Shown: positions 1 through 64,000 of the stretch, piece after piece
Layout of the letters: the number at the start of each line of letters is the position of its first letter
Numbering within the stretch: the stretch's first letter is position 1
Source: Punica granatum
Lineage: Eukaryota; Streptophyta; Magnoliopsida; Myrtales; Lythraceae
DNA length: 64,000 nucleotides
Direction: 5' to 3'
NCBI RefSeq assembly: GCF_007655135.1
Contig: NC_045129.1
Coordinates: forward strand, 28,273,122-28,337,121
Translations under genes and position numbers: made by a program
Notes under the pieces: model-generated
The model's input: the letters and a program-made list of their open reading frames with translations, nothing else
Told to the model about the DNA's origin: nothing
Database searches by the model: none

Positions 1-1
1 T

Positions 2-3
<2 letters not shown>

Positions 4-39
<36 letters not shown>
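4..39. repeat. (TA)n microsatellite
   Basis: This is an uninterrupted TA dinucleotide run of about 36 bases at the window edge. Its true length may extend beyond the window. Confidence 0.95.
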
Positions 40-41
<2 letters not shown>

Positions 42-230
42 TTTTCATGTAATGAAGGGTACTAATGCAAATGAAGTGTAATGTGGATGTGCACATTTTA
101 ACTTGAAAGATTTTATAATTCATTCTCGTCAATGAAATATATTCCCCTATTCTTTTTTTCTCACTATTCTATATTGACGTCACCACTTGTGAAAATATAT
201 GCTAATGCTTGCCAAGTACCGTCAATTAAA

Positions 231-662
231 GGGTTAATCACTTAAAAAAGTAAGACATTTGCTTAAATTCTCAATTCTAGCATGACTTTTCGGAAATAGC
301 ACATAAAAATATAATCTTTCGTTTTAGTTTCAAAGCTAACATGACGTTAAATATTCAATCGATTCTAACAGTACTGATTGGTTAGGCATTAACGGTGTCA
401 TGTGTCGCAATATTATTCGATGAGTGGACACCACATTTTTTTTATTGAATCAAAAATTGTGCGGTCCACTTATCTAATAATCTGGCTACATGTGACACTA
501 TTAATGCCTAGTAAGCTAATACTATTAGAATTGACGAAATATTTAACGACGTGCTAAATTTGAGAGTAAAACGAACGGTCGTGTCTTTCTATACTATTTC
601 TAAAAGGTCGTGTTAAAATTAAAAATTTGAGCAAAGGTCGTACCTTTTTACGTGACTAATGC
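231..662. mobile_element. Mutator-type MITE, 432 bp, long inverted repeats, 9-bp target duplication
   Basis: The two halves are inverted copies of each other along nearly the whole length, each arm about 200 bp. The left end reads GGGTTAATCACTTAAAAAAG and the reverse complement of the right end reads GCATTAGTCACGTAAAAAGG. The element is flanked by a perfect 9-bp direct repeat, TCAATTAAA, at 222-230 and 663-671. A 9-bp duplication plus long inverted repeats is the hallmark of Mutator-like elements. There is no coding capacity, so it is non-autonomous. The arms have diverged noticeably, which suggests an old insertion. Confidence 0.85.
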
Positions 663-671
663 TCAATTAAA

Positions 672-2003
672 ATTAGAAGTGTTCGAGTCCAAGTACCTTT
701 TTTTTAACGATACCCGGACCCTATCCTATAAAAAACAGGTTCTAAGATTTTGGAACCGGACCCTATCATGTTGAGTCTTAGAACTGGAACCTGTATTATA
801 CCACAGATTCCGGGAACAATGTTGGAACCTGTATATTTTTTTTGTCTCCTTAAATAAAACCGAAAATGTTTCATTCATAATCAATAATTAAACAAAACAG
901 AATGTTGACATAGATTTAGATTAATCCACAATATATCTATAATAAAGAGTAATATGTATCATCAATCTATCCACAAAATTAAATATCCGTAATGCGATCA
1001 GGACTCATCGAGGACACATCGAGGTTGTTGAACCAAAGTTACTGACGATAAAGAATGCGAAACTTTCATCGAGAGAGAGAGAGAGACAGAGAGGGGAAGA
1101 GATTAAAGTAAAAGGGAGAAATATATCTGAATATAACTAGGGGAAATTATTATCGGGTCCGGGATATTGATTCCGGTTCCGGTTCTGGATACTTTATATG
1201 TAGGAATTAGAACCGGAATTAGTTTTCACCGGTTCCTTATTTTATTACCTAGATCCTACTCTATTTTTAATAAGAGTTACCCGAACTCTACTCTAACAAG
1301 TACGATTCGATCGATTCCGGATATACCCGATATCCGTGCATACCCTTAATTAAAATGTATCCAGCTAAAGTCAAGCCCTTAGCAGCCCGCGATTCAATGG
1401 GATGAACTCAGTTAGGCCCAGCCCATGCAAAGCCTTATCTTCATGTGGGACACGTGTTGTCCGTTCCTACCATTTGAGTGAATGCCTCTCATTGACGAGT
1501 ACGATTACGATTAGTCTCTTCCTTCTGAAGATTATTATTTTCCGTGGAATTAAAGGGGCAAACTCTTTTTTCTCCTTTTAGATGTTGGGATGTCTTTAGC
1601 TAATAGCTTATTGGCTGAGATTCTTGTATGGTATCGACTTTATCCTAGACATGAAGTGCTTTCTATACATTTCAAATTCGCATAGAATAAGTAAAATTAC
1701 ATGCAGTTTAGTTTACCGTAAGGCCACAATTTCATTTTGTCGAATAGAATTTAGATGAGGCAACTTGTATATATAGTTTTTACCTATCAAAAACTTGTAT
1801 ATGTATTTTTTATATATATAAAAGGGGACAATTTGGAGTATATTTTGTTCTAAAAAATTTTGGAAAATGTTGTGCTTAATACTAATAGAGACGTCGGCTC
1901 GACTTGGAATTTCTCATTAGTGGTATTAATTTATTCCAACACGTTCTCCTCCCATCTATATCCTTCTAAATCGTAAGTGTCATTTGTGGCCGGAAAAAAA
2001 AAG
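672..2003. other. intergenic, no gene seen; weak inverted repeat
   Basis: No supported coding region is present. Stretches near 705-840 and 1150-1345 both contain CCGGAACC- and GGGTCC-like words in opposite orientation and may be the two ends of one degraded element, but I could not fix borders. A short (GA)n run is at about 1071-1087. The remainder is AT-rich without recognisable features. Confidence 0.4.
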
Positions 2004-2290
2004 GTATGCATTTGCAATCGGAACATGATTGAGTCGACAACATATTGCCAGTAGTTTTTTTTTTTTGTACAATTCAAAAGTTCAACGGATTCTAATTGAT
2101 TTAGTTCGAGTTGGATCGACCACTGAGAGTAAAGCTCTCTAAAAAAAATAGTATGCATTTGCTATCAAAACACCATTGAGTCGACAACATATTGCTAGTA
2201 ATTTTTTTTGTGTGTGTGTACTATCCAGAAGTTTAACTGGTTCTGATTGATTTAGTTCAAGCTGGGTGGGCTACTAAGAGTAAAACTCTC
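2004..2290. repeat. tandem duplication, period about 147 bp
   Basis: Two imperfect head-to-tail units start at about 2004 and 2151. Both begin with GTATGCATTTGC, continue through TTGAGTCGACAACATATTGC and run into a T-rich stretch followed by minus-strand SINE-like sequence. The arrangement looks like a SINE insertion whose flank was duplicated, or two adjacent insertions at the same site. Confidence 0.65.
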
Positions 2291-2383
2291 ATAATCAAGG
2301 GTTTTTTTTTTATTCACAGGACTTGAACCCAAATTTTTTTTTAAGGGAAACAAGTATTGAACAGCTTGAATCGACCATTGTTA
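2199..2383 (-). mobile_element. tRNA-derived SINE copy, degraded
   Basis: In the minus orientation this has the same order of words as the clearer copies at 25395-25590 and 31548-31734: a head with TTCAAGC, a GGGTTCAAGTCCTGT box resembling a tRNA B box, a middle with GAGAGTTTTACTC, and a T-run (A tail in its own orientation) at the left. The direct repeats at the ends (TATTGCTAGT) are short and degenerate. Confidence 0.55.
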
Positions 2384-2634
2384 GTTATTGCTAGTTGTTT
2401 TTCAATGATACATATGAGACATCTACGAATGACGTCTACCAACGCAGATAGATGAGTTCATATGATTTAGTATCCTTCCCTTTTAACAAAGTTTAGGGTT
2501 TGATTATTGTGAATGAAAACAATTAATTTCTTTTTACTATTTTATGAATCCACCCGATTTAAAAATACGAGATGTCCGGTTTTGAGCCCCTTTCGACTCG
2601 GCCGTTCAATCAGCTAAAACAAGTAATATCTTAC

Positions 2635-2807
2635 CAGTGTGAGATAGTTCAAACGGTTCGGCATTTGTTCCGCTTAAATAAGGTTTCGAGTTTGAGTACT
2701 TGTGAATATAAAAAATTCACGCTACGAGAAATTTATTTGAAAATCGACCCCTCTCGACTGGATTAATCGGGGTTGAATTGAGTTTCTATAAACGTGGATT
2801 GACACCG
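2635..2807 (+). mobile_element. tRNA-derived SINE copy with 19-bp target duplication
   Basis: The element contains the family head (TAGTTCAAACGGTTCGG), a B-box-like stretch GGTTTCGAGTTTGAGT and the family body with TCGACTGGATTAATCGGGG. It is bounded by near-identical 19-bp direct repeats, aaaacaagtaatatcttac at 2616-2634 and aaaacaagcaatatcttgc at 2808-2826 (two mismatches). The tail is short, with little poly-A left. Long, variable target duplications fit LINE-mediated insertion. Confidence 0.75.
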
Positions 2808-2879
2808 AAAACAAGCAATATCTTGCAATTGAGTAAAAATTCAAACGCGATTAATTAATGCGATAAACAAGACGAGCTT

Positions 2880-3048
2880 GGAAGCTCCCCCCACCTCTCC
2901 TTCCCTCCCCTCCCACTAGTCTGCTTCTGCTTCGCCGCAGAGTCTATCTCGCTCTCTCACCCGCTACTTGCTCCGTCGTCTATATATCTGCGCGATATAT
3001 AGTAGATAATAAAACCGATTTCTCGAGCTCCTTCATCCGCAGCGTGGG
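2880..3048 (+). promoter_or_regulatory. ABCG7 proximal promoter and 5' UTR
   Basis: A strongly CT-rich tract at about 2886-2925 is followed by TATA-like stretches at about 2981-2987 and 2993-3002. These lie close to the start codon at 3049, so if they act as a TATA box the 5' UTR is short. The CT-rich tract resembles the pyrimidine patches of plant housekeeping promoters. The transcription start is inferred, not seen. Confidence 0.4.
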
Positions 3049-6000
3049 ATGGCGAAGCTCGGTGGGAAGGTGGGCCACCAAATCGCTCGGTTTGGCGGGA
3101 ACGGGGTGGGCCAGATTCTGGCTGCAGCCGCCGTCGCCCTCCTTTTCCGCCTCTTCTCCGGCCCCGGCCCCGCCATGCTGCCGGAGGAGGAAGAGGACGA
3201 GTTCCTGCCCGACGAGAATGGTGAAGGGGAGGAAGGTAAGGCAGATGACGAGAGCGGGGAAGCTCCGGTCGCTGGGAAAGTTTATCCCGTCACTATCCGA
3301 TGGGCCGGCATCAGTTGCTCCATCTCCGATAAGTCGAACAAATCAGTGAGTTCCTCTATCGTCAGAAATTTTCTTTGGATGTAGGAATGAAGAAATTTTA
3401 GCTCGCCTATTGTTATTTCAGCTTGTTAGAGTAGCAGTTTTGTGGGTTGAGTTGCCTTCTGTTTGATACCATGAAGAATGGAATTCAGTGACAAATGGGT
3501 TCTGTTTCGTGCTATTAGATGAGGTTCTTGCTCAAGAATGTGAGTGGAGAGGCGAAGCCCGGGAGGCTGCTTGCTCTAATGGGAGCATCGGGTTCGGGGA
3601 AGACCACTTTGCTCAATGTTCTGGCGGGTCAGCTCGTAGCGTCTCCCCGGTTACATTTGTCGGGTCTTCTTGAGATCAACGGAAGGCCGAGGTCGAATAA
3701 GTCCTACAAGTACGTTTGCTCTTGGAAGCATCTTTTGTGGGACTGTCAGATGATTTACTGGGATTTACTTATAGTCATTGTTTTATTTGCAGATTTGCTT
3801 ACATTCGACAGGATGATCTTTTCTTCTCTCAGTTGACGGTGAGGGAGACGCTGTCTCTGGCTGCTGAGCTTCAGCTTCCAAAAACCTCTTCCGGTGAAGA
3901 GAGGGATGAATATGTGAACAATCTTCTGTTCAAACTTGGCTTGGTCAGCTGTGCTGATACAAATGTTGGTGATGCAAAAGTCCGTGGCATTAGTGGAGGT
4001 GAAAAGAAACGACTCTCGCTCGCTTGTGAGCTGATTGCAAGTCCTTCAGTAATTTTTGCAGATGAACCCACAACAGGTATGCATTCATTCTATCACAAGT
4101 TCTTACATTCTTCCGATGATAGACTTTTACCACCTTTTAAACTTCCTGAGGTACGTTAATGCATTGTTCTTGTGTCTTGAAATATTGATCTTCGAAGTTG
4201 AAAAGTTGCTTATATGAGAGGGAATTTTAATTAGTGAAGGGCTATGCCAGTCATTGGAATTGGACAATCGATTGAAGTGCTTGATCGAACATAAACATTT
4301 ATACACACTTCGATGAATTCCTAATGAAAATGTGCAGTTTCAACTCCTATAACTGTTGAATAATACTTTTTCATGCAGTGCATGTTCACGCAACAAAGAG
4401 GCACTTCACTAATTTATTGTCAAAATAGACGCCATTTTGAGCTCTTATGGACTTGCATGTGTTAATACCATAGACAGATGTAAAGATTGTAAAGATCTGA
4501 AGTGAGCCGTGAAAGTTTCTTATATTTTAATTATATTTTTTTTTATTGTTTATTTATTATAATGATCATTCTTTTTGCCGTAAGCAACGCTGCCACGTGG
4601 AAGTGCCGATGAAACAAATAGGTTAATAATATAGATAATCTCGATAAATAGCCAAATGCAATATGCTTTTGTTTCTTTCATCTGCCATCTATATTATCTT
4701 CCTTGTAACAAGATTAATTCGGTCACTTCAGGACTTGATGCCTTCCAGGCTGAGAATGTAATGGAAACTCTTCGACAACTAGCACAGGATGGCCATACAG
4801 TGATATGCTCCATACACCAGCCAAGAGGTTCTGTATACTATAAATTCGACGACATGATACTGCTAAGCGAGGGTGCACTTGTCTATGCTGGTCCTGCACG
4901 TGATGAACCTCTCGCATACTTCGCGAAGTTTGGGTTTGTATCTAAACCTATTTGACTGTTGCATGTTGCAGAATGCTTCTGGAACCTTTCTTTGACCACT
5001 GTTGAGATACCTTACCTTCATACATCTCAATTTCAAATCTATGAAATATAATCATGACCACTGATATAATCATGATTGGCTACTGCTTGAAGCTTATAGG
5101 CGAATGATTTTATGTGCCAAGGTAAAGGTCATGATTTGTTCAAGCACAACTTTTGGTGTCACTAGTCTCTTGATTCTCAAAAGCCATTTGGGCCCATGCA
5201 ATAAATCTATCTTTCTAGGAGGAAAAGAATACCATTTCAGAAACGAGCAATTTGCTGCATCCAGAAATGCTCCCTGAAATATTTGACTGAAATTGAGAAA
5301 AAGGAACATAAAGGATTAACATGCTACATGCCTATGCTTCAAAATTATATTTCTGCTGCTGTTTGTAAGCCTGTACCTTGAACAGTCAATACCTCTGGTT
5401 GTCCCAAAAATCTCTGGAAGAAACTGCTTTTGGTGAAGAAAAAATGCCTTATGATTGAATGATGAAAAAAATAACCCAGGAAGTGGAACACGGTGATTGG
5501 CAAAATGCTTTTTTTTTGGACTACTTTTCATGGTACTTTGCTACATGACTATTGTTCCGACTTCCCTGTATCTTATCCGCACAAAATTTGTCCTTTATAC
5601 TTTTGTAAAAAAATGACATTTTCTGCAGTTACTTATCTTGTGTGTTGCCTTAACTGCATCCAGCTTGACATGCCACTGATCTTTTGATACACTTGCAAAT
5701 GGAAGTCATAATAACCGATCTATCATTCATTCCAACAGGTACAGCTGCCCGGATCATGTGAATCCTGCTGAATTCTTGGCTGATCTCATTTCTATAGACT
5801 ACAGCTCTTCTGAAAGTGTGTATTTTTCTCACAAGAGGATAGATGGTCTTGTTGAGTCATTTGCACAGCAGAATCCTCCAATACTATATGCAACTACTCT
5901 GACCAGAATGGACAAATTCAAGGCTGGTATAATGTCTTCGAGAAAGGGAACTATTGTTCAGAGAAAGGGAGGTTGGTGGAGACAATTTTGGTTGCTGCTG

Positions 6001-9000
6001 AAACGCGCGTGGTTGCAGGTTTGTCCGTTAACTTTTGGGCTATCCATTCTTATATTTTGATATTTTAAAAGCTCTCTTGCTACGCTTTTGAAGCAGATAA
6101 GTGGCTATTCCAAGTTTATCATGGTATTGTACCATGGAGTTGAATCTCCATTCCACTCATTTGCAACTTACATAACTTCCATTTGTCGAGCTTGAGCCCT
6201 GATCATTCTTACAGACTGCATTGGCTGGAGAATCGAATAATAAGTATATTAATTACTGCCTCCATCTTGAGGTTCATCTTTTTAGGTTTGTTGATATGTT
6301 GCAAATTAGAATTTATGTTATGTTTGTATCACAGCTCATCAGTGGAACTAAAAGTTGTTTTGATCTTGAAAAACTGGGGATGCTAATTTATGAGATCACT
6401 CTAGAGCATCCTAGAAGTCAGTATGTGCTGCCATGCTTTTCATCTGTTCTATTAGTTTCTTAATGGAAGCCCTTTTTTATCACCTATTTTTGCGTTGACC
6501 ATGATACTGAAATTAGAGTGCATGTAACCAGAACCTTGCTTCGGATTCATGCCTTGTTACTTACTAAACATATTTGTTCATTAACCATTCTTAAAAGGTC
6601 CTTGTCTGGTACAGAAATATTGATTATAGTACTGAAACCTTTGTTGGTTGCCTAGGCCTCTCGTGATGGCCCAACAAATAAGGTTCGTTCCAGGATGTCA
6701 ATTGCATCAGCAATAATATTTGGATCAGTATTCTGGAGAATGGGGAGGTCCCAGACTTCGATACAGGATAGAATGGGATTGCTTCAGGTACAGTTATCAT
6801 TTTCTGTTCTTCAAAATAGGTTGGTCAAGTATTCTCCAGCACTAATCTTGCTTTTGCATTTTGGTGTTGTAGGTTGCTGCAATAAACACTGCGATGGCTG
6901 CTCTTACAAAGACAGTGGGGGTATTTCCAAAGGAGCGGGTTATTGTGGACAGAGAGAGAGCAAAAGGATCCTATGCGTTGAGCCCTTATCTTCTTTCAAA
7001 ACTGCTAGCTGAGATTCCTATTGGGGCAGCATTTCCTCTGATGTTTGGTGCTGTATTGTACCCCATGGCTCGTCTTCATCCATCTTTATCCAGGTTCTTT
7101 ATGATCATTTAGTTCTGTTCTGCAATTTAATATTTTTCAATACTTTGTGTGTTTCTTTTCTTTTCTTTTCTTTTTTTGGGGAATAATGAACATAGATAGT
7201 ATATCTGTCTTTACATTTTTTTGTGAGCACAAACATTGGAATTTATAGTAATTCTACTTTACACCTTACATCTATTGATTCCATGTAATGGTAAGGCTAG
7301 TGGATACATTGAACATGAACATTCAGATTGTTAAGGAAGGTACAATGATGTGAATCGTGATTTAAAATTTGCCGAGAAAAACTTTTTAATTTGGGTACAG
7401 TTCCCTTCATTTTCAGACCAAAATAAGGATATAAATTGAAATTCTGTTGCAGTATTTGGCTGACTAGAACTACAAAAGTGTTTCTTGGCACTCTCAATAA
7501 GAAAAGTAAAATGACATGAAAGCAAGCAATGATCAATAGATACTCTTAACAACTTACTCAACACAATTTGAGTCAGTCATGAACCTGAATTCAGACAATA
7601 TATTAAGCATTTCACGTTGAGTACTAGTAAGCTATTATTTTACCTTTGAAGCCTCCTCTTGGAAGCCTCAATTATAGCATCTTTTCAGCACAGACCGAAA
7701 AGTCCTCTATATTACTTTTGAGTCATAGAGCAGAACTTTCCATTTAATAATTGCATCTAGTATCATTGATAATATCTCTCAGATAAAAGGTAACGAACTT
7801 AACCTTTGAATATGTAAAAAAAAATTCCAGGTTTGGGAAGTTCTGCGGGATTGTGACTGCGGAATCCTTTGCCGCTTCTGCCATGGGCCTAACTGTGGGT
7901 GCTATGGTCCCTACCACCGAAGCGGCAATGGCCCTGGGGCCTTCACTCATGACAGTTTTCATCGTGTTTGGTGGCTATTACGTAAATGCAGACAACACGC
8001 CAATCATCTTTCGATGGATTCCCCGTGTTTCTCTCATAAGATGGTAAAAGAATTTCGCACTCACAGCTATGTAGAGTTTATTCTCATATCAATGAAACAA
8101 CACCATGTCAGTTCTCTCTCTTTATCCAATACCTGTGATTACTGTTCTTTCGTATATTCAGGGCATTTCAGGGGCTTTGCATCAATGAATTCAAGGGTCT
8201 TCAATTTGATCACGAGCAACCTTTCGATATTCAAACTGGAGAACAGGTGAACGGGATAATTAGCTCTTCAGCCTTCTATATCCCAATTTATACATATTAT
8301 TCGAACATTATGCATTATGATTCTTACTGATGAACAAATGTCAGAGTTTATGGAAAATGCTTTCTTCCTAAAGATTCAATAAATTGGGAAAGAGTGAAAA
8401 ACTCAGTAAAAACTGTTCAATTTGGCTGTCACTTTCAATAGATTTATGTGCTTCGATTCAAGTTTCCCCTATTTCTGATACAATGATCAAATGTCCCAAG
8501 TATCTTTACTGAATGATTTATAATACTGCCTCATTTTCTCATAATTGCAGTATCACTTATTTATATCTGATGTAATTTGGCATCCTGAAACTATTTCAAA
8601 TATCAATTTGGATTTCCCGTATTTTACCTTCTAGTGCCATAAGTATCTATCTCCTCTTACACTGTTGTCTCTTACTATATACTGACCAGTCAGCCAGTTT
8701 TATGAAGAATAATCACCTGCTAAGTCTGATATGTGCGTGTTGGGATCTCCAGATGGGTTTTATATGGGTCCATTGCTAATTTTTTATTTTTTCACTGCCT
8801 TTGTCTTGCAGGCCCTCGAGAAGTTCTCTCTTGGGGGGAAATGCATTAGCGAAACAGTAATAGCTCAGAGCAGAATACTGCTCGTTTTCTATTGCACCAC
8901 TTACCTTCTGCTTGAGAAGAACAAACCCAAGTACCAGAAGCTCGAGCCACTGCCAGTCAACCAATCAGAGCCATTGTCAGAGCTAGATAAGATTAAGTTC

Positions 9001-9147
9001 GAGGTTGACAAGAAATCCCAGGAACTAGAGCCACCTGCTGATGATGTCGAATTGAAGCCACAGCAGCAGCAGCAGCAGCAGCAACTCGAAGAACCTTCGT
9101 CTCCAACTTCGGATCAAATCCGACCATTTATCCTAGAAGGTTTGTAA
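3049..9147 (+). CDS. ABCG7: ABC transporter G family member 7-like half-transporter (WBC type)
   Basis: Ten exons give about 746 residues: 3049-3345, 3519-3709, 3793-4076, 4732-4933, 5739-6018, 6656-6787, 6873-7093, 7831-8043, 8162-8246 and 8812-9147. All introns are GT-AG and frame is kept. One nucleotide-binding domain precedes one membrane domain, the ABCG half-size order. Visible motifs are Walker A GASGSGKT (121-128), Q-loop (169), signature ISGGE (229-233), Walker B VIFADE (249-254) and H-loop His286. The membrane part (exons 6-8) contains VFWRMG, GGYYVNADNTPIIFRW and related ABCG7 landmarks. The protein resembles Arabidopsis ABCG7 closely along its length, including the C-terminal EIRPF.LEGL-like end. 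An acidic N-terminal stretch (about 45-75) and a polyglutamine run coded by CAG repeats (9061-9084) are less conserved. Half-transporters act as dimers; substrate and membrane location are not shown by sequence. Confidence 0.95.
9061..9084 (+). repeat. coding CAG repeat, eight glutamines
   Basis: Seven CAG codons and one CAA encode eight glutamines in the ABCG7-like C-terminal tail, after an acidic, low-complexity region. The tract is a likely length polymorphism and lies outside the transport domains. Confidence 0.9.
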
Positions 9148-10699
9148 ATAATTTAGGTAGAGTATTAATGGTAACCTCATATGATGTTGAGACCGTTTAT
9201 TGGTTTATATCATTCTCATACAGGTGGTGCTAAGTAAAAAGGGGAGGGAAGGGAAGGGATGCATGAGAATTTGCAATAATGGAGGGGCTTCGTATGCTCT
9301 ATTTTATACCATAGAGCTTTGTCCAGTGAATACTCTAAATAAGGCTCTGAATAGTTTAGCAATAGAACCAAAACCGAGCGACTCTATCATCATATGAGCT
9401 GTAATTGGTGATGTTGCTATATGCTAAGAGAAGGGATGTTCTTGACCTGTATTTGCGTATAGAAGCTCTGTCGTATCATCCATCATGTTACTGACAACAC
9501 TTTGTATTGTGAACTCGACTGGACCCAATTGGTGGGCGGATTGTTCGTGGCGGGAGGTTAGCGATTGCCTATTGCGGGGCTACACTGTTGGATATCGGAA
9601 TGCTGACTTCTATAAGAACTTTGCTCTGTGGTTGATGATTCCATGAAATATCAACGTTTGAAGGAATGACGTTTCTCTAAAGACAGTTGACAATTGAAAT
9701 TCATTGAATATGAAAAAGATTATGCGTGACGTCCTCTGCTCCGACAAATAACAAGAAATGGAATGTGCAAAAATCAAAATTCAGTCTGGGTAGCCACATC
9801 CCAAATTATAGGTGTCGCACATTGCACAGGTGCGTAAAAAAAAAAAAAAGTTTAGTCGATTTTTATTAAGTATTTTAATATATTTGGTGAACCTCTTTTA
9901 AATTATTTTTGATATATTATTTACTATGGATAATGTTTTTAATTTTTTCTTGAAAATAATTAAAATCTCCTCGACATACTACTTATATAGAATGCCAACT
10001 ACATACATATTATATAGAATGCCAACTACATACATAGAATATAGAAAAATGTAAAGGGGACAATGATAGAAATGGGCAAGTACATTAATCCCAAATTAAG
10101 AATTGGGTTTGTTTGGACTGTGGATGTAATTTTAAAATCACAATTCTAACTTAACTTTACCCACTACAAAACAAAATAACTCATACAAAATCAAATAGTG
10201 GGCCATATTTATATCACTTTTTTCACAACAAAACAACATAACTCATACAAAGTCAAAAGATGGGTCCCATTTATACTACTCTTTTTTAAAATCAAAATTT
10301 AATTTTAAAATCCTACTATGAAACCAAACGCAGTATAAATCATCTGAGCAATTAAAAAGACATTTTACCACAAGCTGGAGATTTGAAACAAGTAAGTTGT
10401 GGCCGTGATTCATTCTCATATCGCATCCCCGCAAATTTTATATATTACAATTGATCTAACTAATGTTTATGTCCATCTTCACCTGCGATGTTCACTATTG
10501 TCCTAACGGACGTAATTCTGCTGCGATCTTGGATGATCCAAGTCATTAATATCTTGATGTGATCGATCTTCAGATGATTATCATTGATAAAACATAATGA
10601 TCTAACCCAGGCATTTCCCGAATAGAACTGCAGTAAGGAAGCAAATCAATATAGATAGTACATGTTAACAGAAGGACATCATCATTGTGGAATAAACAT
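9148..10699. other. ABCG7 3' flank and intergenic DNA with one MITE-like repeat
   Basis: The first few hundred bases after the stop are probably 3' UTR. From 10105 to about 10336 a repeat has opposed ends reading GTTTGTTTGGACTG and, in reverse complement, CTGCGTTTGGTTTCA. Such xGTTTGGTTT ends recur at 37328-37588 and 51118-51300. A short direct duplication, ATAGAATGCCAACTACATAC, occurs at about 9988 and 10016. No gene is seen. Confidence 0.5.
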
Positions 10700-11640
10700 C
10701 ACTACTAAAAATCGCGTGTTAGCGAGGGAATTTACAAAAGGAACACGTCCCTTGGTAATCTGTTGGAATAATTTTCCAGCGGAATACTGAGGGATAATTC
10801 CCTCGGTAAATGGAACCATTTCTTAGGTAAAATTAAAAAAATAAAAAGATTAAAAAATTTAAAAACAAAAGTAAAAACAAAATAAAAAATATTTTAAAAA
10901 ATCTAAAAAATTATAACAAAATACAAACTATTCCCTATGTAATATTTAATTTTTTTAAAATACAATAATTACAGCAGGAATTACTCCTGCGGTAAAATTA
11001 AAAAATTTTAAAAAATATCAAAAATAGTTATCAAGGGATTAATTCCCAAGGTAAATTTTCTGAGGCAATTACTGAGGGATGTTACTTCCTCGGTAATATT
11101 GAAAAATTAAAATAAATATTAAGAATCAAAAAATAAAAAAATATCCAGACGTGCGTTTTGAAAATAATATAATTTTTATATTTAATAATCTATAATACTG
11201 ATTTTGTGATTGAGATAAATTAAAAGGCTATGTTACAAATTATAGAGTCAATAGCAATGAGAAAAATAGTACTAGAAATAAAACACATATCAATTACTAA
11301 AATATCAAATGAGAAAACTAATATTACTTTTACAATAATAATTTTAGAGATAGATATCAAATACCAATTATGTTTCCAGAAATGAATATTATTATGTAAA
11401 TTAAAATATTTTATATTAAATATAAAATCAATTTAATTTAGGATTGATAGTGTTGAATTATTTGCATTTTTGAAATTAATTTAATTTAGGGTTGATAGTG
11501 ATCAAATTGTAATGTTGAAATTAATTTAGGGTTAAAAGTGTTAAATATTTTATATATTAGTTCAACAAAAAAAATATTATATATCAAATTAATTTAATTT
11601 ATATATCAGAAATATAATTAGGAGTAGGTAATAAACATAT
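10700..11640 (+). mobile_element. CACTA-like transposon terminus with subterminal repeats (right end not found)
   Basis: The sequence starts with CACTACTAAAAATCGCG, which matches the CACTA/En-Spm terminal pattern. It is followed by recurring words around TCCCTCGGTAA (about 10790), CTCCTGCGGTAA (10987), ATTCCCAAGGTAA (11042) and TTCCTCGGTAA (11085), consistent with subterminal transposase-binding repeats. I found no matching TAGTG-type right terminus, so the element is truncated or its end is degraded. The right border given is arbitrary. Confidence 0.5.
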
Positions 11641-11814
11641 TATGTTGCATAGCTTGATAGTTAAGGAGTTAGGAGTGAAAGGGGTAGATACCAGTCGATA
11701 CCTGCGTGTATCGTTGGAAAGCCGATGGATAAACGGGGATGTCCCCCAGTAAATCTGTGAATTCTAGAAGTGTCAACCCGAATCCGTCATCGGATCGGAC
11801 ATTATTATATTCCT

Positions 11815-12530
11815 GGGAAATGGCGAAAATGCGACCATTTGGCAGTGGATGATGAGCACATGATGGTGCTGAGGAAGCGGATTAGGGAGATAATAAAGAC
11901 GATAGAGCAGAAGTGCTGCCACACCTGCTATGTTTCCATGATATGTAACGTGATAAGGATGTTGCCGTCACGGCTGATAATAACTACGGCCCGTCACTGA
12001 AAAATACTAGCTATTAATGAGGTTTTTGGGGATTACATAAAAATTCCAGATCGCCCCCTTGCACAACATATGGGATTCACGAGACGTGACAAACTCCTTT
12101 TAGCCCCAGCATCCTCATTGGGCTCTTGGGTCGGGGTTTAGAACATACTCCCATGGATTCTGACTCGTGGATAGCCCTCAAATCATCTACCCGCAATCTC
12201 CTATGGCTGTGGAATAGGGTCGGCTCTGATACCACATGTAGCAATCACGAACATAGCGTTGCCATGGGAATCGTGGCTCTCGTTGCTTTTAGCATCCCGA
12301 CCTCCTCGGCCATGGTTCTCCTCCTCTTGGCGGAGATGGTCAAGGGGATTGCAGATGGATTCGCCGCGTCTAACTGGATGGCCACCCTTCGTTTTGTTTT
12401 TCTTATATTTTCTCCCGTACGCGTTCCCTTCTTTTATTCCAATTTTTTTTCCTTTATGTTCTGGTAGAACTTTCACTTGCAGGTATAACATCAGGTGCGG
12501 TAATTGATCCCATTGTATATAGATGCTAGA
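11815..12530 (+). pseudogene. decayed paralog of the 38172-38660 gene
   Basis: The stretch MVLRKRIREI (11862 on) and later MGIVALVAFSIPTSSAM (12265 on) match the gene at 38172-38660. Similarity continues past the stop into the 3' UTR (ataacat.aggtgcgg.aattgat, 12485-12515 versus 38764-38792), so this is a DNA-level segmental copy. The N-terminal half is not recognisable. A 39-nt in-frame deletion removes 13 codons corresponding to YEPPAEWMDWEKR. A 246-bp insertion at 11998-12243 splits the frame just before the membrane segment. There is no intact reading frame, so function is very unlikely. Confidence 0.85.
11998..12243 (-). mobile_element. small LTR-retrotransposon remnant with tRNA-iMet primer-binding site
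   Basis: This block is absent from the paralogous gene at 38.5 kb and splits the pseudogene. It begins TG and ends CA and is bounded by a degenerate 5-bp repeat (GTCAC at 11993-11997, ATCAC at 12244-12248). On the minus strand, 12222-12234 reads TGGTATCAGAGCC, the canonical initiator-methionine tRNA primer-binding sequence of plant copia and TRIM elements. The primer site lies only nine bases from one end, so most of one LTR must be missing. It may be a truncated TRIM. Confidence 0.55.
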
Positions 12531-12700
12531 CTACTATCTGTTGAATTATTCAATAATGTATTCAACATATATATTAATTGATTATGTATTTTGCACTATT
12601 TTATTTACTGGCCTGATAAAGTGATCTAGGTAAGTTTAAAGTAATGGGCTTTAGAGATATCTCATTAAAATATGAGATCTAACGAATAGATACCAAAAGG

Positions 12701-13110
12701 TAGGGGTGTCAATTCGTGTCGTGTCGTATTTATACGTGTCGTGTCTAAATGGATTCATATCATCGAGGTCATAACTCATACACGATATGATTATTAAACG
12801 GGTCAGGTTTCACATACACGAACACGACACGATTATATCCATGTCAACCCGTACACGATACGTTTAAACCCATTTATTAAAACGTGTCATAAAGGTACAC
12901 GTATACACGACACGATTATAACCGATACCCAGACACGTTAACACAACCCGTTTACCTGGCACAACCCGTTTATCCGATTAACCCGTTTACCCGGACACGT
13001 TAACACGATTCGTTTATCCGTTCAACCGGTTACCCAGACACGTTAACACGACCCGTTTATCCGTTTAACCCGATTACTCGAACACGTTAACACGACCTGC
13101 TTAAAGTTTT
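12701..13110 (+). mobile_element. hAT-type terminus with clustered CCGTTT motifs
   Basis: The left end reads TAGGGGTGTCAATTCGTGTC, typical of plant hAT inverted repeats, and is nearly the reverse complement of the right end of the element at 44922-46308. Inside, the phrase ACACGTTAACACGACCCGTT recurs several times and at least five CCGTTT (reverse AAACGG) hexamers occur between 12900 and 13090. AAACGG is the known Ac transposase binding core, so this looks like a subterminal binding array. I could not find the opposite terminus or an 8-bp duplication. Confidence 0.6.
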
Positions 13111-14689
13111 CCAAAAAGAAATGAGAAGAAAAAAGAATCAAGATTTGCACAATCTAGGCACTAATCTTTCATAGGAGAAAGTATGAAAATCAACATTAAA
13201 GATATGGGCAAAAAGAACTAAAGGAATATAAAAACTTAGATTTCAACTTCAACATTGTAAAACAGTAAAGAAATGAGAATAATAATCCTCATATCAATTG
13301 TCACATCTGATTCATCAAGTAATTACACTAACCAAACCCAAAAACAAAGAGATTCCATCTTTTGCATTGCAGAGGCAGTACTTCCTATTCTTCTTGCCCA
13401 CTGAGAGCAGTGCTGGTTTGCGGGACAAATCAATATATGGTAACGAGGAACGAACGACACGTCCAGGCGGCAGGTGCCATAAAATAGCACAGCCTCTCTA
13501 AACAAGACAAAATTCAATCCATACACACCAAGCGTCTCCCCTCCATGACTAACCTTAGGCCACTTCTCTTGATTGTCTATAGCTATGCAAGAGAATCAGG
13601 AGTTCCATTACAGCTGCAAAACAAATAGGAGAATGCACTCAACTTAAGCAAAATCGAGAATAAGATAGCAAGTTAAAGTGCAGATACATAGTGACGTGTT
13701 AGATAGATTTTTGAAAGGTTAAGGAAGGGGCATGAGGTTCTCACATATTAATCATAATCTTGCAAGCAACCTCATTGATCTACCGCTCGCATGTGGTCCA
13801 TGCTAAATATCTGGAACTTCACGTGAAAGAAGGAATTGTAAGGTCATTGAATTAGAAGTTCGAGATACCAAAAGCACTCAAAATTAGTTAGCAACAAAGA
13901 CAAAATCAACCACTAGTCGTATGTAGCAGCCATATGACAGGATATAACACCAGAGGAATGCAACTCCAAATCGAACAAAATATCTACTTCAATTGTGAGT
14001 CCCGAGAAAAACATGCTGCAAAGATGGATTTAGAAACTCGTGAATGGAACCCTACAAATGTGGTCATATTCTAGATTTAGTGTCCTATTCCGTTATGCAA
14101 CTCAATTAATGCAACAGGTTTACAATGTAATGTCCAGGTCAGACATTGACAGGTGAATGAGACTTCCTGAGAGGAGATGACAAAAATATAAATATAAGCT
14201 TCAATGTTTAAGTAACTGCTGAAATACAAATATACAAAATGTTACATCTTTTGGAGGACAAGCAGCAACCTTCAGCATTTGTAGACTGATATGCTTTCAT
14301 TGAGTTTACCCATGTGCTTGTCTAGTTCACCTATTATATCATAAGCAGAATAGCCAGAAAGTACAAAACTTAGATTACTAATAGCTGCAGATCTAGTTAC
14401 CAGTTTCATTTCGCCTGCAATGCAAAATGGAATGAGAGATTTGCTTCTTCACCTTTTTTTCCCCCCAATAAGTCTGAATGCTGATGCTGATGAAGTGAAA
14501 AAGAATAACTTACTTGTAACTGAATACCATGCGGTGAAGAGATCAATAATGAACCTTTCAAGCGATTAACTTATGACTAATCCACTTCATGGTAGACCTA
14601 AAAATATATACAAATATACAAAACGTTACATCCTTTGGGCTCAATATAATCAATACACAACAATTTAAACTACAGACAATGAGCTGAGG
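13111..14689. other. AT-rich region, no gene recognised
   Basis: Only short open frames without family resemblance are present. The base composition and word use look like untranslated or intronic sequence rather than coding DNA. It could be the interior of the element that starts at 12701 or the edge of an old gene, and I could not decide. Confidence 0.35.
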
Positions 14690-15826
14690 GAGTGTCGTGG
14701 CGGCTAGGATTTTTTTCGAGGGAGTCTTTAGGTTTTTTATTTTTCTTCGGGTTTTTGAGGTTCAGGAAGAAGAGGAGAGTGAGCTAAAGGTTTCCTCTTT
14801 TGGACCAACCAAAAACCAAGAAAAGAAAAGAGAAGAAGCCGAAGAAAAGGAAATGGGGGGGCAGCGGGGGGGAAAAAAGGGGCAGGAGCTGGCAGAGCTG
14901 TGACCAGTGGTCCATGGAATGACTTGAACATCCGGAATTTTCCTGAATTGCTCATGACCTTTCAGTCTATGTGATATTTTTTCTTGATCCCTACATGAGT
15001 TGGGCACATCCTCGTAAAATTTGAAGATCGTTTGACCTCGGGAAGTTCCCGAAACAATTTTTCATCGACAGTTGGCCCGAACCGAGAGATTTGGTTCTGA
15101 TTTGTGAGAATATATTCGATTCTGTACTAATCTAACCGAAAACATCTCCTATATATTTTTTTTCTGAATCTTCAGTGAATTAGGAATCCAATAACGTTGG
15201 CCATGCTTGAAAATACGAAGAATTGATTTTTTTTTTATGGATTTTCTCCCTCGACTGGCAGAGTTTGTCCCGGTATAATAGTTTCGGGCATGGTGCGCTA
15301 AAAAATTCATAACTCTGTCTCTCCGTATTGAATCTTGGAATGAATGACCCGTCAAATTGAACCTAACTCGATTTCCGAGGTCAAGCATATGGAATTCACC
15401 CTTTTAGGTTCAGGATTGACCGTGATTGATGCGTCGAATCCCATGCTCGAGCTGCTGTATTCACTGTTTGGGCGCCCTAGCTCTCACGAATTTTATCTTT
15501 TTGCTCGAATGGGCTCTCGACGTGATTTTTGCATTGAAATGTCCCCGACTCACCAAACCTTGATCTAAAAATATCGAACTTTGTTCTAGGATCCACGAAG
15601 CTAGTCGTTCTCACCGAAGAAAATGATACAAAGACGTGATTTCCCCTTTGTTCACTGCCTTCGGTTCGAATATTGATAATTCGTGCCTTACTCTTCGGGA
15701 TCAATGGTGTGTGCCGCAAAATTTCATAGGTTGCCCTCATCATTTTTTGTTAAAGCTCAGGAGTCCTAGTCGAGAGCCTTGTTGATGTCCTATCTTAGAG
15801 CCGATGGACCAAATAGGGTGCTGACA
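14690..15826 (-). mobile_element. truncated long LTR, same end type as the solo LTR at 27425-31327
   Basis: The right end reads GGACCAAATAGGGTGCTGACA, nearly the same as GGACCAAAATTGGGTGCTGACA at the right end of the 27425-31327 LTR (LTR 5' end on the minus strand, TGTCAGCACCC). Both have a purine-rich tract followed by a G-run about 1 kb (here) or 0.4 kb (there) from that end. The internal sequence otherwise differs, so it is a related family and not the same one. The opposite LTR end and target duplication were not found. It abuts the copia relic directly, truncating it. Confidence 0.55.
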
Positions 15827-17290
15827 CTTATCACAAGAAATTAATCAATGCTTTGACATAAACTTTAATGATTCGAAATTAACATGCGCTAGTCTATTAT
15901 GCCAAAATGTGAAAGATGAATCAACAACATAAGCATAAACGAGATTACTATTATTATTATTGTTACACATACATAACTTGACCATCCCATCACAACAGTA
16001 CTCTTTCTTGACAAAAATCCCATTCTTAGACCAATAACTTGTCGGACTCTAACATAGCCTTGACACCTTTTTTTGGACAAGAGAGAAGCGGAAACTAGAT
16101 TCTTTCGAATCTCTAGGACATATACATCAATTTCTTCCCGGAAGTGAATTGGAGTTCCACGGTCCCTTTGCCAAGACCTTTGCAATATCTTGATTTCCCA
16201 TCATCACAACATCATTTTCGACAGCGTCTACCAACTCCTTGAATTGAGATTTATCGTTGCAGACATGAATGGACGCACCCGAATCATACTATCAGTAAGA
16301 GGATTTCGCTCCAACCATATGGACTTCACTTATCATGCTAATATGCACTTGAGAAATCATAGCAACAATTTCCTCCACGTCTTGTTCGACGTTGTTGACA
16401 TTATTATTCTTGCCATTCTGCCCTCTCTTTGCCTTTAGGAATTTGCAATCCCTTTTAAGATGGCCTTTCTTGCCACAATGATAGCATGCCAATCCTTTCT
16501 TCTTCTTGGCATTATTGTCATTGCTTTTGTTGGGTTCACTGTTGTAGACCTCAGAAAACTCTCTTTTCTTTTGACTTTTGGGAGTTATTTCCCGAAGAGG
16601 CCAAGTTTACTTTCGAGCTAGAAGTTTCATTACTTTTCCTCTGCAGATTGCGAGTTTCCTCTTCAACTTGCAGATGTTTGAGAATCTACTCTACAATGAT
16701 TTCTTCGATGGTGTACAACAGTTTCTTTCAGTAATCATGCCAATCGGGAGGCAACTTCGCAATTATTATTCCCACTTGCATTGATTCAAAAACATTCATT
16801 TTCACATCTTTCAATTTGGACACAAGCACGAGTAAATCGTGCATTTGGTCCACATAGAAAAATGATCTACCATATTAAACTCATAGAACTTAATTATCAA
16901 AAATTCATTCACACCTTGCTTCTCAATTTTGTACTTATTTTCGAGCCCTTACCAAATCTCCTTCGGGGATTTCACACGGAGAGATCGTAAAGACGATCTG
17001 AGTGAGTGTTGAGAGTGTGACCCCTGCAGAGAACTTCATCTTCTTCATGCTTCTTTCGTTCAACCTTCACTTGTTCGGTGTCGTTGTCTTGCGGTGCAGA
17101 AACTTCCGGTAGAGATGGATCCAGCACGTAGGAAATCTTCAGTGCAGTGGGAAAGAACATCATCTTGTCCTTCCAACAAGAATAGTTCGTCCCATCGAAC
17201 TAATCCAACTTGATGAAGTCCTGGTTCATCATCTTGAAAGCAGTTTCCGATCCTGTCTCCATCGCCATAATCACCTTAAGATTGTTGAAT
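15827..17290 (-). pseudogene. Ty1/copia gag-pol relic (gag, zinc knuckle, pre-integrase region)
   Basis: On the minus strand the order is gag start near 17268, gag core around 17163-16972 (YVLDPSLPE, EEDEVLCRGH), zinc knuckle CYHCGKKGHLKRDC (CX2CX4HX4C, about 16448-16486), then a region with EIRKNLVSASLL (about 16100) and FWHNRLAHVNFESLKFMSK (about 15850-15900), the GAG pre-integrase box. An in-frame stop follows the first 20 codons or so, and others follow after SPKEIW, with frameshifts. Integrase, reverse transcriptase and LTRs are absent because the left side is cut at 15826 by another element. It is a dead fragment. Confidence 0.88.
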
Positions 17291-17365
17291 AAGAGGGTTG
17301 AAGAGTATATCGAAAAATGTGGTTAGAGGCGTGGAGATCACTTTCCTTAAGGTGATTATGATCGA

Positions 17366-17680
17366 TCGGGGACTCCGAGTCAGAGTTCCTGATCGATTCG
17401 CGGGCTAGGGTCGCCAATCCACGACCCGGACCCCTCCATCGAAGTCACCAACAGGACGCCGGTGACCTTGGTGGAAGGGTCGGGGTCTTCGATTGGCGGC
17501 CCTACCCCCCAATCGATTGGGGACTCAGAGTAGGAGTTCCCAATCGATTAGCGGGCTGGGGCCGTCAATCGGTGACTCGATCCCTCCACCAAGGTCGTCG
17601 ACGTCCTCCATGGGTATTGTCGAGCTCGGTGGAGGGGTCGAGGTCACCGATTGGCGGCCTCAGCCCCTCCTTTCTTTTCG
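17366..17680. repeat. GC-rich tandem duplication, about 150 bp per unit
   Basis: Two imperfect units both run from CGATYGGGGACTC.GAGT through AATCGATT.GCGGGCT to a segment with GGTGGA.GGGTCG.GGTC and GATTGGCGGCC. The first lies at about 17366-17509 and the second at about 17510-17665. This stretch is much richer in GC than its surroundings. A similar GC-rich vocabulary occurs at 58290-58500. Confidence 0.7.
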
Positions 17681-17699
17681 ATTTTCTTTATAGGACAAA

Positions 17700-18589
17700 A
17701 ATGAAAAATTGAGGATAAAAATGATAAAAGAAGAAAGATTTAGAACAAAAATGATTAAAAGGTTAAAGATTGAGGACTAAAAATAAATAAAAAAAACTAA
17801 CGTCGTAACCTCCTATGACGAATGGAGTATACCACATGGGAGCTAATTTTCCTTACTAAAAGTACATTGTGCAATTTGTCCCGAGCCTAAATCACAATGG
17901 AGATTTTTGTACTTTTTCCCTAAATTCAATTGGAAATGTTAAAGATAATTATGAAACGTCCATCAACATGTTGAAAAACTTCTTTCACAGAACAACTTCT
18001 TTTAATTTTTTTTGTATAAAATTTGGAAAATATGTGGGAAAAATGCTCTTCTTAATAAGAACATATATAATGATTTAAATTCGTCAAAAAATTACATCAA
18101 TATCTTCTTAAAGAAATTAAAGCAGCCGGATGGCCAGTCATATTTGGTTGAAAACTTTTGATCGATCATTATTATATTGTTATAGTGTTATCAGCAAAAC
18201 TACGAGATATAAATCAGAAAAAAGAAAGAAAAGAACTCATATTAGTGACTAATAGGAAAGAGAATATAGGGATTACTTACCTGGTTGCGTATGTATTCAT
18301 GATAAAAACGATGAATGGTTAACTTTCACTCAAGCACAAATTTCAAATCAGAGGAAGAAAAATAACATAGTGGAATGTAAGCGTAGAGTACGGACGAAGA
18401 TCTTGTATGAAATTAATCATTCATCGTAAATATAGAAGGAAGACGAAATAATTAGTGCAAAGGGAAATGAGAGGTGATGTGAATCGCAATAGAGAAGGAG
18501 AGAGGAATTGTGACGATGAGCGCGAATGGAGGAGAAACTTCGTATTTGGTGAGCTTCAATTGAATGAATTATTCTATCATTTGAACATG
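17700..18589. other. intergenic, no gene seen
   Basis: The DNA is AT-rich without a supported coding region. Near 17700-17800 the phrases GGACAAAAATGA and TTGAGGACTAAAAAT recur, resembling the edge words of the neighbouring GC-rich repeat family. Confidence 0.4.
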
Positions 18590-19520
18590 GTTGATAGCTT
18601 ATATAGTGAAAATGTGTGAAAAAGTGCCATAAAACTGAAGAGTTATAAGAAAAAATCAAAGTATATTTTTTTAATGAAAATGATTAAGGGTAGGTAAACT
18701 TTTTAGTAAAATATGTGTTAAAAGGTGCCATGAAGCTGAAATGTTATAAAAATAGAAATTAAATTGGTTTTTTTAGAGGATAAAGGGCCAGAGGTTGCAT
18801 TTATAGGTAGTTTATATAGTGAAAAAGGTGCGAAAGGGTGTCATAAAACTAAGGGTTTGTTACGCTAGATATCACATGGTATCACCCGTTTCTTAAATCT
18901 ATCCCATGGTTTAAAAATTACCCAGAAAGGCTCATGATTTATATTTAGTTCCAAATCTATCATAACGTTAATTTCTTCGTCAACAATTAACGTTGTTGCT
19001 GACGTGAAGCGTAAGTGAGCACATTCTTGTCATTGTGGCTCTTTATCCAGGATAAATTTGAGGAAAAAAATAAAATCATGTGATAAATTTGAGAAAAAAA
19101 TTAAAATCATGAGATAGGTTTGGAGCCCATTTACGTTTCATTAACGGATAAATTGACGGCGTGATAGATTTGGAACAAGATGTAAATCATGTACTTTTTT
19201 AGTAATTTTTAAATAATATGATAGATTTGAGAAAACGGTAAAATCATGAGAAATATGGCGTAATAACCCCTAAAACTAAAAGGTTATAAGAAAGAACTAA
19301 TAATTAGTTTATTTCTAGTGAAAGGGTCAAGGGTAGGTAGTCTTTCAGGAAAAAAAAGTGTCAAAAAATGCCACGAAATTGAAAGGTTATGAAAAATAGG
19401 ATTTTAATTTAATTGGGCTTTCTACAGGAAAAAGTACCAGAGGGTGCATTTATAAGTAATTTTAGTGTGAAAATGTGCGAAAGAGCTGTCATAAAATAGA
19501 TAGTCATAAGAAAAAAAACC
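18590..19520. repeat. imperfect direct repeat, two units about 250 bp, interrupted by a MITE
   Basis: Units at about 18590-18852 and 19271-19520 share the order TAGTGAAA..GTG, CCATAAAACTGAA.GTTATAAGA, AAGGGTAGGTA, GAGG.TGCATTTATA.GTA and GTCATAAAA. A further partial unit follows to about 19620. The MITE at 18853-19270 inserted in the array after it was duplicated. Confidence 0.65.
18853..19270. mobile_element. Mutator-type MITE, 418 bp, 9-bp target duplication
   Basis: Long inverted repeats can be followed for over 130 bp. The left arm has GGGTTTGTTACGC, CCCGTTTCTTAAATCTATC and GTTCCAAATCTATCA. The reverse complement of the right arm has GGGGTTATTACGC, CCGTTTTCTCAAATCTATC and GTTCCAAATCTATCA. 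A perfect 9-bp direct repeat, TAAAACTAA, flanks it at 18844-18852 and 19271-19279. There is no coding capacity. Confidence 0.88.
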
Positions 19521-19886
19521 AATAGGCAATTGTTTTTGTAGCAATAAGAACGAAACGGCTGTCATAAAACATAAAGTTTTTTGAAAAAACCGATAGGTAA
19601 TTATTTTTGTAGTGAAAAGGGTTATTGAGAATATAAATTTAATTGGTTTATTTACAAAAGAAAGGGACAGAGAGTGCCAGGATTCCGAAGGGTGTGATGA
19701 CTAATTGGTATTTGAATTTTTTGAGTTAGGGTAGGGGTGCGAGAAAAAATCACGAAGGTATAAGGGCATTTTCAAAATAATAAAAGTTATAAAAACACTT
19801 TATACTTTTATATATAATATAGATACTCGCATTCTAAATATCTAGAAAGGAGAAGAAAGTTATTCCATCAGAAGCAAAGTAAGAAA
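19521..19886. other. upstream flank of the MLP relic, no gene seen
   Basis: Degenerate continuation of the 18.6-19.5 kb repeat is followed by about 200 bp of AT-rich sequence that would have been the promoter of the MLP-like pseudogene. A TATA-like stretch (TATACTTTTATATATAATATAG) is at about 19801-19822. Confidence 0.4.
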
Positions 19887-20983
19887 ATGGCTCATGTAGT
19901 ACATGGAAGGATGGAGATTGACGTCGGGATCAGATCTCCCACAGACAAGTTCCACAACCTGTTCACGTGCAGGCCTCAATACATCCGAAAATGTCCTCTC
20001 CGAAATTAAAAGATTGCAAGCTGCACGAAGGAGACTAGGGAAAGGTCGGCTCTGTAATCTGTTGGCATTATGTCGAAGGCAAGGACACACACACACACTA
20101 TATATATATATATATAACATTTATATAGCAACTTCTCCCCTTGATGTCCATTGGAACAACTAGAGTTGTTTTCAAAACACTCGTATATGTGGCTTAATAT
20201 CGGGTGGAATTCATATAATTATTTAATAGACTTAGTTATATTTTCGGCTCCATCATTTCGATACTGTTTTATACGTAAAAGTTGAGGTTCTACAGAGCTC
20301 CTTATCGACGAAAGATTGATATCCTAAAGGCAATATATATGTACATGTCCTCTTCCCTGCGCAACGTATTATTAATAGCTCAAAAGGGATATCCTAATAA
20401 TATTAATATCCCGAAGATTCTTCTTATCATTAACCTTTTAGTCTTGAAGGATTAGTGGAATCAGTAAATGAAAAGTCATACCTTCATTCGATCCATTCAT
20501 AAAGCGGTTGCTGGATCCTATTTGTTATCTGTATAGAAGATAGTGTTCATTAATTATATTGCAGTTTCTTTGGCTTTGTGGGTTTAGTTGTTATTTTATT
20601 TTATATTATTTCCATTCCTCCATTGAAGTAATATCGCAAGCAAATCATCAAAGAAATCCTAACCCCTCGCAACTATTTGTTCGTGCAATTGAAATGTCGA
20701 AGATGGAGAGAGTAAAGTTGCAAAGAAGAAAATCGAGGCCATAGATGATGAGAAGAGTTCCACCACCTTCAGAGTTATCGAAGGTGATCTGATGAAACTG
20801 TACAAGAAGTTCATTTTAATCATTTAGGCCACTCCGAAGGAGGGGAGTACTGGGGGCGTCGCGCGCTGGACACTGGAGTATGAGAAGCTGAGCGAGAAAG
20901 TCCCGAAACCCTAAATGCTCATGTTCTGTGTCGATGTCACCAAAGACATTGACTCTCACCTGACATCTGGGGCTGGGGCCTAG
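19887..20983 (+). pseudogene. MLP-like (Bet v 1 superfamily) pseudogene, two exons
   Basis: Exon 1 (19887 to about 20079) starts MAHVVHGRMEIDVGIRSPTD and continues KFHNLFTCRPQYIRK, matching the first exon of major latex proteins. A one-base loss then shifts the frame, after which DCKLHEGD, a stop in place of the usual Trp, and GKVGSV are readable. Exon 2 (about 20703-20983) reads DGESKVAKKKIEAIDDEKSS, FRVIEGDL and LEYEKLSEKVPKP, ending in VDVTKDIDSHL, with in-frame stops after FILII and after VPKP. The exon 1 donor position reads GC instead of GT. The breaks are independent, so the copy is dead. It belongs to a more divergent subgroup than the intact gene at 26463-27311. Confidence 0.88.
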
Positions 20984-22429
20984 GGACCTCTACAAGGTTT
21001 CTAGTGCTGCATGTACGTTTCTCTGCATGCATGATTCCTAATGAGTGTATGCTATGCTAAATAAGGAATTTGAGAAAGGGACATAGTGCAATGGCACGGG
21101 CCCTTTCCTTGTACCGGGCCTATATATGAGCCACCTAATTTATAATCAAAAAATTAAATAAAAAATAAAAATGAACATAAGAGTTGATGGTGTGTTGTTG
21201 CATGTATAACATGTATATGCCATACGCGTACAGTTTTGGTTCCCGTAAGATTGACTTAGATATGAAATGGATATGTTACCGCATACTGGTCTGGCTTTAG
21301 ATTAGAAGCCAATCCGGACTGCTTATTAATCTAAAGAGTTCAGCTGGCTTGGTGATAAATAGCGTATAGAAATTTAAAATCTGTAACTGGAAAGACGAAA
21401 ACTAATTTTGGTATTCAGATCAATATTGAAAGCAATTCAGCCAATCTCATATTTTGAAAGGAACCTAAACTAGAAGCCCATCTGATCTCATATTTAGAAA
21501 AGTAAATCTATGCTTATTAAGTACATAAAACTCTTTTATAACCGAAAAAATTAAAATTAATAAATGCTCCTAAATTAACATTAATCAAAGAATATTTTCT
21601 CTCTGGTCCTAGGATATGGGCCTATCATGTGGTCCCAGCTCAGCCCGCATCACATCTTTACTCTAAAGTTGATTTAACATATCTTATTATTCGACCGAAA
21701 TTTAATGTTTTATTCACGGAATTCACTTTTATTTAAGGATTTTTTGCATTGAGAATTTTTTTTTCATGTAATCAGTTTAACAATAGTCGTGAAGTCCGTG
21801 CATTACACGAGATAGTTCCCCTAATCTAAAAAGAAATTACAATTAAAAATTAAAAAGAAAAATTCCTTCAAGAAATAAAAAATGAAACAAAAATAATAAA
21901 ATACAAATAAGCTTCACGTTTAGTTGTAGATGAACTTACTTTCTCAGAGTTTGCGTATAAGAGTAACAATACCTTTAGAAAAATTAAACTCACACCACCA
22001 ATCTCGACAAAGAATATAAGGAAAAAAAAAGACAAAAAAAGAGAAAAAATAAAAAATAAAATTTTCAATAAAAATGAGATAAAAAATAAAAACATAAATT
22101 TAATCAACTCACTTGAATTCTAGGACGGACATACGTTTCTCTGAAAGTTGAGCATGCCTGTTTATGTGTATGATGATTCATATTTATAACTATCATATAA
22201 AATCTAAATAAAATATAATATGATTTGTTTACCTTTTCCGGTGATCAAATTTTATTTTTTTTAAAAGAGAATATAATTTATATATATCTATAAAATATTA
22301 TCTAATCTTTTTTTTTAAAGGTAGATATCTATAAAAATATATAATTCATACATACTTTTTCTTTTTATATATTAAAGGTTGTTCACGTAACCATATATTA
22401 ATATATTTACAATATGGATCAATATATAT
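20984..22429. other. AT-rich intergenic DNA, no gene seen
   Basis: No supported coding region is present. A long low-complexity A-rich tract at about 21850-22110 yields only a spurious Phe/Leu-rich frame. Short TA-rich stretches are frequent. Confidence 0.45.
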
Positions 22430-23170
22430 ACTAGTATATACTGATTTTGATATTAATATTTAAGTGATGAAATATTAATTTTTATTTTGAAAAATTCAAG
22501 ATTATTAAATAATATCGATACATATAATATAAAATATTTTCATTTATTTCAAATACCTTATGTTATTTTGATTATAAACATTAAAGAAATCAAATTTTAT
22601 GATGAGATGTCTTTTAAAAAATATTTTTATTAAAAATAATTCAAAAAATAAAAATTACAAAAAAACTCAAAAATTACCTTCATGAAATTCATATTGCCTT
22701 TAATTAGAGATCACTGTAGTATCCAAAAGATTTTATAATATTTTTTATATTTTAAATGGAATATTATAATAAAAAATTAATTTCGGAAGATTGAATATAT
22801 AACAATATATACTTATTTTCATGTTAACATTTACTCGATGAAATATTAATTTTTTTTGAAAAAAATTAAGATTAATAAATAATATATGTACATATAACAT
22901 CAAATCTTCTCATTTATTTCAAATACATTATGTTATGTAATTTTGATAATAAAAATTAAAGAAATCAGAAATCGAATTGCATGATGATATCTTTAAAAAA
23001 GTTATTCAAAATAATTTCGCAAATAAAAAATTCAAAAAATCTAGAAAAATCCACTCAAAAAATTCATATTGCCTTAAATTGGATATCACCGTAGTATTTA
23101 AAAGATTTTACGGTATTTTTAGTTTTTTTTTCAAATGGAATATTATAACTGAAAGTAATTTTGGAAAATT
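22430..23170. repeat. tandem duplication, period about 372 bp, two units
   Basis: Unit 1 (about 22430-22800) and unit 2 (about 22801-23170) share GATGAAATATTAATTTTT at 22465 and 22837, TTTCAAATACMTTATGTTAT, AAAGAAATCA, AATTCATATTGCCTT and TCAC.GTAGTAT..AAAAGATTTTA in the same order. Both are very AT-rich. Nothing in them looks coding. Confidence 0.8.
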
Positions 23171-23290
23171 TTATTGCTAATTTATAATCGAAAATAATTT
23201 AAAATTTTAAAAACTCAAAAAATAAGAGAATTTTATTCAGAAACCGAGCGTTTTGAGACCATATGGCCAGACCAACCTCGTTCTTACTTT

Positions 23291-23324
<34 letters not shown>

Positions 23325-23537
23325 ATAGATGATGAATCGATGAGTATAGAGAAGATCAGAGAATTGGGTATTATATCTATCCTGGTCAATACATGCTAAT
23401 TAATACTACTTTTGCTTGTACCATTTATTCTTTAATTACACTTGGATTGAGTTGCTGTCAGATAATACTAGTGCAAGTCGAGAAGCATCCGCGTGCTTAC
23501 CGATTTAATAAACGAGATTATGGTCAATTATAATATA
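23171..23537. other. intergenic with (TA)n microsatellite
   Basis: A TA run occupies about 23294-23321. No gene or element border is seen in the rest. Confidence 0.6.
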
Positions 23538-23547
23538 TAAAAATTAA

Positions 23548-23715
23548 GGTAAATTACACTGGTGGTCAAAAAAAATTTAATAATGTATCAGATTGGTTCA
23601 AAAAGTTTTTTTTGCTATTTGATGGTACAAAATGTTTCAAAATTGTAATATGATTGTACAAACCGTCATCTCGCTATTGACGCCGTCAAGCGACGCTGAC
23701 GTGGCCGAAACAGTA

Positions 23716-23809
<94 letters not shown>

Positions 23810-24054
23810 TTCTCTCTTCTTCTTCTCTGTCTCCTCCTCCCCTCGCCCTGTTCCCGAAGAAGAAGAAGAAGAAAGAAGAGAGAGAGAGAGAGAGAGAGAG
23901 AGGTTATTGTTTCGGCCACGTAGTGAGCCACGTCAGCGTCGCTTGATGACGTCAATGACGAGATGACGGTTTGTACTATCATGTTATAATTTTGAAACAT
24001 TTTGTACCATTAAGTAGCAAAAAAAAAATTTTGGACCACCAGTGTAATTTATCC
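23548..24054. mobile_element. Mutator-type MITE, 507 bp, with internal (CT)n/(GA)n
   Basis: The left arm begins GGTAAATTACACTGGTGGTC and the right arm ends GACCACCAGTGTAATTTATCC in mirror. Further in, GTCAAGCGACGCTGACGTGG pairs with CCACGTCAGCGTCGCTTGA. The flanks are a direct repeat, TAAAAATTAA, at 23538-23547 and 24055-24064 (10 bp, of which 9 may be the real duplication). The centre is a long CT run (23718-23806) facing a GA run (about 23878-23902), so the whole element can fold into one hairpin. Open frames here code only Ser-Leu or Arg-Glu repeats and are not genes. Confidence 0.85.
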
Positions 24055-24064
24055 TAAAAATTAA

Positions 24065-24844
24065 GGAGCACAATGAGAAAAATCACATCCATCTTTTTCT
24101 ACTCATGGTTGAGTGACCACTTAATCATAATGATCATAGTTAGTTATTATATTAAAAAATAAGACAGTCTTCTCGATTTCTGGATAAATATTAATTTTTT
24201 TGAAAAATATATACATTTTTTATCCCGAATAAATATTAAAGGCAGTATTGAAAATAGTCTCTATATAGAATGAAAAATATCGCAATAAACTTCGAATAAT
24301 TGAAATTTTATTAGCTTTTTATACGGCACAACGCGGAAACTAGTCATATTTTATTCGAGAAGCATCCATGGTGCTTATATATTTGTTACTGCTATCATCT
24401 GAAAGTGATTTACTTTAATAGAAAAATGGTGCTAATCTTATGCATTTCAACCAAAGCTCCTCAAATATTCCGGTGGTATGTAAAATGCACTTATCTATCT
24501 ATCTATCTATCTATCTATATATATATATATATATATATGTAATTCAATGTACTCTCATCAGAGTTGATGAGGAGCTTCTATTTGGGCGACGAGAAATTTT
24601 ACGTAAGCGTATTCGAGTGATGGGGAGCTCCCATGTAGGCATCCCTTCGAGTCTCCCATTAAATATACGTAGACTTTTCCAATTTTTGTCCCATTAAATA
24701 TTAGTTTCTTTACTTTAGGATTTTTTTTTCTTTCCACAAAATATTTATAAGTTCTATTGCAAAGATTACCCACGCAATGTGGACTATATGACTAGTTTAT
24801 TATTAATATGTACGAGAGGTTTCCCTATTTCATTCGACTATTCC
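24065..24844. other. intergenic with (TATC)n(TA)n microsatellite
   Basis: A compound repeat of TATC units (24492-24516) and TA units (24517-24538) is present. No gene is supported. Confidence 0.6.
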
Positions 24845-24867
24845 CCATGACCTTTGTGACTTCTTTT

Positions 24868-24955
24868 TTCGGTGTAAACTCTGGTATCCGGAAGCCCAAT
24901 TGAACCCCGACTAATTCAGTCGAACCAAGTGAACCCGCTAAGAAATAAAACTCTC
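24868..24955 (-). mobile_element. 5'-truncated SINE copy with 23-bp target duplication
   Basis: In minus orientation only the 3' half of the SINE family is present (GACTGAATTAGTCGGGGTTC.ATTGGGCTTCCGG). It is flanked by ccatgacctttgtgacttc plus TTTT at 24845-24867 and ccatgacccttgtgacttc plus TTTT at 24956-24978, with one mismatch. The presence of a target duplication shows that truncation happened at insertion. Confidence 0.75.
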
Positions 24956-25184
24956 CCATGACCCTTGTGACTTCTTTTATTTTATCATGAGGGTGTCTAA
25001 GTTTTAGTCAACTAATTCCACGGCCTATGTGTCGTTGTTTTAGGACAAACATTCAAGCTTGCTTTAATCTCCCATAAGGAATATTCTCAAATGACATACA
25101 TACATATATATATATATATATTACCCATAAAAAAACATATATATATATATATATATATATATTCTATGAATAGTAATATTACAG

Positions 25185-25720
25185 ATAATAATGGGGAGAC
25201 ATATATATCTTAGTTAGTATCATGTTCCTAATATTCAACACAACCCAACCTATAAAGTTTCTTTCTATCGAGTGGAAAAAAAAAACGATTACATTTTCTA
25301 ATTATATATTCCAAATGGCCGAAACTATATGCTCAGCCAGAGTGAAAGAAATTGTGTGATTAGAATTGCATTGTTAATTAAATGCACGTAAGAAGATTTT
25401 TTTTTTTTCAGTTTGTAAGTACTCTAGTATACGAAAACTTAATAGGTTCCGACTAATTTAGTTTGACCGGGGTTGATTCACTAAGGGATAAAGTTTTCTC
25501 AGTATTGATTTTCTCAAGTCACAAGGCTTAAATTTGAGACCTCGTTTAAGGGGAACAAGCGTCGAACCGTTTGAATCAACCTATGTTGGTAAATGCACGT
25601 AAGAAAAATTGATTGCAAGATATAACGATAACGAAAGATTACGCCTGCCCTACCATCATGAGAACTTGAAATCACTTCAACTTGCCGAAATTTTATTCAC
25701 ACGTCTGGTTACGAGTAAGA
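25185..25720. repeat. segmental duplicate of 32780-33080 (copy A, carries a SINE)
   Basis: The two segments share GGGAGACATATATMT, TTGGTATCAT or its equivalent, CAAAGTTTCTTTSYATCGAGTGGA, CTAATTATATATTCC, TTAAATGCACGTAAGAAG and CCTGCCCTACCRTSRTGAGA in the same order and orientation. Copy A is longer by exactly the SINE at 25395-25590 plus its duplicated target. The two copies flank the MLP gene. A (TA)n run at about 25100-25160 precedes copy A. Confidence 0.8.
25395..25590 (-). mobile_element. tRNA-derived SINE, 196 bp, with 15-bp target duplication and paralogous empty site
   Basis: In minus orientation the element has a head with TTGATTCAAACGGTTCGACG, a B-box-like GGTCTCAAATTTAAGCC, a body with GTCAAACTAAATTAGTCGGAA and an A tail (T-run at 25397-25409). 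It is bounded by perfect 15-bp repeats AAATGCACGTAAGAA at 25380-25394 and 25591-25605. The duplicated segment at about 32948 has the same target as a single uninterrupted copy, which is direct evidence of insertion. Confidence 0.9.
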
Positions 25721-26462
25721 ATCTATTATATGAAGTTATGAACAATAGCGCACCAAATTATTATGAGCTTCCATGTAATACATAGATTTTATATGGAAGC
25801 TATAGAGCCAATACAGTACTTCGAAGTGGCCCCTCATATATCAGTACGCGTGCACTATGCCACCAGCGTTGGATCGACATCTGACAACATTATTTTTCAT
25901 GAGGCCAAGCACGAGTGTTTGCCTTTGACTCATTCAGAGATGTTGATTGATAATTAGTTAAGGCGTGGTCGCAGACTATCTCTGGCAAGACCTGATTGTC
26001 ACACCCAAGAAAAAAAAGAGTTTAGTTAGATATGCATGCATAATGCTTCAATCCAGTAGGCCTTCAGGAATCTACATGAAAAACATTTGGTACGTAAGCC
26101 TCATCTTTACCATATACAATATATACGTAAAGGGGCGTGTAGAAAAGCAAACATACAAGGTCAGGACTGCAACTGAAGCAATGTTACTAATAAACATTGT
26201 TGAGATTTTTATTCATGCATGAGAGTTGAAAAGCTGCTCTAGAGAGCTTTCAGTTATTTACAAGTACTGCGGCCACTGCCTAGACACCCGATCAAAATAT
26301 AGCAAATCAAAGTACATAGAGAAACCTCCCTTATGACCGAAAGAAACTACACTGAGAAACATCATAGACACAATACATCCAATAGTGCGACATCATTTCA
26401 CGCAGTATAGATACATTCGTTTGGCTAGAAACAAGGTTTCAAGCTGATCCACCGCCAGCCTC
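25721..26462. other. 3' flank of the MLP gene, no other gene seen
   Basis: Sequence to about 26230-26462 is probably the minus-strand 3' UTR and downstream region of the MLP-like gene. Short open frames at 25763-25957 and 25965-26222 show no family resemblance and were not accepted. Confidence 0.45.
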
Positions 26463-27311
26463 TCATGTCGATGCCGTGTAGGCATGGGCATCGATATCTT
26501 GACTCACGCTGACGAAGAAGTCCATGTATTTGTTGGGAATCGGTGCATCCTCGTTCACCCTCTCATACTCTACGCCCAACTTCGCCACGGAACCCTTGTT
26601 CTTTGGGACAACCTTGCATGTTCCCCGGTAGACCTTATACTCGTCAAAAACATCTCCCTCCATGCCGTGGATGGTAACAGTCATGTTGGCATCATCAAAC
26701 TCCATCTTCTCCTTGAACACAGCTGATTTTCCATCTGCATACGAAATCATAGGATTTTCCACAAAATATATATGGTTATTGATCGTCAAAGTGCCAATAT
26801 TCTCATGATATATATTGGAAGGACAGCCGGTAAATGGAATCGATGCGGTGTTATGGTTAAGATACATCTGATCCGTGCAATTAAAACCTAATGTATGGTT
26901 CTGATTTATCTCAACCACATACTAATGAAGAAGCTTCATTTTGAGAAACTTACAATGACCGTTAGGAAGGAAAATCGCACTGCACGGCTGGACATTATTT
27001 ACAAATATCATAACATGTCTGATGCATCGGCATCGGGTCGGAGAGACTCGATATCTCATTAATTGACATGGAGCTCTAAGTCAAGGTGCATGTTTAAGTA
27101 TGGCTAGCTTACCGAGGGTGTAGTTCCAGCGCTTGATAGCTCCATTGGTGTGCCAGTCACCTTCATGAAGAGCTACTGCCTGAATGTTTTTTGACGAAGC
27201 AGTGGGGATCTTGTGGGACTCCTTCCTCCACAACTTATAGTAATCAGCTGCACTCGATTTCAGGTCGATATCCTTCTGCAACTTCCCGCGGAGTGCCTCT
27301 GGTGATGCCAT
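26463..27311 (-). CDS. major latex protein (MLP)-like, Bet v 1 fold
   Basis: Exon 1 (27113-27311) and exon 2 (26463-26734) flank a 378-bp GT-AG intron and give 156 residues, the normal MLP length. The start MASPEALRGKLQKDIDLKSS, the loop region ALHEGDWHTNGAIKRWNYTL (about residues 47-66) and the second-exon motifs EFDDANMTVTIHGMEGDVFD and LGVEYERVNEDAPIPNKYMD match the family. The intron sits after the WNYTL codons, as usual for MLP genes. Members are cytosolic, hydrophobic-pocket proteins linked to ligand binding and stress or developmental responses. The ligand here is unknown. A solo LTR stands 113 bp upstream of the ATG, so most of the original promoter is separated from the gene. A broken relative lies 6 kb away (19887-20983). 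Confidence 0.92.
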
Positions 27312-27424
27312 TGTAACTCTTCGTCTAATGAACTGGTACGTTTCTTTTCCTAATATGTATTTATATATTTTATGGATACTGATTACCTGATATTGAGACT
27401 CATATTAACAGCAAAATTCCTAGA
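27312..27424 (-). promoter_or_regulatory. MLP core promoter remnant with TATA box, cut off by solo LTR
   Basis: On the minus strand, ATAAAATATATAAATACAT at about 27355-27373 is a good TATA match about 50-60 bases before the start codon, implying a short 5' UTR of about 20-30 bases. Only about 50 bp of native sequence remains upstream of the TATA before the LTR begins at 27425. The displaced native upstream DNA resumes at 31333. Confidence 0.6.
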
Positions 27425-28439
27425 TGTGCGCACCCGAATTTCGTCTCGTCGGGGCACGCAATGCGCGAAGCCTCATTGCAACGCGGCTTGGGAGTGTCCA
27501 CCTTCCCGGGGACGCGCGACGGACGCACGTGAGAAGGAGTCGCCACTTGCCATTTTACGACCCGAAAGTCGAGGGCCGGCAAGTTACCCGGGTCTAGGGG
27601 TACGGGGTACACCTAAATGCTAAGGCAATGATCATGCGGAATCGAAAATTCCGAATTCGGGGGTTCTATTACGTGCGGGCCTACATCCCGCACGCCCTTT
27701 CGGTACTCTAGCTTGCTAGGCTTGCCGTTTTGTTTATTTACCGTATGATTTAAGGTTGCACTTGACTCGCCCGTTTTGACACCGTAAATTCGTAAGCACT
27801 CTCAGGCCTTTTCTGCTTATCAACCGGGATCCTTACATTGACCGAATGAAAATACAGGTATGCTTGCATAAATGAAGATACAGACGCTTGTACTGTGTTT
27901 TGGATCCGGTTGATTTGCATCAAGCCAAATATTCCTCTCGTGCATGCCGTGAGTCTTGAAGGACCGAAATAAAAAATAATGCAACGCGGGCTCATGGAGC
28001 CGGTGGTCGGGTCCGACCGGACCGACGGATAACTGAAGAATCGTTTGACTCTTGAGACAGCCGTGGGACAGGTCGAGCTCCCGGGTCATGTCCTGACCAC
28101 GACTCATTCATCCTATCCGAGTTGTCTTTCCATTTAGACATCACTAAGATTGGGACGTTGAGTCGAGGCAAGACCCGATGCCGCACTCGGGTTGCGCGCT
28201 CTCAATGTGCATGGGCGTTGGACCCCGTGATATCGTTTCCTATGAGTTCAGGCTTGAACCGCGATGAATACAGCAAATAACAGAAAAGTACATGTTGCAA
28301 AGAGCACGTATTATCATGTTGCATACATATAATTACATAAACAAAATTATTTAAATGAGGCGTATGCGTTATCGGTGGGGAATCCAAGTAGGAAAAGCGA
28401 TTGGATATCTTTGAAAAAATGTTCGCAGACGGATTTGGA

Positions 28440-28690
28440 TAATTTTAAAGAACAGGGACGGATTTGAAAATTCGAAAAGTTCAGGGATTGGTTTGAAGAT
28501 TCAGAAAAGTACAGGGACTGGTTTATAAATTCAGAAGAGTTCAGGGACTGATTTGCAAATTCAGAAAGGTTCAGGGACTGATTTGCAAATTCAGAAAGGT
28601 TCAGGGACTGATTTGCAAATTCAGAAAGGTTCAGGGACTGATCTGAAAATTCTAAAAGATGAGGACTGATTTGAAAATTCTAAAAATTGG
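28440..28690. repeat. 30-bp tandem array inside the solo LTR
   Basis: About eight units follow TTCAGAAAGGTTCAGGGACT plus GATTTGCAAA. Three consecutive units near 28550-28640 are identical and the outer ones are diverged. The array continues weakly to about 28900 (words such as GGACTGA.TTGAAAAT). Confidence 0.85.
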
Positions 28691-29419
28691 GACTGTGTAA
28701 AAATTTACTGAAAATGCCCTAGGACTTATTTGAAATGGAATTGAAAATCAGGACTGATCTGAAAGATAGAAAAAAGAGGCCCGAGGACTAAACTGAAACA
28801 ACTCGGAAAGTTTCTTGGAATGCTAGAACAATTCTGGAAAATTCAAGGACTGATTGAAAAATGATAAAGTGACCGGGGCTTGATTGAAAATGATTTTGAA
28901 ATTCGGGGCAAATCTTAAGAAAATAAAAATACTTCTTCTGGACTGAAATGTGACAAAACAGAAAGTTTGTAAAATCGAGTTCGGAGACAAAACGATCACC
29001 CACGCGACTCAAGAACATACACTGCACATTATATCCATCAAGAAAGCAATAATATTCAGGGAATGAGCCCTAATCATGCCACTAAGTTGAGAATTTACCT
29101 AGTTCGGAAAGTTGAGGGGTGATTCTGTAAATAAAAAAAAGTCAAAGATATGCTGGGCGAGTTTGACCGGGGGGTCTGAACAGTATCGGGCCGGTCTGAG
29201 CTGGATTGGGCCGAACTCCGATGGAATGGACTGGGCCGAATGGAAGATTGGGCTTCGGAAGGATGGATGGGCCGAAGTTGGCGGACTGGGCCGGACCTGC
29301 AACAGAGAAATAATGGGCTAGTCCCGAGATGCGGGATAGGGCCTTCAAGAGTCGGGCTGGACCGTTGCCGAGTCGGGTTTGGGCTGTTTTGGCTTGCACA
29401 GACCCGAATGGTAGCAACA

Positions 29420-30470
29420 GACCCGACTGGAAGGGTGGACAGGCCCGACTGGCACAAGTCGGGTCGGACGTCGCCACGGAGGCTCCCGATGGAATTTTGA
29501 GGCAAAGTCGGCGGCATTGGACTCCTAACTGACTGAGGAGCACAGTGATAGGTGGCTCGTAGCGAGATTCAACCCGAGCTGACCTGTGCGTCCCTTCAAA
29601 GTTCGGATCAGAAAAGACGACCAGAGGAACAGGCCCGACTGGCACAAGTCGGGTCGGACGTCGCCACGGAGTCTCCCGATGGAATTTTGAGGCAAGGTCG
29701 GCGGCATTGGATAGCCAAGGGACTCCTCTAGGTGACGGTGGTGGTCGTTTGTTCCCAGAGTTGTCGGGTCGACCCGTACAGTCCTGCAAAAATCACCGAA
29801 AACAGAGCACGTCTGGAAACTAGCCCGACTGGGCAGTTTTCGGGTCGGAATTCATAACGGTGGATTCCGATGGAATATTTGAGCGAGGTCGGTGGCTCCC
29901 GACTCCTAACTGACCCCTGGAGGTGGTCGAAGTGGTCGTTCGTCGAAAAGGGTCACGGATCGACCCGATCTGCAAGAAAACCGAACAGACAGTCAGAAAC
30001 GCCGGCCCAACTGAGCAGTTTCCGGGTCGGAATTCATAACGGCGGATTCCGACGGAATTTTTGAGCAAGATCGGTGGCTCCCGACTCCTAACGAACCCCC
30101 GGAGGTGTTTGATGGGTTTTGAAAGTTCAGACCGACTCGAAAAGGTGAGAAAACAGGGCTGGAAGTTTTGACCCTGGAAGGACCAAATCTGTCCAGATTT
30201 GTTCAAGGCTGGTTCTATGGCTTAGAGGCTTCAAACTTAAAATCTAAGCTCAGAAATGGATAGAGGGGGTCGAAAACATGTAGAATATGAAGTTTGGTGA
30301 AGTTTGCTTAAGTCGAGAGGGAAGAACTCGCATAGAAACTGGGAAAACGCTTAAGGGACCGCCTCTGGACAGGGTTGGTTTGGCAAGCTAGAAGCTTCAA
30401 ATCACGAAACTAACACCGGAAATGGACTCGGGAGGTCGAATACATGTGGGATATGAAGTTTGGTTGAAGT
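29420..30470. repeat. about 190-bp tandem repeats inside the solo LTR
   Basis: Four imperfect units begin near 29435, 29630, 29820 and 30000. Each runs through GGGTCGGA, a GGA.TCCCGATGGAATTTTGA-like core and GGTCGG.GGC. Two further related units near 30200-30300 and 30370-30480 share GTCGAA.ACATGT, GATATGAAGTTTGGT and GAAGTTKGCT. Open frames crossing this array are shadows of the repeat. Confidence 0.7.
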
Positions 30471-31547
30471 TGGCTACGGTTGGGTGGCGGTCGCCGGAAA
30501 ACGGGATTGGTTTGGCCTTGTTTGGCCTGGTTTCTGGGCTGAGGGGCTGAGAGATTTTTCGAAAAATCGTCGAGCTGTGGATTTCTCGGTCGTAGGCGAG
30601 CTGGAGTTTTCCGGGTCTTGTTTGTCTGTGAGCTCCGGGATCTTTTTTGTCTGTCCGCTCTCCCCCCCGGACGAGCTGCGGGTTTTTGTCCGAAAAGAAA
30701 AATCGAGAGAGAGAGAGAGAGAGAGTGCGTTTGCGTGTTCGAGGAGTCGCGTGCGCATAGGGGTTGGCGTGCGGCAGGCAGGCTCGGGCGCAGCGGCAGC
30801 AGAGGTCCCGAGACCGGCCCGTCCCTGCCAGGAGGAAGAAGAAGAAGAAAAGAAAAGAAGAAGAAAAGAAGAAGAAGACAGGAAGAAGAAGAAACGATGA
30901 AGAAGAAGAACAGGAAAATGGGGGGAGGGGGGCCTGGTCAACGGTCAAAGTTGTCAGACTTTGACCGTTTGACCCTTTTTTTTTTTTGACACGCGTATAA
31001 ATTGAAAATTCCATCTTCTTGATCGGACGTCGAAAAAATAATTCGAGATTGCCATCGTGTTCAGAAAAATTCGCTGATCGATATTGTGCGATGAATTTAT
31101 TTTCAATCTCGAATTTTGTCCCGAATTTTGAAAATTGACGTCGATGTACGCGAAATTCGAAAATGTCTTAAATAAAATTAGTGTTAAATTAGGCAAATTG
31201 CTATTTCCAAAAATGTCCTAAAAAGTCGTGAATACTCGAGTAATTAATCGGAAATATTTCCCTCACGAGTGGTAAAAATGGCGATTTTGCCCCTCTGGAG
31301 CCGGTGGACCAAAATTGGGTGCTGACACTAGATATATATGTGCCACCGTTCGAGTATGGGTTTTACAAATATTTATTTCAATTTACATTCATGGCCCCAC
31401 AAGTCATGATTCACGTGGCTTCATAGACGCAAATAAATCTAGGAATTGGAAGAAAGGGGGCTTGATATAATTGTACTATTTTTCAACTTAGAATTAAGGT
31501 AACTTTTGATATACCGGAAAAGAATGGAATAGAATTAGTTTCACAAA

Positions 31548-31734
31548 ACTAACGTATGGATTGGTTCAAGTGGTTCAGCGCTTATTCCGTTTAAGCAAGG
31601 TCTCGGATTAGAGTTCTTGTTAATTCAGAAAATCCACGCTGAGAGCTTACCCTTAGTGGACCGACCCGGCTCGATTAGATTAATCGTGGCCTAATTGAAC
31701 TTCTGGATATCAGGGTTTATATATAAAAAAAAAA
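31548..31734 (+). mobile_element. tRNA-derived SINE, 187 bp, 17-bp target duplication
   Basis: An A-box-like TGGTTCAAGTGG lies at 31562-31573, and a B-box-like GGATTAGAGTTC lies about 32 bp further on. The body has GACCCGGCTCGATTAGATTA, and the element ends with an A tail. The target duplications are agaattagtttcacaaa (31531-31547) and agaattagttttacaaa (31735-31751), one mismatch. This is the clearest full-length copy in the window. Confidence 0.88.
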
Positions 31735-31751
31735 AGAATTAGTTTTACAAA

Positions 31752-32779
31752 GAGAAATATAATTATAATGAGAGAATACACACTTTTTTACGCCCAACTT
31801 GAATACATAGAGAAGTATAATTCACCCAAAAAAAGAGATGTCATTACATATATAATTCCTAAATATATGTATATATTTAGATATAGGAGTTGAAAAAAAT
31901 CTGTAAGGTACATTTATGAAAATTAATTGGAATGACCGAATGAACATTACTTAAATTTTATGAAGAAATATATTTTCATCAAGTTGGAGAAAAGAGACAG
32001 TCAAAGTGGAAAACTTTTCAATTCATTATAGAGACTAAGAGTTCAAATGGAATGATAGGAGATATCCATTCCTTTAACAAGGGTATCACGTGCTACATGT
32101 CACCGTGATACATGTGGTACTTTAACAAGGGTAAGCCTTGTGAGAGCATATAGAGTAAAATTCACTTGTAATCTTTTTAGGAATTCTTCAAATACTCTCT
32201 TGGATTCTCTAGGGGTTGAGAGGCTCTTTTAGGTGAATTTTATAACTAAGGCTGGAAACACAAATTTGATCACTAGATTGTAAAGTCCGATTTATTCTAT
32301 CAACGGGACCTTTCATATTTTATCAATATAATATGATACCCTTTGTTTGATAATTTTATCACGATATCTTGGTCTTATTCCTACTTTTTCCTCGGTCTAA
32401 ATTGCTCTAACAGCATGCTTCTCGAACATTATGCTTGTCTTACTGTATATGTAATACATCACGCATTTGTTCTAGAACAGAAGGTCAATCTTGTTTTAAT
32501 TTATAATGAAGAAAATTTCAATATGACATTTATATTTAAACATAGAAATTTTATATCATAACGCCACCATGATACACGTGGTACTTTTGTTTATATGATT
32601 TGGTAATTTCTATTCAAATTCGTAATATTTTATGGAACTTTGACAAATTTTGACAGTATAACGTAAGTACTACGCATTCGAATTCATAAGACTATACAAT
32701 ACAAAGGAATATATCATGTGTAACAGTGACGTCGTGTCAACTTATAAAAACCCTTAATAATAATACTAACAATACAATA
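31752..32779. other. intergenic (former upstream region of the MLP gene), no gene seen
   Basis: The DNA is AT-rich without supported coding sequence. The words TTTAACAAGGGTA and ATACAYGTGGTACTTT each occur twice (about 32073-32135 and 32570-32590). They could be short regulatory duplications or relics of an element. Confidence 0.35.
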
Positions 32780-33080
32780 TTTGGGAGACATATATCTGAG
32801 TTGGTATCATGATCCTAGAAATCCAACGCCACTCAACCAACAAAGTTTCTTTGCATCGAGTGGAGATAAAAACGATATTGCATTTCCTAATTATATATTC
32901 CGAGTAGACGGAACTATAATTTGTAATTGGAAATGCACTGATAATATTAAATGCACGTAAGAAGACACGATAGGCCACAGATAACGATGGAAGATAATGC
33001 TGGCCCTACCGTGGTGAGATCACAAAATCGCCTAAAAGTGAAGAAATTTTATATCCATCCGTCTCTTTATGAGAAAAAAA
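32780..33080. repeat. segmental duplicate of 25185-25720 (copy B, SINE-free)
   Basis: This is the partner of the duplicated segment near 25.2-25.7 kb, same orientation, without the SINE. It therefore gives the pre-insertion state around TTAAATGCACGTAAGAAG (about 32948-32965). Confidence 0.8.
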
Positions 33081-36000
33081 TTACTATGTGAATCCAATCA
33101 ATCATGTTAGCGATGGGACTGGGCTTATGATGAGGTATATACAAACAAAGTGTCATCGTGGGCTTACTGTAGGAATGACCTCAATCTTTGACATTAGAGA
33201 TATAGATAGAGAGACTTGATATACATTTGGAGAATAAACTAATATTTGCCGATAAGTTAACTAGTTGTATTGAAGCATATCATTTATAAATTGATCTAAA
33301 TTAATTTGGATATTGAGGTTCGATATTTCCAATATGAGGTCGTACTAATTTCTTGAGTAATTAACCTTAGTAAAATTATTTATCATCTGTTATTTTTACC
33401 TAAGACCAACCACGTTTTCTTTATTTGTTTTTTATCGCTAAATTTGCCCGCCAAATGTCATTTCCTGGTGAGGCCGTTGCAGTGATTGGAGATCTGCATT
33501 GCACCATAGTTTTACAGTAGACAAGAGTGTGCATCGACCTGGAACTAATTATTGGAACGTGTCTAATAGGTAAAGGTCATGAGCACGTTTAGGTCTGAAC
33601 TTGGATTGCATAGGTAATTAGGAATAGATGCAAATAGGTTTCGGTTCCCCTTCCAATCAACAAAATATCCGCAACTAAAACCAGAAGCGGTATTGCTCAT
33701 GCTAAATACACTTGACACTTAATCGGCAACACGATGCAAAGATCCAAGCGTGCCAGGAAGTAGTTCCAAGTATATCCACGTGTCATTATCCGACACCACC
33801 AAAACAAAGCGTGTATCATGGCCTTAGAAGTCTGTGGGATTGTTTGGCGACTAGATTTTAGATATTCAAAATTGGAGTGCCCCTTAGACGATTCACAATC
33901 CGGGGATTTAACCGTATATGGTTCTCCACCAGATTTTCTATGCACGAACACGAACACGAGTCCGAGCACGATCAAGCGGCTATGCAGCCTGCCCAATAGG
34001 GATTTGGCCAACAAACTCAGCCTTGGGAGCCAAGCCTAGAATGTATTGAGCTCACTCGAACAAGTAAACCTGAACTTGAAGCAAACTTCGGCTAGTGATG
34101 CTGAAGGGTGATAGATCCTCGTCTTGATGCCTGAAAGCTCCAAAGACGACGGTGGTTTTGATTCACAAGGAATCGATTGAAGGTAAATGGTATGGGAATT
34201 GAAAGTGCAGGTATTGAAATGTGCAATAAAAGAATATGCGATAAACGAAAGTGCAGGAAAGGTAAAGTGCGATAAATGAAATATAGAATAAAGTATGGGG
34301 TTGATTGATTGATGTGCGGAACCTAAAAATGAACAAGACGACACGTATATATAGGCGTTTACAATGAAACCCTAGAGAATATATCTAAATCAGATACGCC
34401 ATAAATATATGATATAGGGATAAAATTCAAATAAGAAATATACTCCTAGCCTACCTAAAGATAAAGATCACAAAATATATCGGAGAGATATCCGACTTAT
34501 TCATCATCTAAGATTGAAGATATCCGAGGATATCACACGAATATTACATACTTGATCAGGAAGTAATATTCGGTTGCCAAAGGAAATATATTTCACCGCC
34601 CTCTGTCAAAATTCGTCCGTCCATGCATATACTCATGGACATATGTATATATCTTACCTATGGGCTTACTTGCTGAGCTTTTCTAAATGGGCCTCTCCTC
34701 TTTCTGATCTGGGCTCAATTTAAATCAATCGAGCTTCAAGAATCGAGCTTGGTCTTCCATGGACTGACTTTATCTTCTTGGGTTTTGATTGGTCCAATCC
34801 GAATCAATGTCTAAGACCTACCTCCTCTGAATCCGGCTAGATATTTCTCCAAGACCCGGGAAAAATTATCGAAACGTCACTCCACATTACGGCTCGGCTA
34901 TTTTTACGAATTACAGAAAATAGGTATAAACAATACCCCGCATGTCAGGTTTGTGCCCCATGTACCTGCCGCCATTACTCATTCTTTCTTTTTCCCTCTC
35001 TTTCTCTTGTTCTCTCTCCTTCCGCTCATGATTCATCTTCTCCTTCCTTCTTTCTCCTTACAAACCCGAAAGCCATTGGAGCTTCAATCCACCTCCACGT
35101 CGGCGATTACTCTCAATCGAGACCTCGGATTCGTGCTCACCGACTTCCGAAACCACAAGAGCCAACCTCACGAACACGAGTTCTCCCATTGTTCTGCATA
35201 GCCCTACTTTTACGGACCAATGATCAAAAGAAATTTCGTGTCAAAGATGCTAGATATATAAATTGAGCGTCCTAACACTTTCATCCTCCAATGTTTCAGT
35301 TGCCAACACTTCATTACAAGAAATTTTCATTCTTTGTACACTCGTAAATGAGACATAGACCCTAGAATAAACAATTGAACTTTAAAATAAAGTGTTAGAT
35401 CTGATAGGAGCCTAGGAGGACACCAAAAGGGCGAGTTATTAGCTTCTGATCCTCTGATCTCGTAACAAAGCCCCCGAACTCATTTCTTTGGTATAAAGAC
35501 TCATTTAAATTCAAGTCTTTAGGTAATTAGTGTCTTAACCCCTTAGGTAACCTAGGTGGCTCACCGGCCAAATAAACGATATAGTAGCAACTCCAATCCA
35601 ATTGGCTCCCACATAACACGGACTAACTAAATTTCAAGTCAGGCGGAGGCTTAAAAACCACGCTTGTTGCTGACAGTGGGTAGGGTTTGGGACGGCTTCA
35701 TCCTTCTCAAATATTTAGAGAGGGTATGTCCCCAAACTCGTCCCAAACCGGCTAAGGATTTGTGGAAACATCTCAAACCCTTCCCAATAACTTAATAGGT
35801 TCCCACCGGGAGCCCTCCTACCATTAAGGCACTCATGTCCACCGTAGAAGAACCTGAACAGAATCTACAACAGCCACAACAAACAAAACATACGAGTTTA
35901 TTGAATAAAACATCGACTAAATTAAATGAGTTTCAAGAAATCAAATTTCTCCAATACAATCCAAAATAAATTAGAACAATTCACTCCATTAAAGGAACTA

Positions 36001-36750
36001 ACCTCATTCAAACACATAAAGCTCCATAAATCCTCTACAAGATCCTTAACAGGGACACTTTAGTAATTTTAAGCTTAACGGGTTTGGGCAGGTTTCATGC
36101 CAAAAATCAAACATTTCCCAAACTCTACAAGGTTTTGACGAAAACCGAACCCATTTTTGCGGAGTATTCCCAAACCTTACTGAAAAATAAGCAAAGTGTC
36201 CCATCAACTAAATTTTGACTAAAATTCCGACTAAAAAAGGGCACATGCCACTCACCTATCATATTAGAAAGGAAAAAATTGTCACTCCGATAATTGATTA
36301 CCCGCAAAATCAAAAAAAAAAAGAAAGAAAGAAAGAATAGAATGTTTAATTTGGGAATTAGGGCACCGAGAAAGCAGTGGGTGGATCGATGCATTTTTTT
36401 ATGGTCGCAGAATGTCTCCAACATCAAGGTCCTGCAGCTTAATAGATTAAGTAAAAAAAAAAAAAACAATGATAGCACGTATGATTTTTTTGGTAACTTA
36501 AAAGTTTTTTTTTCGAAACTAATTGTGAAATTATTGTTTCCCTTTATTATTTATAATAGGATTTCTAGCTATTTCATTATATTAGCCATATGGCTTTACT
36601 CGTAATAAAAAAAATACAATTAAGCAACTTTTTAGTATAAGTAATAATGAAGAACTTGATAATTACTTATTTAATTCGCTTGACTTTACCTAAATTATAA
36701 GTCGATCCCATTTTGATTTTGGATCAGAAAAGTAGAGATTGAGAAAAGGA
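33081..36750. other. intergenic, no gene recognised
   Basis: Only short open frames without family resemblance occur. From about 34040 to 34940 the composition and a TATA-like CACGTATATATAGGCG (about 34343) followed by processed-looking sequence recall an LTR, but I could not find paired ends. From 35640 to 36190 several phrases such as TCCCAAACC and GGGTTTGGG recur in both orientations. Neither could be delimited. Confidence 0.35.
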
Positions 36751-36760
36751 CGCTAAGATG

Positions 36761-36765
<5 letters not shown>

Positions 36766-36804
<39 letters not shown>

Positions 36805-36812
36805 AAGAGAGA
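36766..36812. repeat. (GA)n microsatellite
   Basis: A GA run with two interruptions. Open frames crossing it code Arg-Glu or Ser-Leu runs and are not genes. Confidence 0.9.
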
Positions 36813-37091
36813 GGTGGCTCGTTGGCTGCCCACCACAGACCGATAGGGCCACCAGAAGGCAAGAGGTCGCCTGCACTTTTTACGAAGGACTGGGAACTCG
36901 TTTCTGGCGACACTATTTATTAATGGGCTCTCTACCCGTACCCGATCCCATTGCTGGGGCGGCGCCGATATTACCGATTGCCTGCTCCCACGCCGTTGGA
37001 TCTTTGGTAGGATTGATGATTCCATTAAGCATATGGAACAAATGCTCTTACAAGAATTTTGGCTCTATCTTTACGGTTGAGATTTGAGAAT

Positions 37092-37327
37092 TTAGATGCA
37101 TTGAATATGGAATGGATCATGCATGCGCCGTCATGTCATCTTGCTCCGACAATCTTTTATATTAATCAAACTGCAATCTGCAAAAGTCAAAATCCAATTT
37201 AGCTAAGCCGGATCCCAAATCATAATCGACGCAGATTGCAGAGTTACATTTGTGCCGATCATCTCCCATGGCAATGTACATTCTGTGTCTCGACCCACGT
37301 AAATCTCCGAATGATCCGAGTTACTTA
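37092..37327. other. intergenic, no gene seen
   Basis: Unremarkable sequence between the GA-repeat region and the MITE. Confidence 0.4.
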
Positions 37328-37588
37328 TAGGGTGTTTGGTTTTAAAGTTGAGTTGAGTTGAGTTTTGATTTTAATTGATTTGTAGTGATTGTGACGTTGA
37401 ATTATGAGAAAAAAATATGAAAAATAATGAATAGTTAATAAAATTTATTATTAAAAATTGAATTGAACGGTTAAAAAATTGAAAAAAATAAAAAAGTAAT
37501 AATTATGTTGTTGACTTTTATTGTATAGTGAGTATAGTTAAAGTTAGAGTTAAAATTTTAAAATCAGATTGTGAAATCAAACGGGCTG
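37328..37588. mobile_element. MITE-like repeat with GTTTGGTTT ends and TTA target repeat
   Basis: The left end reads TAGGGTGTTTGGTTTTA and the reverse complement of the right end reads CAGCCCGTTTGATTTCA. TTA occurs immediately outside both ends (37325-37327 and 37589-37591), which fits the 3-bp target of PIF/Harbinger (Tourist) elements. The interior is AT-rich and non-coding. Repeats with similar ends are at 10105-10336 and 51118-51300. Confidence 0.6.
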
Positions 37589-38171
37589 TTAATAGCCTAG
37601 AGACTGCATGTGAATCTTTTTATCTAATGCAGAAATATAATCCTCAATTCATATTTTAATTGTCGATATAATCCTTCCAGAAAATTTTGAATGGTTCAGC
37701 ATGTACCCGATTGAGTTTAGCCTGAGGTACACCTTAGCTGCCCAAATCAAAGCCCCTCTTGTTTAGCCAGACAGCGATACCGCGTTTCATTGCATATCTT
37801 TTCTAGACGTGTCAGTTCTCTGATGTTACACGTGTGCATTTCTTCCTAGTTAAGACTAAGAATTAAGAATAATAAAATATGTTAAAATTAATAAAGCCCA
37901 AAACCAGTAAACAAACATAAATCACACGCTAAAACCGTCGTTTCCGACACGCTTTGGTGCTTTTTTTTGCCCGTCCAAGAATCTTTGCTTCTTCCTCGCT
38001 CTCTCTATACCTATCTACATGTGTGTGTGTATATATATATATATATATGCCCAAACTCCCCCTCCAATTTCAAATAAAAACATCACCGTCGATTCATGCA
38101 TTGAAGAAAAATCAAGTTCAATCAATCATCAGATCAAACATTACCATTACATCCCGGAAGAAAAGGCCGAT
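37589..38171 (+). promoter_or_regulatory. upstream region and 5' UTR of the 38172 gene
   Basis: A (GT)n(TA)n microsatellite at 38019-38048 lies about 125 bp before the chosen ATG and may fall in or near the core promoter. An upstream in-frame open stretch begins inside this microsatellite but encodes low-complexity sequence and was not used as the start. Confidence 0.4.
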
Positions 38172-38660
38172 ATGGGATCATTGAACTTCTCCTTAGCGCC
38201 ATCCTCGATGTATCGTCACAAGTTTCTACCCCTTTCCCCGGCGAAGAGACGGCCACCACCATCACCTTTATCAGTACTGCCCGCTAGGATCTCTGCCATG
38301 AGGAAGAGAGAGTCCGATGGTGGCAGTGGTGGCAGCAGGCGATGGGGTATGGTGGATGAGAACATGATAGTGCTGAGGAAGCGGATAAGGGAGATCGAGA
38401 CGGTGGAGCAGAAGTACGAGCCACCGGCAGAGTGGATGGACTGGGAGAAGCGCTACTACACCACCTACAGTTCCGTGATATGCGACGTGATGCGGATGCT
38501 GCAGTCGCGGCTGATGGACACACGGCCCGGTGTCGCCCTAGGACTTGCTGCTCTCGTTGCCTTCAGTGTCCCGACCTCCTCAGCCGTGATTCTCCTCCAC
38601 TTGGTCGAGGTCGTCAAGGGGATATTGCAGCTGGGATTCACCTCCTCTCTTATTAACTAG
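38172..38660 (+). CDS. small plant-specific protein with C-terminal membrane segment, function unknown
   Basis: A single exon encodes 162 residues. The start MGSLNFSLAPSS was chosen because upstream in-frame sequence is microsatellite-derived. The N-terminal half (1-60) is basic and rich in Pro and Ser. A charged segment, MIVLRKRIREIETVEQKYEPPAEWMDWEKR (about 65-94, in two adjoining blocks), looks helical and contains the most distinctive motif, EPPAEWMDWEKRYY. A hydrophobic segment (about 119-150, LGLAALVAFSVPTSSAVILL and following) is a likely membrane helix pair or hairpin. I recognise the WMDWEKRYY pattern from uncharacterised plant proteins but cannot assign a name or role. A decayed copy lies at 11815-12530. 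Confidence 0.8.
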   Translation: MGSLNFSLAPSSMYRHKFLPLSPAKRRPPPSPLSVLPARISAMRKRESDGGSGGSRRWGMVDENMIVLRKRIREIETVEQKYEPPAEWMDWEKRYYTTYSSVICDVMRMLQSRLMDTRPGVALGLAALVAFSVPTSSAVILLHLVEVVKGILQLGFTSSLIN

Positions 38661-39790
38661 GTTGCCGCCCTTTGTATTTTCCTCCGAGTTTTTTTTTTTT
38701 GCCTTCTTTTATTCTTTAGTTTGTATTATATTTTGGGTTCGAACTTTTATTGGCACTTGCAGATATAACATGAGGTGCGGCAATTGATCATATTGTATAT
38801 AGTTACAAGTGTACATAACAAATTTCGAGTTTGAAACAAAACAGAAAATTCACGTGACAAATTTTCAATTTCATTAAGTTCGATGAGTTCTAATCTCTAA
38901 TTGCACTCTTATAAATACAAGAAAAAATTCTCTGATTCTCTTCACTTTTTCTAAATGCCGTTAAGAGGGTACTTAAAACTTGATCTCGAAACTCAACGAT
39001 TAGACTTCGATTTAACGTCTTCGCGTTAATGGATCTCCGGGCTATGCACTGGTTCGGAGAGTTCCCTTTAAACACGAACACATTTGAAAATTGTCGGAGT
39101 GTTTGTGCTTGATCCGATCAATTGTGAAGCTCAACAAGGTTTTTGTGACTTTATCTGCCGTTCTTCATGTTATTCTCGTTCTTTGTGATCTTTCTTTGAA
39201 TGAGAAGCGTTCTTGAGATCCTGAGGCATGTGATCTTCTAACACTCCAATGATTTGTAAAGCACTTGTTCTTCTCTTGAACTCTCTCTACAGCTTCTACT
39301 CCCCATAAAGATCCCTTTGTGAAGAATGAGAGCTCCTATTTATGAGTGTGGAGGAGAGAACCATCAATCCTTATGCTTGCATTCCATGGTCGATACAAAA
39401 TTTCTTACTTAATTTGTACCATTAATATTGCCTCTAAGAAGACATTTCCATTTCTCGTAAGGGAATATTCTCTCAATTTCTCGAGAGCACTATACATGAT
39501 TTTTTTTTACTTATTTGATTTCTATGTATATTTTGATCTCGACAAATTTTAATGCCCATAATATTATCCTATTATTTTAGGAAAATATTCTATTTATTAC
39601 TACTCTAATAAATAATTTTTCTAGTAATAATAATTAAACCCGTTAAAAGTTTATAAAAGGGTCGAGGGCACTTTGTAACTGGCCGGAATTTTTAGGTGGC
39701 TACAAACGCTCTCTCTCGACTTCGGCACAACTCGTTTTGGTCGAATGTAAAGTGGGCATGTCTCAACTTTTCTTCTTTTTTTTTTTGTAA
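38661..39790. other. 3' flank, then LTR-like sequence of uncertain type
   Basis: The 3' UTR resembles the pseudogene at 12.5 kb up to about 38800. The stretch 38830-39400 has phrases common in copia LTRs (GAGCTCCTATTTATGAGTGTGGAGGAGAG in two adjoining pieces, with a TATA-like CTATTTATGAG), but paired ends and a target duplication were not found. Confidence 0.35.
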
Positions 39791-39799
39791 ATAATTGCA

Positions 39800-40062
39800 C
39801 CTTAGCGATTTTAAATAAGACTGCATAAGTACCTTTTGAGGGATCAAGTCATCGCGTAGTTCAGGTGAGAATACTCTTTTTCTTTCTTTATCTAGATTGA
39901 ACAATAGCATTATAGCTAAAATTGCCAATGTATTCTCGGAACAGATCAAGTCATAACGTAGTTCTGATATATTTTTTTTTGGTGGACTTACCTTTGCCAT
40001 TTTAGCTAAAGCTGCCTACGTACCTCGGAACGGATCAAGTCATTATTTAGTTCACCAATTAT
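39800..40062. repeat. degenerate tandem repeat, about 95 bp, three units
   Basis: Each unit carries a core resembling GGAACRGATCAAGTCATWRYGTAGTTC, at about 39840-39862, 39937-39964 and 40027-40052. Each core is preceded by words like TTTTAGCTAAARYTGCCTACGTA. Unit spacing is about 95 bp. The origin is unknown. Confidence 0.65.
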
Positions 40063-41264
40063 TTGCACGTGCTTTGGAAGGGTTGATAAAATGAAATTTG
40101 TTTGATAAGTCAAATATTAAAAATTAATTTATATTCTTTTTCTTTTTAAAATAAATAAATCAAGAATGTGATTATTGTACATGACTTTCTGAATAAGTTT
40201 TAGCTAGAAAAAAAATAGAAGGAAGTTATATTTGATATGTTCGGATTCAAAATTAAGTAATAATAATATCGTATGCTTAGTAAGTTAATTGATATCCTAC
40301 GCGTATTGAAAAATTGGTGGTAACTTAGTGTATCTAGTTATGATCATGATTGTTTATTGTTGTAAAATTAAATATATATATTTATCATTAAAAATCAACA
40401 ACTATAAGAAGAAGAGAACATAATAATTTTAGGAATAATTTTAGGATCTCTATCTCTGTTATGACTGGAGAGTTGGATATCTCTCATAAATCATAGCAGA
40501 CATTAATCGAACTAATACCTCTCTATTATGGCCCAATCACACTGTCACACGTGTCCACATGCAAGACAAAATGTAATCAGATAATGGGCGAATGGACCCT
40601 AATTAATTGGACTAATACCAAATCGACAGTCTTGTTTTTGACAAATCAGATTTGGTCTTATTTATTCAACCGGTTTGTTCGGTTTTTTATTGGTTCATTT
40701 TATCGTTTTTTAATCAATTTCTTCGGTTTTTCATTGGTTCATTTTATCGTTTTCAATTTCAATCACCACGTTCTATCATCATCTAGCAATTGATCCGCAG
40801 GTTTTGGCTTTTTCGATCATCAAATTGTTTTCACAAACTACCGGTTTTCACATTTCTTTGTACCTAGTTGAAAATTTTGTTCACCGGCGTTGAAACTACA
40901 ACTCCCTCATCAATTTCGCGACGCTTTCAATATAAAAAAAGTCCCCTGTTGGATGTCCCGCGGTGCGACTGGAAACTAGTTTCGATTAGAATGACCAATT
41001 CTTATCCATATCTTAAGGCTTCCTATAGTATTCTCAGAGAGTTCATCGGAGGTCGGCCATGTTGATCTTTCTCATTTTTTTCCCGACCTCCGATCAGTTT
41101 TTCTTTTTGGCAACGATAATTTCTTTATATTATTACCTGATATTAAAGGATATTTTGTAAAAAAAATTTCGGGAAGGTAATATTTTCCAAGGATATTTCG
41201 TTCATTAATTGAGTTAATTTTCTTTCTAAAATTGTTTTGTATTATTGGTTCAAACTAATTGTCT
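40063..41264. other. intergenic, no gene seen
   Basis: AT-rich DNA. The phrase TTCGGTTTTTYATTGGTTCATTTTATCGTTTT occurs twice at about 40679-40710 and 40722-40752, a short local duplication. No coding region is supported. Confidence 0.45.
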
Positions 41265-42180
41265 TGTCTATTAGAGCTCATTTGTGCTATAAATAGTCTT
41301 AGGAATATAAATTTTTTAGCATGAAAAACAAAAGCATCAGTGAAGACAACCCTGATAAAAAACTAATAAGTTTATATATTCATATATTGGCCTAAGCCAA
41401 TTCTATAATTCACTTAAGCAAATCTAACTAAAGGGATAACGAGTAATTGTTAAAGACTTTGAGCAATAATGGTTTTGGTCGATAGAATGACTTGCCAAGG
41501 CCGACCTTCATATTCTATTCTTATTTATAGTCTCGTTTATTGATGAATGCAGCAATGATGATGACCATTTAATAGAAACAAATATTTGGAATATAGCTAA
41601 CTTTTATTTTGTTTATTTATATTGGCACAAGCTAAATGTAATGTCTGTTAGAGGTCATTTGTGCTATAAATAGTCTTAGGGATATAAATTTCTTTAGAAG
41701 AAAAAACAAAAGTATCAGTGAAGAGAACTATGATGAAAAACTAATGGGTTTGTATATTTATATATTGGCATAGACTAATTCGATAATCCATTTAAGCAAA
41801 TCTAACTAAAGGAATAACAGCAAGTAATTGTTAAAGACTTCAAGCAGTACTGATTTTGGTTGATTGAATGACTTACTAAGGGTGGCCTTCATATTTTATT
41901 TCTGTTTATATCCCAATTGTTGATGAATGTAGCAATGATGACGACCATTTAATAGAAATACATATTTGGAACAAAACTAACTTTTATTTTGTTTCTTTAT
42001 ATTGGGTCAAGTTAATTGTCATGTCTGTCAGAACTCTAATAGTCTTAATAATATAAATTTCTTTAGGAAGGAAAACAAAAGTATCAGCGAAGATGACCCT
42101 GATGAAAAACTAATAAATTTATATATTTATATATTGATCTTGACCAATTCTGTCATTCGCATAAGCAAATTTAATTAAAA
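41265..42180. repeat. about 378-bp tandem repeat, 2.4 units
   Basis: Units begin at about 41265, 41642 and 42022 with TGTCTRTTAGAG.TCATTTGTGC or its shortened form. Each continues through CTATAAATAGTCTTAG.AATATAAATTT, AAAACAAAAG.ATCAG.GAAGA, CTAACTAAAGG.ATAAC and GATGAATG.AGCAATGATGA. The third unit is incomplete. Units one and two are similar along their entire length, so the array is fairly young. Two units contain a TATA-like CTATAAATAG. Confidence 0.88.
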
Positions 42181-42989
42181 AGATAATAGCGAGTTATTAT
42201 ACGGTTAGAGGTAAATTACAGTAAGAGAAATTGTATCTTTCATATACCCTTGATTGGAACGGAGGTTATCTATCATGAGGAGACCGCCCTCATTATCTGG
42301 GCAGTGACGCCAAGCAGTCCCTGTGTCCGTCCAAGAGAAGGCAAGGGGAGGTAAAAAAGGGGAAAGGGAGAAAAAAAGAAGAAGACCACCGGGAACGAAA
42401 ATAACCGGAATATAGAGGGGGATATAGGCTTTTTGATCCCGGTGGAGGTGACATCCGATGTACCCGGCCGAAGCCAGATGCGCCGGTGAGAGGGCTCTGG
42501 TTAGGATTTTTCTCTAGAGGCGCAGGAGTGGGAGAGAGGAGGGAGAATTCTTCTTTTTTTTTTTGGTCTTTATTCACAACCCCACCTCAAATATTGTGCA
42601 TGTCAAAAAAGATTATCTAATATGTATTGATAAAGTGATCTTTTTTTTGTACGATAATGCAGAGTATATGGGTGCTGCTCCCCACAACTATCTTCCAGCT
42701 CACGGGACTTGAAAACAAGGCGCTCAAGCGTACAAGCTGTCCAATAGGAGTAACCTTTTTTTTTTTTTTTTAAACCATGATTCACGGCAACCTGTATTAA
42801 AATTTTTAGCAGCGTTGTATGATCACCTGCCTAACCTTTTTGGATTAATAAAATGAACTTTATTTGGATTAATAAAATTCAAAATTTTGTTTAATTCATA
42901 ATTTCCTAAAATTGGGATAAAGTCTACATACTTTTAAGATGCGATTGAATTTTAAAAAATGGATAAGAAAATAGCATAAGAAAATGGCA
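42181..42989. other. intergenic with a GC-rich block, no gene recognised
   Basis: The block 42270-42545 is relatively GC-rich and has a 94-codon minus-strand open frame (42293-42577) rich in Pro, Ser and Leu without family resemblance. It may be the leader of a retroelement. The rest is AT-rich. Confidence 0.35.
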
Positions 42990-43190
42990 TCCCTAATCAT
43001 TGGTCGAACAACGTCTTCCGACTCGCAGCAAAACGCGGGTTTCGAACCTAGTTAATCTATAACGGGTAAGTACAATACCTACATATATTTTAAATAAGAT
43101 ATTTATCATCATGGTCTTAAACTTCAGACGCCTCAAGCAAGTAAAGGCTTTACCCACCATACCCCTGGGCGACCCTAAGCACATAATTTA
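42990..43190 (-). mobile_element. candidate second tRNA-derived repeat (B-box match)
   Basis: On the minus strand GGTTCGAAACCCGCG (about 43031-43046) fits the tRNA B-box consensus exactly. An A-box-like GTATGGTGGGTAAAG lies upstream at about 43148-43162, farther away than in a real tRNA. No cloverleaf can be drawn and target duplications were not seen, so this is a weak SINE candidate and not a tRNA gene. Confidence 0.35.
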
Positions 43191-44921
43191 GTTAGATACA
43201 TAATAAGGAGGAAAAAAGAAGAAAAAGGAAGAAAGAAAAATCTTCATGACCTATCAAGGTGCAAATTTTCTTGGGGAGCCCCTGACGTGTTCTCCTTGTA
43301 AATCTCCTAGCATGCGAGGAACATTACCGTTGCGTTTGATAAAATAGCAGCGTTTGATTTAGTTTGATTTAGTTTGATTTAACGAGATGAAAATAAAAGT
43401 AGTTGAAAAAAATTATTATTAAAATTGAAGAAAAAAATAAAAAAAATAATGATTATATTATTGAATTAAGAGAAAAGTAATGAATAATTGAGAAAAATTA
43501 TTATTAAAAAATTAATTATAATAATTTAAAAAAAGTGTATGAGTGAATTTATTATTAAATTGATGAAAAAATAAAAATAACGATTGTATTAAAGTTAAGT
43601 TAAATTAATTTTAACTCCATTTCGAAATGAAACAACACCATCAAATTTCAAAAGGTTTGACTTCGTAGTTAAAGAGAAACTCATATATTCACCTAATTTT
43701 GAATTTGAAATTTTTTGAAATCACCGGAACGCTTTTGACGTGATTATCCACTTCGTACATCTCTGGAGATTCACGGAGTCCTGAAAATTTGTTTGGCGAA
43801 ATTTAGACACACCCCCGAGTTAGGAAAAAAAAATTAATACCTTTAATTCTGTTGATAAGGTATATCAGCCAATATAAGCGTAAGCTCACCGGATAATACA
43901 TGATCATGACGTGACAAAAAATTTAGGAAATAAAAAGAAAAAGAAAGGCAATGATGTGCCCACTTGAATCAATCAGTAAGCAAAAGAATGGCCATTATTA
44001 ATCTTTTATAACCGAGAAAAAGCGAATTGAGAGAGTCGTTCCTCTTTCTACGCTTGTTTAAGAGATTTTTTTACCACAATGTGATAAGCCCAATTAGTAA
44101 CAGACTTTGTCTACCAAATGAAAGGTTAAGGGGTCGAAACTCGACTTAAATACGAAGACGCTTGCATTAGTAGACCTATGTCATCTACCCTATAGAAGCT
44201 GTTCTGGTTCACTGTGGGCTTTGGTGGGATCATAATGACCTAGATGGGCTATATCTTACCGAACCTTTTACCCATTCGGACGAATAAAATATTTTATGAT
44301 GGCTGTGAAACCCCTCTAATCTCTAAAGAAGTTGCTACGTTGGTCTCTTCTTCCCGACTTTTTATTCAACGAAAAAAAAAAAAGATTTTCTCCACCAAGA
44401 AGCAGAAGGGAAATGGGTTGCAGCGCGGTCGAGTGTGGCGATCAGGTGCGGTAATCGGCACGCTTCTTTTCATGCACACCCTTGTGCCTGCCAATCCACG
44501 TAGGGACTTGAGTGCTGTTCCGACACGTGGGCCACCTTTGATTCATTTCTGTTGATTTATTCTCCAATTCTGTGTGAAAGACGAGAAAAAAGGCACCAGG
44601 GTTTATGCTTTTTCTGGGATTTTTCTAATATAATTCCTTATGACACGAAGTCAAATTAGAAAATTCCTATTTTTCTCGATTCGTTTTTCAACCCCCATAA
44701 GTAACTTTTCATTTGCAATCATGCATTTTTTTTTGCGATAACTACGCCATTTGCTTATTTAATAATAAAATTGTAAAAAAGCATGCTTGTAGAAAAAAAA
44801 ATTGTACAAGCACTACCTCAACTAATCATCCGTCCATCTGCTTCGCTAAAGCTCTTGAAAAATTCAATTCCCCAGCTGAATTTGTACCAAATTTCTGATA
44901 GAAAGTACCTGTCTATGAGCC
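43191..44921. other. intergenic, no gene seen
   Basis: An AT-rich repeat with GTTTGATTTAGTTTGATTTA near 43349-43380 and a matching A-rich end near 43620-43640 may be a degraded MITE of the GTTTGGTTT-end group. A 103-codon open frame at 44244-44555 has no family resemblance and ordinary intergenic composition. Confidence 0.4.
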
Positions 44922-46308
44922 TAGGCCGATAATATTTGACACGACGCGATAACATGACACGGAATTAAACATGTTCGGGTTAGACATTTTTTGTATTCAA
45001 TCTAAACGGGTCAAATCCGTTTAGATATGGTTAATAAGTGTGTCTTATCGGATTGAATCCGTGTAATTCGATTATACACAATTAAACTTGTTTATTTAGA
45101 TGTGTTTAATCATGTTACTATAATTGCGTAACCCATTAATCCGTTTATGTATCTGAATTTATCAAAATATCCTTATGTAACCTCCATAACCTAATTTCCT
45201 TCTAATCCCTCCGAGTTCCAGCCTCCACATTCTTCCCTTCCACGCGACAACACTCAAGAGTCTCAAACAAAGACGACCTCACCTGAGTCACCTCGATCGA
45301 CCTCGGACCTCGCAACCCTCGAGCCCTCTCTCCGATAGACGAAAACGACCTCACCTCGACTTCAGATGAAGATGACCTCACCTTGACCTCGAGGCTCAGA
45401 CGAAGACGACCTCACCTTGACCGCGCGACCTCGACCCCGACTCCACCTCACGACCATGACTATTTCTCTCTAGCTCGCTCTCAGTGCTCGATCTCTCTCC
45501 ATCTCTCTGTCTGTCTTGTGTAGTTTCTCTATTGGACGAGCTACTGGACGAGCAGGCATCCCGTGGTGGTGAGAATTGTAGACGCCGCAGTGAATCGTGC
45601 TTGATGTCGCCACATACTGATCAGATCTGATCGTATTTCGAATTCAGGAGCTAGGTTTCTATCGGTAAAGGATACTTCTTACTCGACTGTGTGCGCCTAA
45701 GGTTTAATTAGGTGGTAGGTGATGAAACTCCACTGATTCGCTGGATGTGTTTGATTTCGGATTGAGGAATTTGATTATGTGAAATTGCGTCTCCTTGATC
45801 TAATCGGAATTTTGAAGTGTATCGGGGAGAGCTCTGTTGAGCGTGTTCTTTCATTTCTCTGCATTTTACAGAAGTGGACAGTGGTGCTTGATCTTTTGTG
45901 ATTTGTTTTGGATTGGTGCAATATTCTATGGATTTGTTCTGGCAATTGGGAAGTGATTATGGATTCGATTGTATAAATGGTAAACATGTCGTGTTAACGT
46001 ATTCGGATAACCGGGTTGAACGAATAAACAGGTCGTGTTAACGTGTTCGGACAACTGGGTTAATTGGATAAACATGTCGTGTTAACGTGTTCGGATAACC
46101 ATATATAATCGTGTCGTGTATGGATACATGTACCTATTATGATACGTTTCGATAAATAGATTTAAACGTGTCATGTACGGGTTAACACTAATATAAACGT
46201 GTCGTGTTCGTATTTTCAAATCCCGACCCGTTTAATAATCGTGTAGTGTACGGGTTATAACTTTGACGATACGAGTCCGTTTAGACACGATACGAATTGC
46301 CACCCCTA
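44922..46308. mobile_element. hAT-like non-autonomous element, 1387 bp
   Basis: The right end is ACGAATTGCCACCCCTA, in reverse complement TAGGGGTGGCAATTCGTATC, a classic plant hAT terminus. The left end starts TAGGCCGATAATATTTGACA. The 8-bp flanks TATGAGCC (44914-44921) and CATGTGCC (46309-46316) agree at six of eight positions. Both subterminal zones carry GTGTCGTGTTAACGTGTTCGG-type words and CCGTTT hexamers. The interior has no transposase, only a CT-rich leader-like block with a GACGACCTCACC.TGACCTCG repeat (45260-45450). Confidence 0.65.
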
Positions 46309-46669
46309 CATGTGCCTTTCAATTCATGGTAATTGAACGATGTCGTTGAATGAAATGAAAAACGATGTCGTAGTAGGTAATTGAGATTATAAGAAGCTAA
46401 AAATGATTTAATCATAATTTTGGATTTTAGATGTAAATAATAAAAAAAAATTTGAGAAAAGGTAACTATCAAATTTTTCTTGAGAAAAGGCTGGTTTTAC
46501 TCCTTATTCTTTAGAGATTTGAATATTTTGGTCCTAAATATTTTTTGGGTCGACACTTGTCCTTAACTTTTCCCATAAGAGTTGGTTTTTCAGTCCTCAA
46601 ATCCAATCAATGCCACGACCTTTCCATCCCAATAATAATAATAATAATAATAAGAGTAGGTTTTGGAAA

Positions 46670-49020
46670 AAAATTTCAAATAAATGAAAATTAGAAAACA
46701 AAAGAATAAAAGAAGAATTGAAGGGAGAAGGGGAAGGACAGCAATAGGACCTCACCGGCGGCCAACCCCAACAACCTCAATTGAGAGCCTCGTCGACAGC
46801 CACCGTCCGTACGATCGATGTTACCAATAACCACAATAGTCGTCAGCGACTCCATTATGGCGGTGATGGGCACTGGTGCTGCCTCTACTGCCCTTCCCCA
46901 TTCCAGTTTGATCTCTTGGAGCATTCTCTTATTTCAATATTTCATTTTTTAAATAAATTTTAAATTAAAAAATTATTTCTTGACAAAAAAGTTTAAAAAA
47001 TTGACCAAAAATTGATTGGAGGGCTAAAAGTGACACTATTAAGGATGGTTGAGGATAAGTCTGAGCTCAAATAAAGGCTTAGGACTCTAGCAAAATTAAA
47101 TAAATAAATAAAAGTTTAGGACGAAAATGAAAATTTTAAAAACTTGAGTACTAAATATAACATTTTCTTATACTTATCTCTATTTCTTTTTATTACAAGA
47201 AAAGTCTAAATAAAATAATAAAGGAATGGAAATAAAAAAACTCTGCTCGCTATACTTGGAACTTCTTACTTCCAAACAAGAAATTGGTTCTGTTTGAGAA
47301 TGGAGTTAAATTCCATCACAATTCCACTCTAATTCATTTTTCCCAAATTTAATAACATAATCATTACTATTTTACTTTTTTTATCCTTTTTTGGAAAAAA
47401 AAATTATCTTCAAAATAAATGAAAATTATAAAATAAAAGAATAAAAGAAGAATTGAACAGAGAAGGGGAAGGACGGTGATGGGACCTCACGCAACCTCAA
47501 TTGAGAGCCTCATCGTTAGCCACCCAGTGGCTCAATGCTTTGGAGGCCTAAGGCGAAATATAAAAATGAGGCCTTTTTTTTTTCTTTCTGATAAATTTAC
47601 AAATTTTTTTATTAATTTTTTTTTGAAATTTATGAGATGCAAAATTACTTATTAAGCTTTTATTTTCAATTTCTTATGATATTTCCTTTTCAATTGATGA
47701 CATAGCCAATTCTTTACTTGTTAAAAATTTATAAAGAGCTCCTTTTTTGAGATTGAATTAAACTTTCAATTCTTCTCTTTTTTATTGTTTTGGATAACTA
47801 AATTCGTATTGCCTAGTTGACATATTTACTTATAAACACTATAAAAAAATTCTTACGTGTTACAAACAATAAAATATAAGTATAAACACTTAAAAAACAT
47901 ATATCTATAAACAATATATATTTAATAAATTAAAAAGAATAATCAAAGTTTAGAACAATAGAACCTGATTAATTATGAAATTTGAAGGAGATCACTTGTT
48001 TCAACATGAGAGGATTGCTTCAATTGAAGGGAGTGTAATTTAATAGGAAAGATGAGAAAATAGAATAGTTGTGATAACAATTAGTATTTAAAAGTAAAAC
48101 AACTCCCTTTACAAGAGTCGATTTGAGTGTTAAAACATTTATTGGAAATAGGTAGTTTGAGATAATCAAGGAGATTAACGTTTTAAGGGAGGAGATTAAA
48201 TTACAAAGGTAGTTGGAGACGTTAAATGAGAGAGAAAAGGTAGAGATAATAAAAGAAATTAAGTAAATAATTAGATATGCAAGTTATGATTTATCAATTA
48301 ATAAGTGAGAGAGAAAATTTAGGAGTACTTGATGAGTAATTAGATAATGTTGGCTAATTTAATATAACTGAGGCCCCTTTTTTTATTTGTAAGGCTTTGA
48401 TTGTTAATTAATTTTTGGATTCTTTTCATAATTATAATTATTATATATAATAATTAATAATATTATCACAAACATAAAAATTAGGGGGCCTAATTTTGTG
48501 AGGTCTAAGGCCATTGCCTTCTTGCCAAATGAAAGAGTTGCCTCTGCAGCCATCATCGCCATAATTGAGGTTACTAATAACCACAATGGTTGTTAGCGAC
48601 CCCATTATGACGGTGATGGGCACTGGTGTGGACTCCACTGCCCCCTCGCATTTCCAATTGGAAGCCTTCTTTTATTTGAATATTTTTAAAATAAATTTTA
48701 AATTAAAAAAAATATTTTGACAAAAAAGTTAAAAAAATTGACCAAAAATTGATCGGAGGATTAAAAGTGACACTATTGGGGATGGTTGAGGAAATGTTGG
48801 AGCTCAAATAAAGAATTAGGAGTCTGGCAAAATTAAATAAATTAATAAAGATTTAGGATGCAAATAAAAAAGATTCAAAAATTGAGTACTAAATATAACT
48901 TTCTTTTATACTTTTCTCCATTTCTTTTTGTTAGAAGAAAAGTTTAAATAAAATAATAACCGGAAATAAAAAAGCCCCATTTCCCATACTTGGACCTTCT
49001 TACTTCCAAACGAGAAATAT
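46670..49020. repeat. direct duplication of about 610 bp; second unit split by a hAT-like insertion
   Basis: Unit 1 spans about 46670-47285. Unit 2 is 47395-47524 joined to 48547-49020. Shared landmarks are AAGAATAAAAGAAGAATTGAA, AACCTCAATTGAGAGCCTC, ATTATG.CGGTGATGGGCACT, AGTGACACTATT..GGATGGTTGAGGA and ACTTGGA.CTTCTTACTTCCA. Both units contain the same non-coding sequence. An (AAT)n microsatellite at about 46630-46653 precedes unit 1. Confidence 0.85.
47525..48546. mobile_element. hAT-like insertion, 1022 bp, in the second duplicated unit
   Basis: Its borders are set by comparison with the uninterrupted unit 1 at about 46796. The left end reads CAGTGGCTCAATGC and the reverse complement of the right end reads CAGAGGCAACTCTTTC, a short hAT-like CAGWGGC terminal repeat. 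Flanking 8-bp sequences are TAGCCACC (47517-47524) and CAGCCATC (48547-48554), six of eight matching. GAGGCCT/AGGCCCC-type words occur near both ends. No coding capacity is seen in the AT-rich interior. Confidence 0.65.
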
Positions 49021-49853
49021 ATATTTACATTACCCTTTCTTTCTCCACCATTTTTTACTTTATTAATTAGCAAAAGAAGTTAAGTAGCACTATATTGGCT
49101 TCAACAGAAACATTTTAAAATTATGAGAAATATTGTTTATGTAAGTCTGGAAGATTGAATATTAAAAAGTATATGCATAAGAAAAGCTCTCTCTTTGCCT
49201 TTTACTAATTTTAGAAAAATCTTCAGTTTAAAAAACTATCATCCTTAAAAATATTTTTCAAATGAGAAATGTCATATGAGCGGCACACATCCTCGTTAAA
49301 AGAATCAGGTAGTAGGGATTTCATAATATTCTAATAATGAATTACTCGATTATTTTATTTTATTTTATTTTTTGCTGAATAATAAATGGATTAGTTAAGA
49401 TTTGGCTACGATGTCAAAAGATATCGGACTTCTAGTAATCGTCGCACTCGAACAGGTGAAAATTGTCTCAGAGTAGGGCCCATCCACATGCCAGAATTTC
49501 GGACCGGAGGTTGGATATATCAAGCGGCTCTGGTCCAACAAATGCACAGTGGGATCCACCGACAAATTACCCTTATCCCTTCGCCATTGCCTCCGGTGGA
49601 CCTGACCGCACCAGATCTCCCCTCCTAAAGCTTGCTAAGTAGAGGATCCTAGCATTAGCGATTTAATCAAGCTGGTTAAGCAAAGGCAAATCAGCCTCCT
49701 TCCCCCCTTTTTTTTAACCTATCAGAAAAAAGCCAACCGTTTCTTTTCCTAGAAAAACCCCACATTTGATTTTTCCTTTCCTCCATTACATCACTCGCAA
49801 CTCAATCAAACTCATCCTTTTCGACTTGCTTTATGCCTTGAATTTTATATAAA
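49021..49853. other. intergenic, no gene seen
   Basis: A moderately GC-rich block at about 49435-49630 (GGATCCACCGACAAATTACCC region) stands out but has no usable open frame. The remainder is AT-rich. Confidence 0.4.
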
Positions 49854-50209
49854 GAGTAAACTAATAATTTATTCATCGAAACATTAATATTACATCAAAT
49901 TAGATTTAATTTTTTTTTATTAAATTTTGACAAATTAAGTGTGCATATTCCGTCTGTCTGCCATCCAATAGTGAACAAAAACATCTGATATAACATTATT
50001 TTTTACTTTTTTTTATATTAATTTTGACATTGACATATTAAATATATATCATGTTATTTATTCTGTTGACTTTTTAACTGCATGTAGACAGATAAAATGG
50101 ACAATATAATGTACATTTTGTAGATCAATATTAAAATTGATGTAAAAATTTTCTTGATGTCAGATTTGATGTAATATCGATCTCTTGAGGAGAAATTATT
50201 AGTTTACTC
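49854..50209. mobile_element. Mutator-type MITE, 356 bp, degenerate 9-bp flank repeats
   Basis: The left end GAGTAAACTAATAATTTATT and the reverse-complemented right end GAGTAAACTAATAATTTCTC match, and both continue into GATATTACATCAAAT or AATATTACATCAAAT about 30 bp further in. The 9-bp flanks are TTATATAAA (49845-49853) and TTCTATCAA (50210-50218), seven of nine matching. It shares its termini with the larger element at 57919-59052. Confidence 0.75.
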
Positions 50210-50218
50210 TTCTATCAA

Positions 50219-51600
50219 TCATCGTAATTGATTCAGCTTATAAAGTGAATTATCAATCAAAGCGGGATTAATGTTTATATTCGGTAATTGATACGAATAA
50301 AAATCTCAGTAGAAATATTAATATAGAAAATCCATCCCTCCGAAAGTGGAAGAGAGAGGAGAAAATTTTAGAAAAGTCGACGAGGACAAAATAAGTGGTG
50401 CAAGCAAAAGTTAAAGCCCCACGCTTTTATTTATTCATTGTGATTGCGATTTTGATAGTGATGGGGACAAATTGTTAATTAAAGTTGCATGCTTTGCTAC
50501 CCCCTATCTATATCTATACTACTTTATAGAAAGGCAAAAAAAAAAAAAAATGATCCTTTCTCCATTGGCTCCTCGAAACTAAAGGCAAGATCTTTGGACG
50601 AAATTAGAGCCGCCGCAGCTTCGTGAGGTCATGGTGTGCTTGGTCCGTCCTGCTACGCATCCGCGTCATAAGATTAGAATACAACAAATACAAGAATATG
50701 TTGAATTTCGTCGGCCCTGATGGCCACTTGATCCGATTCTTCATAAACTCTATCGACCGCGTAACTTTCGGCTCTTTTTTTTTTTTTTTCGGTGGTTGCT
50801 TTTGGCTCATTTTGGTTCAACCAATTGCTAATCTTTTGCAATTTGGCAGTCAAAAGTGGAAGGAAAAGGAAGTGAATGATTTGGCAACTACAAGTGTTTT
50901 CGCCTCATTAATTAATGTGAAATCTTGTTGGAGTTCGATTTGGGGTTTGGTAATCAGATAAAGCCCATGCCGGTTTCTGCCTCTTCCTTGACTTTAGCGG
51001 TCATTCGCTCACTTTTTTTTTTAACGTGTACTCAAATATTTAAAAGTTTAATAAATCCAAATTAATTAAGTTTGTTTCAAATTGAGTTATTAAGGGTAAA
51101 AGTTTATTATAATGATCCGTTTGTTTTCAGCGTTAAAATCACAAAAATTTTAACTTTAATTTTAACTCAATCCACTGCACAATAAAAATACACATTTTCC
51201 AAGTAAAAAATTTTAATTCTAACTCAACACACTACACAATATTTTATCATTTTCTACATTTAAAATCAAAATTACTTTAACTCTGAAACCAAACGCACAA
51301 TTATCTTTCATGTGATTTTTTACTTAAGACTGGAACTGATTTCTTATTAGAAAAAATAAATATTGAACCAGCTGAATCAATAATTTCACTGGGGCCATTC
51401 ACTATTTACTAAAGTATTCAGTATTCACACACACGGAGCCAGGGGAGAGAGAGAGAGCGCGGTGATGTTAGTCACTGGGGGAGACTGCACCCGCCTTTTT
51501 TCCTTAGCTTCGTCGCTCTCTCTCCCTCCATGTGACTCACCTCCTTCCTCCTCCTCTAGCCCCGATCCATCTATCCTCCCTCTTCTCTCTCTTCTCTCCC
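50219..51600. other. intergenic with MITE-like repeat at 51118-51300
   Basis: The repeat has ends CGTTTGTTTTCAGCGTTAAAAT and (reverse complement) GCGTTTGGTTTCAGAGTTAAAG. The 112-codon open frame at 50623-50961 shows no family resemblance. A GA/CT-rich promoter-like zone begins near 51440 upstream of the next gene. Confidence 0.45.
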
Positions 51601-51789
51601 TCTCTCCCCATGTCTATATAAATGGGTGAATCTCTCATTTGTTCATTTTCTTTGTTGGGTATCCCAGCTTGATGATCAGACACCCTGTCAGACACAGAGA
51701 ATCGCTCTCTAGCTCAGCTCTAGCACACTTTCCTCCCTCTGCTGGACCAAATCTTGGAAATGGGCAGCCTGTGTTCTTGAAAATCCATT

Positions 51790-51833
<44 letters not shown>

Positions 51834-51845
51834 GAGGAAGCAGAG
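51601..51845 (+). promoter_or_regulatory. core promoter (TATA box) and 5' UTR of the 51846 gene
   Basis: TCTATATAAATGG at 51613-51625 is a strong plant TATA box preceded by a long CT-rich tract (51515-51605). Transcription probably starts near 51650, giving a 5' UTR of about 200 bases with a (GA)n run at 51795-51829. An in-frame ATG at 51672 would add 58 residues coded through the GA repeat. It was rejected because the downstream start yields a clean signal peptide. Confidence 0.7.
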
Positions 51846-54800
51846 ATGAGAGCTTTCTTGGTCTTGCTCTTCTTGGGTCTCTCATGGGCTCCTCTGAGCT
51901 CCGCTTCACCTTCGAGTCCGAAAGATGGGAATTCCGGAAAGGATCCTCTCAAGTTGATCTTGGGTGAGTAACGAAAGGCCCATTTTGATACCGCGTGATT
52001 GTTGTTTGATACTTCGTCCAATGGCCTTTGTTCGGGTGGATGAGGATTCTGTGGAAAGTGATGGGAATTGGGAATAGGCTTTGAAGTTCTACTGCTTTTA
52101 ACTATTTATTTACTGATAATTTGACTGTCCGTTAGACTCTGTCGTGTTCTGTGTTAGGCTCGTTCATGTTGGATGATGAGTTCAGCAAGAAATAAGAAAA
52201 AACAATCAAAGTTTGAACTGTTTTATGGGATCTTTCATTCTATGGACACATTTGTTATGAAGGAAAGAAATGCAAAATCGCAATTTGGATCGGTCGTGGC
52301 TATCAGGCAATATCATTCCGGCATTTTTTTGTCGATTCCTTAGCAAACATCCTCTGAGTTTCTAATGCAATCTTGATGCCTTCATGAAGACACTTGCCTA
52401 GGACAGTGTTTTTGGTCTCCTGAGAAAAGCCTTTAGAGGATTCTGAGATGATGTTGTTACTTTCTCTGTTTTTGTGATTTACTTGTTCCTTTTACAGGGG
52501 GAGAGAATTTGGGGCCACTGAAGAATGGGATCTCGGAGCCTTCTGCACAAGCTCCAGGACCCATGGCAGATGATCAAAACAGCACCATTCTGTTGGCGGC
52601 CAAGAGAACAAACAGGCCCGACATTCTTCATGGATTCAGGCGGTATCGTAATGGTTGGAATATCACCGATCAGCACTATTGGGCTGTAAGTTGCTCTTTT
52701 CCTAATTGTGGTGCTCAAATTTTTTTTTTTTTGGATAATTGTGATGCTCAATTATTCAAAAAGTAATCCAAATAATTTTTAAGTCTTTGCTGGGATTTAG
52801 TGTTTCATAAAGTTCATACACTGGATGAGGATATCATTGTCAAATTATATGTTATTTTTGTTGGATGAGCATAAAGTTCATCCTTGATTTGCTTGAGTGG
52901 GTGATCATGCCTTCTTTTATACACTTTGTTCAACAGGACTGGCCATTTTTATGTACCTTACACAATATTCAGATATCTTAGACTATAATGAATATATTGA
53001 TATAAAAAAAATAACAGGTTTTCTCCCTTGCTGTCCTACTTGCAGTCTGTTGGATTTACGGGTACATTTGCTTTTGTGCTTGCGGTCCTATGGTTCGTTT
53101 TGTTTGGGTTGGCTCTTATGTTCCATTACTGCTGTGGATGGAGATTGAACATCAAAGACAGAGATCTTCACCATTCTCGGAGGATATGCCTTATAATGCT
53201 CATAGTCTTCACATGTGCTGCCTCGTAATGACATTTTACTTTCTACTTATTTACTTTTTTCTGTTTGCGGTTCTCTGCTTTGCTGTTACTTTGATTAATA
53301 AATTTGCCTTATTAGAATAACTTTATTTGTTTCTGCAGGGTCGGGTGCATTCTTCTTTCTGTTGGACAGGATGATTTTCATGGGGAGGTCCTCCACACCC
53401 TGAAGTATGTTGTGAACCAGTCGGATTACACTGTCCAAACCCTGCGCAACGTGACCGACTATTTATCTCTTGCAAAGAACATCAGCGTGGCTCAGATTTT
53501 TCTTCCTTCTAATGTTATGAACGACATCGACAAGTTGAATGTGGACCTCAACTCAGCAGCAGATACTCTGATGGAGAAGACCAGTGAAAACTCTGCCAAA
53601 ATAAGAAAAGTTTTCAATGCAGTGTATGTTAATATTGCCTCTTCCTGGTATACAAAAAGAGTTTTTATGTGTCTCCAGGTGCATGTTGGAGTGCATTGAT
53701 TTATGGGTTCAGAAATTCGAGTTTTTTGCTTTTCATGCAAGGCAATAGATTTTGCTCTTTTGGCCAGTACAAAGCAATAGATTGATTAGGCTTGGTCTTT
53801 TTGATGAATTCTTTTTTTTTTTAATGAAAAAAAATACAATTAAACTACTGGGATAATATAAAGCAATAGATTGATTAGGCTTGGTTGAGTAATAAATGCT
53901 AACTGCAACTTAGCATATGCAAGAGAGGAAAGCGATGTAAAACCCTTTATCAAAATACTGGGATTGCATTGAAAATTACAACTAAACTAGATTACATTTC
54001 TATGCGTTTTTGCAGGCGATCGGCATTAATTACAGTTGCTGCAGTCATGCTTCTCCTGGCCTTGGTTGGACTCTGTATGTATCATATGAGTGTGAGCAAT
54101 AATTATATATATATATATATATATAATCGTTCCTGAATTTTGATTTTACAAATATAATTTCAATTATTTTCTTCTTGATGCTGACTTAGTTACTATTATC
54201 TTGCAGTGCTTTCAATCCTTGGGCATCGTAATGCAATACTTATGTAAGTTGCTATAATTTTAATAGGAGACATCCCTTTTTGCAAATGGCAACTAGCAAA
54301 TGGCAACTATGTGATTTATCTAATTAATTATCTTGTTGCAGATTTGTTGTCAGTGGATGGTTACTTGTTGCTGTCACTTTTGTCCTCTGTGGAGTGTTTG
54401 TGATCTTCAACAAGTAAGATATCGGATCTTGAATATCTTTCGTAGGTTTTCCTTTCCGATATCTGCATTTGCACATTAACCAAAATCCATAAAAGTTAGC
54501 ATAACGTTTTTAAATTCTATGGCCATCTGGTACGATGGAAGAATGTGGCAAAGGAGAATCACATATGAAGCATACTGTCATGGGAACTGCCATTCTGAAA
54601 GGAACTTAAGATCGTATCTCTTTATTGCAGTACAATTGCCGATACGTGTTTGGCAATGCAAGAATGGGTGGAGAACCCTCATGCCGAATCAGCCCTCAGC
54701 AACATCTTGCCATGTGTCGATCAGAAAACCACAAACCAGACCCTCGTACAAAGTAAACAAGTCATCAACGACATGGTCAATGTGGTCAACCAGTTCATAT

Positions 54801-55749
54801 ATACCTATGCGAACACATACCCTTCAAAGGATAGTCATTACTATTACAACCAGTCGGGTCCTATGATGCCTGCTCTCTGCTACCCCTTTGACTCTGAGTT
54901 GCGGGATCGCCAATGCGGGCCTCAAGAAGTTTCCATAGCAAATGCTTCTCTGGTATGGTCTTCTAAGGTCCATGATTCTCGGATTTGATTTCATGTTAGT
55001 TCAGATTCATATAAGTACTGATCTTTGAACGAAACAACTCTTTCTAAGATGGGTTTCACATTCATGTAACCTGAATTTACGTGACTATAGTTAACCCGAT
55101 GCTTATGATGTTCTGTTCCCTTAGCATGAATGACGCCAAACTTACAAAAACCTATGTATAAAGCATATCAAGATGTCATATTTGTTACTGGACCTGGTAT
55201 AGCTATTTGCTTTTCAATATGTTTCAATGTCAAAATGATGGCATCTACACTCTGGGAAACTTTGAACTACGTGATTTCCGTCGGTTCACCTCTTTGTGCA
55301 TGCATTTTCAGGTATGGCAAAATTACACGTGCGAGGTCTCGCCCTTTGGTCTGTGCATAACAGAGGGAAGAGTGACCCCGGAAATATACACCCAGTTGGT
55401 CGGTGCGGTGAACGAGAGCTATGCCCTCGAGCACTACACACCACCCTTGCTCAGCCTTCAGAACTGCAACTTTGTCAGGGACACTTTCCAGGATATCACT
55501 TCAAACTACTGCCCCCCACTCCAGCGCTACCTTAGGATTGTAAATGCGGGATTGGGCCTGATCTCGATTGGGGTCTTGCTCTGTTTGCTTCTTTGGACTT
55601 TCTATGCGAACCGCCCCCAAAGGGAGGAAGTGTTTGCAAAGATGAGATTGTCTTTGCCTACAAAGGGCTGTGATGGTTCCAAGAGTAGGCATAAGAGCTG
55701 CGGTAATGGTGATCAGAATGGACCATCTACTGCTGATACTGCTGTTTAG
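51846..55749 (+). CDS. plant tweety-like / 'plasma membrane fusion protein'-type five-TM membrane protein
   Basis: Nine exons give 565 residues: 51846-51963, 52498-52685, 53046-53224, 53339-53623, 54016-54074, 54207-54243, 54342-54413, 54631-54952 and 55312-55749. All are GT-AG with frame kept. A signal peptide (about 1-21, MRAFLVLLFLGLSWAPLSSA) is followed by a luminal or extracellular segment with RRYRNGWNITDQHYWASVGF. Membrane spans lie at about 103-132, 146-170, 258-284, 286-310 and 493-519. Two large non-membrane loops (about 171-257 and 313-490) carry several N-glycosylation sequons and cysteines (for example NYTCEVSPFGLCI). The short tail is basic. The layout, with five spans and two long glycosylated loops, recalls animal tweety proteins and matches a plant family often labelled plasma membrane fusion protein. 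No function is established by sequence. Confidence 0.88.
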
Positions 55750-56579
55750 TTTAGTTTAGTTTAGTTTCAGATTTATGTTAGAGGTAGAAGTCTTACTGAG
55801 GGACACCACAAGGATTTTCTTCTTTGTTCCGGTTTGGGAGATCCCTCTATCCTCTCAAAAGGGGAAGAAACCAAGTGAGGCGAAGCGTCACTTTGAGTTT
55901 GGTGGAGAAGCAATATACGGCCATTTTCGTATGATCTTTCTTGTCAGCAACATGCATAGTGAGAAAGCAAATCGATTGTTTGATGGAAGGTTTAACTGTT
56001 CCGTGTTGAAGGATCAAATCCTGCTATAGACAAGCTGAAAGCTATAGCAAATGGATGTTGCCTTCTTATATCGTGTTACATACCAGGCGGCTGAAACAGG
56101 GTGCGAAAGGTAAGATGTCAGGGGGAAAGCTAAGTTTTTGAGATGGTAGGAGTTCCTACTGGAGAGTTAACATTTCTTAGGCGGGCATCATCTGATGCCC
56201 CAGCTAATCGTAATGCCAAAAACTCTCCAGTAGAACTGCAAGTGTGGATGTATTTTCATTTCTGAAATGCTTTATGACTAGTTCTGAATGCAACCGGGTG
56301 CAATGTAATATCGCCCAGGATCAGCAACTGATAACTTTTGCCCCAATCGAAAATTTTGGTCAATTTCATCGGCAACTTGATAAAAGAAACTGACTCGATT
56401 TTCTGGCGTAAGCAGATCAAGTGATATCATGATATTACTGTGTGAGTATACAAGGAAGAGAACCAACCTGAAAGTATGGAACATCTCGAACGCATTCGAC
56501 TCTCTATCAGATATAAAACTATGGAGTACCAATTCACAGATCAACAAATTAAAATGAAAACTCGAAGAAGGCGGCAGCA
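55750..56579. other. convergent 3' UTRs, no other gene seen
   Basis: The interval between the two convergent genes holds the 3' UTR of the plus-strand gene (to about 56030 or further) and the 3' UTR of the minus-strand gene. A short (TTTAG)n run of about four units starts at the plus-strand stop codon (55746-55767). It resembles the telomere unit TTTAGGG but lacks the GG, so it is a simple repeat. Confidence 0.55.
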
Positions 56580-57668
56580 TCAGAAGATGTGCACGAAGAT
56601 GGCCGTGATCACGATCATCGCCTTGAAATTCTTCATTGCAACCGCATTATTTCCCTGACCGTTTCCACCAGTAGGTGGATATGACCCATCTCCTCCCTTC
56701 CGGTTGCTCCCCTCGAGAAGGTCACCGACTCCGTGGACAACAATCCACTCGTTCTTGTACAGCTCAGGGCGGACAATCGGAACCTTATTGACCATCAGCT
56801 TATTATCATTTGATTTCGTGACATGAACCCTGAACCCTTTACGGTAAGTCGGTATTGCAACCGCCCCATTCTCGATATCGACCAGATCTCCCCACAAGAG
56901 CCTGCAAGGGACGGTGTGTTGGAGAAAGATTGAGGGGTACTCGCCGAAATTCCGGACTCTTTTGGTGATCGATTCATCTATCGGGGCAAAAATTGTCAGC
57001 AGAGTTGCTGGGTTCTCGATACCGAGCAGTTGCATCCCGAGGATCGAAGCCATCACTGAGTATCCTGAAGATCTCATCACCTTCGAGGCCTTCTCGAACA
57101 AGTTATCTGCTTTAAAGTTAAAACCAGACTTCTGGCTATTCTTTATGGAGGACGCACAGAGAAGGTTGGGTGTGCGGTGGCCCTGGATCGGGACGGGGAG
57201 CTGGAAGCTCGAGTTGAAGAACTCATCAGCCCCGAAGACGACCAGCGAACCGTCGGAATAGAGTGGAGAATTGGTGATCCTGACGCCGTTGAGGGAGACG
57301 CGGGCGTCGCGGGGCAGAGTGGTGACGACAAGGGAGCGGTTCTCGAGGACAGTGGGGATCTCGGTGCCGAAGGGGAGGGAGCGGAGGAACTGGGAGGAGA
57401 GGGAGAGATCGGAGAAGTGGAATTGGAGGAGGGAGAGGGAGGGCTGGCCGGAGCGGGAGAAGGCGGAGTCGCGAGGGGAGAAGACGGTGAGGGAAGGCGA
57501 GGGGGGAATGATGTGGGTGTCGGAGATGAGGTCGAGGGTGAGGCCCATGGAGGAGAAGTGGGCGTCGGAGAGTACCTCGGCGGCTTTCTGGAGGTTCTCG
57601 GCGGGAGAGGTGACGGCAGAGGTGGAAGAGAGGAGGAGGAGAGAGAAGAAGAGTGGGGCTGCCGCCAT
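56580..57668 (-). CDS. fasciclin-like arabinogalactan protein (FLA19/20/21-type), two FAS1 domains
   Basis: A single exon encodes 362 residues. A hydrophobic signal peptide (about 1-19) leads into a first FAS1 domain (about 27-150) with the H1-type motif LTVFSPRDSAF near 60-70 and a second (about 185-320) with LLTIFAPIDESI near 223-234. Between them are N-glycosylation sequons (NRS, NSS). A Gly/Pro/Ser-rich linker (about 322-343) precedes a C-terminal hydrophobic tail (AMIVITAIFVHIF) that could be a GPI-anchor signal, although it is short. There are few classical Ala-Pro or Ser-Pro arabinogalactan repeats, as in the divergent FLA19-21 group. The product is expected at the plasma membrane or cell wall with an adhesion role known for the family. 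Confidence 0.9.
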   Translation of the reverse strand: MAAAPLFFSLLLLSSTSAVTSPAENLQKAAEVLSDAHFSSMGLTLDLISDTHIIPPSPSLTVFSPRDSAFSRSGQPSLSLLQFHFSDLSLSSQFLRSLPFGTEIPTVLENRSLVVTTLPRDARVSLNGVRITNSPLYSDGSLVVFGADEFFNSSFQLPVPIQGHRTPNLLCASSIKNSQKSGFNFKADNLFEKASKVMRSSGYSVMASILGMQLLGIENPATLLTIFAPIDESITKRVRNFGEYPSIFLQHTVPCRLLWGDLVDIENGAVAIPTYRKGFRVHVTKSNDNKLMVNKVPIVRPELYKNEWIVVHGVGDLLEGSNRKGGDGSYPPTGGNGQGNNAVAMKNFKAMIVITAIFVHIF

Positions 57669-57795
57669 TGATGGAGCTCAGCTCAGAGCTTTCACGGGGT
57701 TTCGGTGACTCTGTCGTCGGGAGCAGAGCATAGGGGAGTTTGTTTCTGATTGGGGAAGGTTTTGGCGGGAAATGAGATGACACGTGGCAGGGATC
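57669..57795 (-). promoter_or_regulatory. FLA promoter with G-box, E2F-like and CCAAT motifs
   Basis: Palindromic CACGTG (within ACACGTGGCA) lies at 57781-57786. TTTCCCGCC on the minus strand (about 57763-57771) resembles an E2F site. CCAATCAG on the minus strand (about 57747-57754) is a CCAAT box. All fall within about 120 bp of the start codon. I see no convincing TATA box, so initiation may be TATA-less. Confidence 0.5.
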
Positions 57796-57918
57796 ACACC
57801 CGGGGAATGGGAGTTTGTTAGTTGTTAGACACTGCTAATAAGATGACGAAATTGCCCCTTCGTGGATTTAGTACCCGTTCGTGATATTTTTCATTTACGG
57901 GGGCCATAGTTAATAGTT

Positions 57919-59052
57919 GAGTAAAGTAACAATTTATCCTGAAAGATTGATATTACATCAAATTCGGTCTCGAAATTGGATTATGACATATTAAGTGTAC
58001 ATCAATTGACCCATTTCGTCAATATCTCCGTTAATTATAATCAGAATTGGCGGACGTGTACATAACAGTGTCACGTGATACACGATGATTGACTGAGTAG
58101 GTTCCATATGTTTTTAAAAAATTAAAAAAATTCTGAAAAATTATTGATGATAGTTTTGATGTAACACCATCTCTTTCTTTATATTGTTTCCTCCCTACCT
58201 TTAATTCTTTATTTCAAAATATATCATTAAAGAAATAAATTTAAAAAAATAAATGACTATCAGATTCTGGAAACTAGAGAGGAAGATGAGGGCTTGTGCC
58301 GGGTAGATCGACAATGGTCAACCCGTCAGCCAGCGTACCTGCATGCTACCTGACGCATTAGGCGAGGTTGCCTGAGGCACCGATCCGTTGGGGTGTCCTC
58401 CCAGGTGACCTCGCCAGAGGCATCCGATGCCCCCGGCGATTTTGCGGGGGGGTCCGTGGATTGCAGGTCGCCCTACCGCAGATCTATCCTTCCCCCTCCT
58501 CTCCGATTCTCTTGGATTCGTAAAGAGAGAATGAGGGGGCATGTTGGCGGTGAAGGCACGATCCCTATCCCTCGAGGAATTCGCATGCAAGGCTTTCTCA
58601 GATCTCTCCCTTTTAGCATCACTATTGCTTTTGTTTTCTTCGATTTATAACTAACTGTTCAATTCTACTGATTAGAAGTTTAGCTCACCTTTGTTGGCTA
58701 TGCTTAAATCTTGCTGCTGTTGAGTTGAAGAGGCTCAAGTAAATCCCATATAATGTAAGAATTTGAAGTTGCCATGCGGGGATTGGGGAACCAATTGGTT
58801 GCTTTTATGGGATTTTGATTGTCCAATGATTTTTGCATTTAAATAAGATGAAAAAAAATTAGAAAATGAATAGAAAAATATATATACTGCCAGAAAAAAT
58901 AGGAAGGGGAAATATGATGAAAAAAAAAAAATCAAATAATGTCACATAAGATGTTTTCGTCAACTTTTTGATGGTAGGTAGGCGAAAGGTGTATTTTGAG
59001 ACTAGATTTGATATAACATCAATATCTCGAGAGGTAAATGGTTAGTTTAGTC
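57919..59052. mobile_element. Mutator-like element, 1134 bp, perfect 9-bp target duplication, GC-rich cargo
   Basis: The left end is GAGTAAAGTAACAATTTATC and the reverse complement of the right end is GACTAAACTAACCATTTACC; both reach GATATTACATCAAA-like words about 30 bp in. The perfect 9-bp repeat TTAATAGTT flanks it at 57910-57918 and 59053-59061. The termini are those of the MITE at 49854-50209, but this member has an extra interior, including a GC-rich block (58290-58580) quite unlike the AT-rich arms. The block has no recognisable protein and may be captured host DNA (Pack-MULE-like) or a nested repeat. Confidence 0.8.
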
Positions 59053-59061
59053 TTAATAGTT

Positions 59062-60539
59062 TACCCATATTTGATTTAGCCCAGCCAGCATAGTCATCGA
59101 CTCCCCCTCCATATGAAAGAGCTACATACAAGTAAAAAATATTGGCTTCCATTTCGTTTAAGAGAAGAACTCGACTCGATTTGCCAGTCTCATTTCTGAT
59201 CTTTAAGAAATATAACAGCGACCTCAGACATTGTTATTTTTTGAAAATTGACCAACAGTTCTCTCGCTTTCCTCTCTCACGACTCTCTCGGCTCTCTCCC
59301 GCAACTTCTCTTCCTCTCCATTGCCTTCACCTCCACTTGTGCCTGGCCATTTGTAGATTAGGTCATGGGTAGACACCTCGGCCGTGGAAAGATGGAACGC
59401 AATCGAGTTCAACCTCAAAATATATTTTCTTCGGTAATTTTTGCAGATAAGAGAGACGTAATTGCAGTATAAGACTTATTGTGAAAAAAAGAATACATTA
59501 TTAAAAAATATTTATTCAAAGAAAATAAAAAATATTAAAAAAAAAAAGAAGAAGACAAGTCGTCTCCCTTTAGTTTGCCAGAGCTTCGACCCACCTAGGG
59601 TTCATAGACATTTGAGTCAGGTTCGCCCTTGGTTCGTGAGCCCTATGGTCCACAAGCCCCGACTAGGCGACGATCAAAGGGTCTTCTCACTCTTCGATCA
59701 AGCCCAAGGCTCGCGAGCACTGGGCTGGCCTACTCGGGGCTCGTGGACCCTAGGGATGGCTTTGCAAGCCAAAGGCCAACCTGACCCTGGGGTCTACAAA
59801 CCCCAAGTGGCTTGGAAGCCACCAGCTCAGAACCCAGTACTTCGTAGGTTTTGAGCATCTCTGACCCAGATCTTTGTTAATCAAGGCCAAGTCCGGCCAA
59901 ATCAAGGCTACATTTGGCTTCACGACCTCGATTCCGGCAGGGAAAGATGTTGACGTCGCCGGAGGTCGATTTCGACTGCCACCTCCAACGACAGCAGAGG
60001 GGGTATCAAGGGAGTGGCACGATTTGAAAATTTGATGAATAACTTGCGGCAGATTGGTAATTTAGTACTTATTACATATGGGAATTCCTATTACATAGGT
60101 GATGGTGAAGAATGACTACTCATTGCCTACTATATATCCTACACCGAATTCGCAAATACTATTACGATTACGGACGGAAACAAACGATGTAACGGGCAAT
60201 ACACACAAAATTGATCCTAAATGAATACCCATTACATCTAACCAATCGTACCCTTAGGGAAACCTATCTTCCACATGACTATAGGGCTTCCTAAGGAAAC
60301 AATAGGCTTCCTAAAACCTACGAAGCACATGGACTCTATTTGGTTGCCTCAATGTGCTCTGTTCACATCATACCCCTTAAATGATCATATTTTAAGGAAT
60401 CACTAGAATATACATGTGCGTGTGTGTGTTTGTATATATCCTAATCAATAATCCACAATCTTCAGAATCTATGAGAGCCTTCCAGCAAACAAAAGTGTGT
60501 GTTGTGTTTGTGTAATTTTGTACAAATTCACCTCTCTAA
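59062..60539. other. intergenic with GC-rich block, no gene seen
   Basis: A block at about 59570-59850 repeats words such as CTCGCGAGC, GGGCTCGTGGACC and CCCTGGGG. It is GC-rich like those at 17.4 and 58.4 kb. Its 130-codon plus-strand open frame is repeat-derived. The rest is AT-rich. Confidence 0.4.
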
Positions 60540-60899
60540 ATTCTGCACCCTGCAGTATGATTCCGAGGACAATGGATTTGAGCTAGAAAATTTCCAGATG
60601 GTAAGGAGGGGAACTTGGTATTTTCTCGAGCCTTTGCTCAGCTGTTTTCTTAGCTGCAAATGACCTCGACTGAGAGCTTCTTCATTACGATTGGGTACAG
60701 ATCCCCAGTGCACACCGAACATCTCGGGAGTCCCAGGCACTGTACATGAGTTTTGGCCGACGCAAGTCTACAAGAAGAAAGTGGAGCATGGAGCTTTTAT
60801 CAAGATAATCTTTGTCAAGTTCCCCAACTTCTCCACATCGCAGAGTCACACTTGCTTCCAGAGATTGGGAAGGTTTCTAGTTTTCCATTCTCTTCCTTT
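60540..60899. other. possible 3' continuation of the beta-galactosidase relic
   Basis: On the minus strand this would lie just past the C-terminal HVPRSWL region. The sequence has intermediate GC content and open patches, but no beta-galactosidase C-terminal motif is readable, so the assignment is uncertain. Confidence 0.25.
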
Positions 60900-61556
60900 T
60901 TCGGTATGAACAACCAGCAAGCTGCTGTTGGATTGAGCCATGAACGAGGAACATGACACCTGAGATTTTAGACAATTATCAGCATGTTATGAAACTCGTT
61001 CTTGCACTCAACCGGATGGCTCCCTACCATCTCTAAGAAGCTTCCCACCTTTGCTCAAGCATTTCTTCTCACTGTATGTTCCTGCATAATCGCACCAACC
61101 ACAGCTTCCGGAGGCTTTATATATGGGGCAGTACCGACCGATGCTCCGCCCGTTTATCCAAATATAGCCTTTGCCCATACTCCCTATGTCCTAAACCAAT
61201 GGCGTGTTGCCAGATGGGTCATTGAAAACTGTCTAATACAAAAATCAGGGCACATGTATATTTTTTCTATAAGCCAAACTTGGATTCTATCGTGATGGCA
61301 CCGGATGCTCAACTTGCACCAGGTCAAGGGCTGCCTTTGTGCCGCTAGAGACCCCTGTGCCCATTACCGACAATGACGTTATGAAGAGATGGAAATGGTT
61401 CATGGGCATTATAGTGTGTGCTATCACTTTTTGTCATGTACCACAAGTAATCGGAAACATCTCTCGTGGCGTTTATCTGCTAGAACAGCCCAACCATTAT
61501 GGAGGAACTTTCCTCAATAGCAGCTGTCTCCTCGTTGTATGCTTGCAATGAGGATC
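60900..61556 (-). pseudogene. plant beta-galactosidase (GH35) pseudogene fragment
   Basis: Read on the minus strand, three blocks appear in the family's order. First is AYNEETAAIEESS then QINATRDVSDYLWYMT (about 61545-61430). Second is DPSGNTPLV, a stop, [40 protein letters not shown] (about 61215-61035). Third is HVPRSWLNP (about 60950-60925). These match the middle-to-C-terminal half of plant GH35 enzymes. The N-terminal catalytic barrel is absent. There are in-frame stops (before QINATRD, before DIGSM, after REPSG), frameshifts, and a large loss between the first two blocks. The relic ends abruptly at about 61556 where repeat-like DNA begins. It cannot encode an enzyme. Confidence 0.88.
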
Positions 61557-61559
61557 CTC

Positions 61560-64000
61560 CGTGTACAGGAACATGAGTGTTATACGAGAGTAAGAGTATC
61601 CTCCCACAGAGACTGGTTTAGATCCCACTAAGTATCAAAACTATCGCAACTAATTTTTATCCACACGATAGTGTGGATTAAACTAAATCTAATAAAACTA
61701 AAATAGAACGATAAAGTAAACACGAGTAAAATCGATGGAGATGAATTTAGAACTATCAATTTCCCCTAATATATTATACAAAATCGATCTCTCTCTCTAT
61801 TCTATCATATTCCCGAATTACTAACCTAGGATTCTATAATCTTTCTACACCTCTTCCAAATACTGTAGAAAAGTATTACCTATATCGAATTAACTATTGT
61901 ATTCCTAGGCAATTAATCATCAGGAACCCTTTAATTAGGTAGGAAATTAGGGGTGATAATTAATTAAGTAGCCGATTAGGTTAATCTCACACAAATTAGT
62001 CGGTTTTCCAACTCAAACTAATCTTAAGCTATCCTATCCACGGCTTAACCTATAATCCTCTTCCGAGCTCATCTAGATTTCTTGATCAATTCAACTGGTG
62101 GCCAATCAGTTGAAAGCATTAACTTCGAGATAAGATAAGCAATCAAATTTAATTCAATAGGCATAGAGAAGAGAAATCACAAATCTATATAAAAATACTA
62201 GGTTCCATTGAAACCCTAGAAAAAGGAGTGCAGCTCACGATTGTAATGATAAACATCAAATCTCTAGAAAACATGTAACAAGGATTGGAAGAGAAACGAG
62301 AAAGAATGATGTAGTCGTTTCTCCAACTCAAGCCACAGTCGTCATGATCTCGATCTCCACCTCCTCTTGCTTACAAAGCTCCGTTCTCTCCCTTTCGTCT
62401 TCCGTGAATGAGGGTTCAGCCCTCCAAGTTCACGTCTCCAGAAAAAGAAAAAATTCCCTAAATGGTAGCCATCATCCTACAAGAATCTTTCTCCCAATCC
62501 ACAAAATATGAATTCCAATTTTAAACTTCAAATTATCTATCTCAATCATTTACAACAGATTCTCATATCTCCAAAATTTCTTTCCATATGCTTCCTCCTT
62601 CGAGAATGCTTAGGACCCACGAAAAAAAATAAAAAATGAGAAGTTCTGGTCTGCCGCTCTCTATTTTTGAGGCTGGGGCTGTTCAAGTCAGTATTTTCTG
62701 GTCGCAATTTCATTCCGTTATATCTTCTTCGTTTGAGCTCCGATTGATGAACCGTTTAAACCGTTGCGCTCCTAATTCGATGAGCTTTCAAAGCATATAT
62801 AATTTGTGCTAATTTTCTTGAGTTTGACCTGTTCAAAGCACCAAAAACTTAGAGGTTGCAAAAACTCGATTCGCGAACTAACTTCCAAAATCATCTAAAA
62901 ACAAACCGAAAACCACTTAATACTCTAAAATCCTACCAAAATGTAAATGATTGTAAATTAAACTATAAGCCTACTAAAACTAACCTAAACTCGAGAAACG
63001 AACTTAAATAAACCCATGAAAGGTACTGAATAACTCTATTTTCAATGAATTAACACACCCCTAAAACTAAGATTTGCTAGACCTCGAGCAAATAGAAAAA
63101 GATAAACAAAAATGAAAACAATCAACCAACTTCTCTTGGACAAACAAATGTGAAAGATCCCCATAAACTTCTCTTACCTAATGATCTCACTCCTGTCATC
63201 ACCTAACTCAAGATTGAGAATAATGCATAACCATCCTCCATATAAGAAATGTAGTTAAAATTTTCAAAATATTTCAATGAAACTCTTTTAAAACTACACT
63301 TGAAAAAATCCATTTCTTCAAAAACATATGAAAACAGACAACAAGAGTAAGGGATCAATCAAGTTATCTAAGAAAATGAATTTTCATAAACAAATCATCC
63401 TTACCAACTCAAGAGTCTTAATATAGTACCTCATTGAAAAAGCCTAGCATATCAATATAGCATATCCTCACCGGGAAATGTGTATGCACTCAACTCTTGA
63501 GTGTTTAGGCTCATGTGTATATACTCAAATCCAATTCCATGAGTTTGCACTACCATAGGCTTGCTTTTCCATCCCACCTCCACTACTCAAGTTATACGCA
63601 GACATGAATCAGAATGACTTTAATTTGGTTGTAATGTGACTAGGTATCTTAAATTGAAATAAAAGGGAAAGAAAGTGGCTAAACCCATACAAACTAGTCC
63701 CCGATATTAAATCCCATGGTATAATAACTCTCCTCTTTTCTCTTTTTAAACAACGAATTTCAAACACCCGTCACCCCCCAAATCTATTACTCTTTACTAT
63801 ATCTAGCTATGAGTATCGAGTGCCCAACTCTTTCACTTATCTTCTCTTGACTTCTGTTCCTCTCTGTACATTTTTTTTTTCAATTTTTTCATTTAAGCTT
63901 TTTTTTCATTTTTTATTTTTCAGAAGAAGAGAAGTACAATTTGCAAATAATCAACTTATAATTGGCACTCTTACTCAAATTTCTATTCAATTTCATCCCA
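61560..64000 (-). mobile_element. candidate non-coding retrotransposon interior (LARD-like), extends past window
   Basis: About 2.4 kb of AT-rich, non-coding sequence abuts the beta-galactosidase relic. On the minus strand, TTGCTCGAGGTCTAGCAAATCTTAG (in two adjoining blocks, about 63064-63088) resembles the CTCGAGGACTAGCAAA phrase found downstream of pol in many plant Ty3-type and LARD elements. No LTR end, primer site or coding motif was found inside the window, so class and borders are tentative. Confidence 0.35.

Follow-up and report, generated by a model that had tools for sequence, protein, structure and literature searches.

A solo LTR of 3,903 bp lies in the core promoter of an intact MLP gene of pomegranate, in the same orientation as the gene and between the two copies of its target-site duplication, and paralogous empty sites reveal that the promoter was split by it at the position of the native TATA box. 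The window, that is, the whole stretch of 64,000 nucleotides that was analysed, contains both halves of this promoter. On the whole we consider it probable, from comparison of sequences, that the insertion abolished the native control of the gene and that MLP expression is now most likely weak, silent or re-wired.

The Solo LTR and Its Family

The LTR occupies positions 27425..31327 on the minus strand, so that its 5' end is 31327 and its 3' end 27425; read on the plus strand it starts with TGTGCGCACC and ends with GGTGCTGACA. It is flanked by CTAGA on the plus strand both on the gene side (27420..27424) and on the far side (31328..31332), and positions in the window drawn at random with a spacing of 3,908 bp share a 5-mer in 0.18% of cases (362/200,000). 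The internal region of one intact family copy gave no match in the window. The strand is given by the PBS and PPT sides of nine intact copies elsewhere in the genome, and the same two end points recur in 26 further copies. An earlier note, made from the window alone, had described a solo LTR with both termini, a perfect 5-bp duplication and the same orientation as the gene, and these three claims are all confirmed. A 30-bp tandem repeat of 7.7 copies is located within the LTR (28453..28680).

A search of the genome with the first kb of the LTR gave 42 matches: at least 27 at 97-100% identity including the window LTR, at least 13 at 83-85% and two short inverted pieces; these copy numbers are lower bounds because 40 of 4,469 initial candidates were scored. 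The family comparison took the 26 other copies at 97-100% and left out those at 83-85%. The end GGTGCTGACA is present in all 26, and the start TGTGCGCACC in 22, the remaining four (L010, L015, L029 and L030) differing by one or two bases; their lengths are 2,147-3,892 bp. They constitute nine intact pairs, whose two LTRs are 0.05-0.92% apart, and eight solos. An exact 5-bp duplication flanks eight of the nine pairs (the ninth matches in 4/5 positions) and all eight solos, that is, 17 of 18 family loci when the window locus is included.

In the two of the nine intact copies that were read the interior is about 7 kb and carries no coding domains: none of 21 ORFs matched Pfam above the cut-off. 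In the first interior, with 15 ORFs of at least 90 aa, two gave weak sub-threshold matches to families other than those of transposable elements, and in the second, which was read except for about 0.4 kb at its ends, none of six ORFs of at least 110 aa gave a match above the cut-off. No autonomous partner element was found in these two interiors. The family appears from its sequences to be young, non-autonomous and LARD-like, and it shares with LARD-type derivatives the very long LTRs and, in the two copies, the interior without coding domains. The PBS side reads TGGCGACTCCACTGGGG in six of nine intact copies and has the variant ending in CCGCTGGGG in three, one of them a base short; we take it to resemble the tRNA-Arg type, which would fit a partner among the Tat-type gypsy elements. 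tRNA-Arg is among the primers described for non-chromovirus gypsy elements in the available part of one paper (PMC6317226), and PLE/LARD elements are given as 17.86% of the 'Tunisia' genome in the accessible text of another (PMC7061868).

The Split Promoter

The displaced proximal promoter (31333..31458, minus strand) directly adjoins the LTR and shares 84% identity with that of the C6 paralog L045. Five C6 paralog promoters (L043, L045, L046, L047 and L050/L051) align unbroken across the point where the two flanks meet, and at L045 the whole-genome matches of the flanks lie 9 bp apart, at C6:18506860-18506986 for the far side and 18506996-18507320 for the gene side. These C6 paralogs act as empty sites and show that the two flanks of the LTR belong together, and it is these sites that bear out the earlier proposal that the gene was cut off from its original upstream DNA. 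In whole-genome searches of this assembly neither flank turned up a second time without the LTR. Promoter homology reaching to about 400 bp beyond the LTR was considered and rejected, since the stretch 215-405 bp beyond it is taken up by a roughly 190-bp repeat that is dispersed in the genome (31547..31737; dozens of matches at 76-83%) and also occupies the corresponding position upstream of C6 paralogs; the specific homology adjoining the LTR is therefore 126-131 bp. A further piece, 1425-1902 bp beyond the LTR, matches upstream DNA of the C6 paralogs at 73-75%.

All eight paralogs that were scanned have a TATA word at about -102 to -132, and this place coincides with the insertion point. The word is TATATATAAGGG in six of them, starting at -113 to -132, TATATAGGGA in L044 and TATAAAGACG in L041, and L050, outside the scan of eight, reads TATATATAAAGGG there. 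In the window the native TATA position, TATATATC (31331..31338, minus strand), is stranded beyond the LTR. Before the insertion the copy in the window, which is on C3 (26400-31500 being C3:28299521-28304621), read TATATATCTAGG as against TATATATAAGGG in the paralogs, so that its native TATA may have been weaker than theirs. The native G-box CACGTG (31412..31417), also present in five of the eight paralogs, is displaced by 3.9 kb.

These empty sites also bear on the very improbable case of an assembly artefact, in which a full-length element has been collapsed to one LTR or the join is chimeric. The assembly is scaffolded, and LTRs as nearly identical as those of the intact copies can be collapsed by assemblers. 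Against this are the exact duplication at the window locus, the paralogs in which the two flanks belong together and the eight other solos with exact duplications; moreover, a collapsed full element would still interrupt the promoter at this very point.

The Retained Leader and the Source of Transcription

Between the LTR and the gene 113 bp of leader and core promoter are retained (27312..27424, minus strand), whose alignment to the paralog promoters stops 4-6 bp short of the LTR; the distance of 113 bp before the ATG, counted from the end of the duplication at 27424 to the ATG at 27311, was correctly given earlier. The LTR was also said to lie about 50 bp upstream of the TATA box. A TATA-like word, TATATAAATA (27358..27367, minus strand, -56 from the ATG), does occur 57 bp from the LTR, and it is the TATA of the earlier reader, but the native TATA position lies elsewhere, with the LTR directly 3' of it. 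The aligned paralogs have TATACAAAAATA (L046, L047), AATACAAAAATA (L045) or TATACAAATA (L040, L042), and the three paralogs whose promoters match best lack this secondary word. The T by which the word is formed is a C in L040, L042, L046 and L047. The leader also contains an upstream ATG with a 6-codon uORF (27383..27403, minus strand), found at the aligned place in three of the eight paralogs (L045, L046, L047).

By the history that we propose, a LARD-like LTR retrotransposon inserted just 3' of the native TATA of a dispersed MLP gene, within the core promoter, and its body was then probably lost via LTR-LTR recombination to leave one 3.9-kb LTR in the orientation of the gene. The native TATA and G-box could then no longer direct initiation at the original start site. 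Native control would be lost because these elements are stranded and any RNA from there faces the whole LTR: if the native TATA still fired, transcription would start within the distal end of the LTR, and the RNA would have to traverse 3.9 kb that contains a poly(A)-type signal and, from the LTR start to the MLP ATG, 35 upstream ATGs, of which 17 fall in the last kb. Expression would then depend on the LTR, on the secondary TATA word of the 113-bp leader, or on both.

Several points count against such a loss of the promoter: the gene is intact, with a coding sequence that matches the annotated protein exactly, the secondary TATA word could suffice, and the native TATA of this copy may already have been weaker than those of the paralogs. 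It might be supposed that the word at 27367-27358 was, or became, a working core promoter and that expression is roughly unchanged apart from the lost upstream elements, but we regard this as unlikely. TATATAAATA, at -56, makes a good TATA word, and four of the eight paralogs (L040, L042, L043, L044) have a TATA word somewhere at -23 to -43. On the other side, the 60 nt next to the ATG lack a TATA[AT]A word in L045, L046, L047 and L041, all eight scanned paralogs carry a TATA word between -102 and -132, a start from the secondary word leaves a leader of only about 25 nt, and the native G-box is displaced. That TATATAAATA (27367), at a place with TATACAAAAATA or TATACAAATA in aligned paralogs, originated or became fixed after the insertion as a substitute TATA, giving a new core promoter under the influence of the LTR, seems still less probable.

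Alternatively, a promoter in the gene-facing LTR may drive MLP transcripts, so that expression is gained or changed. The LTR and the gene are co-oriented, the LTR end is just 113 bp from the ATG, the LTR shows little sign of methylation decay and retrotransposon insertions reported to act so at fruit-colour MYB genes give precedents in the literature. We nevertheless think this improbable: the sense strand of the LTR contains no TATA[AT]A[AT] word, only weaker ones at 29033, 28527 and 28331, and the RNA must cross an AATAAA (27733..27738, minus strand, sense to the gene) plus five upstream ATGs between this signal and the gene. The AATAAA is identical in all 26 other copies; its interpretation as a conserved terminator was rejected, as 55% of the 6-mers in the last 700 nt of the LTR are equally conserved.

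Age and Methylation

Substitutions suggest an insertion age of at most about 0.65-1.5 My. The insertion had been called not very old on account of its identical duplication; it is fairly recent by its substitutions, but the duplication itself says little about age because 17 of 18 family loci have one. The idea that solo LTRs are older than intact copies was dropped: the initial p = 0.001 came from a biased comparison, in which paired LTRs of an element make each other's branches shorter, and with one LTR per intact element p is 0.047 or 0.108, depending on which LTR of each element is kept.

Among the C>T/G>A changes on the window side of the LTR (private to the window or not polarised), 3/13 are CG, eight CHH and two CHG, for 494 CG, 400 CHG and 990 CHH positions available, and CpG observed/expected is 1.10. 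CG changes are not in excess, so methylation decay was rejected as a sign of silencing and the sequence gives no evidence that the LTR has long been heavily methylated at CG sites, although the time has been short.

The MLP Gene

The gene consists of two exons on the minus strand, 27113..27311 with the ATG at 27311-27309 and 26463..26734 with the stop codon TGA, separated by an intron of 378 bp. Its frame is complete, as was claimed earlier, and the product of 156 aa is identical to P0001, which is "MLP-like protein 328 [Punica granatum]" of NCBI ('Tunisia' assembly). The two exon frames score 86.8 and 69.4 bits for Bet_v_1 (PF00407) against a cut-off of 22.4, and by this domain the gene, which is of a defence type, is a member of the Bet v 1/PR-10 superfamily. 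Its placement in the gene tree of MLP proteins is poorly supported (0.19); the nearest relative by protein is P0002 (81%), whose first exon matches L040, and the nearest by promoter are L045-L047.

In comparisons with the six paralogs whose gene model is clean (L041, L043, L044, L045, L046 and L047; L040 and L042 were left out) dN/dS is 0.21-0.55 and dS 0.25-0.57. Coding constraint was rejected as evidence that the gene is in use, since nearly all of that divergence time is older than the insertion. About five substitutions are expected in the CDS since then, so the intact reading frame is equally uninformative on use. Exon 1 of L042 contains a stop.

Known Systems and Significance

The solo LTR in the MLP promoter is a further case of a known type of event. 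In grape, the available text of PMC10249860 describes Gret1, a Ty3-gypsy element in the promoter of VvMYBA1 near the coding region, and a solo LTR thought to have been left by LTR-LTR recombination (alleles VvMYBA1a and VvMYBA1b). As at the MLP locus, a solo LTR stands in a promoter, but the Gret1 LTR is 824 bp long as against 3.9 kb in pomegranate and, as far as that text goes, only the pomegranate insertion is at the TATA position itself. VvMYBA1 also differs in having an allelic series and a known phenotype, and its solo-LTR allele is expressed (PMC10249860). In apple, redTE, reported as an enhancer in the accessible portion of PMC6445120, is like the pomegranate case an LTR element with a 5-bp duplication upstream of a gene, MdMYB1; it is an intact element with 1,274-bp LTRs, 3.3 kb from the ATG and outside the core promoter (PMC6445120), whereas the pomegranate insertion is a solo LTR in the core promoter.

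In the open-licence literature we found no report on solo LTRs of pomegranate LTR retrotransposons. Papers on pomegranate major latex protein (titles and starts of abstracts) concern allergy, proteomics and tissue culture and none this gene, and the match for a Punica granatum MLP-like protein concerns pine.

An LTR at the TATA position, together with LTR-free paralogs of the same promoter architecture, provides a natural, internally controlled test of the effect of a solo LTR on a plant core promoter. The MLP allele of the 'Tunisia' reference is probably, to judge from its sequence, a regulatory variant, the presence of which in other pomegranate cultivars could be scored by PCR.

The solo LTR and its family

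The window spans C3:28273122-28337121. In it the LTR occupies 27425-31327 (3,903 bp), and the plus strand reads CTAGA + TGTGCGCACC...GGTGCTGACA + CTAGA. The genome searched comprised 320,430,517 bases in 474 contigs; the available text of PMC7061868 gives, for the published 'Tunisia' assembly, 320.31 Mb in 473 scaffolds, of which the longest has 55.56 Mb, with a scaffold N50 of 39.96 Mb; for pomegranate it gives 2n = 2 x 8. With the best 40 of 4,469 candidates scored, at least 27 rows, the window included, were 97-100% identical to the first kb of the LTR, and at least 13 further rows were 83-85% identical, together with two short inverted pieces. The detailed comparison covers 26 close copies besides the window, the rows at 83-85% being left out. 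These copies share the same two end places, with the same starting 10 bases in 22 and the same ending 10 bases in all 26, and they form nine pairs 10-13 kb apart and eight singles. Exact 5-bp duplications accompany eight of the nine pairs (in the ninth, four of five bases are alike) and all eight singles.

The inner sides of the nine pairs carry PBS-like and PPT-like sequences: on the minus strand of the intact copies, ...GGTGCGCACA is followed by GCT TGGCGACTCCACTGGGG in six of nine, with a CCGCTGGGG variant in three, and the purine-rich AAAGAGGGGCAAGC stands before TGTCAGCACC. GCT TGGCGACTCCACTGGGG may be a PBS of the tRNA-Arg type. Because of these sides the LTR runs from 31327 to 27425, in the same direction as the MLP gene, as the earlier note had proposed; its solo LTR with both termini is likewise borne out by the same ends in the 26 other copies, and its CTAGA duplication by the flanks given above.

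Two interiors were compared, and one half is 99.8% identical over 3.3 kb while the other half, 94% alike, contains an array of tandem repeats some 1.6 kb long (L036:1641-3263; L059:129-1710). No Pfam match above the cut-off was obtained in 15 ORFs of at least 90 aa in the interior of one intact copy or in six ORFs of at least 110 aa in that of a second, and because of this the family is classed as non-autonomous and LARD-like in these two of nine intact interiors.

Within an intact copy the two LTRs are 0.05-0.92% apart (K2P), in eight of the nine cases no more than 0.32%. The window LTR is nearest to four LTRs, L016-L019 (K2P 1.2-1.5%), and its private branch is 1.06% (1.06-1.07% with one LTR per element). 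In columns where these four agree, it differs at 41 of 3,655 sites, of which 31 are placed on the window side, seven on the sister side and three are unclear. With yearly plant substitution rates of 7e-9 to 1.3e-8 per site, the insertion would be about 0.65-1.5 My old, an upper limit because part of the changes may predate insertion.

The MLP gene and its relatives

The gene, on the minus strand, consists of exon 1 (27311-27113), an intron of 378 bp and exon 2 (26734-26463, with a TGA stop), and encodes a protein of 156 aa identical to NCBI MLP-like protein 328 [Punica granatum], with a Bet_v_1 match in both exon frames. It is a dispersed relative of the MLP cluster on contig C6 (18.37-18.71 Mb), where the exon-2 frame has its best paralog, at 75% identity; the best whole paralog protein is P0002 (81%), and a protein tree gives the placement of the gene among MLP proteins low support.

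A second MLP-type exon 2, a remnant with in-frame stops, lies at 20696-20981 (+; match C3:28293817-28294086), on the strand opposite to the intact gene and 5.5 kb downstream of it. Another MLP-like gene, L052 (C2:26763661-26763945), is about 5.7 kb from an intact LTR-family copy (L013/L014), probably by chance. In addition, P0007 and P0009, which come from contigs of 671 and 399 bases and bear the name 'MLP family protein [Clostridium perfringens]', share 75% identity with the window protein, and most likely represent plant DNA contamination in those records.

A divided promoter

The window flanks were joined without the LTR and one duplication copy, giving a junction at 2668, and aligned to the flanks of paralog loci. 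One-piece alignments cross the junction in L043, L045, L046, L047 and L050/L051 (the last two being one place), for example joined 2544-2988 with L047 662-1122 at 82%; L040, L042 and L044 give separate matches to either side, and L041 matches at the junction on the gene side only. Whole-genome searches with the two flanks agree with this, placing their matches at L045 only 9 bp apart: the first 126 bp of the far flank at C6:18506860-18506986 (84%), and the gene-side flank, as far as 4 bp short of the LTR, at C6:18506996-18507320 (81%). These paralog loci are empty sites by paralogy and show that a single MLP promoter was split in two by the LTR; the proposal that the gene was cut off from its original upstream DNA thus stands. 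The flank match 215-405 bp from the LTR carries little weight alone, because it is a dispersed genome repeat. This repeat of about 190 bp (31547-31737) occurs at dozens of genome places with 76-83% identity, and several MLP paralogs on C6 have it upstream at the corresponding relative position.

The window was the sole 100% match in both flank searches, other matches being 73-85% identical (far flank, 44 rows, best 40 of 1,062 candidates scored; gene side, 23 rows, 13 of 13 scored), and therefore, among the flank matches listed, no other haplotype of this locus that lacks the LTR is seen in the assembly. That the arrangement is an assembly artefact, a reading which overlaps in part with loss of native control, is very improbable.

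TATA box and G-box

TATATATAAGGG starts 113-132 nt upstream of the ATG in six of the eight paralogs scanned; in L044 a TATATATA run with AGGG at its end stands at about -102, and in L041 the word at -121 is TATAAAGACG. L050, kept outside the scan because of an insertion in its promoter, shows TATATATAAAGGG at the native TATA place, where the joined window sequence is TATATATCTAGGAATTTT. Since the LTR entered here, at the duplicated TCTAG (sense), the native TATA hexamer placed by paralog alignment (31338-31333) and a CACGTG G-box (31412-31417) lie on its far side. If the paralog state is ancestral, the target would have changed to CTAGG before the insertion, because both duplication copies show this change.

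The earlier note had taken TATATAAATA (27367-27358, -56) for the gene's own TATA box, which does not hold, as it differs from the native TATA word. At this place L046 and L047 have TATACAAAAATA, L045 has AATACAAAAATA, and L040 and L042 have TATACAAATA. No TATA[AT]A word occurs within 60 nt of the ATG in L045, L046, L047 or L041, and in L040, L042, L043 and L044 such a word stands elsewhere, in the range from -23 to -43. A working secondary TATA, in partial overlap with loss of native control, is unlikely.

Other features of the window

The inverted repeat at 23594-24038 resembles a MITE-type hairpin: its two 112-bp arms, 89% complementary, enclose a CT-rich stretch. Segments 12732-13103 and 45981-46297 form an inverted dispersed repeat, about 80% alike and 33 kb apart, and at 41291-42198 a unit about 375 bp long occurs in three tandem copies, 75-78% alike. 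An ORF at 16292-16606 (-) with a CCHC zinc knuckle is perhaps a retrotransposon gag remnant. Host genes include ABC transporter exons at 3519-4955 (+; ABC_tran matches 3519-4159) and a fasciclin-domain protein in a single open frame at 56580-57677 (-).

Expected consequences

LTR elements and solo LTRs in promoters are already well documented: the available parts of the sources describe a solo LTR from Gret1 in the VvMYBA1 promoter, that allele being expressed (PMC10249860), and, for MdMYB1, redTE at a distance of 3.3 kb upstream (PMC6445120). The pomegranate case differs from both in its 3.9 kb LTR, placed at the TATA position.

A transcript started by the displaced native TATA would begin within the LTR, with 35 upstream ATGs and one AATAAA (27738) to traverse on its way to the gene. 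Any unspliced transcript begun upstream of 27403 carries a 6-codon uORF, and three paralogs are alike at the aligned place. Expression of the gene driven by the LTR itself, which would in part coincide with loss of native control, is unlikely: the sense LTR has no TATA[AT]A[AT] word, only weaker words at 29033, 28527 and 28331, so read-out would need a promoter lacking that word, and its RNA would bear upstream ATGs. Judging from the sequence, we consider the most probable outcome, with moderate confidence, to be that native control of this MLP gene has been lost and that its expression is weak, absent or re-wired.
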